Below, one piece after another: positions 1 through 37,163 of a stretch of DNA of 37,163 bases (positions are counted from its first letter, which is position 1; every line of letters starts with the position of its first letter). Under the pieces are notes generated by a model, which searched no databases, had not been told where the DNA came from, and saw nothing but the letters and a program-made list of their open reading frames with translations. Origin of the DNA: a virus; the IMG/VR virus record IMGVR_UViG_3300031841_004194, positions 1 to 37,163 of that record; one strand, given 5' to 3'. The position numbers were made by a program, and so were the translations under genes.

Positions 1-7
1 CGCTCAT
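1..7 (-). CDS. start of a 31-aa cassette ORF split by the window ends (5' part)
   Basis: On the minus strand an ATG at 7-5 follows a GAGGA ribosome binding site with suitable spacing, directly after the attC-like site at 25-90. Only ATG AGC plus one base lies here. Joined to the 3' end of the window with a one-base overlap, the frame runs on into 37163-37074 and gives a 31-residue protein beginning MSGWDELSDT and ending FVKWKEGL. Exact end-to-end joining would instead hit a stop after five codons. Function unknown. Confidence 0.45.
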
Positions 8-24
8 AAGTTATCCTCGGTTTA

Positions 25-90
25 TAACAACCACATAAACTGCGATTGCTTATTCGCTGCGCTCAGCGCAACGCGTTATGGTTAAGGTTA
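25..90 (-). other. attC-like recombination site 1
   Basis: This imperfect palindrome starts on the minus strand at the TAA stop of the gene ending at 88 and finishes at GTTATAA. The arms pair through CAT, GCG and TTGC stretches with unpaired A residues on the plus strand, resembling the extrahelical bases of attC sites. An extra hairpin (GCGCTGAGCGC) lies in the centre. It is the least regular of the sites and the pairing was done by eye. Confidence 0.55.
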
Positions 91-384
91 TGTGTGAATA
101 CGCCCCGGTTGCCCCGGCTCATTGCTTCCAGTGCAATCAAGCCTCTGGTCGCTTGCTTTGGGGCAGCGTTTATTGCCGCACTCGCTACACACAATCATTC
201 TAGTTGCGGTTAAGGGTACTGAGTAAAGCGGCTGTTCCTGAATGGCTTTTTCGTAACCAGCTTGAAATGCGTATCGCATATCTTCTCTGCTGTACAGTAC
301 TTTTGCAGAATCGCTCATACCTAGATCAACGTAATCATCTATCCAGCTCAAAAAAACAGGCCACATTTCGCTTAAAGTTTTCAT
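88..384 (-). CDS. 98-aa phage protein with C-terminal cysteine motif, cassette-borne
   Basis: The start is ATG at 384, preceded by AAAGGA; an upstream TTG at 414 lies inside the attC-like site and is unlikely. The C-terminal third carries C-S-E-C-G-N-K-R-C-P-K-A, a further Cys in LDCTGSNEPGQPG, and a Gly-Pro-rich tail. I recognise this cysteine block from many small phage hypothetical proteins; it probably binds zinc. The N-terminal part is helical and acidic with no known fold. The gene sits between two attC-like sites and looks like a one-gene cassette. Function unknown. Confidence 0.8.
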   Translation of the reverse strand: MKTLSEMWPVFLSWIDDYVDLGMSDSAKVLYSREDMRYAFQAGYEKAIQEQPLYSVPLTATRMIVCSECGNKRCPKASDQRLDCTGSNEPGQPGRIHT

Positions 385-408
385 TTTTATCCTTTTGTTT
401 AAATTACA

Positions 409-467
409 TAACAAGTCACTGCACCTGACCGCGCAAAAAGAAGCGCGGCTGGTGAGCTAAGGTGTTA
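409..467 (-). other. attC-like recombination site 2
   Basis: A 59-bp imperfect inverted repeat has ends TAACA and TGTTA. The inner arms pair as CCGCGC with GCGCGG and CACC with GGTG around a loop of about 8 nt (AAAAAGAA). Plus-strand G and A appear to be unpaired and are separated by about six base pairs, matching the spacing seen at the sites at 10079 and 36999. It lies between the HTH gene and the 98-aa gene. Confidence 0.65.
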
Positions 468-473
468 TGTTTC

Positions 474-917
474 TTAATAGCGGCCTTGCTCGGCTTCTCG
501 AATCTCACAAAATCCAGCGTATCCAAAAAGGGCTATTAGTGCGTCTTCGTCGTCAACAAGATCGAAATCAATATCAGTGAATTTGTTGGCCGCATCATGA
601 AATATATCAACAAGCTCTTGATTTGATTCGTCATCAGAAATAGTTGCTTCATCTTTTCTGCTGCTATTTACGCGCTTAATCTCAGCTAAAATAAAATCTA
701 AAACCGGCTGCATTCTTTCAATCATTTCAAAATCCCTATATTTATTGTTTCTTCTTAGCAAGCATTCAATTGCCAGTGCGGTTTGTGTCATTACTTCTTT
801 GTCGCCGCGCTCTAAATTCACAATGTTTCTTTTGCTTGTCCAGCCAAGCAGCGAGGCAAATTCGGTTTGGTTTAAGCCCAGCAGTTGCCGGGCTAATCTG
901 GTCTGTTTCGCATTCAT
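474..917 (-). CDS. HTH (XRE-type) regulator, 147 aa
   Basis: Residues about 3-55 form a helix-turn-helix of the XRE/Cro type (LLGLNQTEFASLLGW, then NIVNLERGDKEV). The remaining 90 residues are acidic, with a cluster of Asp near the C-terminus and no catalytic motif I recognise. The ATG at 917 overlaps the stop of the 62-aa gene upstream (ATGA), so the two are translationally coupled. It probably represses its own promoter, since two matching palindromes flank and overlap the promoter at 1149-1211. It is not the CI repressor, which lies at 4185. It could be an antitoxin-like autoregulator. Confidence 0.75.
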   Translation of the reverse strand: MNAKQTRLARQLLGLNQTEFASLLGWTSKRNIVNLERGDKEVMTQTALAIECLLRRNNKYRDFEMIERMQPVLDFILAEIKRVNSSRKDEATISDDESNQELVDIFHDAANKFTDIDFDLVDDEDALIALFGYAGFCEIREAEQGRY

Positions 918-1102
918 TTAACAAATACACCTTCGCGTAACATGAAGTTAAATTTAGTCGTAAAGCTCTTTACTTTTTCGCCTGTTTCCAGATTAATGTA
1001 TCGAGTGTTCTTTTTTCCAATTTCAACGATTTCAATCTCAAAACCGTGGTTAGTGTTCTTAAGAATGTCGCCTTTTTTTAGTTCGTCTACTGATTTGATC
1101 AT
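914..1102 (-). CDS. 62-aa partner of the HTH regulator
   Basis: A small basic protein rich in beta-strand-forming residues (KKGDILKNTNHGFEIEIVEIGKK...), suggesting a small barrel; no family recognised. The start at 1102 follows GGAG at 8-nt spacing. It is the first gene of a two-gene unit with the HTH gene and shares a 4-nt ATGA overlap with it. The unit has its own promoter and operators, unlike most cassettes. It could be the effector of a toxin-antitoxin-like pair, but nothing in the sequence shows toxicity. Confidence 0.65.
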   Translation of the reverse strand: MIKSVDELKKGDILKNTNHGFEIEIVEIGKKNTRYINLETGEKVKSFTTKFNFMLREGVFVK

Positions 1103-1119
1103 TGTCTTAGCTCCGGTTT

Positions 1120-1138
1120 GTTAGGGATTTTCCCTAAC
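1120..1138 (-). other. hairpin in the 5' leader of the HTH operon
   Basis: GTTAGGGA TTT TCCCTAAC is a perfect inverted repeat with 8-bp arms. It lies between the promoter and the ribosome binding site of the 62-aa gene, so it would fold in the mRNA leader or serve as a further protein binding site. Confidence 0.5.
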
Positions 1139-1148
1139 TCTTGAAACT

Positions 1149-1177
1149 ATTATAGTGAACTTAGTTCACTTAATCAA
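1149..1177 (-). promoter_or_regulatory. promoter of the HTH/62-aa operon
   Basis: On the minus strand, TTGATT (1177-1172) and a perfect TATAAT (1154-1149) are separated by 17 nt. The spacer is almost entirely filled by the palindrome at 1154-1170, so a bound repressor would block polymerase. Confidence 0.75.
1154..1170. promoter_or_regulatory. operator 1 of the HTH operon
   Basis: AGTGAAC TTA GTTCACT is a perfect 17-bp palindrome lying between the -35 and -10 boxes. The sequence is shared with the second site 41 bp away. Confidence 0.75.
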
Positions 1178-1194
1178 GTAAGCTATACAAATAA

Positions 1195-1211
1195 AGTGAA
1201 ATAAGTTCACT
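1195..1211. promoter_or_regulatory. operator 2 of the HTH operon
   Basis: AGTGAAA TAA GTTCACT differs from operator 1 at one arm position. The start-to-start spacing is 41 bp, near four helical turns, allowing repressor dimers to sit on the same face. It lies upstream of the -35 box. Confidence 0.7.
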
Positions 1212-1239
1212 ATGATTCAGGGTTGGCGCCATCAAAACA

Positions 1240-1303
1240 TAACAACACGCAGCAATCGGACTCTCATACGCTGCGCTCCTTCAAGCCGTTGTGCTCTGGG
1301 TTA
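1240..1303 (-). other. attC-like recombination site 3
   Basis: This 64-bp site begins on the minus strand with the TAA stop of the DUF3850-like gene and ends at GTTATG. The arms pair as GCA-CAA-CGG against GCA(G)CAA(T)CGG, leaving an unpaired G and an unpaired T on the plus (bottom) strand. The same two extrahelical bases are classical in integron attC sites. This is the most canonical of the sites in the window. Confidence 0.7.
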
Positions 1304-1552
1304 TTCTTCTATCACATCCCCAGTTAACGAGAACCCAAACACAACCTGATTGCTTGGTTGGTTGTAGTTTGACACGTATGTAATTTCCGCAAGCTGTGCT
1401 CGTCCTGTTGGGGTTTCTTTTTCTTGCTCAATTAAGTAAACGGTGTCGCCTTTTTGGAAGCCGCGATCATCGTTATTTCTAATCTCAAAGTTCTTCTCAC
1501 CCCTGATTGCAGACTCGAAAAAAGCGGGTAGTATTTTTAGGTGATGCATCAT
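1301..1552 (-). CDS. DUF3850/ASCH-like small protein
   Basis: 83 aa. The segment HLKILPAFFESAIRGEKNFEI followed by RNNDRGF-type residues and QKGDTVYL matches the DUF3850 branch of the ASCH superfamily, small PUA-like barrels thought to bind RNA or modified nucleobases and common in phages. The start is the first of two adjacent ATGs at 1552, preceded by AAGGA. The stop codon forms the edge of the attC-like site at 1240-1303, so the gene may be the first cassette of the array. Its start lies 10 nt beyond the stop of the excisionase-like gene. Confidence 0.75.
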   Translation of the reverse strand: MMHHLKILPAFFESAIRGEKNFEIRNNDDRGFQKGDTVYLIEQEKETPTGRAQLAEITYVSNYNQPSNQVVFGFSLTGDVIEE

Positions 1553-1562
1553 TTTTTAATCC

Positions 1563-1859
1563 TTAAACCACTTTTAATGTGTTTGATGTTTTTAGGGGTT
1601 GCCGTGGTTTTCTGCCTTTTGGTATTTTTATTTGGCGTACTGATTGCTGTTGTGCGGCTTGGTTATAGTTTGACTTTACCCAGTCTTCCATCGCGCGGGT
1701 GCTTATCCATAAGCTGCCAACGGGGTCTTTGAAGATGTGTTTGCCTTCGCGAATGTTGCCTTTGCTTTTCCAGCTGCGCACGGTGGTTTCTTTTTTGTCG
1801 TTTTGGGCGCACCAGACTTTTAGTGGCACCAAATCTTGTGTTTGTTTGTTATTTAGCAT
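1563..1859 (-). CDS. excisionase-like DNA-binding protein
   Basis: 98 aa. A winged-helix pattern is visible: LKVWCAQNDKKETTVRSWKSKGNI, then REGKHIFKDPVGSLWISTRAMEDW, followed by a basic tail (QIKIPKGRKPRQPLK). This is the usual shape of small phage Xis/AlpA-type proteins, which bend attP DNA and direct the integrase toward excision. The position at the distal end of the pL-type operon on the integrase side fits. The start codon lies within the previous gene (11-nt overlap). It could instead be a general regulator. Confidence 0.55.
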   Translation of the reverse strand: MLNNKQTQDLVPLKVWCAQNDKKETTVRSWKSKGNIREGKHIFKDPVGSLWISTRAMEDWVKSNYNQAAQQQSVRQIKIPKGRKPRQPLKTSNTLKVV

Positions 1860-2010
1860 GACGGTATTGATATCTAGCTATGTGTACGAGTAAGCAGGCT
1901 GTAATGAATAGCGCTGCGCTAAAGCCGCCATATTGCAATTTTGCAGCGGCGTTGCCGAGCGATAAGTAAATAAGCGGTAGGGATTCGTATAAGAATTTTG
2001 GTAGTTTCAT
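1849..2010 (-). CDS. 53-aa membrane protein
   Basis: The start is ATG at 2010 with AGGTG upstream; an upstream start at 2073 would lie inside the previous gene. The protein has two hydrophobic stretches (LPLIYLSLGNAAAKL and GFSAALFITACLLVHIA) and a basic end, so it is probably a two-helix inner-membrane protein. It shares ATGA with the gene before it. Function unknown; small membrane proteins at this place in lambdoid phages are often involved in host takeover or superinfection exclusion. Confidence 0.7.
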   Translation of the reverse strand: MKLPKFLYESLPLIYLSLGNAAAKLQYGGFSAALFITACLLVHIARYQYRHAK

Positions 2011-2384
2011 AATCGCACCTGTATGGGTTGGTTTATGTTGCCAAGTGGTTTGGAGCCAAATACGCTGGCCCATTGTTGCTTTATGTTTGCTTTATTCACT
2101 GAACCGCAGGCGTTGCAGCGTGATTTGAACCCCGTTATGCTGGTTTGATGCGGTTCAAAATAATCAGTTGATTTGGTTTGGTGGCATCCGCTGCACGTTA
2201 GTTGCTCTGTTGCTGGGTTAGTGCCTGCTAGTGCGTTTTTTATGGCGTGTTCGGTGGTTAGACCGCTTTTTTTAAGCCTTGCTACTCGCTTAGTGAACGC
2301 CTGTAAGCTTGCAGCTGGCTTGTTGGCTTGATATATCGCCTTGGCTGATGAATATTGTTTGCCGTTGTAGGTTAGTTTAGTCAT
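2007..2384 (-). CDS. zinc-finger protein, 125 aa
   Basis: The C-terminal half has C64-x2-C67 and C90-x2-C93, spaced as in the zinc ribbons of HNH-type proteins, but without the His-Asn-His catalytic motif. The N-terminal half (YSSAKAIYQANKPAASLQAF, then KRVARLKKSGLTTEHAI) resembles the modular DNA-binding segments attached to phage endonucleases. It could be a DNA-binding regulator or a nuclease relic. It is part of the tightly overlapping pL-type operon. Confidence 0.65.
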   Translation of the reverse strand: MTKLTYNGKQYSSAKAIYQANKPAASLQAFTKRVARLKKSGLTTEHAIKNALAGTNPATEQLTCSGCHQTKSTDYFEPHQTSITGFKSRCNACGSVNKANIKQQWASVFGSKPLGNINQPIQVRL

Positions 2385-2387
2385 GGT

Positions 2388-2543
2388 TTAATGTTTGAAT
2401 GGTTGGAAGGTAACAACAATGTTAAGCCCGGCGGCAAGTAGCCAGTAGCTGGCTAGGTTTCGGTCGCCTTTTATGCCGTAGACGATGGCTGCGCCGATGC
2501 TTAGGGCGATCATTGCGATGGGGAATAGGAATTCAATTTTCAT
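2388..2543 (-). CDS. 51-aa membrane protein
   Basis: A short ORF shares ATGA with the stop of the exported protein upstream and ends 3 nt before the next ATG. It reads MKIEFLFPIAMIALSIGAA, a loop KGDRNLASYW, then a second hydrophobic segment LLAAGLNIVVTF. Two transmembrane helices are likely. The perfect fit between its neighbours supports it as a real gene. Function unknown. Confidence 0.7.
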   Translation of the reverse strand: MKIEFLFPIAMIALSIGAAIVYGIKGDRNLASYWLLAAGLNIVVTFQPFKH

Positions 2544-2908
2544 TGTTGTTCCTTGTTGATAATGAATACATCAATCGGTAGGTTGTAGCGCCAAATAGTT
2601 TGGTGTAGGCGAATGATGTATCGCTGGTCTTTGGGCTGGTCTACTATGAGCAATATGCCTGCGCGTTTGCCGGTGTGCATGGCGTAGAAGAGTGATTGAC
2701 CGATGGCTTCGTAGAATTTGCTGGCAAAGTCTACTTCTATTGCGTGCGTGGCGGTTAAGCAGTCTACTTGTGTGCCGTTGGGTAGCCTGTGTGGTGCGCC
2801 GTTTTGGGCTTTGCACCACGGTAGTTGATAGTCGCGCTCTAGTGCGTGGCTGGTGGTGGTTATTAACAGTAGGGTGATTGTAAGGAGTTTTTTCACGATT
2901 TTATCCAT
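2540..2908 (-). CDS. exported protein with possible PD-(D/E)XK-like core
   Basis: 122 aa with an N-terminal signal peptide (KKLLTITLLLITTTSHA, cleavage after about residue 22). The mature part has the pattern LERDYQLPWC...DCLTATHAIEVDFASKFYEAIGQSLFYA...GKRAGILLI...YNLPIDVFII. I recognise this as a widespread small bacterial and phage family. The D-x(n)-E-V-D-F and K-F-x-E-A-I-G-Q spacing resembles a nuclease fold, though activity is not established. It probably acts in the periplasm. The 3' end overlaps the 51-aa membrane gene by 4 nt. Confidence 0.7.
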   Translation of the reverse strand: MDKIVKKLLTITLLLITTTSHALERDYQLPWCKAQNGAPHRLPNGTQVDCLTATHAIEVDFASKFYEAIGQSLFYAMHTGKRAGILLIVDQPKDQRYIIRLHQTIWRYNLPIDVFIINKEQQ

Positions 2909-3174
2909 TGCATGATATGAGAGTGCATTTGTTTTATCTGCTGATCGTTATAGATTGATTGCTCTATGCAGGTTAGTTCATCGTTTTCTTTTATTTTAAA
3001 TAAGGCAGATGATATTTTTTCGAGGTCCTGTCCTTTATAAAATGCACTGAACTCAAGAGGGTTTATTGTTTGATGTACGCAGTAAAGAAAGTCAGGGTCT
3101 GAGTCTCGTTCTAATTCGTCTGCTAGGCGGGTTAGCTCGTTCTGTAGATTTAGATACCTAGTTAATGTATTCAT
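2893..3174 (-). CDS. 93-aa hypothetical protein
   Basis: A mostly helical acidic protein with no recognised motif. Its ATG overlaps the stop of the preceding gene (ATGA) and its 3' end overlaps the exported protein gene by 16 nt, so it is part of the same coupled operon. Function unknown. Confidence 0.65.
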   Translation of the reverse strand: MNTLTRYLNLQNELTRLADELERDSDPDFLYCVHQTINPLEFSAFYKGQDLEKISSALFKIKENDELTCIEQSIYNDQQIKQMHSHIMQWIKS

Positions 3175-3368
3175 TTAAACGACCCCGCTGTACGTGCGCG
3201 TTCTAGCTGATGCTGCCAGTTTTCGGCTAGGTCTTGTATTGTTTTTGTTTTTATGTTTGCGTTTATCATTTGAGACATAAGGTCACCACACAGTATTAGT
3301 TTTCGTAGTTCTTTTCTTTCAACGCTTTCTGAACGTTGATCTTTAACCATAAAGTTTGCTTTGTTCAT
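3171..3368 (-). CDS. 65-aa hypothetical protein
   Basis: A small, basic, helical protein with no known motif. It starts one base after the stop of the 52-aa gene and overlaps the next gene by ATGA. Function unknown. Confidence 0.6.
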   Translation of the reverse strand: MNKANFMVKDQRSESVERKELRKLILCGDLMSQMINANIKTKTIQDLAENWQHQLERARTAGSFK

Positions 3369-3369
3369 A

Positions 3370-3528
3370 TTAGCGTGATGGCCGATTTATATGCAGGCGA
3401 GTGCATACTGGATAGCCTTTTGCTTTTTCCCAGCGTTTTGCCCAGTTGTCGCGGCGTTTTGTGTTGTTAATGATTTGCTCTAGCTTGCGTTGTGGTTCGC
3501 TGCTGCTGGTATGGTTTGAACGTTTCAT
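3370..3528 (-). CDS. 52-aa basic protein, first gene of the pL-type operon
   Basis: The ATG at 3528 follows AAAGGC about 23 nt after the predicted transcription start. The product is highly basic (many Lys and Arg, with a WAKRWEKAKG stretch) and could bind nucleic acid. As the first gene behind the CI/Cro-controlled leftward promoter it occupies the place of an N-type antiterminator or early regulator, but no sequence evidence decides this. Confidence 0.6.
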   Translation of the reverse strand: MKRSNHTSSSEPQRKLEQIINNTKRRDNWAKRWEKAKGYPVCTRLHINRPSR

Positions 3529-3555
3529 TTTTTTGCCTTTTTGGATAATGTAGAG

Positions 3556-3599
3556 TTAATATATACGTAATGTATACATTAAGTCAACAAAATGTATAT
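3556..3599 (-). promoter_or_regulatory. pL-type promoter with operator
   Basis: On the minus strand TTGACT (3587-3582) and TATATT (3563-3558) are 18 nt apart. The operator TATACG-TAA-TGTATA (3562-3576, plus strand) sits between and over the -10 box. The 44 bp are nearly identical to 4857-4900 at pR, with about six differences, so the same repressors should control both promoters. Confidence 0.8.
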
Positions 3600-3615
3600 T
3601 ATTTTTTTAAGGGCA

Positions 3616-3640
3616 ATAAAAAACCCGCCGTGGCGGGCCT
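3616..3640 (-). terminator. terminator after the repressor operon
   Basis: On the minus strand a GC-rich hairpin (CCCGCC at 3624-3629 pairing with GGCGGG at 3632-3637) is followed by a run of T. It ends the transcript of cI and the zinc-ribbon gene just ahead of pL. Confidence 0.8.
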
Positions 3641-3663
3641 TGATAATTTAGTTTTAGGGTAGG

Positions 3664-4149
3664 TTAATTTAAATCTAACCCTCTTTCGCTGTATGTGCCT
3701 ATGTCTTTACCTGTGTATTTATCTCTGATGAAGAGAATGCTGTTTGTTGAATCTGAGATAAAATAATATAGAAAGACGTTTCTGGTGAATAGTTTTTTGT
3801 CATCTATATTGAGGTTGTAAAACGCGCTATCAACATATAGTCTTGGTAGTAGTTGTGGCTGCTTGTCTACCTTGTAGAAAATGCCGGAAGATATAAGTTT
3901 GTTGGTAAGCTCTAACCGCTTGGCTTGCTTTCCGTCGTCGGGGTGGCTTTGTTGTGTGGCTGGTCGGTATGTTGATGTCTTTGATGCATTGATAAATTGA
4001 GTAACTATGAATATAGCAAAGAGTGTTATTGCCACGTAATATGCGATGTTTAATATTGATGGCGATGTCTTATCGTCACCACAATGTGGGCAGGTTTTGG
4101 CGTTTTGGCTGTATTCCTTATTACATTCTTTGCAGATTATTAATGACAT
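3664..4149 (-). CDS. zinc-ribbon membrane protein, lysogenic operon
   Basis: 161 aa from ATG 4149. The N-terminus has a zinc ribbon (C-K-E-C about residues 6-9, C-P-H-C about 21-24), then a transmembrane helix (IAYYVAITLFAIFIVTQF, about 34-52), then about 110 residues of unknown fold facing the other side. It lies directly behind cI on the same strand, so it should be expressed in the lysogen. That fits a superinfection-exclusion or host-modifying membrane protein, as inference from position only. A longer ORF from 4224 would overlap cI and lacks a good start. Confidence 0.75.
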   Translation of the reverse strand: MSLIICKECNKEYSQNAKTCPHCGDDKTSPSILNIAYYVAITLFAIFIVTQFINASKTSTYRPATQQSHPDDGKQAKRLELTNKLISSGIFYKVDKQPQLLPRLYVDSAFYNLNIDDKKLFTRNVFLYYFISDSTNSILFIRDKYTGKDIGTYSERGLDLN

Positions 4150-4184
4150 CTTGAGCCCTTGATATTGGTTGCCTTGAGTAGTTA

Positions 4185-4820
4185 TTACACCCAAGTTTTT
4201 AATGATTGTACAACAACGCCGCATAACCTGGCATCGGCTTGCATTTCCATAATGGGGTAACGGGGGTTGATGGGCTTTAGATAGCGTTTCCCGCCATCTA
4301 TCACTAGTTGTTTACAAGTTGCTTCGGTGTTGCCGTTTTGGATAACGATAACAATGCTGTTGTGTTCTGCGATGCGAAGCGGGTCTACGATAACAATTTC
4401 ATTGTCTTTTATATCAGGTTCCATTGAATCGCCTTGTATGCGCAGTGCAAAGGCGTTTTCGCTGGTTGTGACGGTGCTTAAAACCCAATCTTGCTCATCT
4501 TTTGGGTCGTAGTTGTCGCCAATGTCTTTCCAGTTGCCTGCGGCGACACTTGAGATAAGGGGGACGGGTTTAGAATGCACTTGGTAGGTGTTTGGGGCTT
4601 CTTTAACAGCATGGGGCGATTTGCTGGTTCCTTCTGAGAGCCAAGCTGGGTCAACGCCTAAAACATCACAGGCTTTTATAAAATGCGCTCTGGGGATGCC
4701 TCCTCGAACTTTCCATAGGTTTACGTTTTGTGGTTCGGTGCTCATTTTTCTAGCAAATTCTGCTTGGCTGATGCCTTTTTGCTTAAGTGCTAGGTCTAGT
4801 CTTTCTCTAAATTTTTCCAT
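4185..4820 (-). CDS. cI: CI-type repressor, LexA/S24 family
   Basis: 211 aa from ATG 4820. An N-terminal HTH (QAEFARKMSTEPQNVNLWK) is followed by a peptidase S24 domain. The Ala-Gly cleavage site (VAAGN) is at about 94-95, the catalytic Ser in GDSMEP at about 132 and the general-base Lys in TCKQL at about 170. RecA-stimulated self-cleavage should trigger induction. It is divergent from cro across shared operators. Its -10 box (TATACT, 4834-4829) ends 8 nt before the ATG and no Shine-Dalgarno is present, so the transcript is probably leaderless. A TTG at 4826 is an unlikely alternative start. Confidence 0.93.
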   Translation of the reverse strand: MEKFRERLDLALKQKGISQAEFARKMSTEPQNVNLWKVRGGIPRAHFIKACDVLGVDPAWLSEGTSKSPHAVKEAPNTYQVHSKPVPLISSVAAGNWKDIGDNYDPKDEQDWVLSTVTTSENAFALRIQGDSMEPDIKDNEIVIVDPLRIAEHNSIVIVIQNGNTEATCKQLVIDGGKRYLKPINPRYPIMEMQADARLCGVVVQSLKTWV

Positions 4821-4828
4821 ATACAAAA

Positions 4829-4857
4829 AGTATAGTTATTAATTGTTACCAAATATA
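4829..4857 (-). promoter_or_regulatory. pRM-type promoter of cI
   Basis: TATACT at 4834-4829 (minus) has only a weak -35 (TATATT, 4857-4852) at 17-nt spacing, overlapping the operator region. A weak -35 is typical of a promoter that needs activation by its own repressor. The start site would fall at or within 1-2 nt of the cI ATG. Confidence 0.6.
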
Positions 4858-4900
4858 TATACGTATTGTTGACTTACTGTATACGTTTCGTATATATTCA
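4857..4900 (+). promoter_or_regulatory. pR-type promoter with operator
   Basis: TTGACT (4869-4874) and TATATT (4893-4898) are 18 nt apart. The perfect operator TATACG-TTT-CGTATA (4880-4894) fills the spacer and reaches into the -10 box. A second half-site TATACG (4858-4863) lies just upstream of the -35. The 44-bp segment matches the pL segment. Confidence 0.85.
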
Positions 4901-4904
4901 ACAC

Positions 4905-5105
4905 ATGAGTAAATTAGATAAAGCAATTGAAATTGTTGGCAGTCAGGCAATGTTAGCTAAACAGCTAGGTGTTACTCCACCTGTTGTATTCCACTGGAAG
5001 AAACGAGGTGTTCCTGCAAAGTATTGTCGGAAAATCCAGAAAATAACGGGTGACGCTGTTATTGCCTCTGATCTTCGCCCCGATGTGTTTGGGGATGCTG
5101 GCTGA
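4905..5105 (+). CDS. cro: Cro-type repressor (YdaS-like HTH)
   Basis: 66 aa. MSKLDKAIEIVGSQAMLAK followed by QLGVTPPVVFHWKKRGVPAKYC is a Cro/YdaS-like helix-turn-helix that should bind the same operators as CI. The ATG at 4905 lies 7 nt past the -10 box with no ribosome binding site, so the mRNA should start at or very near the AUG. It is the first gene of the rightward operon. Confidence 0.9.
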   Translation: MSKLDKAIEIVGSQAMLAKQLGVTPPVVFHWKKRGVPAKYCRKIQKITGDAVIASDLRPDVFGDAG

Positions 5106-5155
5106 TGTTTTATTACTTGCATATATCATTTTTACACTCGCTTGGTTGGCGTGTT

Positions 5156-5183
5156 GCCCGTTCCTGTTGGTTCGGGCTTTTTT
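5156..5183 (+). terminator. possible early terminator after cro
   Basis: GCCCG (5156-5160) pairs with CGGGC (5173-5177) around a 12-nt loop and is followed by six T. The stem is short, so termination is probably partial, like lambda tR1. Confidence 0.5.
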
Positions 5184-5246
5184 ATTTAACGTGGGTTTAT
5201 TGTGCGCCTTTTGGCGTACGTGGTGTATCGCCCAAAAGGAGGTTTT

Positions 5247-5621
5247 ATGCCTTATTGCATTGATGAGAGTCAGCAGTATTTAACGCCTAAAGAGGCTAAG
5301 GTTTTGTTTGAATTGGCAGCGGGTAATACGCGTAAGCAGATTGCGCGGTTGTTGTGTCGGGAAGAGAGCACGATTAAGTCGCATATTAAGCATATTTCAG
5401 AAAAGCTGGGCAGTAAGAATGCGGCGAATATGGTGATGGTGGCGCTTGAGAAGGGTGTTATTAAGCTGCTGACATTCGGGATGGTTTGTGTGTTGTCGTT
5501 TAATTGTGTAATGCCTGGTTTGGATAATAGAGCGCCACTTCGCCGCCCACCGCGTGCGGTAAGGGTGAGTGGAACGATGGCGCGGGTTAGGGTTGAGCGT
5601 TTGGGTGGAGCGGCTGCATGA
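5247..5621 (+). CDS. LuxR-type HTH protein with C-terminal membrane segment
   Basis: 124 aa from ATG 5247, which has a perfect AGGAGG. Residues about 11-70 form a LuxR/GerE HTH (LTPKEAKVLFELAAGNTRKQ, then IARLLCREESTIKSHIKHI). A hydrophobic segment (VIKLLTFGMVCVLSFNCVM, about 71-89) suggests membrane anchoring, followed by an Arg-Pro-rich tail. It takes the CII position between Cro and the replication initiator and may be an early transcription factor. Its stop overlaps the start of the initiator gene (ATGA). Confidence 0.8.
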   Translation: MPYCIDESQQYLTPKEAKVLFELAAGNTRKQIARLLCREESTIKSHIKHISEKLGSKNAANMVMVALEKGVIKLLTFGMVCVLSFNCVMPGLDNRAPLRRPPRAVRVSGTMARVRVERLGGAAA

Positions 5622-6400
5622 GCATTGGTTTAATGGGGCTCGTTTTTAAAGATGAAGAGTTGCAGAGCAATGAGAAGTTGGTGTTGTTGGCGCTGGCTGA
5701 TAATGCAAATGACGAGGGTATTTGTTATCCATCGTTAAGCACTTTGCAGGTTAAAACAAGTTTATCGCGCCCGACGGTTTCTAAAATTTTGAAGAAGTTG
5801 GCGGCGAATGATTATTTATTTGGTGTTAATCGTGCGCGTAAAAAAGGTGGTAGAAGTTCGAATATGTATTTGCTTTTTCCGGCTAAAAATTACCCCAATT
5901 TGGATGAGTTTTTTAAGACTAAATTTGAGGCGTATGAGTGTGCTAATTTTGAGTTATCCACAGGCCAAAGTAAAGAGGCTTTACTACCCCCCCAAAGTAA
6001 AGAGGCTTTACTAGGGTTAAGGAGCCAAAGTAAAGAGGCTTTACTAGAAAGTGAACCATTACTTAAAAGCTTATTTAACCATAAGGGATTTTCTTGTTTA
6101 AAACGTGATGAGAAAACGCTGTTTCTGTCGTACCTAAAATTACGCAAAAAAATGGGCTTGATTACGACGATGGAAATTAAGATTCGATTGCTTGAAAAAT
6201 ATCATGCATTTGGCCGTGATATGCAGATTATTGAAAACGCGATTAATGCAAATTGGAAAGATTTTTATTCAACGGGAGGGAAAGATGGAGAGAGTGGAAA
6301 ATTTAGTAAAACAACATCAGCCGCGCAATCCCACCACGACACGCTCAAGCAAATTGCAAAAGAAGCCGATGAGCGAGAAATGGGTGAGCGCGTTGTTTAG
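5618..6400 (+). CDS. O-like replication initiator
   Basis: 260 aa. The N-terminus is a winged helix (SNEKLVLLALADNANDEGIC through TVSKILKKL), the usual domain of lambda-O-type initiators. The middle contains QSKEALL three times (about residues 117-147), encoded by three identical 22-bp DNA repeats that look like iterons. The C-terminal part probably recruits the P-like loader encoded next. The gene thus carries its own origin as in lambda. It overlaps the next gene by 116 nt in a different frame. Confidence 0.85.
   Translation: MSIGLMGLVFKDEELQSNEKLVLLALADNANDEGICYPSLSTLQVKTSLSRPTVSKILKKLAANDYLFGVNRARKKGGRSSNMYLLFPAKNYPNLDEFFKTKFEAYECANFELSTGQSKEALLPPQSKEALLGLRSQSKEALLESEPLLKSLFNHKGFSCLKRDEKTLFLSYLKLRKKMGLITTMEIKIRLLEKYHAFGRDMQIIENAINANWKDFYSTGGKDGESGKFSKTTSAAQSHHDTLKQIAKEADEREMGERVV
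5954..5962 (+). promoter_or_regulatory. DnaA box
   Basis: TTATCCACA is a perfect consensus DnaA box, 2 nt before the first iteron, suggesting that host DnaA assists origin opening. Confidence 0.7.
5965..6046 (+). repeat. three origin iterons
   Basis: An identical 22-bp unit occurs at 5965-5986, 5992-6013 and 6025-6046. Its core is a palindrome AGTAAAG-AGG-CTTTACT. The spacings are 27 and 33 bp, both multiples of three, so the protein frame is kept. An A+T-rich stretch follows (about 6047-6120), suitable for unwinding. This is the expected architecture of a phage replication origin inside its initiator gene. Confidence 0.85.
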
Positions 6401-6707
6401 CAAATTTCAGGTGAGGTATGGGCATAAGTGGACATCGTGCATGCCGACGGCTGAATTAACGCGGCTGGCAGTTAGCGAGTGGAGTGATCGTTTGGCGGGG
6501 TTGACTGGTGACCAGGTAAAGCACGGGCTTGATACGTGGCGTGAAGGTTGGCCACCGAGCGCGGATGAATTTAGGAAGGTGTGTACGGGTTCGCAAGGCG
6601 CGCTACACAACACGGCGGCATATAAGCCGTTTGTGGCATTGCCCAAGCCGCCACGTGATAAGGCGGTAGGTGTTGCTGCGTTGGCTGCTATGCGGGGCGC
6701 GTTGTAA
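6285..6707 (+). CDS. P-like helicase loader
   Basis: 140 aa from ATG 6285, behind GGGAGGG. FSKFQVRYGHKW, AVSEWSDRLAGLTGDQVKHGL and WPPSADEFRKVC match the pattern of lambda-P-type proteins, which bring host DnaB helicase to the initiator complex. It starts inside the initiator gene (116-nt overlap). The shorter start at 6369 (MSEKW) is possible. Confidence 0.75.
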   Translation: MERVENLVKQHQPRNPTTTRSSKLQKKPMSEKWVSALFSKFQVRYGHKWTSCMPTAELTRLAVSEWSDRLAGLTGDQVKHGLDTWREGWPPSADEFRKVCTGSQGALHNTAAYKPFVALPKPPRDKAVGVAALAAMRGAL

Positions 6708-6913
6708 TGATTAACTGGGAGCAATGTGCATTGAACTTACGGCGGGTAATGCCGCTAAGCCTCGTTGCGAAAAAAGTGAATATGGATGCTGACACGTTGC
6801 GCCGTTTGTCGCGGGGTGAGACGAAAGAGCCAAAATTTACGGCGGGTGTGTTGTTGTTGGATTTGCATTGGCAGTTGTGTGCAGATCGACATGCGGGGTT
6901 GATGGCGCGATGA
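6707..6913 (+). CDS. 68-aa HTH-like phage protein
   Basis: The start overlaps the previous stop (TAATG). The sequence LRRVMPLSLVAKKVNMDADT and LRRLSRGETKEPKFTAGVLL looks like a small HTH protein and resembles hypothetical proteins common after phage replication genes. Function unknown. Confidence 0.7.
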   Translation: MINWEQCALNLRRVMPLSLVAKKVNMDADTLRRLSRGETKEPKFTAGVLLLDLHWQLCADRHAGLMAR

Positions 6914-7146
6914 CAAACACTGATGCACAAAATAAAACATTGGCTAGGTTGGCTGGCGCCGATTGGCGGGTGTTGGGTTTTTGTGGTGATGATTTGTGGA
7001 TTTGCAAGCAGTGCAGAATTCAAAAAGTATTTTCGGTGGTGGATGCAAAAGGCGCGTTGTTGGGTAAGGGGCGGTTAGATTTTATTGCGGCCTTTGGTAA
7101 GGCAAAGGCTATTCGGCTGGTTGAGGAGGTATTTGATCATGGTTGA
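6910..7146 (+). CDS. 78-aa hypothetical protein with CxxC
   Basis: The start is ATG 6910, overlapping the previous stop (ATGA). It has a short DLWICKQCRIQKVF segment with C-x2-C. No family recognised. It belongs to the chain of overlapping early genes. Confidence 0.65.
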   Translation: MTNTDAQNKTLARLAGADWRVLGFCGDDLWICKQCRIQKVFSVVDAKGALLGKGRLDFIAAFGKAKAIRLVEEVFDHG

Positions 7147-7558
7147 GTTATATCACGAATATGGGTTGCCCACTGTGGAGGAAGCGATTGAGGGCGGTGT
7201 TGTTCGGCGCTTGCAATCGAGTTGGGAGCACGACGCGGTGTTTATTGCGCGAGATAGAACAAAGCGCGGTGTGGGGTGGCAGTGCTTTAGCTGTGGTGCG
7301 CCGTCGGAACGTGGCGGTGAGGTGCGCGACAAGGTGGCGAATGAGCGAGTGGTGACTCGATTTGTGCATGAGTATAAAAAACTGTGTGCGTTGGTGCGAG
7401 AGGGTGAAGTGCTGACCAGCGGCGCGCATATTACGGGGTTACGGCCAAGGTTTCGCGAATCTAAAACGGCGGTGGTTGAAAAAACAGGTTTTAACAAGCG
7501 ATTGAGTTTTGATGAAGAGTCGGCGCGGTTGAAAGGGCTAAAAGATTTACTGAGTTAA
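7139..7558 (+). CDS. 139-aa hypothetical protein
   Basis: The ATG at 7139 follows GAGGAGGT and overlaps the previous gene by 8 nt. It contains one C-F-S-C-G motif and a basic C-terminal half. No family recognised. A role in early host takeover or recombination is possible from position only. Confidence 0.65.
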   Translation: MVELYHEYGLPTVEEAIEGGVVRRLQSSWEHDAVFIARDRTKRGVGWQCFSCGAPSERGGEVRDKVANERVVTRFVHEYKKLCALVREGEVLTSGAHITGLRPRFRESKTAVVEKTGFNKRLSFDEESARLKGLKDLLS

Positions 7559-7582
7559 TTTTTTAATAAACGGAGGGGTGGT

Positions 7583-7993
7583 ATGGCGATTAGCAAGGCG
7601 GAATTAGACAAGGAGTATGCAATAACAACATTTGGGCCGCTGGAAAGCGACCCGTCTGGCAAGAATCAGCACGAGGCTGGGGCTAAACTCGACGCGGGTA
7701 AGAATCGGTTGGGGTTGGTGTTGTTGAATTTTCCACGGGCGTTGAATGAGGTGGGCGTTGTGGGTACGTATGGCGCTGAGAAGTATACCGATAATGGCTG
7801 GCTGAAGGTTGCCAATGGTGAGGCGCGCTATACGGATGCGATGTTTAGGCATTTGTTAGCGGCTAAGATTGAGGGTGATGTTGATGTTGATACGGGGTTG
7901 TTGCATAGGGCGCAAGTTGCCTGGAATGTGCTGGCGGCGTTGGAGTTGTTTTTGATTGATTCGGAAAAGGACGCAAAGGAGGCAATGCGATGA
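7583..7993 (+). CDS. dATP/dGTP diphosphohydrolase-like protein (DUF5664)
   Basis: 136 aa. AGAKLDAGKNRLGLVLLNFP, VGTYGAEKYTDNGWL, RYTDAMFRHLLA and DTGLLHRAQVAWNVLAALEL are characteristic of the phage family related to MazZ of cyanophage S-2L, an all-helical MazG-like fold that hydrolyses dNTPs to dNMP and pyrophosphate. Metal-binding acidic residues lie in the helices. It could shape the nucleotide pool during replication. No PurZ or DatZ homologue is present, so a 2-aminoadenine genome is not indicated. Confidence 0.8.
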   Translation: MAISKAELDKEYAITTFGPLESDPSGKNQHEAGAKLDAGKNRLGLVLLNFPRALNEVGVVGTYGAEKYTDNGWLKVANGEARYTDAMFRHLLAAKIEGDVDVDTGLLHRAQVAWNVLAALELFLIDSEKDAKEAMR

Positions 7994-8340
7994 GCGCTGG
8001 CGTACACGATAGCGGAGTAGATGCGAATGGCGTAATGGATGGAATGGAATCGGTGAATTTAGCCATTGCATTTTCTTATCTGATGGGCAGTTCATTATCA
8101 AGCAGTTCGGGTGTTCAGCATTATTTTTTGGGCGAAGCGCGAGAGAGCGTGGCGAGGCAAATTAATGTACTGCGTGATGATTCTGCACCGCTGAGTGATA
8201 TTTTTCTAGCGTGCGAGGATGATGAGTTGTTTCACAAGTTGATTGCAGCAGATAGAAGCGGCGGCATTGCTGATCTAGCGGATGTGTTAACGATGATTGA
8301 TGAGCGCTTGCAGGCGTTGGGAGGTTGTGATGAGTGTTAA
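7990..8340 (+). CDS. 116-aa hypothetical protein
   Basis: It overlaps the previous stop (ATGA) and the transglycosylase start. It is acidic and helical with a serine run (SSLSSSSG). No family recognised. Confidence 0.65.
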   Translation: MSAGVHDSGVDANGVMDGMESVNLAIAFSYLMGSSLSSSSGVQHYFLGEARESVARQINVLRDDSAPLSDIFLACEDDELFHKLIAADRSGGIADLADVLTMIDERLQALGGCDEC

Positions 8341-8842
8341 TTGGGCAGAGGTTGATAGGTTTTTGGAAGATAATCGGCCATTTATTCGTGCGCTGATTGC
8401 TGTGGAAAGTGGTGGTGATGTGTTTGCATCGCGATACGAGCCGCACTATGCGTACCTGTGGGATGTGGTTGCTAACGCACCTAAGCGTTGTTATGGAACG
8501 TATCGCCCCAACGGGTTTTTGGGCGTTAACGGGGTTACGAGTAATCACACAGAGTTTATACAGCAGCGTACAAGCTGGGGGCCTATTCAAATAATGGGGG
8601 CGGTGGCGCGCGAGTATGGCTATAAGGGATCGTTTCCTGCGTTGTGTGGCGAGCTTGGCGTTCGGTATGGTGTATGGCACTTATTAACGCTTAAGCGCCG
8701 CTTGGAAAATAAAGACTTTTGTCAGCAAAGCGATTTGATTGCAGCGTATAACGCGGGTTGGGTAAGGCACAGTAAAGATGGACGTTATGTTAATCAACAG
8801 TATGTGGATAAGGTGAATGCTGAATTAAAGGCGGTGGCGTAA
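8330..8842 (+). CDS. lytic transglycosylase (SLT domain)
   Basis: 170 aa from ATG 8330, behind GGGAGG. Catalytic Glu is at about 26 in LIAVESGGD; then SWGPIQIMGAVAREYGYKG and the conserved AYNAGW with YVNQQYVDKV near the end. This is the single-domain SLT arrangement, cleaving peptidoglycan glycan strands. No signal peptide is seen. It is probably the endolysin, but it lies before the Q gene in the early operon rather than in the late lysis position. Confidence 0.85.
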   Translation: MSVNWAEVDRFLEDNRPFIRALIAVESGGDVFASRYEPHYAYLWDVVANAPKRCYGTYRPNGFLGVNGVTSNHTEFIQQRTSWGPIQIMGAVAREYGYKGSFPALCGELGVRYGVWHLLTLKRRLENKDFCQQSDLIAAYNAGWVRHSKDGRYVNQQYVDKVNAELKAVA

Positions 8843-9477
8843 TGGCTAGCTTAGCAGGGTTGGCCATGTTAAGCGCGGGTACGTCTAATCTTAATCGCCT
8901 GGGCGGTGGTAAACGCTCGACGGTGCGAGAGGATTTAATGTGCTTATTGGGCAAGGTGAGCGATCATGCGTTTGATTACGCGGCGTTGAAATACATGCTG
9001 GCGCCATCCATGGACGAAGTGCTGGCGTGCTCAACGGGCGATACAGATAAAATGTTTTTACCCAATGACCCCGAGGCAATTAGGCGCGTTCGGATAATGA
9101 ATAAGGTGATGTGGGTAGAAGCAGGCAGGTTAGCACGGAAGCATAAATGGAAGCCGCGTGATGTAAAAACGCTGGTTAGACTAGCCGAATTAGCGCTGGC
9201 AGAATCCATTGGCGACCCACGCTGCAAATGCTGCAACGGCACAGGTGAGCGTATGGCGGGTGCTACAGTTGGTGTGTGCAGGCGTTGCGATGGGTCGGGG
9301 AATAGACGCATTACAGGTCGATCATATGCAGACATGATCGGCATTGACGAAAAAGCATGGCGCACGACATGGAGTGATCGCTATTGGCACTTGCAGCAAG
9401 TATGCGACGCATGGCGAGCAGAAGTGGCGGCTGTGTTATGGGTTGGGTCCAGCGATGAGAGGGTGGGGATATGTTAA
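8842..9477 (+). CDS. Q-type late antiterminator
   Basis: 211 aa, starting in the stop of the transglycosylase (TAATG). The C-terminal half has a DnaJ-like zinc motif: C-K-C-C-N-G-T-G (about 129-136) and C-R-R-C-D-G-S-G (about 147-154), then an HTH-like region and WRAEVAAVLW. This matches phage 82-type Q proteins, which load on RNA polymerase at the late promoter and allow read-through. It sits just upstream of a promoter followed by three terminators, as expected. Confidence 0.82.
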   Translation: MASLAGLAMLSAGTSNLNRLGGGKRSTVREDLMCLLGKVSDHAFDYAALKYMLAPSMDEVLACSTGDTDKMFLPNDPEAIRRVRIMNKVMWVEAGRLARKHKWKPRDVKTLVRLAELALAESIGDPRCKCCNGTGERMAGATVGVCRRCDGSGNRRITGRSYADMIGIDEKAWRTTWSDRYWHLQQVCDAWRAEVAAVLWVGSSDERVGIC

Positions 9478-9668
9478 GTGATGATTTGAGTAAGGAGACA
9501 AGAAAAGTGGAGGAGGCGATACGCGGCGCGCTTCAAAAGCTTCATGAGACGACAGGGTTAATACCTGTTTCTGTATCGTTTAGCCCCGTTGATGTTAGAT
9601 GTGTGGATGATCATGGGAAGCGTAAGCGGGTGGTTATTTCTGATGTGGAAGTGATAGCGAATACTTAA
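9471..9668 (+). CDS. 65-aa hypothetical protein
   Basis: It overlaps the 3' end of the Q gene by 7 nt and is followed by a terminator. It has a helix (LSKETRKVEEAIRGALQKLH) and a short beta-rich end. Function unknown. Confidence 0.65.
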   Translation: MLSDDLSKETRKVEEAIRGALQKLHETTGLIPVSVSFSPVDVRCVDDHGKRKRVVISDVEVIANT

Positions 9669-9684
9669 CGCTTTAGTTAAATAG

Positions 9685-9708
9685 GCCGGTGCTGCTCCGG
9701 CTCTTTTT
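9685..9708 (+). terminator. terminator of the early rightward operon
   Basis: GCCGG (9685-9689) pairs with CCGGC (9697-9701) over a 7-nt loop, followed by TCTTTTT. Confidence 0.7.
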
Positions 9709-9740
9709 AAATGAATGGCTATATTGGATTAGGAGAAACT

Positions 9741-9800
9741 ATGCTTGAAGACATTTTTAAATTTCTAAAAGAAAAATGGTTTAATGACCTGCCGGGGTGA
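9741..9800 (+). CDS. 19-residue micro-ORF
   Basis: ATG with a strong AGGAG at correct spacing encodes MLEDIFKFLKEKWFNDLPG, an amphipathic helix. It lies between the early terminator and the solitary cassette. It may be a real micro-protein or a leader peptide; length alone cannot decide. Confidence 0.4.
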   Translation: MLEDIFKFLKEKWFNDLPG

Positions 9801-9826
9801 GATATGCGGATGATCTAGGAAAAGTT

Positions 9827-9868
9827 ATGAAAGTTTTAGATGCTATAAACATACTGTCAGAAGGGTAA
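9827..9868 (+). CDS. 13-residue micro-ORF
   Basis: The ATG directly follows a GTT core and AGGAAAA. It encodes MKVLDAINILSEG and ends 6 nt before the next gene's ATG, so it could be a leader that couples translation. Confidence 0.3.
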   Translation: MKVLDAINILSEG

Positions 9869-9874
9869 ACTACT

Positions 9875-10081
9875 ATGAGTGAAGCAGTTAATACGAAATT
9901 TTACGTATGGATTAATGCGAAATCAACGCCTGTAACTAGAGCTTATTCTTATGAGGATGAAATAGAGCTATGTGCGGAACAAGAATCCCCGCCAGCCGGC
10001 GCATATACATTACGAACTGGATCAAAGTCTGAGTTGATTGCTCGTTATAATCTGGATGAATCAGATTTTGATAACACATAA
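9875..10081 (+). CDS. 68-aa cassette gene product
   Basis: A small acidic protein (MSEAVNTKFYVWINAKSTPV, later YEDEIELCAEQE) of unknown function. Its TAA stop forms the first bases of the attC-like site, exactly as in cassettes of the main array. The nearby AGAAGGG can serve as a ribosome binding site. Base composition is more A+T-rich than the Q gene before it. Confidence 0.65.
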   Translation: MSEAVNTKFYVWINAKSTPVTRAYSYEDEIELCAEQESPPAGAYTLRTGSKSELIARYNLDESDFDNT

Positions 10082-10130
10082 CACCCGCATAACCGGCGCG
10101 GTTTTTAGCGTCCGGTTCATGCGCTGGTTA
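10079..10130 (+). other. attC-like recombination site 4
   Basis: A 52-bp imperfect palindrome. GCAT (10087-10090) pairs with ATGC (10119-10122), AACCGG (10091-10096) with CCGGTT (10112-10117), and CGC (10097-10099) with GCG (10108-10110). C10118 and T10111 are unpaired, i.e. G and A on the bottom strand, six base pairs apart. The outer ends are TAAC and GGTTAGAA. Confidence 0.65.
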
Positions 10131-10191
10131 GAAAATTAAGTAAAAGAAACCATTTTAATTCCTACCTTTTTTAATTTTTTTAAATTAATGC

Positions 10192-10221
10192 TTGACGATT
10201 AAGTCCGCACTTTGATACTAT
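10192..10221 (+). promoter_or_regulatory. late promoter (pR'-like)
   Basis: TTGACG (10192-10197) precedes GATACT (10214-10219, 16-nt spacer) or TACTAT (10216-10221, 18-nt spacer). It lies in a gene-free stretch directly before terminators, the arrangement at which Q proteins act. The 10131-10390 stretch holds this promoter and three terminators and no convincing gene. Confidence 0.65.
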
Positions 10222-10248
10222 TTTTCCCCATAGTACGGATTATTACGC

Positions 10249-10275
10249 AAAGCTCCTTTTGAAGGGGCTTTTTTT
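10249..10275 (+). terminator. late-leader terminator 1 (tR'-like)
   Basis: AGCTCC and GGGGCT form a stem closed by TTTTGAA, followed by seven T, about 30 nt after the late start site. Confidence 0.75.
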
Positions 10276-10328
10276 ATGCCTATAATTCCTTGTAAGGCGT
10301 TGTTTTAATCCGTCTTTTTCTCCTCCTA

Positions 10329-10350
10329 GTCGCTTTTTGCGGCTTTTTTT
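10329..10350 (+). terminator. late-leader terminator 2
   Basis: GTCGC pairs with GCGGC (one G-U) around five T, followed by seven T. Confidence 0.6.
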
Positions 10351-10352
10351 AT

Positions 10353-10381
10353 GCCCGTTGTTTTCAGCGGGCTTTTTTTTT
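10353..10381 (+). terminator. late-leader terminator 3
   Basis: GCCCGTTG pairs with CAGCGGGC (one G-U) around TTTT and is followed by nine T. It is the strongest of the three and ends 10 nt before the first late gene. Confidence 0.8.
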
Positions 10382-10390
10382 GGGTGCTTT

Positions 10391-11029
10391 ATGGGTCAAT
10401 CGTCTTGTCAGTCTAATTGTTTGGCGGGTGATTGTGCTTGCTCTGATGTGTGCTTGCGCTCGACGAGTGGTAAGGATTATTTCTTGTTGCATGGTTTTAA
10501 TGTGAAGGATGGCGGGGCTTCTACGATTGGGCGTTTGTTGCCGTTGTTGCCAAATGCTCGAATTTGGTCTTACGGCTGGCTGGGGTTGATGGGTGTTAGG
10601 TTTTTTAATGGGCGTATTGCTGGCATGTTGGCGGCTTCGTTAACTGAGGGTTGTGTTGTTATTGCGCACAGTAATGCGGCGGCTATTGTGCAGCGTGCGT
10701 TACAGTTGGATGGTTGCCCACAGGTTGAGCGGCTGGTGTTGATTAGACCAGCGCTGGATGCTGATACTGAGTTTGGTGATAAGGTTGATAGGGTTGATGT
10801 TTTCCATCATGCAGATGATGTACCCGTGTCTGTGAGCCGGTTTATTCCCTGCCATGAGTGGGGAGATATGGGCGCTGTTGGTTATGAAGGTGATGAGCTG
10901 CATGTGGTGAATCATGATTCTGCGGTGTTGTTTGGTGAATATGCTGGGCATCATTCGGCGTTTGCGAATGAGTCGTTTGGCGCGTTTGCTAAGTATTTGG
11001 TGAAGCTGTTGGGGCTTGATGATGTCTGA
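10391..11029 (+). CDS. alpha/beta-hydrolase with Cys-rich N-terminus
   Basis: 212 aa from ATG 10391; an upstream in-frame start lies inside the terminator. FLLHGFNV (about 31-38) is the oxyanion strand, VIAHSNAAAI (about 90-99) the nucleophile elbow with Ser94, FHHADDVPV (about 139-147) carries the likely acid, and GHHSAF (about 186-191) the His. The fold is that of lipases and esterases. Five Cys occur in the first 21 residues (6, 10, 15, 17, 21). As first late gene beside a holin-like gene it may help lysis or act on host envelope lipids; substrate unknown. Confidence 0.75.
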   Translation: MGQSSCQSNCLAGDCACSDVCLRSTSGKDYFLLHGFNVKDGGASTIGRLLPLLPNARIWSYGWLGLMGVRFFNGRIAGMLAASLTEGCVVIAHSNAAAIVQRALQLDGCPQVERLVLIRPALDADTEFGDKVDRVDVFHHADDVPVSVSRFIPCHEWGDMGAVGYEGDELHVVNHDSAVLFGEYAGHHSAFANESFGAFAKYLVKLLGLDDV

Positions 11030-11309
11030 GGACGATGAGAGAACAAACTGGCATTTAGATAAGCGCGTGAATGTTGGTCATATGTTGACGACGATATGCT
11101 TGTTCGGTGCGTTGCTTGTTTCTATTAACGACCTTCAAGACAGAGTGCTTAAGAATACTTCTGAGTTTGAGCATCAACGCGAGATCATTGCTAGAGTTGA
11201 AGTTATATCAGCTCAGCGTGATAGAGATACTAAAGCACAGCTTGATAAGATAGATTCAAAGATAGATCGGTTGCTTGATCGCGAATTGCAGCGTGGGTCG
11301 AATAAGTAA
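11019..11309 (+). CDS. holin/spanin-like membrane protein
   Basis: 96 aa from ATG 11019 (ATG 11022 also possible), overlapping the hydrolase stop. A short charged N-terminus, one transmembrane helix (GHMLTTICLFGALLVSI, about 21-37) and a long coiled coil (REIIARVEVISAQRDRDTKAQ, then LDKIDSKIDRLLDREL) match the one-helix phage lysis proteins annotated as holin-like. It should act in the inner membrane at lysis. Confidence 0.7.
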   Translation: MMSEDDERTNWHLDKRVNVGHMLTTICLFGALLVSINDLQDRVLKNTSEFEHQREIIARVEVISAQRDRDTKAQLDKIDSKIDRLLDRELQRGSNK

Positions 11310-11323
11310 AGCGCGTATTCATT

Positions 11324-12034
11324 ATGGACGTTAGAGTAACGAGTGATTTTGATAAGTTCATTAAAGATGTTGGTCGTTTAAATAAACAGCATGTTCCTTT
11401 CGCGATTTCTAAAACGTTAAATGATACGGCGTTTGAGATCAGGGGGTCTGAGATCGATGTTATGCAGTCTATATTTGACAGGCCGACCAACTTCATTATG
11501 AAAGCGCTGCGGGTTAAAAAGGGGAAGAAGAATAGCCCGGATGCAACGGTTGCCTTCAATGGCAGGTTAGGTAAAGACGGCGAGGCGGTTGATAAGGTGC
11601 TTTTGCCCCAGATTAAAGGTGGAAAACGTAAGCTGAAAGGCTCAGAGCGCACGCTACGACGACATGGTGTTCTTGGTTCTAACGAGCGTATTGTGCCGAG
11701 TAGGGCGTTAAGGCTAAATAAGCACGGCAATATTACAAAGGGTTTGATGAATAAAATTCTTTCTAATATTGGTGAGCAATCGGATTCTAGCGCTAACACA
11801 CCGCTGGATAAGCGGACAACGAAGTACATTGTTGGCGAGGTTGGTGGAACACGAGGCATTTGGAGTGTTAGCGGTAAGAAGCAGGATAGGTGGAAGCCTG
11901 TTTTAATTTTTGTTCGTGAGCCGAATTATAGAAAACGTTTCCCTTTTTATAAAACAGCTGAAAGAGTGATGCATAAACGAGTTGGGCCTAATTTCAAAAA
12001 GGCTATGGACTTTGCAGTACGCACCTCAAGATAA
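11324..12034 (+). CDS. minor tail protein Z-like
   Basis: 236 aa. The order VPFAISKTLNDTAFEIR, IFDRPTNFIMKALRVKKGKK, LLPQIKGGKRKLKGSERTLR and VPSRALRLNKHGNITKG agrees with the prophage minor tail protein Z family. The protein is very basic. In most lambda-like phages this gene lies among the tail genes; here it precedes the terminase. The role is inferred as tail completion or DNA-end handling. Confidence 0.75.
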   Translation: MDVRVTSDFDKFIKDVGRLNKQHVPFAISKTLNDTAFEIRGSEIDVMQSIFDRPTNFIMKALRVKKGKKNSPDATVAFNGRLGKDGEAVDKVLLPQIKGGKRKLKGSERTLRRHGVLGSNERIVPSRALRLNKHGNITKGLMNKILSNIGEQSDSSANTPLDKRTTKYIVGEVGGTRGIWSVSGKKQDRWKPVLIFVREPNYRKRFPFYKTAERVMHKRVGPNFKKAMDFAVRTSR

Positions 12035-12107
12035 AAAAAGGTACTCCTACCCTCCCTCAGCGAAGCGAGTAATTGGCACCCCGATTTTTTTGAGTTTTTG
12101 GGGCTGT

Positions 12108-12221
12108 ATGGCTCTCGACTACAGTGGAGATACGATTGGCTGTAATCCTTGTTGTGTAAGGGTTTTAGAGGATTTTGCGAATAGGTTAATTGAGAGTTTT
12201 TTGACATGGTTTCAAACGTAA
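12108..12221 (+). CDS. 37-aa possible small protein
   Basis: MALDYSGDTIGCNPCCVRVL and a helical end are encoded in the gap before the small terminase gene, overlapping its start by 16 nt. It carries C-x2-CC. The ribosome binding site is weak. The rest of 12035-12205 shows no gene. Confidence 0.35.
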   Translation: MALDYSGDTIGCNPCCVRVLEDFANRLIESFLTWFQT

Positions 12222-12703
12222 TCAGACAAGGTGATTATTTCAACTGGTCTTTGAACTACTTGAGCCGTGAGTTTGGCTTGGCGCGTGAAACAGTGTCGAA
12301 GCGTCTGATGGATGCTGGCGTCCAGCCATCTGGCGAGCGGCGTGGGTACCCGGTGTATTCTGTGAAAGAAGCGGCGATGGCTATTTTGATGCCGCAATCA
12401 TCGGGTGGTTCAGCGAGTATGACCGACCCTGAAAAAATGGGGCCGTCTGATCGGCGTCACCATTATGCTGCTGAAAATGATCGCATTAAGTTTGAGAGGG
12501 AGATGGGCCAGCTTGTGTCCATCGACGATGCCCGAGAGCAAATGGCAGAAATAGTGAAAGTAACTGACACGTTTCTTGAAATGTTGCCTGACAAGTTTGA
12601 GGCGATGTTTCCCGATGCGCCGAGCGGTTTTCACGCTGAGCTTGATGAAGCAATATACGAAGCTCGCAATAGTTTAGCAGACAAAATAAGCGGCGAAATA
12701 TAA
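12206..12703 (+). CDS. terminase small subunit (Nu1-like, DUF1441)
   Basis: 165 aa. An N-terminal winged HTH (NYLSREFGLARETVSKRLMD, then PVYSVKEAAMAIL) binds the packaging site. The second half (RRHHYAAENDRIKFEREMGQL) is the oligomerisation and large-subunit-contact region. It precedes the large subunit with a TAATG overlap. A cos site should lie nearby but was not identified by eye. Confidence 0.88.
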   Translation: MVSNVIRQGDYFNWSLNYLSREFGLARETVSKRLMDAGVQPSGERRGYPVYSVKEAAMAILMPQSSGGSASMTDPEKMGPSDRRHHYAAENDRIKFEREMGQLVSIDDAREQMAEIVKVTDTFLEMLPDKFEAMFPDAPSGFHAELDEAIYEARNSLADKISGEI

Positions 12704-14808
12704 TGGGATTAGCTCTAGCGCAAGACATCCGGCGTGATGTTGCCGAGCTGATTCGTCCGCCGAAACGCATGAGCGTTAGTGAATCGTGCGAGAAATATGT
12801 AAAAGTTAGATCGGCTAATGGCTCGGTTATTCCGTGGGATGCCAACCTAACACCCTACATGATTGAACCGATGAACCTGCTTACTAGCAGAGAATACGAC
12901 GCTGTTGTATTTATCGGCCCAGCGCAAAGCGGTAAAACGCAAGCATTGGTGACAGGGTTTGCGTCTTACATCATGAAATGTGATTCGTCAGATTTTATGA
13001 TCATGCAAACAACAAAAGGCACGGCGCGAGATTTTGACACGCAGGTAATCAAACGGGCTTTTCGCGATAGCCCCGATTTGAAAAAAGAACTCGCACCGGG
13101 CAGCAAAAGCGACAACACGTACGACAAAGTATTTAAATCGGGCGCAATCCTATTTCAACGCTGGCCATCGATTAACGAACTATCGGGCAAGCCGCTGAAA
13201 TATGGCTTAATTACAGACTACGATCGAATGACGCAAGACGTATCTGGCGAGGGCTCGCCCTACTCGTTAATGTCGAAACGTACTGCCAAATTTCTAAGCC
13301 GCGGCATGACACTGGTGGAAACATCGCCAGGCTTTCAAATAACCGATGCGCAATGGCGGCCAAGATACGGACACGATGCACCACCTTGTGCCGGTGGCCT
13401 ATCGCTATTTAACATGGGCGACATGCGGCGCTATTATGTGCAGTGCCCCGAATGTGGCGAATATTTTATGCCACCGCCCGATGAACGAGGGCTGTCATTC
13501 ATCCACAGCCGGGATATGTTCGGCGCAACAGATACTGAACAGCCACAAAAGGTATCGTACGTATGTAACGCCAATGGCTGTTTGATAGATTTAAAGCACA
13601 AGCGCGAAATGAATCGAACCGGGCTGTGGGTCCCGCAAGATTGCTTTATAGAAAACGGCAAAGTCGTTGGCGAAAAAAGAAAGTCACGCATTGCCTCGTT
13701 TTGGTTTCCCGGCATATTTGCTGCGTATTCCGATTGCGAGAAAATGGTAGAAAAATACCTCGCCAGCCATCGTGAATACGACATAACCGGCGAAGAGCAA
13801 AACTTAAAAGCCTGCATCAACGTAGAGTTTGGCGCTGCGTTCTTATCACGCAATAGCATATCAACCGTCAGTGCAGAAGAATACCGCAACAGAGCAGAAG
13901 ATTTACAGCAAGGCGTTGTGCCCAAAGGGGTTAGATTCCTAATTGCCGCAGTAGATGTGCAAAGCTGGGGGTTTGAGGTACAAATAGTCGGCTACGGTGT
14001 CAACTACGAACGATGGGTGATCGACAGATACCCGATAAGAATATCAAAACGAATAGAGCGCGACGAACCCGTGCCATGTGACCCAGCCGCGTATTTAGAA
14101 GATTGGGACCTAATAACCGAAAAAGTTATTAACGCCCGATACCCGTTAGCCGATGATTCTGGCCGCTACATGTGCATTATGAAAACAGCCAATGATTCAG
14201 GGGGTAGAGAAGGCGTGACAGAACGTGCCTACGATTACTGGCGCGGGCTAAGAAAGCAGCAAAAACACAAGAATTACATGCTGGTGAAAGGTGAGCGGCC
14301 AAAGCCAGAAGCCAACAAAGCCACGGTAGTAAAAAGCTTTCCCGAAAACACCAGCAAAAACAAAAAAAAGGCCAACGCACGCGGCGAAGTACCGTTGTGG
14401 TTGTTAAACACAACAAAGCTAAAAGACTCACTCAGCAACGATTTGGCGCGCAATACCGTCGGGCGTGGGTATATTCATTTTCCAAATTTTTTAAAAGCAT
14501 CCTTTTACGAAGAATTAACCGTCGAAGTACGAACAGATCAAGGCTGGGAACAGCCACCGGGTAAGCGCAACGAATCGTTTGATTTGTTCTGTTATGCCGA
14601 CGCTGCATTAAAAGCAAAAATGATAGAAGCGAAGCTATTTAGCATTAATTGGGACAACCCGCCCGGGTGGGCAGCCGAATGGGATAGCAATGTGCTTGTT
14701 GTCGATTCAGATCGTGAAGAAGAAAAGAAAGACACTAAAAAGCCCGTTAAGCAAGTAAGGCCGCAACAGCAATCTTGGGTAGATGATAAAACAGAAGGGT
14801 GGATATGA
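12703..14808 (+). CDS. terminase large subunit (GpA family)
   Basis: 701 aa, the normal length for the lambda gpA family. Walker A GPAQSGKT is at about 72-79, followed by the ATPase region and a zinc-finger pair (CPECGEYFMPP and CNANGC). The C-terminal nuclease includes AAVDVQ and FDLFCYADAALKAK. It translocates DNA into the prohead and cuts the concatemer. Codon and strand composition switch near its start: upstream genes are G/T-rich on this strand, this gene A/C-rich. Confidence 0.97.
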   Translation: MGLALAQDIRRDVAELIRPPKRMSVSESCEKYVKVRSANGSVIPWDANLTPYMIEPMNLLTSREYDAVVFIGPAQSGKTQALVTGFASYIMKCDSSDFMIMQTTKGTARDFDTQVIKRAFRDSPDLKKELAPGSKSDNTYDKVFKSGAILFQRWPSINELSGKPLKYGLITDYDRMTQDVSGEGSPYSLMSKRTAKFLSRGMTLVETSPGFQITDAQWRPRYGHDAPPCAGGLSLFNMGDMRRYYVQCPECGEYFMPPPDERGLSFIHSRDMFGATDTEQPQKVSYVCNANGCLIDLKHKREMNRTGLWVPQDCFIENGKVVGEKRKSRIASFWFPGIFAAYSDCEKMVEKYLASHREYDITGEEQNLKACINVEFGAAFLSRNSISTVSAEEYRNRAEDLQQGVVPKGVRFLIAAVDVQSWGFEVQIVGYGVNYERWVIDRYPIRISKRIERDEPVPCDPAAYLEDWDLITEKVINARYPLADDSGRYMCIMKTANDSGGREGVTERAYDYWRGLRKQQKHKNYMLVKGERPKPEANKATVVKSFPENTSKNKKKANARGEVPLWLLNTTKLKDSLSNDLARNTVGRGYIHFPNFLKASFYEELTVEVRTDQGWEQPPGKRNESFDLFCYADAALKAKMIEAKLFSINWDNPPGWAAEWDSNVLVVDSDREEEKKDTKKPVKQVRPQQQSWVDDKTEGWI

Positions 14809-15017
14809 GCACAGCAACAGACATGGTGGCGTTATATATCGCCGCCGAAAAAGCAATACTTGAAGGCAAGCAATTTAGCGTTAGGGGTAAAAGCATGACG
14901 CGTGAAAACTTGCAAGAAGTAATAGCCGGACGTAAAGAATGGGAAGCGAGAGTACGTGCTGAAAAAGCAAACGTCAGCGGTGGTTCATCCCTCTATTCAG
15001 TAGCAGACTTTAGATGA
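14805..15017 (+). CDS. gpW-like head-tail joining protein
   Basis: 70 aa from ATG 14805 (ATGA overlap with the terminase). YIAAEKAILEGKQFSVRGKS and LQEVIAGRKEWEARV resemble the small gpW/DUF6148 joiners between terminase and portal genes. It should sit below the portal in the neck. Confidence 0.75.
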   Translation: MSTATDMVALYIAAEKAILEGKQFSVRGKSMTRENLQEVIAGRKEWEARVRAEKANVSGGSSLYSVADFR

Positions 15018-16528
15018 ACGTACTTGATAAAACAATCGAAGCCTTCTCGCCAACATGGGCCTTTAAACGAGCTCGTTTTCGCGGCGCATTAGCCGCCTAT
15101 GAAGCAGCCGAGCCAAGCAGATTAAGAAAAGGAAAGCCCGATAATGCCAGTGGCGATACCTTAACAGCGCGAGCAGGCAATACTATTCGCGGTTATGCGC
15201 GCCAGCAAGAGCAAAATTACGACCTGGCAGAAGGCATTTTAGCCACATTAGTAGATAACGTTGTTGGGCCGCAAGGAATCAGCATAGAGCCACAACCGCG
15301 TGGCAAAAATGGTGAACTACTGCCAGCGCTAGCAAAACAAATACTAGAACTACGTGAAGATTGGAAACTAAAGCCAGAAGTCACACATGAACACGACTGG
15401 CCAGCCTGCGAAAGACTAATAGCCCGTGCATGGTTTCGCGATGGCGAAGCACTATTGCAAGAACTAAAAGGCATCATTCCAAGCTTGGAACACGGCACGC
15501 GAGTCCCGTATTCATTAGAACTCATAGAAGCCGATCTATTACCAATGGATTTTACCAACAAAGATAAAGGTATTACTCAAGGCGTAGAGCGTAATGCATG
15601 GGGCAGGCCATTGGCGTATCACATGCTAAAAGAACACCCCGGCGATCTAAGCTTTACCCATTTGTTTAAAGATACTAAGCGGGTCAGTGCAAACAACATA
15701 CTGCATCCCAAAATAGTTAAGCGCTTTAAACAGGCGCGTGGTGTGTCCATATTCGCGCCCATGATGAAGCGGATAGAAGGCATTAAAGACTACGAAGAAT
15801 CAGAACTGGTTGCAGCCCGTATTGCAGCCGCTATGTGTGGCTACATTAAAAAAGGCGTAGCCGATGATTACGTAGCGCCAGACAATGACCAAGATAGAAG
15901 CTTTAAAGTAAGACCGGGGCAAATATTTGATAACCTGCGCCCAGGTGAAGAAGTGGGAACGGTGGATAGCAACAGACCCTCCGCATTGCTAGAAGGCTTT
16001 AGGGACTCAATGGTACGCATGTTAGCCGCTGCATCACGCGGTACGTTCTCAAGCATTGCGCGTAAATACGATGGCACGTATTCAGCCCAGCGGCAAGAGC
16101 TGGTAGAAGGTTATGTTGCCTACAAAGCCCTGTCTCAGTTATTTTCAAGCCAAGTCAGCTACCCCACATACAGAAGCTTTATCGACATGGCCGTCTTATC
16201 AGGCCGCTTAAAGCTCCCCAAAGAGCTAGACAGAAACACACTATACGACGCCGAATGCCGTGGCCCATCCATGCCGTGGATAGACCCAGACAAAGAAGCA
16301 AAAGGCAACGAACGCCTAGAACGTGCAGGGCATAAATCGCCTCAGCAAAACATACGGGATCGCGGCGCAAATCCACGCACCGTCATGGATGAAATACAGG
16401 CGTGGCGCAAAGAAGCCGATGAGCGGGGCTTGTATTTTACCACCGACCCCAAGCACGACATAGTGCCGGTTGAATTGAATACTGAGGACAATAGAGGAGA
16501 AGAAAATGGTGAAAATGGTGAAAATTGA
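15014..16528 (+). CDS. portal protein (lambda gpB family)
   Basis: 504 aa. It starts in the stop of the gpW-like gene. RFRGALAAYEAAEPSRLRKG, GDTLTARAGNTIRGYARQQE, ATLVDNVVGPQG and YVAYKALSQLFSSQVSYPTY are typical of lambda-type portals. Twelve copies form the DNA channel at one capsid vertex. The C-terminal end is charged (ENGENGEN). Confidence 0.96.
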   Translation: MNVLDKTIEAFSPTWAFKRARFRGALAAYEAAEPSRLRKGKPDNASGDTLTARAGNTIRGYARQQEQNYDLAEGILATLVDNVVGPQGISIEPQPRGKNGELLPALAKQILELREDWKLKPEVTHEHDWPACERLIARAWFRDGEALLQELKGIIPSLEHGTRVPYSLELIEADLLPMDFTNKDKGITQGVERNAWGRPLAYHMLKEHPGDLSFTHLFKDTKRVSANNILHPKIVKRFKQARGVSIFAPMMKRIEGIKDYEESELVAARIAAAMCGYIKKGVADDYVAPDNDQDRSFKVRPGQIFDNLRPGEEVGTVDSNRPSALLEGFRDSMVRMLAAASRGTFSSIARKYDGTYSAQRQELVEGYVAYKALSQLFSSQVSYPTYRSFIDMAVLSGRLKLPKELDRNTLYDAECRGPSMPWIDPDKEAKGNERLERAGHKSPQQNIRDRGANPRTVMDEIQAWRKEADERGLYFTTDPKHDIVPVELNTEDNRGEENGENGEN

Positions 16529-16739
16529 GGTTAACTATGACGTGGAAACAGGTCAACTATTCAGTAATGAAAATTACATTTTAGGGACGTATTTTGGCCT
16601 TGATGTTGCGGCCCACACTCCGCCATCGGTGGAACTAATGGCATCCCCAACATCTTCCGTGAGTGAAATTATTAAATTAAAAGATGCTGGCTTTACAGCG
16701 GATGAAATTATCAGCATGAAGAGCCGAGACGTCGTTTAA
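16506..16739 (+). CDS. 77-aa hypothetical protein in head module
   Basis: It overlaps the portal 3' end by 23 nt and has AGGAGAAG before the ATG at 16506. The end EIIKLKDAGFTADEIISMK looks like a short SHOCT-type helix pair, a segment seen in small phage proteins at this place. A terminator follows. Function unknown. Confidence 0.7.
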   Translation: MVKMVKIEVNYDVETGQLFSNENYILGTYFGLDVAAHTPPSVELMASPTSSVSEIIKLKDAGFTADEIISMKSRDVV

Positions 16740-16765
16740 CTGTTATCAACCAATCAATAAAACAA

Positions 16766-16789
16766 GCCCGCTAATTCAGCGGGTTTTTT
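16766..16789 (+). terminator. terminator before the protease-capsid gene
   Basis: CCCGCT (16767-16772) pairs with AGCGGG (16778-16783) over AATTC and is followed by six T. It may lower expression downstream unless Q-modified polymerase reads through. Confidence 0.8.
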
Positions 16790-16801
16790 AATGGAGCTAA
16801 T

Positions 16802-18832
16802 ATGCCAAAACAGCAAAACCCTTACGAAATAAAAGCCCTGCACGATGGTAGTGCAGAAATTTACATATATGGTGATATCGGTGATAACTACTGGGATGAG
16901 GAAAGCACCAGCGCAGTTAGTTTTGTGCGTGAATTGTCCGAGTTAACAGCCAATGAAATTACCGTACGTATTAACAGTTATGGCGGTTCGGTTTCAGACG
17001 GGGTGGCTATTTACAACGCACTAAAACGCCACGATGCGACCATTAATGTGGTGATAGATGGGATAGCCATGTCCATTGCTTCGTTAATTGCTATGGCAGG
17101 CAGCACCGTTGACATGGCTGAAAACGCTATTTTAATGATTCATGCGCCGCTTGATTACCAAGGCGGTAACGCCGCCAAGCATCGTGAATTAGCCGAGAAG
17201 CTGGATAAATACGCAGATGCCATGTTAACCAGCTATGCCAATAAAACTGGCCAATCAAAAGAAACAATCGATGCTTTGCTAAAAGACGGCAAAGATCACT
17301 ACTTCACCGCCGAAGAAGCACTAGAGATGGGTTTTATCGACAGTATTTCAGACGCAGTGCAAATCGCCGCATCGGGCATTCCGCTTGATCGGTACTCACT
17401 ACCAGCAACTTGGGTTGCTGCCAACAAACCAAAAGGAAATATTATGCCTAAAGCACAAAAGCCGGCAGCGCAAGAACCCGTTGCAACGCCACAAGCAAGC
17501 GAGCCTAACAACGTTGCAGCAGCAGTTGCAGCGCCAACCGCCGCACCAACTAAAGCCGATGTATTAGCAGCCGAGAAAGAACGCCGCACAAATATTCGTG
17601 CCGCCTTTACGCCATTTAAAGAGGTAGACGGTATGGCGGCTATTATGGATGCCTGTTTAGATGACCACAACATCAACGCCGAAGAAGCTAATCAAAAGAT
17701 TTTAGCTAAACTGGGCGAAAAATCAGAGCCGCTAGCAGGCTCCGGCAACATCAAGATGGGTGAAACAGGTAGCGAACGATTCATTGCCGATGCGTCGCAA
17801 TCTATTCTAGTCCGAGCAGGCGTTGAAAAACGCAGCTCTAATGACCCGTTCAGGGGAATGACATTGCTTGACGTCGCCCGTGCATCATTAGACCGCATTG
17901 GCGTTCAATCACATGGCATGGACAAGCGCGAGATTGTTTCTGCTGCATTTACGCAGGGGACTAGCGACTTTCCAGTATTGCTAGAAAACGTGATGCATAA
18001 AACACTGCTTAATGCTTATCGAACAGCGCCGGATACATGGCGTCGATTCTGCGCGGTAGGCGAGGTGAGCGACTTTAGAACACATAACCGCTATCGCACA
18101 GGCTCGTTTGGTAACTTAGATGCGCTAAATGAACTGGGCGAATTTAAAAATAAAACCATACCCGATGGCGAAAAAGAAGGCATTACAGCCAGCACAAAAG
18201 GTAATGTGATTAATATTAGCCGTCAGGCCATTATTAACGATGACCTAAGCGCATTTAATGGCCTTGCGGCCACCTTGGGCCGTGCAGCACCGCGTACGAT
18301 TGAATCCGACGTGTATGCGTTATTGGCAGCAAATCCTACCATGAGTGATGGGGTTGCTTTATTCCACTCAGATCACGGCAACTTGGCAGGGTCTGGTGCC
18401 GCTATTGGCGTTACCACGTTAGAAGCTGCTCGCGTTGCAATGGCTAGTCAGCAGGATGTTTCGGGTAACGATTATTTAGATATTCGACCAGATGCCTTGC
18501 TGTGTGGTATGGCGGCTGGTGGTGGGGCTCGTGTTACCGTCAATTCACAATACGACCCAGATGCAGCCAGCAAGCTACAGCGCCCAAATATTGTTAACGG
18601 CCTAGTGTCAGACATTATTGATACGCCACGCATTTCCGGCACCGAATGGTACTTACTTGCTAACGCAATGGAGGCCCCAGCGATAGAGGTGGCCTTTTTA
18701 GATGGCATTGACGAACCATTCCTAGATGTTCAAGAAGGGTGGGGTGTAGACGGCGCGCAATACAAAGTACGCCTTGATTATGGCGTAGCGGCGATTGACT
18801 ATCGCAGTATTTACAAAAACGCGGGCTCTTAA
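16802..18832 (+). CDS. ClpP-type prohead protease fused to major capsid protein
   Basis: 676 aa. Residues about 1-190 are a ClpP/S14 protease: Ser91 in GIAMSIASL, His114 in MIHAP and Asp165 in GKDHYF. An Ala/Pro/Gln-rich linker (about 215-262) and a scaffold-like segment follow. Residues about 320-676 are a capsid domain of the Mu-gpT/HK97 type (SDFPVLLENVMHKTLLNAYR, WRRFCAVGEVSDFR, HSDHGNLAG). The protease probably cuts itself from the capsid during maturation. Such fusions are known in several siphoviruses. Confidence 0.92.
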   Translation: MPKQQNPYEIKALHDGSAEIYIYGDIGDNYWDEESTSAVSFVRELSELTANEITVRINSYGGSVSDGVAIYNALKRHDATINVVIDGIAMSIASLIAMAGSTVDMAENAILMIHAPLDYQGGNAAKHRELAEKLDKYADAMLTSYANKTGQSKETIDALLKDGKDHYFTAEEALEMGFIDSISDAVQIAASGIPLDRYSLPATWVAANKPKGNIMPKAQKPAAQEPVATPQASEPNNVAAAVAAPTAAPTKADVLAAEKERRTNIRAAFTPFKEVDGMAAIMDACLDDHNINAEEANQKILAKLGEKSEPLAGSGNIKMGETGSERFIADASQSILVRAGVEKRSSNDPFRGMTLLDVARASLDRIGVQSHGMDKREIVSAAFTQGTSDFPVLLENVMHKTLLNAYRTAPDTWRRFCAVGEVSDFRTHNRYRTGSFGNLDALNELGEFKNKTIPDGEKEGITASTKGNVINISRQAIINDDLSAFNGLAATLGRAAPRTIESDVYALLAANPTMSDGVALFHSDHGNLAGSGAAIGVTTLEAARVAMASQQDVSGNDYLDIRPDALLCGMAAGGGARVTVNSQYDPDAASKLQRPNIVNGLVSDIIDTPRISGTEWYLLANAMEAPAIEVAFLDGIDEPFLDVQEGWGVDGAQYKVRLDYGVAAIDYRSIYKNAGS

Positions 18833-18851
18833 TCACGGCGTAAAAATCCAA

Positions 18852-18880
18852 AGGGTGGCTATTAAGGCCACCCTTTTTTA
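18852..18880 (+). terminator. terminator after the capsid gene
   Basis: AGGGTGGC (18852-18859) pairs perfectly with GCCACCCT (18867-18874), loop of 7, followed by a T run. Confidence 0.85.
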
Positions 18881-18901
18881 TTAAAAAATTGGAGTAATAA
18901 A

Positions 18902-19264
18902 ATGGCTACAAATTTTGTTCAAGAAGGTGTAACGATAGATTACACAGCAAGTTCAGCTATCTCATCGGGTGATGTAGTAGTGATGGGTTCATTAATTGGC
19001 ATTGCATTAGCAGATATTGCAAACGGCGCAACAGGGTCAGTAATGCTTAGCGGCGTGTTTGATGTGCCCAAAGTAGATGCCGCTGATATAGCCGTTGGTG
19101 AGGAAGTATTGTTTGACTCAAGCGCAAGCAAGTTTGATGACGCCGCCGCAACACCAGCAACGGGCGATCACGCTGGCAGCATCGTAGCGCTAGAAGCTAA
19201 AGGTGCAACCACAGGCGAAACAATTCGCGTGTTATTTACCGGCGCACCCGGCACATTAACGTAA
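18902..19264 (+). CDS. capsid cement/decoration protein (DUF2190-like)
   Basis: 120 aa. FVQEGVTIDYTASSAISSGD and VVVMGSLIGIALADIANG, later GVFDVPK and VGEEVLFD, match the DUF2190 decoration family, small beta proteins that stabilise the expanded shell. It is flanked by terminators on both sides, which may set its level separately. Confidence 0.85.
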   Translation: MATNFVQEGVTIDYTASSAISSGDVVVMGSLIGIALADIANGATGSVMLSGVFDVPKVDAADIAVGEEVLFDSSASKFDDAAATPATGDHAGSIVALEAKGATTGETIRVLFTGAPGTLT

Positions 19265-19286
19265 TAGATAGCAACAAGACGTCACT

Positions 19287-19314
19287 AAAAAGCCCTGCTT
19301 CGGTAGGGCTTTTT
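19287..19314 (+). terminator. terminator after the cement protein gene
   Basis: AGCCCT pairs with AGGGCT around a loop containing TTCG, followed by TTTT; A run on the upstream side, so it may work in both directions. Confidence 0.8.
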
Positions 19315-19335
19315 AATAAAAAGGGCATATAAAAA

Positions 19336-19812
19336 ATGGCAAATATCACATTCAACATCGGCAAAGGTCGCATTGTCGAGCTTTATAAAAACGTAAAATC
19401 AAACAATCCGGCAAACTCAGCCTTTGTTGTTGTATTGCTAAAAGCAGCGGAAGCCGATGCAGTGCTGAAAGACTACGACGACTTATCGTTAATATTAGCT
19501 GAGGCCGGTAATACAGAAGCCGACTTTACTAACTATGCGCGCAAAACACTAACCGATGCAGATATAGCCGCGTTACCATCGCCAAACGACACAACAGACG
19601 CTTACGAACTAACGTGGCCAGATTTAGTGTACTCGTCAGCCGGTGGCGCAACAAACAACACAATGACAAAGCTTATTCTTTGTTATGACGAAGACACTAC
19701 CACCGGTACAGATGCAGACATAGTGCCATTGGGCGCGCTGGATTATACCGGCGTAACGGACGGGTCAACTATTACGATTGAATTTCCAGCCGCCGCTTAC
19801 TCGGCAGGATAG
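19336..19812 (+). CDS. 158-aa head-region structural protein
   Basis: ITFNIGKGRIVELYKNVKSN, NPANSAFVVVLLKAAEADAV, ARKTLTDADIAALP and LILCYDEDTTTGTDADIVPL are conserved in a family found between capsid and connector genes of siphoviruses. The exact virion role is not known; a head-fibre or connector part is likely. Confidence 0.7.
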   Translation: MANITFNIGKGRIVELYKNVKSNNPANSAFVVVLLKAAEADAVLKDYDDLSLILAEAGNTEADFTNYARKTLTDADIAALPSPNDTTDAYELTWPDLVYSSAGGATNNTMTKLILCYDEDTTTGTDADIVPLGALDYTGVTDGSTITIEFPAAAYSAG

Positions 19813-19822
19813 GCAAGCTTAA

Positions 19823-22126
19823 ATGAGCTTTAAATCAATAGCACTTAAAGATTCACCAGGTTGGTTTTATGACCACTTGGAAACATCCGGCACAGCCATG
19901 CTGGATGCGTCCGGTAACGGTGCTGATGGCGTTTATGTTGGCTCGCCAACGCTTAACCAGCGCTCTTTAACGTTTTTACCGCACGAGGGTCGATCTGTTT
20001 TATTTAGCGGTGCTAAACGTGCCACTGTACCGGCTGGCATTGTTACCACCACAACGTACACGTATGAGTTTTTAATTCGCCCCGAAACCGTTAGCGGCGT
20101 GCAGTGTTTAGCGCACGATGGCACGAATGGGCTTTATATTAACAACGGGAAATTCTCGTTTTATTATTCATCTGCTTATCACGATGCAGACACAACGCTG
20201 GTGGCAGGTAATAAATACTTACTGCACCTTGTTGTTACCGCTGGCGAGGTTGAGTTTGTTGTTAATCGGGTATCAGACGGTACATCATCCAGCGCACCGA
20301 TATTTAACGCTACCACACTATTCGCAGAAGATGGTGGCGGTAATGAATTGAATGTTAGTGCGTGTATCTCCGCTTGTTATCCGGGCTTGGCGTTAACGGG
20401 TTTTAAAATTCGTAAGCGCTATAGAGAGAGCTTTAAAGTCGGCTATCACAAAATTATTGATAATCTAAATCCAACGTTGCATTTAACGTTATCTGAGACA
20501 TCTGGCACAGTTGCTTATGATATTTCGGGTAATGAACACGATGGAGCTATAAATGGCTCGCCAGTGATGGGGCAGGAACCTGGGCCTTTGCATCAAAGTC
20601 GGCTGAAGGCTATGAAGTTTGATGGTGTTGATGACGGGATAAAACAAATAACAGGAATAACCGTATCTTCAACTGCTAGAACAATTAACTGCTGGGTAAA
20701 ACCAGATCACGCACCTGGGGCATTTCCAGCTTCTGAAGTCGTAGAATCAACAAATATGGCTATATCTTGGGATCACCCTAGTGATGCAAGCTTCAGGGGT
20801 ATGGCTTATGTTTATAGTGGAGGTTTTTATAAAGTATTTTTTCAAGACTTAGATACCAGCTTACAAATGTTGACTGTTGTTTTTAATGGTGTAGATATAC
20901 GTACATATAGAAATGGAGTTTATCAAAATACAGCTCCTGCTGCTGTTTCTATTGGAACTAATATGGATGTTTCTATTGGAAACCACTTAACAGCATCACA
21001 ACCATTTGCAGGTGGTATTGGTGAAGTATTTATAAATGATGCAGATGTGACTGTTCAACAAATCAAACAAATCTACGAAGCTGGAAAGTCACGGTATGCG
21101 GCTGAGGTTATTAGCTACCGACCAGTGAATTATTTTAGAAAGAACGAGGCGAGCGGTAATGCTGTTGATTTAGGTTCGCTGGGTAACGATGGCGTTTGGA
21201 CTGGTACGCCAGCTTACAGCCAAGCATCCGAAATTATTAGTAACGAACCAAATAACAAATCTATAGCGATAACAACAGCAGAATCGCTAGCGTTTACTAG
21301 CCACGCTGCGACGACAACCTATTCATTATTATCTATTATTAAGCCTGCTGCGCTAACAGGCTCGCAATATATTTTCACTGATGAAACAGACGGGCTTAAA
21401 CTCAACGGCGCAAAACTTGGGCTCTATTACTCAGCGACAGAACATGATGCAAATACAACACTGGTAGCGGGTGAACCGCACCTTGTTGGCGTTTCTGTAG
21501 ATGCTGGCTCGGCAACATTTAACTTAGATGGCGTTAGTGATGGTGCAGCGGCTAGTGTCACGGCATTTGCGCCGACTAAAATGTATAACTTAACGTATGC
21601 TGGTATAGGTGACGAATCAGCCGTATTTACAACGCCACTAACTGATGATGAATTTTTAGATATTTATGAAATGGCGTCATTCTTAGCGCCGTTTTACGGC
21701 TTTGCAGGCAACATCACCGAATCACTACCTGCCACTGATTTTTACGTGCGAGCAAATGAATTAGACACAGGCACCTTTATTGCTGATGCGCAAATGCTTG
21801 GCGATAACACGTACACGTTTGATTTTAGCCAAATAACGGGCTACGAAGAATACGCTAATGAAGTGCTATTAACGTGCCTACCAAAAACGGGCAAACGCAG
21901 ACTTAACAGCACAGCGTATGCAGTAGGTGACTATTATTTACCGGCGGACGTAACCGCCAATAACCATATTTATAAGGTAACCGTTGCTGGCACAACAGCA
22001 TCCAGTGAACCAACATTAGACCAAGCAGGTGGCACTACGGTTGACGGTGGCGTAACAGTACAAGATATGGGTGTTTGCCCAACGCCGATAACTCAAATTA
22101 GCTACGCTGAAACGATAGAACTCTAA
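19823..22126 (+). CDS. surface protein with three LamG/ConA-like domains
   Basis: 767 aa. Three units start with YDHLETSGTAMLDASGNGAD (about 16), LHLTLSETSGTVAYDISGNE (about 221) and NYFRKNEASGNAVDLGSLG (about 440), each a LamG-type sandwich of about 200 residues. Units 1 and 3 share HDA-TTLVAG and VSDG motifs. Unit 2 has a different core encoded by a visibly more A+T-rich stretch (about 20620-21080). The C-terminal part holds Y-x4-PADVTANNHIYKVTVAGTT. It probably binds glycans on the host or in the environment. Confidence 0.82.
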   Translation: MSFKSIALKDSPGWFYDHLETSGTAMLDASGNGADGVYVGSPTLNQRSLTFLPHEGRSVLFSGAKRATVPAGIVTTTTYTYEFLIRPETVSGVQCLAHDGTNGLYINNGKFSFYYSSAYHDADTTLVAGNKYLLHLVVTAGEVEFVVNRVSDGTSSSAPIFNATTLFAEDGGGNELNVSACISACYPGLALTGFKIRKRYRESFKVGYHKIIDNLNPTLHLTLSETSGTVAYDISGNEHDGAINGSPVMGQEPGPLHQSRLKAMKFDGVDDGIKQITGITVSSTARTINCWVKPDHAPGAFPASEVVESTNMAISWDHPSDASFRGMAYVYSGGFYKVFFQDLDTSLQMLTVVFNGVDIRTYRNGVYQNTAPAAVSIGTNMDVSIGNHLTASQPFAGGIGEVFINDADVTVQQIKQIYEAGKSRYAAEVISYRPVNYFRKNEASGNAVDLGSLGNDGVWTGTPAYSQASEIISNEPNNKSIAITTAESLAFTSHAATTTYSLLSIIKPAALTGSQYIFTDETDGLKLNGAKLGLYYSATEHDANTTLVAGEPHLVGVSVDAGSATFNLDGVSDGAAASVTAFAPTKMYNLTYAGIGDESAVFTTPLTDDEFLDIYEMASFLAPFYGFAGNITESLPATDFYVRANELDTGTFIADAQMLGDNTYTFDFSQITGYEEYANEVLLTCLPKTGKRRLNSTAYAVGDYYLPADVTANNHIYKVTVAGTTASSEPTLDQAGGTTVDGGVTVQDMGVCPTPITQISYAETIEL

Positions 22127-22680
22127 TGGCAGCTTTTGGTAGCAATTTTACACTAACTGAACAGGCGGCTTTTGGTAGTGATTTTGTTAGCAATACAATT
22201 GTCACTTTAGGTTCATTTACTGAATCGTCTGTATTTAATGAGCCTACAGCTAGTAAGGCATTTATTTGTGGCTCTATTGGTGAGTCAAGTGGGTTTAATG
22301 GCATAACGAGTTATAAGGTTTTTCAGCTTGATCAAATAGCTGAAGTATCTGTATTTAATGGGTTAATAATTAGCAAGTCTTTACGGCTAGGCGCGTTTTC
22401 AGAGGGGTCGTTGGTTGCTGATTTAGTGTCGTCTAAGGCGGTTCAGTTGGGTGTGTTTACAGGATTTAGCGCATTTAACAGTATTAGTGCAGGTAAGCTT
22501 TTTTGCTTAGATCCCTTTGGCGAGGCTAGTTTATTTCGTTCGTTGGTTGGTGAGATATCTGGGCAGGCTTATTTATGTACGATTTCGTCTGATAAGGTTA
22601 TTAAATTGTTAGAGAATAAAATTATGAATGTGTCATCTAATCAACAAATAAAACGTAGGTCAGATATATGTCTGCATTAA
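22126..22680 (+). CDS. protein of six 20-residue repeats
   Basis: 184 aa, starting in the previous stop (TAATG). From about residue 28 to 147 the chain is six consecutive 20-residue units, each near L-G-x-F-x-E-x-S-x-F-N-x5-K-x-F-x, for example LGSFTESSVFNEPTASKAFI and CGSIGESSGFNGITSYKVFQ. Regular beta-type repeats of this length suggest a solenoid or fibre shaft. The C-terminal 37 residues are different and basic. It lies behind the LamG protein and may form its stalk. Family not recognised. Confidence 0.75.
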   Translation: MAAFGSNFTLTEQAAFGSDFVSNTIVTLGSFTESSVFNEPTASKAFICGSIGESSGFNGITSYKVFQLDQIAEVSVFNGLIISKSLRLGAFSEGSLVADLVSSKAVQLGVFTGFSAFNSISAGKLFCLDPFGEASLFRSLVGEISGQAYLCTISSDKVIKLLENKIMNVSSNQQIKRRSDICLH

Positions 22681-22997
22681 TAGTAACAGGTGATGATGCA
22701 TTGTTTATATGTGAAGCAACAAAGGAGGGTGCTAGCTTTGTTATTGACCCGTCTGCAACGGTTAAAGCGGCGCTTGTATCGCTAGATGGTGAGCGTGTTC
22801 TTATTGACGCTGTCACCTGCGATGTTTCTCATGAGCAGGCAGATTGGGCGGTATCGTCCATTGTTGTTGTGTTTCCTAAGTCGTTAACTGCCGGTGTTGA
22901 TGAGTACGAAGATGCAACGATAGAGCTGCAAATAGACGATGCTATTGTCAATACGTGGTTTTTTCCTGTGTACATTAAAAAGGGAAACATCAGCTGA
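22668..22997 (+). CDS. 109-aa connector-region protein
   Basis: It overlaps the repeat-protein gene by 13 nt. LIVTGDDALFICEATKEGAS, IDPSATVKAALVS and VVVFPKSLTAGVDEYEDATI are shared with small virion proteins found at head-tail junctions. Probably a head completion or stopper protein; the exact role is uncertain. Confidence 0.65.
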   Translation: MSALIVTGDDALFICEATKEGASFVIDPSATVKAALVSLDGERVLIDAVTCDVSHEQADWAVSSIVVVFPKSLTAGVDEYEDATIELQIDDAIVNTWFFPVYIKKGNIS

Positions 22998-23018
22998 TGT
23001 TTTGCGAAAGGTAGCGCT

Positions 23019-23324
23019 GTGGCTTTCCCTACGTTTCCCGCCGATGCGTTTATTAATGCCCTGGGCGATGGTGACCTTGTTCACATTGGGCAGCATGGCG
23101 CGCGCCCGATCGACGGTATTTTGTCGGTTGAGGGGGCGACAGAGTCAGACGGTGAATATGCGCTGTACATAGAGGTTATTACGTTAGACGTGCTAGATAT
23201 TGACGCGGGTCGGTTGGTTAAAAATGAAATAATTAAACAAGGCGCAAACGAATTTATTATTACCGCCATTCCACCGGCTGATATGGGCATGGTAGAAGTG
23301 GTGCTGGAAAGGAAAGTTAAATGA
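23019..23324 (+). CDS. head-tail joining protein (gpFII-like)
   Basis: 101 aa with GTG start behind AAAGG. AFPTFPADAFINALGDGDLV and EIIKQGANEFIITAIPPADM have the size and beta-rich pattern of lambda FII/head-tail attachment proteins. It overlaps the next gene by ATGA. Confidence 0.7.
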   Translation: MAFPTFPADAFINALGDGDLVHIGQHGARPIDGILSVEGATESDGEYALYIEVITLDVLDIDAGRLVKNEIIKQGANEFIITAIPPADMGMVEVVLERKVK

Positions 23325-23728
23325 GATTAATGCCGATTATTACCCTCATCAAAGATGCGGTTGGTGCGCTAGACCATGTTGGCCCGGCAAGATCGCTGGC
23401 GGCTGTACCCGACGATGCTGTGTTGCCGTCTGCTTATGTGCACCCAATGGTAGATAAAGCCACGTCTAACAGCATGTTGGGTATGAATGTATCGCAAGAA
23501 AAGGACGCTCAATTTGGGGTGTTAATTGCCGCAAAAAATATAAACACAGTCAGCGGCGTTGAAGAGCTGGAAGATATACGCGAAGCGATTAGCGCCGCGA
23601 TATTGGGCAAGCAGCCAACGGAAAATCACGGGCCTATTGAATATTTAGGTGGTCAAATAGCCGATGTAGACAGCCAGCGCATTTATTGGCGCGAGGTGTA
23701 TCAATCGGTGGATTTGCTAAGGGCTTAA
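23321..23728 (+). CDS. tail terminator protein
   Basis: 135 aa. Pattern LIKDAVGALDHVGPARSLAA, then ...DAQFGVLIAAKNI... and a C-terminal beta hairpin (RIYWREVYQSVDL) is that of gp37/gpU-type tail terminators, which cap the tail tube and join it to the head. Confidence 0.75.
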   Translation: MRLMPIITLIKDAVGALDHVGPARSLAAVPDDAVLPSAYVHPMVDKATSNSMLGMNVSQEKDAQFGVLIAAKNINTVSGVEELEDIREAISAAILGKQPTENHGPIEYLGGQIADVDSQRIYWREVYQSVDLLRA

Positions 23729-23784
23729 GCGGTAAAACGGTGGCGCAACACCTTTCAAAATGCGTATCTAAAAAAGGGTAAATA

Positions 23785-23958
23785 ATGAAAACGACAAAAG
23801 AAACGGTCAAGGTAACGCTTGATCGACCGGGTGCGCGTGCGTGCGGAAAATTTCAGGCAGGCGTTGAATATAACGTGGATAAGAAAGAGGCGCAACGCTT
23901 GGTGAATGTAAAAGGGTTTCGTTATGTCGATCAAACTACTAAAACTGGAGAAAGCTAA
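23785..23958 (+). CDS. 57-aa small protein before the tail tube gene
   Basis: ATG 23785 follows AAGGG. The protein is basic (KETVKVTLDRPGARACGKFQ, later KKEAQRLVNVKGF) and ends in the ATG of the tail tube gene (TAATG). The perfect coupling supports it as real; similar small genes occur at this place in related phages. Function unknown. Confidence 0.7.
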   Translation: MKTTKETVKVTLDRPGARACGKFQAGVEYNVDKKEAQRLVNVKGFRYVDQTTKTGES

Positions 23959-24926
23959 TGACGCAAGCAACAGGCGCGCAAGCCACATTTGCATTATATG
24001 AAGAGGACACGTACGGCGCTGATCCATCAACACCGGACGGCCAAAAGGTTTACTTGTCTCGATTTGGTTTGCAAAAAAAGCAAAACAGAATTGATTCAGA
24101 AGTATTAACAGGTGGACGCGGTGTGCCAGAACCGTTTTTGGGCAACATTGCAGTAGATGGCGCGCTAGATACCGAAATTGGCGCAGAAAGTTTAGGCTTG
24201 TTGTTTAAGCATATGCTGGGTGCGAACACAACAACCGGAGCTGGCCCGTATGTTCATACTATGACAGTTGGTGATTTGCCTGTTGGTTTAACGTGCGAAG
24301 TCGATTACGGCGCGAATATATCCGGCTCGGGGCGTTATATTAAATACAACGGTTGCCGCGTAGCATCCGCTGCGTTTGATTTTCCCGCAGAAGGCGCGTG
24401 TACTGTTAGTTTTAACATGATGGGTGCGGAAGGGGTAAAAGATTCCTCGCCGCTAGATGCTACGCTAACCGATAGTGGCCATACTACATTTAGTGCGTTT
24501 AGTGCCTCTATTGACGAAGGTGGTTCTGCATCGGCGCAGGTAAAGTCTGTTAACTTTACTATTGATAATACGTTAGATGAGGATGGGTTTGTTATTGGTG
24601 GCAACGGCGTTCGCCAAGCATTGCCAGAAGGTACAGCAAAAATCAGTGGTTCGTTAACGGCCATTTTTGAAGATACGGCGTTATTGAATAAGTCGCTGGA
24701 TGATACCGAGTCTAGCCTAAAAATTACCTTATCGCGCGGTGATGGGCTGGGTAGCGCCGGTAATGAATCAATCGAGTTTTTAATTCAACAATTAAAATAC
24801 TCACCTGCAACACCGCCCATTGAAGGGCCGCGTGGTGTCGTCATTACACTTGATTTTATTGGCTACAAGAAAGCGGCTGATCTTGGGTTTCAGCTTACGC
24901 TTAAAAACGCCGTGGCAACGATCTAA
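23958..24926 (+). CDS. major tail tube protein
   Basis: 322 aa. ATGAQATFALYEEDTYGADP, LGLLFKHMLG, YGANISGSGRYIKYNGC and VSFNMMGAEG are typical of the siphovirus tail-tube family with an N-terminal beta-sandwich and a C-terminal tube fold. It polymerises around the tape measure. It ends in the next gene's ATG (TAATG). Confidence 0.88.
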   Translation: MTQATGAQATFALYEEDTYGADPSTPDGQKVYLSRFGLQKKQNRIDSEVLTGGRGVPEPFLGNIAVDGALDTEIGAESLGLLFKHMLGANTTTGAGPYVHTMTVGDLPVGLTCEVDYGANISGSGRYIKYNGCRVASAAFDFPAEGACTVSFNMMGAEGVKDSSPLDATLTDSGHTTFSAFSASIDEGGSASAQVKSVNFTIDNTLDEDGFVIGGNGVRQALPEGTAKISGSLTAIFEDTALLNKSLDDTESSLKITLSRGDGLGSAGNESIEFLIQQLKYSPATPPIEGPRGVVITLDFIGYKKAADLGFQLTLKNAVATI

Positions 24927-25267
24927 TGTTTAAAGTAAAGAAAATAGACAGCCTATTGTGGCCGGTTGAAATTGATGTGCCACGCGAAGATGGGTCGGCG
25001 CAAACAGATACTCATTTAGTAAAAATAAAGTATCGCTACTTATCGACTGACGATTACGAACAGGCTACTAAAGAGGTTTTGGCTAAAGATTCAGATAAGG
25101 ACTTTAGAGACTTTGTGCTCGATTGGGAAGATGTCTTTGATGCAGAGGGTAATCAGTTGCCATTTAGCAGAAAAGCGCTGAACGACATTATGAGTGAACG
25201 CTGGATTGCTGCGGCCATTAATTATGGCTTTAGGGACTGCCAAGACGCAGGCTTAAGAAAAAACTAA
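24926..25267 (+). CDS. tail assembly chaperone G-like
   Basis: 113 aa, beginning with a beta-rich stretch (FKVKKIDSLLWPVEIDVPRE) and continuing helical. Position and size match lambda gpG, which coats the tape measure before tube assembly. The gene ends two codons after AGA in a slippery A-AAA-AAC, leading into the GT product. Confidence 0.8.
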   Translation: MFKVKKIDSLLWPVEIDVPREDGSAQTDTHLVKIKYRYLSTDDYEQATKEVLAKDSDKDFRDFVLDWEDVFDAEGNQLPFSRKALNDIMSERWIAAAINYGFRDCQDAGLRKN

Positions 25268-25620
25268 TAGACGTTATTCGTTTCGCGCTATCAGCGGATG
25301 ACGTCGGCTACAGCTACTGCGAGATGGCGTGCAGTAAAGAAGAAGCGGGTGGAACAGGGTGCGTTAAGTGCCCTCGCCCTGTTTTATACGAGCAAAACGT
25401 AGCTGTATTTAATTTATTCACCAAATGCCTCACCCAGTTTAGAGCCGGGTTTGCTGGACCTACCGGGCTAGATTATTCGGGCGTTAAGCAGGTGATGGAC
25501 ATTACCTGTGTAGAGCCGTCTGAGCAATTATTCAGTGATATTCAAACGCTTGAATACGCGTACCTTGAAGCGCTGAAAGATCGCAATGCAAGAGAGCCAG
25601 CGAGCAGTTCGGAAACATAA
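24926..25620 (+). CDS. tail assembly chaperone GT (-1 frameshift product)
   Basis: The heptamer A_AAA_AAC is at 25258-25264 in the zero frame, immediately before the stop at 25265. A -1 slip reads codons 24926-25264 then 25264-25620, giving about 231 aa: the G part followed by LIDVIRFALSADDVGYSYCE and a Cys-containing T domain (GCVKCPRP). The -1 frame is open through this joint and has no ribosome binding site of its own. Programmed frameshifting here is conserved in long-tailed phages. Confidence 0.87.
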
Positions 25621-25666
25621 TTATTATTAATAACATTCATTCTGCTAAACAGCGGAAGGAGACGGT

Positions 25667-28075
25667 GTGGCAACAGATTATAAAGTTGGTATTAAAATTA
25701 ATGCCGACGGTAAGCTGGCAACGCGTGAGCTTAATAACGTTGGTAAATCGGCGGAGAAAACCCAGGGGCGCGTTAAAGGGTTAGCGAAGGAATTTTCGCT
25801 GTATAAAAAAGCATTGGTTGTTGGCGCGGCGGTGGCGTTTACTCACGAGTTAGACAAGCAGGCCGAAGCGATGGATCGCATTGGTAAGACGGCGGACAAG
25901 GTTGGTTTAACGACCGATGAGCTACAAGAAATGCGCTTTGCTGGTGAGCAAACAGGCGTATCGGTTAATAATTTAGATTTATCTATGCAGCGGTTTTCTC
26001 GACGTTTAGGTGAGGCAGCTAAAGGCAAAGGTGAGCTGGTTGGCACACTGGATGACTATAATATTTCAGCGGTGGATGCAGAGGGCAACACGCGCCGAAA
26101 TGTAGACGTGCTGGGCGATTTGGCTGATGCCATTAAAAATGCAAACAGCGATCAAGAGCGGTTGCGTATTGCGTTTAAAGCGTTCGACTCTGAAGGTGCT
26201 GCGCTGGTTAACACGCTTAAAAACGGTAAAGAGGGGTTAGACGCAGGCCGTGAGGCGGCGCATCGATATAACCAGGTTGTTAGTAGTGATTCGATTCGTT
26301 CAGCAGAACGATATAACGATGCAATGGGTAAGCTAACGGGGTCGTTTACTAAGTTTAGACAAGACGCGATTACACCATTGCTGCCAGCATTAACCGAGTT
26401 TTTTGATTTACTAAACGGTGACGTGGGGACTCGCGAGCTGGATGAGGCGGCAGAGAATATAAAACGAAAAATTGCGGATATTGATGCCGAGTTGGGTCGA
26501 TTCAGATTTTTAAGAATTAACCCATTTGCAAGCAGTAGAGATTTAGAGCAAGACAAGCAAGCGTTGCTTGATGAGTTAGATATTATTGAGCGGCGAATAA
26601 CAACGTTTAATTTTAGTAAGCTGCCGGATAATAAAACACCGGGCCCTGTGATTGTGGATGGGCCGAGCAAAGAAACCACTAAAGCCCTATCATCATTAAC
26701 TGCGCTGGATGCACAGCTAAAACAACAAGCGGCTACGCTCGGTTTAAGCAGCGCTGCGGTGCTTAAATATCGATTAGAGGTTGGCGATTTAAGCGATGAG
26801 CTGGCGCTGGCTGGTGATAAAGGGGAGTCTATCAAAGCCTCGTTATTATCACGTGCGGCGGCGTTGGATTCGTTAACTAAAGCGCAGCAAGCTAATAAAG
26901 ATGCCGAAGCAGCTCGGCAAGCGTTAGAAGCACAGGGGGCCGAGTTAACCAAGTCATTATTAACACCCTTGGAGGTGTTGGCCGCTACCGAGGGGCGCTT
27001 GAATAAGCTGCGCCGTTCTGGGGTTATTTCGCAAGAAACATTGAGTAGGGCGGTTGCGCAAGCTAATAAAGTTTATCAAGAATCTAACGTTCAATTAACA
27101 GAAGCGTTGGCTATTTACGAAGCAACGCTAACGCCGCAAGAACGTTTTGTTAAGCAAGTTGAAAAGCTTAATGCCCTGCTTGATGCAGGCGCGTTTGACA
27201 ATGCCGGTGGGATGGAAACATATCGGCGCGGTGTGGAGCAGGCAAAGGAAAGTTTGTTAGAACTAAACGACGAGTCAAGCCGATTTGCGCAAGAAGCGGC
27301 GAGTAATATTCAAGATTCGTTTGCCGAGTTTTTGTTTGACCCGTTTGCAGATGGCATTGATGGTATGGCGCGTGGCTTGGCCGATACATTGCGGCGCATG
27401 GCGGCTGAGTCGCTGGCCGCGCAAGCTAATGTTGCGCTGTTGGGCAGTGGGTTTGATAAAACAGGGCAAGTTGGCGGTTTATTGGGCGATTTAGGTCGTT
27501 CGATTGGCGTGCCTGGCGTAGCGCCAGCTGAGGGGGCGGATAATGCAGGGATGCAAGGCGTTATTGATGCGGTTGTTAACACAGGCGCTAGTAGCACCGA
27601 GAAAACGATTTTACAATCAGCAGCCGATGCGGTGATTGGATCAACGGCAACAAACGTTGGTGCGTTAACTGTGCAGGCGGCTATTGCTGCACAAACAACA
27701 GCGCTTATCGCATCCAGTGCAGCGAATACGTCGGCTATTGTGGCGGCGGTTGGTGCGGGTGCTGCGAGTAGCGGTGCTTCGTCGGCATTGTCGATAGGTA
27801 CGTCTAGCACCTTTGGTAATGCTTTTTCATCCTTTTTGCCAACATTTCACACCGGCGGCATATCGCCGCGTGAGCAATTAGCAGTGCTTCTTAAAGATGA
27901 AGAGGTGTTAACAACGGGCGATTCACGGCATAGCAACAACAATAATTTACAAAGTAGTAACACGACACTTAATTTCACTATTAACGCAACCGATGGCCCT
28001 AGCGTGCTTCGTTCTCGCGGTCAGATTGAGCGCGAATTGGTGACTAGTCTAGGTCGTGCTAAAAGGAATGCATAA
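25667..28075 (+). CDS. tape measure protein
   Basis: 802 aa, GTG start with AAGGAGA. The N-terminus DYKVGIKINADGKLATRELN, a hydrophobic segment (KKALVVGAAVAFTHEL), long helical coiled coils rich in Ala, Gln and Glu, and an Ala/Ser-rich hydrophobic region near the end (about 620-720) are typical. Length predicts a tail of roughly 120 nm at 1.5 Angstrom per residue, an estimate. Confidence 0.93.
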   Translation: MATDYKVGIKINADGKLATRELNNVGKSAEKTQGRVKGLAKEFSLYKKALVVGAAVAFTHELDKQAEAMDRIGKTADKVGLTTDELQEMRFAGEQTGVSVNNLDLSMQRFSRRLGEAAKGKGELVGTLDDYNISAVDAEGNTRRNVDVLGDLADAIKNANSDQERLRIAFKAFDSEGAALVNTLKNGKEGLDAGREAAHRYNQVVSSDSIRSAERYNDAMGKLTGSFTKFRQDAITPLLPALTEFFDLLNGDVGTRELDEAAENIKRKIADIDAELGRFRFLRINPFASSRDLEQDKQALLDELDIIERRITTFNFSKLPDNKTPGPVIVDGPSKETTKALSSLTALDAQLKQQAATLGLSSAAVLKYRLEVGDLSDELALAGDKGESIKASLLSRAAALDSLTKAQQANKDAEAARQALEAQGAELTKSLLTPLEVLAATEGRLNKLRRSGVISQETLSRAVAQANKVYQESNVQLTEALAIYEATLTPQERFVKQVEKLNALLDAGAFDNAGGMETYRRGVEQAKESLLELNDESSRFAQEAASNIQDSFAEFLFDPFADGIDGMARGLADTLRRMAAESLAAQANVALLGSGFDKTGQVGGLLGDLGRSIGVPGVAPAEGADNAGMQGVIDAVVNTGASSTEKTILQSAADAVIGSTATNVGALTVQAAIAAQTTALIASSAANTSAIVAAVGAGAASSGASSALSIGTSSTFGNAFSSFLPTFHTGGISPREQLAVLLKDEEVLTTGDSRHSNNNNLQSSNTTLNFTINATDGPSVLRSRGQIERELVTSLGRAKRNA

Positions 28076-28920
28076 TGACGTTAGCAAGTTTTGTAGAAAC
28101 TCGACTAGAAATAGGTAAGGACTATGGTGCTGTTGGTGGTTCAGAGTTTAATACGACAGTTATTGAAATGGGTTCGGGTCGCGAAAAGCGTAATAGTAAT
28201 CATGCTAATAATCTTGGGCGCTGGGATTTGGGTTCTCGCAATCTCATTAAAGCGGATATTGAATATTTGCATGGTTTTTTTAGGGCGCGGCGCGGCAAGG
28301 CTCAAGGCTTTCGTTATAAAGATTGGTTGAATTTTGATGTTATAGATCAAGATGCAAAGCCAGCCGGGTATTCAACTATTCAGCTAGTGAAAGACTTTAC
28401 CGATGGCGGCGTGACAGAAACGCAAGTGATTAGTAAGCCGGTTGCTACAGAGTTTTCTATGCTGCGAAATGGTGGGGCGTTTAGCGGCTATTCGCTTGAT
28501 GATACAACGGGGGTTATTACTTTAACGGAAGATGTTTCTTTTTCTATTTCAGGAATTACTAAAGCCGCTAACGGTGTTGTTACGTCAGTTGGGCACACTT
28601 ATTCGGATGGTGATGAGATATTCATGACAGCCATCAATGGCATGACACAATTAAACGGAGTTGTTGCAATTATCAGTGGCGTGTCAGGTGATACGTTTAA
28701 TTTGAATATAGATACCACAAATTACAGCTCATATACTAGCGGTGGATTTGCTAAGAAGTTTGTGCAATCAAGCGAAACGTTGACGTGGACGGGTGAGTTT
28801 GACACGCCTGCGCGCTTTGATACGGACACATTCAAAGCGGAATTTATTCATTATAGGGATAGCGACAAAGAGGCTGTTTTTAATCTTCAACCATTGCCCG
28901 TTGTAGGGCTTAAATTATGA
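28075..28920 (+). CDS. distal tail protein, DUF2460 family with inserted E1-FCCH-like domain
   Basis: 281 aa. The N-terminal part (FVETRLEIGKDYGAVGGSEF, RWDLGSRNL, FFRARRGKAQGFRYKDW) and the end (FDTPARFDTDTFKAEF) match DUF2460, the GTA-type distal tail protein. Residues about 160-225 (ISGITKAANGVVTSVGHTYS, GDEIFMTAINGMTQLNGVV, YSSYTSGGF) form an inserted domain resembling the FCCH beta-barrel seen in other phage tail proteins. Spacing to the next gene is ATGA. Confidence 0.85.
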   Translation: MTLASFVETRLEIGKDYGAVGGSEFNTTVIEMGSGREKRNSNHANNLGRWDLGSRNLIKADIEYLHGFFRARRGKAQGFRYKDWLNFDVIDQDAKPAGYSTIQLVKDFTDGGVTETQVISKPVATEFSMLRNGGAFSGYSLDDTTGVITLTEDVSFSISGITKAANGVVTSVGHTYSDGDEIFMTAINGMTQLNGVVAIISGVSGDTFNLNIDTTNYSSYTSGGFAKKFVQSSETLTWTGEFDTPARFDTDTFKAEFIHYRDSDKEAVFNLQPLPVVGLKL

Positions 28921-29978
28921 CAACGGTATCAACGGAGCTGGCTGCGCATTTATCTCAAGATGTCACAACGTTAACGACCTGTTGGCACTTGACGCGATCT
29001 GATGGTGTGGTCATGCGTTTTACGGCTCACGATGAAGATATTGTTATTGCTGATACGTCTGATGGCGTAGAAGGCACCTATGCGTCAGGTGAAAGTTATA
29101 CATCTAGTTCGGTGTCGGACAATATTGATTTATCGGTCGATAATATGGACGTTTATGGCATTTTAAGCTCAACAGGGGTGCTAGATACTGACTTAGAGGG
29201 CGGCGTTTATGATGGCGCGGAAATTAAGATATTTTTAGTCAATTGGCAGTCGCCAAGCGACGGCATTATAAAAATGCGACGAGGCTGGCTTGGCGAGGTA
29301 ACTATACAAGATGGGCAATATATAGCAGAGATGCGCGGTATGGCGCAGGCTCTTCAGCAAACAATCGGGAGAAGCTATTTACCATCATGCGATGCGCAAG
29401 TAGGTGATTCTCGTTGCGGCGTCAGGCTTGATGTTTCAACGTGGGAAGCGACAACGAGTTATACGGAACGTGAGGCAGGCTCAGCCGAGACGGGTAGCAT
29501 TGTTAAGCCATCTGTCGATAATGAGCGTTTTTATTATTGCTTGGTTGGCGGCACGTCTGGCTCGACAGAACCAACATGGGACACGGGAATAGGTGGTGAG
29601 ACGACGGACGGCGATATTACATGGGTAACAATTCAGGCGTTAAGTATTGGCTCAACGGTGACCTCTGTCACTAGTCGCCAGAAATTCAACGACTCAAGCA
29701 GAACGGAAGATGACGATTGGTATGTTGGCGGCGTTATTACGTGGACATCTGGTTTAAACAGCGGCTTGAGCATGGAAATAAAGGCGTTCTCTTCAAGTGG
29801 TTTTACACTATCACTACCCATGCCTAATGATATTGCTATATCTGATGGGTTTACTGTAACGGCTGGTTGCCAGAAGCGCAGCGCTGATTGTGTAGGCAAG
29901 TTCGATAATGTTTTGAACTTCAGAGGGTTCCCCGAAATACCAGGCAGAGACGAGGTGTTGTCGTATGGGCAAAAGTGA
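28917..29978 (+). CDS. DUF2163 tail hub protein (gpL-like)
   Basis: 353 aa. The N-terminal DUF2163 domain includes YTSSSVSDNIDLSVDNMDVY and MRRGWLGEVTI; the C-terminal BR0599-type end has CQKRSADCVGKFDNVLNFRG. Cysteines in CDAQVGDSRCGV and CQKRSADC are spaced as in lambda gpL, which may hold an iron-sulfur cluster. Between them a segment (YTEREAGSAETGSIVKPSVD, YYCLVGGTSGSTEPTW) resembles the carbohydrate-binding-like module also at the end of the LamG protein. Confidence 0.85.
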   Translation: MTTVSTELAAHLSQDVTTLTTCWHLTRSDGVVMRFTAHDEDIVIADTSDGVEGTYASGESYTSSSVSDNIDLSVDNMDVYGILSSTGVLDTDLEGGVYDGAEIKIFLVNWQSPSDGIIKMRRGWLGEVTIQDGQYIAEMRGMAQALQQTIGRSYLPSCDAQVGDSRCGVRLDVSTWEATTSYTEREAGSAETGSIVKPSVDNERFYYCLVGGTSGSTEPTWDTGIGGETTDGDITWVTIQALSIGSTVTSVTSRQKFNDSSRTEDDDWYVGGVITWTSGLNSGLSMEIKAFSSSGFTLSLPMPNDIAISDGFTVTAGCQKRSADCVGKFDNVLNFRGFPEIPGRDEVLSYGQK

Positions 29979-30366
29979 TGTTGTAGAAGAGGCGCGTAGA
30001 TGGATAGGCACGCCTTTCCATCACCAGGGCAGAGTAATGGGTGTGGGGGTTGATTGCGCCGGTTTAGTGGCTTGTGTTGCCTCTAGTTGTGGGTATCAAT
30101 CGACAGACGTTAAGGGTTACGGACGAACACCATCGAAAGGGCTATTACAGAAAACGCTTGCGTCGGTTACGCAAAAAATTAGCATTAATGATGTACAGCC
30201 TGGGGATATATTATTAATGCGATTTAAGAGAGAGCCGCAGCATTTAGCAATATCAACAGGCAAAGGAATAATACATGCGTACGAGGCTGCTAGCCAATGC
30301 GTTGAACACGTAATGGATGATGTATGGCGTAAGCGAATTGTGGCGGTTTATAGGATGGTGAAATAA
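29965..30366 (+). CDS. NlpC/P60 tail-tip peptidase
   Basis: 133 aa. Cys31 in GVDCAGLV, His93 in PQHLAIS and His104 in IIHAYE form the NlpC/P60 triad. It should cut peptidoglycan peptides during entry or act in tail-tip assembly as lambda gpK. It overlaps the DUF2163 gene by 14 nt and shares TAATG with the hub gene. Confidence 0.92.
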   Translation: MGKSDVVEEARRWIGTPFHHQGRVMGVGVDCAGLVACVASSCGYQSTDVKGYGRTPSKGLLQKTLASVTQKISINDVQPGDILLMRFKREPQHLAISTGKGIIHAYEAASQCVEHVMDDVWRKRIVAVYRMVK

Positions 30367-33300
30367 TGTCAACGCAGAGCGTATTAACCGTTGTAGGGTT
30401 TGCCGTTGGTGGACCGACAGGTGCGGTTATTGGTGGAGCGATTGGCTCTTATATTGATGGCGCGCCAGAAACGCCCGATACCTTTGGCGCGCGGCTTGAT
30501 AATTTAGCTGCGCAGTCGTCGGCATACGGGCAGGCTATTAACAGATTGCGTGGCACCGCTAGGATTGCAGGCAATGTGATTTGGTCTGATGGGCTAACTG
30601 AAACGGCACATACAACATCAACAGGTGGCGGCGGTAAAGGCGGCGGTGGCGGTGGTAGCAGTCATACAGACTATTCTTATTCTTCAAGTTTTGCCATCGG
30701 TTTGTGTGAAGGAGAAATCCAAGGCATTAGGAAAATTTGGGCCGATTCGACTGTTATTTACGACGCAACAGAAAACGCTAGTATTGAAGGGCTTTATTTA
30801 AACGGTTCCATAACAGATGGAATTAGGGTTTACACGGGCAGCGATACACAAGCACCAGACCCTTACATTCAGTCAAAATCACCTAATACGCCCGCTTATC
30901 GCGGCCTTGCTTATGTTGTTTTTGAAAATCTGCCGCTAGCTAAGTTTGGCAACAGAATACCCAATATAACGTGTGAAGTGGCCACATTAGGGTTGTCATC
31001 AACGTCTTTCCACCGCTGGACAACGCCTGTTTATTCTCACGCTTCAACCGATAACAATATAACGTTTTCTAAGATAGAAAACGGTGTTATTTATAACTAT
31101 GGGTATGGTGTTGTTGATGGAGAGCAAGTACAAAGAAAGCGTTTTAGATATACGCTGTCGGGCGAAAAGATCGACACGGTATTTTACCCGCCGGAAACAG
31201 CGCATCTTGATTATCTTCCTATAAATGCAATTTCCAATGCCGATTATCCCTGGTCGCTCTATTTGGGGACGGGGGTAGAGCAGGCGTTTCTTTATCATCC
31301 ATTAAATCAAGAGCTTAAACTTTGGACGTTGCCCGGGTATTTGGCGGGGTTCTCGCTTAAATCGTTCGGCAAATTAAGCGACCCGCTTTCAACCGGTCGG
31401 TTAGTTGGCTGGTATTTGAATAATGGACTGCTTTATATATTCAGAGCTTATGATACAGGTCGAAAAGTCGAAGTATGGGACACTTCTGCACCATTAGATT
31501 TGACTATGATAGCGGAGGGAAATGCAGATAATCTTTATACGCCATATGACGGGTTTTTCAATGGCGCTAACGTAAACTCAGGCTCAAACGCTATTAACGT
31601 GACGGTGGATGATGATTACATATACGTTGCGCATGAGAATGATATTATTGATTATAACGGCAAGATAATGCGTTATAAGTTTGATAATGATTATAACGTA
31701 CTTGAGGAAGAGTATTACGGCGCAAGAGCAACGGTTATTGGTAATGGCTTTGCTAATAATGGCTTTGTTGGTCTGATTAACACATCAATGGCTTTGCATG
31801 GCAAACAGGAGAGCCTAAGCTTGCAGCCTGAGTCGTTATCCGACGTGGTGGGCGATTTATTAGAATCTTCTGGATTAACTGCCATTGATTATGATCTAAG
31901 CGCCTTGACTTCTGATAATGTGCGCGGTTTTGTTTTAGACGGCGCAGAGTCAATACGTAGCAGTATTGAAAAATTGCGCGGCGTTTATTCGTTCGATCTT
32001 ATCGAGGAGGACTGGTCCTTAGTTGCTGTGAAAAAAGGTGCGTCTGTAGGTGAGGTAATCCCCGCTGATGATATGGCAGCGCATAGAGGTGGAGACGGGC
32101 GACCGGCAACTATTATATCGAATAGAAAGCAAGATGTTGAGCTGCCTATAGAGCTTGGGTTAACGTACATTAATCAAGCGTCCGATTATCAGACAGCAAA
32201 GCAAATTGAGAGCAGGTTAGTTTCTAGCTCGGTGAATAAAAAGAACATAGCGGTTCCTTTGGTTTTAACAGATGACGAAGCTAAGAAAGCGGTGTCAAGG
32301 ATGTATTGGAACGAATGGGAGGGGCGCACGACATACAAGTTTTCAATTTCTGTTAAATTTATACACTTAAGACCTTCTGATATTATTTCAATCACAAGTG
32401 CAGACGGTGTGGTTTATGTCGTTAAGATAACCGACATTGAATATATTGATGGCTTATTAAGTGTTTCTGCATCGTCATACAATGAAGAAGCCTATATAAG
32501 CAGCGCAGTTGGTTCCTCTATGCCTGTATCAACGGCGGTTATTGAACTGGCAGGACTTCAGGAATTTGAGTGGTTTGATTGCCCACCATTATCGCCATCT
32601 GCCTCGTGGGGATTTTATGCGTCAGCGTCCAATATAAATGGTGGCTTTATACCATCCGCGCTAGTTAAGTCGCTTGATGGCGGTTTAACTTACGGGTCAA
32701 TGGTTGAAACGTTTCAAAAAGCAGCCGTTATGGGTTACACTACAGGTAAATTGCCTGATGGCTTTGCTAACAGAATTGATTACTCTGTAACAGTTGATGT
32801 GAGCGTTGGGATAAATTATACGCTATCATCTGAAAATGAGGCGGCTGTATTAAATGGCGCTAATACTTGCTTGATCGGCAGGGCAGGGCGCTGGGAAATA
32901 TTAAGATTTGTGAACGCGACCTTAATCAGTGCTGGCAACTATACGTTGTCCGGCTTGATACGTGGACTGGTCGGCACAGAACCGAATATGTCTACGCATG
33001 TTCAATCTGACCGGTTTGTACTGTTAAGCGAATCGAATATACACGACATTGAACAGCAATCATCAAATCATAATGTAGAAGAACAATACGCATGGGTAAT
33101 TGACGGTGAAAGCATTGACCAAGCGGAGTATAAAGTCATAGCTTGCAGTAATGAGCGATTAAAACCGCTTAAGCCAATTAATTTACACGCCCGATATCAT
33201 TTAGACGGAACGGCCTATGTTGAGTGGGAGAGGCAAGCAAGGCACAGCACAGAAATAACCGATAGTCTAGCTACACCAATCGGCGAAGATTCTGAAGATT

Positions 33301-34409
33301 ACAGTGTTTATGTTTATGAAGGCTCAACGCTGGTACGAACTATAACAACAACGCCAACGGCAAACGGCACATTTTGGAACCCTGAAACTCGCACAGCCTT
33401 TTATAATGTTGATGACAGGGTTTCCGATGGCGTTACAGGGGCTTTTGACTTTAAGATTGCACAGGTTTCAGCTCAAGTTGGTGACGGTAGTTTAGCAGTT
33501 GCATCGTTACCTGCACCAGAAACCTTCGCGGTTGCTTTCGATTTAACGACAGTATCTGGTTATACGGCAAACTGGGCTCTTAAAGCGGTTGAAACAGATG
33601 GTACGCATTTATTCGTGATGTGTACTGATGGCACTGTTTCCTCAACAAAAAAGGATTTCATTAAAACATTTACGGTTGATGGGTCTGGTAATTTAACTGA
33701 AGTGTACAGCGCTACACACTCGATGACGGGAGCTAGTCACTCAGACTACAACGCCTTTCAAGAAATGTTTTACAAAAAAGGCAAGCTCTACGTGTTTTTC
33801 AATGGTGGGCTAATGACGTGGGACGTTGCCTCAGATGGCGAGCTAACAATTTCAAAAATTAGCTATACAAGAACTAGCGGGGGGCTAGACACACGACCTG
33901 GCGCTGGAATAACACCGACTAAGCAAGATGTTTATGTTAGCCGGGGTAGTTCGCTCTTCAGATTTTCGCTAAGCGACGAGGAAAATCATGGGGATTATGT
34001 GAGCGAGGGTATTAATTCCAACGGTCAGATTAGGATAATAGACAGGGGGATAGTTGTTTTTGACACCGCTGACAATAAATTTAGTTACAGCAAATTTAAG
34101 ACAACGTTTGGCGACCTTGACGGCACAGATGGATTCTTTACCACAACGAATTACGGTAAGTATTTTCCAAAGCATCGAAAGTACAGGCGTTTATTCGTAT
34201 CTAATGACTATGAATACTCGTCAGTGCAGGCAGTTTGGGAAATTAACCAATTAACCGGTAGGCCGGAAAATTTAACATTGTTGACAAATATTGAGGACTG
34301 GTCAAATAGGCGTGATGCGCGAAATAGTTTTAGTAAGCACAATGTTTTTGTCGGCGGGTATGAGTACAGTTTTTTGAATGGAGCAACAGATATCATGAGG
34401 ACATTATGA
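30366..34409 (+). CDS. tail tip/host specificity protein (J-like, GTA hub type)
   Basis: 1347 aa. A hydrophobic Gly-rich start (VVGFAVGGPTGAVIGGAIGS), an unstructured Gly run (GGGGKGGGGGG, about 87-97), then IAGNVIWSDGLTET and the tail-hub domains (SFAIGLCEGEIQGIRKIWAD). The middle includes DDEAKKAVSRMYWNEWEGRT and GRWEILRF...YTLSGLIRGLVGTE, hallmarks of putative phage tail family proteins. The C-terminal about 350 residues are beta-rich, propeller-like (DGTHLFVMC, YNAFQEMFYKKGKLYVFFNG) and probably contact the receptor. Confidence 0.92.
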   Translation: MSTQSVLTVVGFAVGGPTGAVIGGAIGSYIDGAPETPDTFGARLDNLAAQSSAYGQAINRLRGTARIAGNVIWSDGLTETAHTTSTGGGGKGGGGGGSSHTDYSYSSSFAIGLCEGEIQGIRKIWADSTVIYDATENASIEGLYLNGSITDGIRVYTGSDTQAPDPYIQSKSPNTPAYRGLAYVVFENLPLAKFGNRIPNITCEVATLGLSSTSFHRWTTPVYSHASTDNNITFSKIENGVIYNYGYGVVDGEQVQRKRFRYTLSGEKIDTVFYPPETAHLDYLPINAISNADYPWSLYLGTGVEQAFLYHPLNQELKLWTLPGYLAGFSLKSFGKLSDPLSTGRLVGWYLNNGLLYIFRAYDTGRKVEVWDTSAPLDLTMIAEGNADNLYTPYDGFFNGANVNSGSNAINVTVDDDYIYVAHENDIIDYNGKIMRYKFDNDYNVLEEEYYGARATVIGNGFANNGFVGLINTSMALHGKQESLSLQPESLSDVVGDLLESSGLTAIDYDLSALTSDNVRGFVLDGAESIRSSIEKLRGVYSFDLIEEDWSLVAVKKGASVGEVIPADDMAAHRGGDGRPATIISNRKQDVELPIELGLTYINQASDYQTAKQIESRLVSSSVNKKNIAVPLVLTDDEAKKAVSRMYWNEWEGRTTYKFSISVKFIHLRPSDIISITSADGVVYVVKITDIEYIDGLLSVSASSYNEEAYISSAVGSSMPVSTAVIELAGLQEFEWFDCPPLSPSASWGFYASASNINGGFIPSALVKSLDGGLTYGSMVETFQKAAVMGYTTGKLPDGFANRIDYSVTVDVSVGINYTLSSENEAAVLNGANTCLIGRAGRWEILRFVNATLISAGNYTLSGLIRGLVGTEPNMSTHVQSDRFVLLSESNIHDIEQQSSNHNVEEQYAWVIDGESIDQAEYKVIACSNERLKPLKPINLHARYHLDGTAYVEWERQARHSTEITDSLATPIGEDSEDYSVYVYEGSTLVRTITTTPTANGTFWNPETRTAFYNVDDRVSDGVTGAFDFKIAQVSAQVGDGSLAVASLPAPETFAVAFDLTTVSGYTANWALKAVETDGTHLFVMCTDGTVSSTKKDFIKTFTVDGSGNLTEVYSATHSMTGASHSDYNAFQEMFYKKGKLYVFFNGGLMTWDVASDGELTISKISYTRTSGGLDTRPGAGITPTKQDVYVSRGSSLFRFSLSDEENHGDYVSEGINSNGQIRIIDRGIVVFDTADNKFSYSKFKTTFGDLDGTDGFFTTTNYGKYFPKHRKYRRLFVSNDYEYSSVQAVWEINQLTGRPENLTLLTNIEDWSNRRDARNSFSKHNVFVGGYEYSFLNGATDIMRTL

Positions 34410-35023
34410 CAACACCACTAATCGGCATTGTAGAAGTCACGCAATCCCAAGCATCTAAAGAGATAACCATAAATCAAGCAATGGCGGAGATGGAGTCTAA
34501 AGTTTTTAGGGCGCTATCTACAACGCTAGCGAGTCAGCCATCGTCGCCTGACGATGGTGATATGTATATCCTGCCAGCGTCGCCAACGGGCACCGATTGG
34601 TCTGGGAATGGCAATAACGTTGCTAGTTATACGTATGCAGGGTGGACGTTCTTCCTGCCTTTCACCGGACTTAGTTATTACGCTGTTGATCTTGGTTGTC
34701 GCGTGACTTATGACGGATCTCAATGGGTGAAGGAAACAGAAAACCCGCTGTTAGCCAAAGACGTTGCTGGCGGGTCTGATGTAACACTAACACCCTACGA
34801 AGCAAGCAATGATATTATCGAATGCACAGGCGCGTTAACAGCAGATATCAACTTGATCGTTTCTGACAATACAAAAATACTGGCCATTTACAATAATACA
34901 ACCGGCGCATATACATTGACAGTTAAGACCAGCGCTGGGACAGGCATAGTAGTGGCTCAAGGTATGCGAGCGATGCTTTATTGTGACGGCACTAACGTTG
35001 TTAGATTAGCGGCTGATGTTTGA
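34406..35023 (+). CDS. DUF2793 tail fibre protein
   Basis: 205 aa. LIGIVEVTQSQASKEITINQ, QPSSPDDGDMYILPA, YTYAGWTFFLPFTG and VTYDGSQWVKE match DUF2793, found in tail-fibre proteins of lambda-like and GTA-like phages. It overlaps the hub gene by ATGA and is the last virion gene. Confidence 0.85.
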   Translation: MTTPLIGIVEVTQSQASKEITINQAMAEMESKVFRALSTTLASQPSSPDDGDMYILPASPTGTDWSGNGNNVASYTYAGWTFFLPFTGLSYYAVDLGCRVTYDGSQWVKETENPLLAKDVAGGSDVTLTPYEASNDIIECTGALTADINLIVSDNTKILAIYNNTTGAYTLTVKTSAGTGIVVAQGMRAMLYCDGTNVVRLAADV

Positions 35024-35055
35024 TTACATCCTTTTTAAATTAAAAAATTAATCAA
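35020..35055. terminator. possible weak terminator after the tail operon
   Basis: TTGATTA (35020-35026) pairs with TAATCAA (35049-35055); the 22-nt loop holds T and A runs. The stem is A+T-rich, so efficiency is doubtful. Confidence 0.35.
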
Positions 35056-35104
35056 CACAGAGCGAGAGTTGCTATATAATCCCCGACACGCTTTTTGCCC
35101 CACT

Positions 35105-35201
35105 TTGCATAATACAATGCAATATGAGACAACGCAGATAGTGACGAAACGAGTAAAAACAACAGCTTAAGCGTTGTATAGTGTTGACTAAAAACGCTTA
35201 A
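35105..35201. promoter_or_regulatory. inverted repeats beside attP, probable Int/Xis arm region
   Basis: TTGCAT...ATGCAA (35105-35122) and TTAAGCGTT (35167-35175) facing AACGCTTAA (35193-35201) flank the tRNA-like core on its left side. Repeated short sites beside the core are expected binding places for integrase arms and excisionase. Confidence 0.5.
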
Positions 35202-35202
35202 A

Positions 35203-35229
35203 AGAGTTCGAGTCTCTCCTTTCGCACCA
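35203..35229 (+). other. attP core: 3' end of a tRNA gene
   Basis: The sequence has a T loop TTCGAGT with stem CTCTC, acceptor strand CTTTCGC, discriminator A and CCA, i.e. the last about 27 nt of a tRNA whose acceptor begins GCGAAAG. This acceptor fits tRNA-Leu, probably the UAG isoacceptor, in gammaproteobacteria. There is no 5' half upstream. Phage genes lie on both sides, so this is attP, and integration would rebuild the tRNA. Confidence 0.8.
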
Positions 35230-35294
35230 TCTATTTAGTTACAAATCAATAACTTATATTTTATAAAGTTCTATTTGACACGGTTTAGACCCTT

Positions 35295-36458
35295 TTACTC
35301 TTGGGATGGAGTCGATTCGCGCATTATTTGTGACTGTTTTGCTTTGTCGGATTTTTCTATCCATCGTGCGTAGCTTCTGAAGAATTCTTTTAGTGAATTG
35401 CCCATTTGATCGGCTAGGTAGCCGGGTGAGCAGCCTTGTGTGAGGTAGTAGCTGGCGTAGCTGTGGCGCATGTTGTACATAGGGCGGTGGCGTAGCTTTA
35501 AGTGCGTGAGTACGCGTTTCCATGCGAGTTGCAGGGGTTCTATGTTGATGAGTGGGTTTTGGTTGGCCTGGGTGAATACCCATTCTTTTTTGAAGCCGCT
35601 TATTTCGCGCATGATGTTTATTGCGTGTTCTGTGCGGCTGTTTAGGTCGATGATTCGGCTTTCGCCTGTTTTTGTGCCTTGTTCGATGCCGTTGCGGGTT
35701 CGTTTTCGGCAGATGCGTGCTTCTTGGTTGCGGGTGGATATTTCGTTCCAGAGCAGGGCTGTTGGCTCGCTTGGTGATCTTACGCCGCTATAAAAGCAAA
35801 ATTCGATATAGGCTGCGTGTTCTTTGCTTTCGCGCGCGTAGAATGCGTCTATTATTGCGTTGGCTTCTACGTTGTCGAACGGGTCGGGTAGGGGTGTTGG
35901 TCTGGTTTTGTTGGTGATTTGTTCGCAGGGGTTTTGGTGCTTGAGTATTGCGCCGTCTTTTACGGCTTGGTTGAATGTGCCGCGCAAGCAGGTTAGCCAA
36001 TCGTTATAGGTGCTAACGCTGGGTGTTTTGTTGTATTCTTGCTGAAATTCATCTATTGCGCTGGCGAGTGTGTCTGATATTAAGCTGTAGCTTATGCTGG
36101 CTATTTGTCGATCGCTTAAATAGGGCATCCATATCCGGTTGAGGATGCCTTTCCATTTGTAGCTTGTGCGCTCTGTCCAGCCGTTTTGTGGGTTGTTCAC
36201 CCAAGATTGTGCGTAGTGATGAAATGTGCCTGCGCTGCGGTTGGTGGCGCGTGGGTCGTTCGGGAAGTAGTCACTCCACCTGAATGTGCCGTATTTGCAT
36301 TTTAAGCGGATTTGTTCGCGTAGTTCGGCGGCTTTTTGGACGTTTGCGGGTGTGGCGGTCCATCCATCGAGTGTGACATAGCTGTATTTTTTGTCGCCTG
36401 GTGGTTTAAATTTTATTTGTATTTGACCGCCGCGAATTCGTACGCCTTTTGTTGCCAT
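35295..36458 (-). CDS. int: tyrosine integrase
   Basis: 387 aa from ATG 36458, behind AAGGAAGA; a longer ORF to 36557 overlaps the neighbour. The N-terminal arm domain (GVRIRGGQIQIKFKPPGDKK) is of the DUF3596 type. Catalytic Arg lies in YSGVRSPSEP, the second Arg in YNMRHSYAS (Tyr in place of the usual His three residues before it), Asn in MGNS where His is usual, and the nucleophile Tyr in SYARW. It joins attP at 35203 to the host tRNA. It is not an integron IntI. Confidence 0.93.
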   Translation of the reverse strand: MATKGVRIRGGQIQIKFKPPGDKKYSYVTLDGWTATPANVQKAAELREQIRLKCKYGTFRWSDYFPNDPRATNRSAGTFHHYAQSWVNNPQNGWTERTSYKWKGILNRIWMPYLSDRQIASISYSLISDTLASAIDEFQQEYNKTPSVSTYNDWLTCLRGTFNQAVKDGAILKHQNPCEQITNKTRPTPLPDPFDNVEANAIIDAFYARESKEHAAYIEFCFYSGVRSPSEPTALLWNEISTRNQEARICRKRTRNGIEQGTKTGESRIIDLNSRTEHAINIMREISGFKKEWVFTQANQNPLINIEPLQLAWKRVLTHLKLRHRPMYNMRHSYASYYLTQGCSPGYLADQMGNSLKEFFRSYARWIEKSDKAKQSQIMRESTPSQE

Positions 36459-36471
36459 GTTCTTCCTTTTT

Positions 36472-36759
36472 TTACATTGCTGATACGCGGGGGAATGCTT
36501 TGCGCGTCCATTCTTGTACGCGACTCCACCCGATTCTTGATTTCCATAGTTTGCCATCTATATAGCAGTCGTAACAATCGATTCTATCTGTTTTGCGCAA
36601 TTCCATGCGGTATTCTTTGCGACCAAAGTCGTGATCTATGATGATGATTTCACGACGTAGGTCGGGTAGTTTAGCTGGATAGTCTGGCCGTGGGCTTTCT
36701 AAGCGTATTCGTTCACGGGCTTTTAACGCTTGTTTTGAACGTTTGGTTGTTCTGTACAT
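36472..36759 (-). CDS. 95-aa phage protein next to integrase
   Basis: Start ATG 36759 with AGGAG. LESPRPDYPAKLPDLRREII, RKTDRIDCYDCYIDGK and RIGWSRVQEWTRKAFPRV are strongly conserved in small proteins beside phage integrases. The protein is basic and might assist recombination. It ends 13 nt before the integrase start. Function not established. Confidence 0.8.
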   Translation of the reverse strand: MYRTTKRSKQALKARERIRLESPRPDYPAKLPDLRREIIIIDHDFGRKEYRMELRKTDRIDCYDCYIDGKLWKSRIGWSRVQEWTRKAFPRVSAM

Positions 36760-36796
36760 TTTTTCTCCTACCTTGCACGGTTAGGTTAATGCGGTG

Positions 36797-36985
36797 TTAT
36801 AAGGAATGGTCGCAGTAATCATTTAGCGCTTCAACCCAGTTGCATTTTTCACATCTAGTCTTACCGTTCGGGCACTTGCAAACTCTATTACGTCCACAAT
36901 TTTTACAGGCTGAGCCAGTGTATTCACCCAGTGACCAGTCTTTTATCTGTTTCTGCTCTTCTTTGTCGTCAATATCAAGTTCCAC
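36797..36985 (-). CDS. 62-aa zinc-ribbon cassette protein
   Basis: GTG start at 36985 with AAGGAG, 14 nt after the attC-like site. The acidic N-terminus is followed by C-x2-C-x5-C-x-C and C-x2-C (ACKNCGRNRVCKCPNGKT and RCEKCNW), likely a double zinc ribbon. Its TAA stop begins a TAACACC motif. Function unknown. Confidence 0.7.
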   Translation of the reverse strand: MELDIDDKEEQKQIKDWSLGEYTGSACKNCGRNRVCKCPNGKTRCEKCNWVEALNDYCDHSL

Positions 36986-36998
36986 ACCAATCTCCTTA

Positions 36999-37076
36999 TA
37001 ACCAATCGCTCAAATTGAGCGTTAAAGTTTCGCGCCTGTTCTGTTTACGTCATGCGCCAATTTAGCTAGAGCGTTA
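36999..37076 (-). other. attC-like recombination site 0
   Basis: 78 bp. On the minus strand it begins with the TAA stop of the 31-aa gene and ends at GGTTATAA. Arms pair as GCT-AAATTG-GCG with unpaired C and A on the plus strand six base pairs apart. The right arm also contains a local palindrome CGCTCAA-A-TTGAGCG, so a simple hairpin is an alternative reading. Confidence 0.6.
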
Positions 37077-37163
37077 TAAACCTTCTTTCCACTTAACAAA
37101 TTCGTCATCACCCATCACTTGAGCGAGCGTAGTTCCGAGCGTGTCAGAAAGTTCATCCCACCC
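37074..37163 (-). CDS. 31-aa cassette ORF, 3' part
   Basis: Open from the window end: GWDELSDTLGTTLAQVMGDD then EFVKWKEGL and TAA. With a one-base overlap it joins the ATG at 7-5. The protein is acidic and helical and of unknown function. Its stop codon opens the attC-like site. Confidence 0.55.
   Translation of the reverse strand, partial: GWDELSDTLGTTLAQVMGDDEFVKWKEGL

Follow-up and report, generated by a model that had tools for sequence, protein, structure and literature searches.

Two arrays of inverted, integron-type cassettes in a temperate phage genome, probably mobilised in trans by an integron integrase

The window, that is, the whole stretch of 37,163 nucleotides analysed here (IMGVR_UViG_3300031841_004194), carries an integrase gene, an xis-like gene, an S24-peptidase repressor and a DUF3850 gene (Table 1). 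The xis-like gene has no Pfam or PHROG match. A putative attP at 35205-35230 consists of the 3' end of a tRNA gene (AGAGTTCGAGTCTCTCCTTTCGCACCA) and is conserved in the relative G001 (IMGVR_UViG_3300045790_002272; 34,556 bp with a 127-bp terminal repeat); a tRNA scan of the window gave no complete tRNA. Two arrays of small genes and attC sites are found. Array 1 extends from 36797 to the window end and then over 1-1300, has the DUF3850 gene on one side and the xis-like gene on the other, and holds four cassettes (A-D). Array 2 (9666-10130) was found through a blast match, and has its attC sites on the minus strand and its genes on the plus strand. Genes of array 1 are co-directional with the leftward genes including xis and int, and genes of array 2 with the rightward genes.

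Table 1. Features of the two arrays and of the genes around them (a slash between bases marks the cut point)
Feature	Position	Strand	Remarks
Cassette B, second part	1..75	+	Start codon and Shine-Dalgarno on - (GAGGATAACTTATG); attC 25-78
Cassette C, 389 bp	76..464	+	ORF 88-414 on -; attC 409-467
Cassette D, 836 bp	465..1300	+	HTH regulator 474-917 and 62-aa ORF 914-1102, both on -; attC 1240-1303
DUF3850/ASCH gene, fixed right flank of array 1	1301..1552	-	Pfam E 4e-20
S24-peptidase repressor	4185..4826	-	Peptidase_S24 E 2e-26; upstream end of the leftward operon holding array 1
Cassette E, 413 bp	9669..10081	-	ORF 9875-10081 on +; attC 9666-9721
attC_a, conserved anchor site of array 2	10079..10130	-	Present in G001, G015 and L122
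Phage tyrosine integrase, not IntI	35295..36557	-	Phage_integrase and Arm-DNA-bind_2 domains
xis-like small gene	36472..36759	-	By position only; 96% identical in G001
Left boundary of array 1	36775..36799	+	GGTTAGGTTAATGCGGTG/TTA; fixed edge adjoining xis; same in G001 as far as GTTAT, then unrelated
Cassette A, 277 bp	36797..37073	+	ORF 36797-36985 on -; attC 36999-37076
Cassette B, first part	37074..37163	+	3' end of gene, stop codon at the cut; resumes at 1-75 if circular

The cassette limits in array 1 are G/TTA steps (36796/36797, 37073/37074, 75/76, 464/465, and 1300/1301). Four sites that start with TAAC and end with GTTA (25-78, 409-467, 1240-1303, and 36999-37076) lie on the plus strand and bound small ORFs, all on the minus strand, with stop codons fused to the sites. 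These stop codons are at the R' (GTTA) side and the start codons at the R'' (TAACAA) side, which is the reverse of ordinary cassettes. A preliminary description, made from sequence alone, had claimed these four sites, the fused stop codons, and four to five tiny-gene cassettes if the sequence is circular. All of these held, the cassettes of array 1 being four; the inverted orientation of the genes and the second array had been missed. It had also placed the array between excisionase and integrase. This part failed: array 1 lies upstream of xis, from DUF3850 to xis, and not between xis and int, which overlap. The boundary next to xis (36775-36799) is recognised by neither of the attC covariance models described below. 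It may be attI-like or a remnant R' box of an attC; no attI model was applied, and which of the two it is remains unresolved.

Cassette B is cut by the record ends, and no terminal repeat was found in the window record. Its gene is an open frame on the minus strand, with the start codon at 1-7 and a TAA end at 37074-37076. Joining the window ends directly leaves the two parts out of frame and was rejected; since the frame is broken at the direct join, some bases must be missing. A circular or circularly permuted genome, of which a short piece is missing from the record, is the probable explanation.

Those cassette genes for which a match was obtained fall into phage families of unknown function or code for an HTH regulator. 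The ORF of cassette A (62 aa) matches phrog_24897 (PHROG, E 3e-17), and the regulator in cassette D matches HTH_3 (E 6e-6). An imperfect palindrome (80%) is found at 1149-1216 in cassette D, upstream of this regulator. It is likely to be the regulator's operator, and it is possible that the cassette carries its own promoter. The stop codon of the DUF3850 gene is the TTA of the cut site. No defence genes were given by PADLOC, HTH domains apart, and an Rfam search at gathering threshold gave no match.

The relative G001 is 93.6% identical to the window in int/xis and 96% in the right flank of array 1 (from GTTATTC onward). At the position of array 1, however, it has 11 cassettes, all different from those in the window. 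At the left break GGTTAATGCGGTG/TTAT is common to both phages and the remainder is unrelated; at the right break, which is the right edge of cassette D, unrelated sequence is followed by the common G/TTATTCTTC. The breaks fall in the GTTA box on both sides. Cassette E of array 2 is cleanly missing from G001, where the sequences flanking 9669-10081 are contiguous (GGGTG/TTAAGTATTC). One G001 cassette is duplicated within G001 at 99.4%, and the neighbours of the two copies differ on both sides. At most breaks the linkers are unrelated, the common part being G/TTA or a few bases more. GTTA occurs in the window at ~0.006 per base, and the chance that eight breaks all fall at GTTA is roughly estimated to be <1e-6 with linked ends counted together. 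This estimate rests on the GTTA density, allowing ~seven positions per site.

Could these be ordinary phage mosaic modules, in which conserved hairpin linkers between small genes provide the short stretches of homology used by general or Red-type recombination, without any integron integrase? Small early genes are freely shuffled by phages. Two of the sites are poor attC folds, and homologous exchange would be possible between several linkers (types 1 and 2), which are near-identical. Against this, homologous recombination needs more than the few bases shared at most breaks, every cut is at the R' end, and a generic attC model gives correctly oriented matches of 18-29 bits. The mosaic explanation is therefore unlikely.

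Two covariance models were used for attC sites: R1, built only from 18 Shewanella, Vibrio, and Tn7 attCs, and R2, which combines 17 sites from related phages (the window excluded) with five bacterial sites. R1 gives 29.4 bits at 10079-10130 (E 2e-5) and 18.3 bits at 409-467 (E 0.015), and nothing at 1240-1303 or 36999-37076. Its best scores in relatives are 29.4 (G001), 27.2 (G014), and 26.7 bits (G015), and it also detects four attCs of phage H101. The four best R2 matches in the window (10079-10130, 9666-9721, 409-467, and 36999-37024) are all on cassette boundaries. Site 25-78 reaches only 9-10 bits by the attC models (9 bits by R1), near background. Bottom-strand fold z-scores are -3.56 (10079), -2.75 (409), -1.82 (36999), -1.81 (9666), -1.48 (25), and -0.45 (1240). 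Sites 25-78 and 1240-1303 are thus structurally weak, with background-level scores and poor folds, and the R'' of 9666-9721 is decayed or lost (at 9721). Nevertheless, the array 1 sites other than 409-467, weak by model, are placed at cassette boundaries, and the junction 1300/1301 is a proven break despite the weak site 1240-1303. Comparative breakpoints are far stronger evidence than fold scores. Note that these are small, home-made covariance models and that the sequence records are contigs of uncultivated origin. No convincing attC was found in more distant relatives (G002, G003, G016, and G017) or in the Methylophaga and Methylobacter prophage loci.

Judged by longest ORF only, the genes are antisense to their own attC in 26/26 cassettes from five phages (23 cassettes once shared and duplicate ones are removed). 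In bacterial control arrays (Shewanella, Vibrio, R721, Methylobacter marinus, Marinobacter, and Methylophaga) the count is 6/44 (Fisher p about 1e-12 vs the phage cassettes). A further phage, L122 (IMGVR_UViG_3300031841_003411), is mixed, with 2/3 antisense. In 18 of the 26 cassettes the gene ends on the cut site, whose TTA serves as its stop codon. All four type-2 attCs read CAACTGGAG(A/C)TA(C/T)TTGTTATG in gene direction, and in all four this motif is the Shine-Dalgarno and start codon (ATG) of the gene in the same cassette. Fold energies of bottom vs top strands do not discriminate the orientation (15/21), so the orientation has to be taken from the attC models and the breakpoints. These two fix it independently: R1 matches in the window and its relatives lie in the orientation demanded by the breaks, and the breaks are always at the GTTA end.

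Cassettes are also shared between unrelated phages. Cassette A is 100% identical in G015 (IMGVR_UViG_3300031841_004254; 90+90 bp), from G/TTA on, after a different attC. G015 has a T4-like portal protein and integrases other than that of the window. A repeat in G015, 88% identical (GCGCCAATACTAACACTTCTACCCGCC...), occurs at the array end and in the array interior (L083 90-160, L079 9860-9920). The ORF of cassette E is 95% identical in G015, where it also exists as a cassette. It is paired with different attCs in the two phages, and therefore a single IntI event is not sufficient as an explanation. The 26-base type-1 attC core of G001 is found in two other viral contigs, one of which is G015. 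Related attC types are found in G014 (IMGVR_UViG_3300027852_000195), in L122, a phage with RecT, and in G449 (IMGVR_UViG_3300005056_000227), a phage with a MuB-like AAA protein. attC_a is 100% identical over 59 bp at 3776-3834 of L122 (reverse-complement coordinates), beside unrelated genes (RecT region); the left edge of this copy is not at the GTT cut. The anchor attC_a itself has moved between phages.

The arrays might instead be relics: an ancestral phage would have picked up part of a host chromosomal integron on one occasion, and decay would have followed. The lost R'' at 9721 and the weak sites 25-78 and 1240-1303 are in favour of this, and chromosomal integron fragments have been described in Vibrio phages (Qi et al., PMC9892861). 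However, array content has turned over completely between phages with 94% identical int/xis, and an unrelated phage has an identical cassette. The type-1 attC core is in 0 of 84,980 bacterial and archaeal species genomes, and the cassette genes match phage families. A relic is thus very unlikely.

As for the enzyme, no TIGR02249 (IntI) match over the cut-off was found in the window record, G000, G001, G014-G018, or G449. The phage's own tyrosine integrase, or another phage tyrosine recombinase such as those of G015, could be supposed to act on the attC-like sites: a tyrosine recombinase gene adjoins array 1, and G015 has two. But the window enzyme has an arm-binding domain and lies beside the putative tRNA-3'-end attP (~35205-35230), it is shared only by G001 among the array phages tested (G014 and G015 do not have it), and no phage recombinase scores as IntI. 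Such a role is very improbable.

The best explanation, held at about 0.8 and without experiment, is that the window contains two CALIN-type arrays, on whose cassettes an integron integrase acts in trans and whose genes are inverted for reading by phage operons. A CALIN has at least two attC sites close together and no intI nearby; both are met, the sites by model being the two in 9666-10130 and 409-467. A complete integron has intI, attI, and Pc, and this is not met as IntI is absent. An integron cassette is a mobile unit with G/TTRRRY cut points and one attC, which is met through gain and loss, duplication, and sharing; the usual, though not absolute, agreement of gene and attC direction is not met. 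Cassette boundaries, presence and absence, sharing between phages, and orientation are shown. The enzyme being IntI, its host origin, SOS timing, expression, and bottom-strand recombination are inferred. Against this reading stand the two weak sites, the lost R'' of 9666-9721, the absence of a phage IntI, and the unknown host. The integron-cassette reading of the preliminary description is supported. It was to be refuted by a lack of clean gain or loss at GTT, but such gain and loss was found in relatives: array 1 contents are replaced, a cassette of array 2 is absent from G001, cassette A is in G015, and a cassette is duplicated in G001. Its claim that IntI is missing held; attC scores near background, the other possible refutation, were true for two of the four sites, and the use of the host's IntI is still inference only.

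In the proposed mechanism, the unit of an array is one small phage gene with one attC, gained, lost, or swapped through recombination at G/TTA, which would take place on the folded bottom strand. The inferred catalyst is an integron integrase working in trans, with a chromosomal integron of the host as its most likely source. The attC stands in front of the gene, with the cut-site TTA usually as stop codon and, in some attCs, a Shine-Dalgarno and start. Captured cassettes would be expressible at once, because the arrays are in leftward and rightward operons with genes facing the operon. The S24 repressor implies SOS induction. It is known that intI genes are commonly LexA-controlled, and in the Shewanella prophage M16-3 the annotation includes a LexA site upstream of intI. 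Supply of IntI at induction is therefore possible, and prophage induction could provide it during phage replication, when single strands are exposed. The window host is unidentified because there is no close prophage (57 genomes from the family of the Methylophaga relative were covered) and the type-1 attC core is absent from the genomes searched, including 369 genomes of the class. An intact IntI is present in Methylobacter marinus and Marinobacter, which are among the hosts of relatives, but of more distant relatives only.

In a bolder reading, phages of marine or aquatic bacteria would have their own pool of inverted cassettes, with the attC as translation leader and the cut site as stop codon. 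This pool would be exchanged among unrelated temperate and Mu-like phages via host IntI at induction, and would not be in bacterial chromosomes. Taken whole, this reading could as well be wrong as right. The finding as a whole would show that phages routinely exchange small accessory genes by integron recombination, in cassettes adapted to expression by the phage. It offers a specific and testable mechanism for the rapid mosaicism seen among the small early genes of phages. It also suggests a cassette reservoir that is invisible to scans of bacterial genomes.

attC clusters without IntI are known in virulent and temperate phages (TJE1, P12002L, H101, and MW202573), and five of six tested phage attCs were recombined by IntI1 at G/TT (Qi et al. 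2023, PMC9892861). Phage attC arrays and their recombination by IntI1 are thus already known. The window is like these phage CALINs in having attC clusters in a phage genome where IntI is absent. It differs in that its array is wholly different between near-identical phages, the same cassettes occur in phages that are not related, and all genes run against their attC. The cassettes of Pseudoalteromonas phage H101 are described as typically oriented (Qi et al., PMC9892861); in our own count by longest ORF, 2/3 of its cassette genes are antisense (L119 25900-28000). H101, which was used in the published IntI1 assays, also has repeated blocks beside attC sites. Sedentary chromosomal integrons (Vibrio, Shewanella), with IntI, attI, and Pc, have the same attC architecture (TAACAA...GCGTTA) and G/TT cut, and likewise hold small cassette genes of unknown function. 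Unlike them, the window has no intI and no recognised attI or Pc, and its genes are opposite to attC. Their transcription has to be supplied by phage operons. Vibrio phage Va_90-11-286_p16 and Shewanella prophage M16-3 likewise have integron cassettes in a temperate phage or prophage. In contrast to the window, theirs are pieces of host integrons that include IntI, and most of the genes lie in the sense direction (antisense cassettes 3/13 in p16 and 1/15 in M16-3). No description of systematically inverted cassettes, or of exchange among unrelated phages, was found in the literature searched (mostly not subscription journals). What is new here, in all likelihood though not with certainty, is the inverted architecture, the sharing between unrelated phages, and the direct evidence of exchange.
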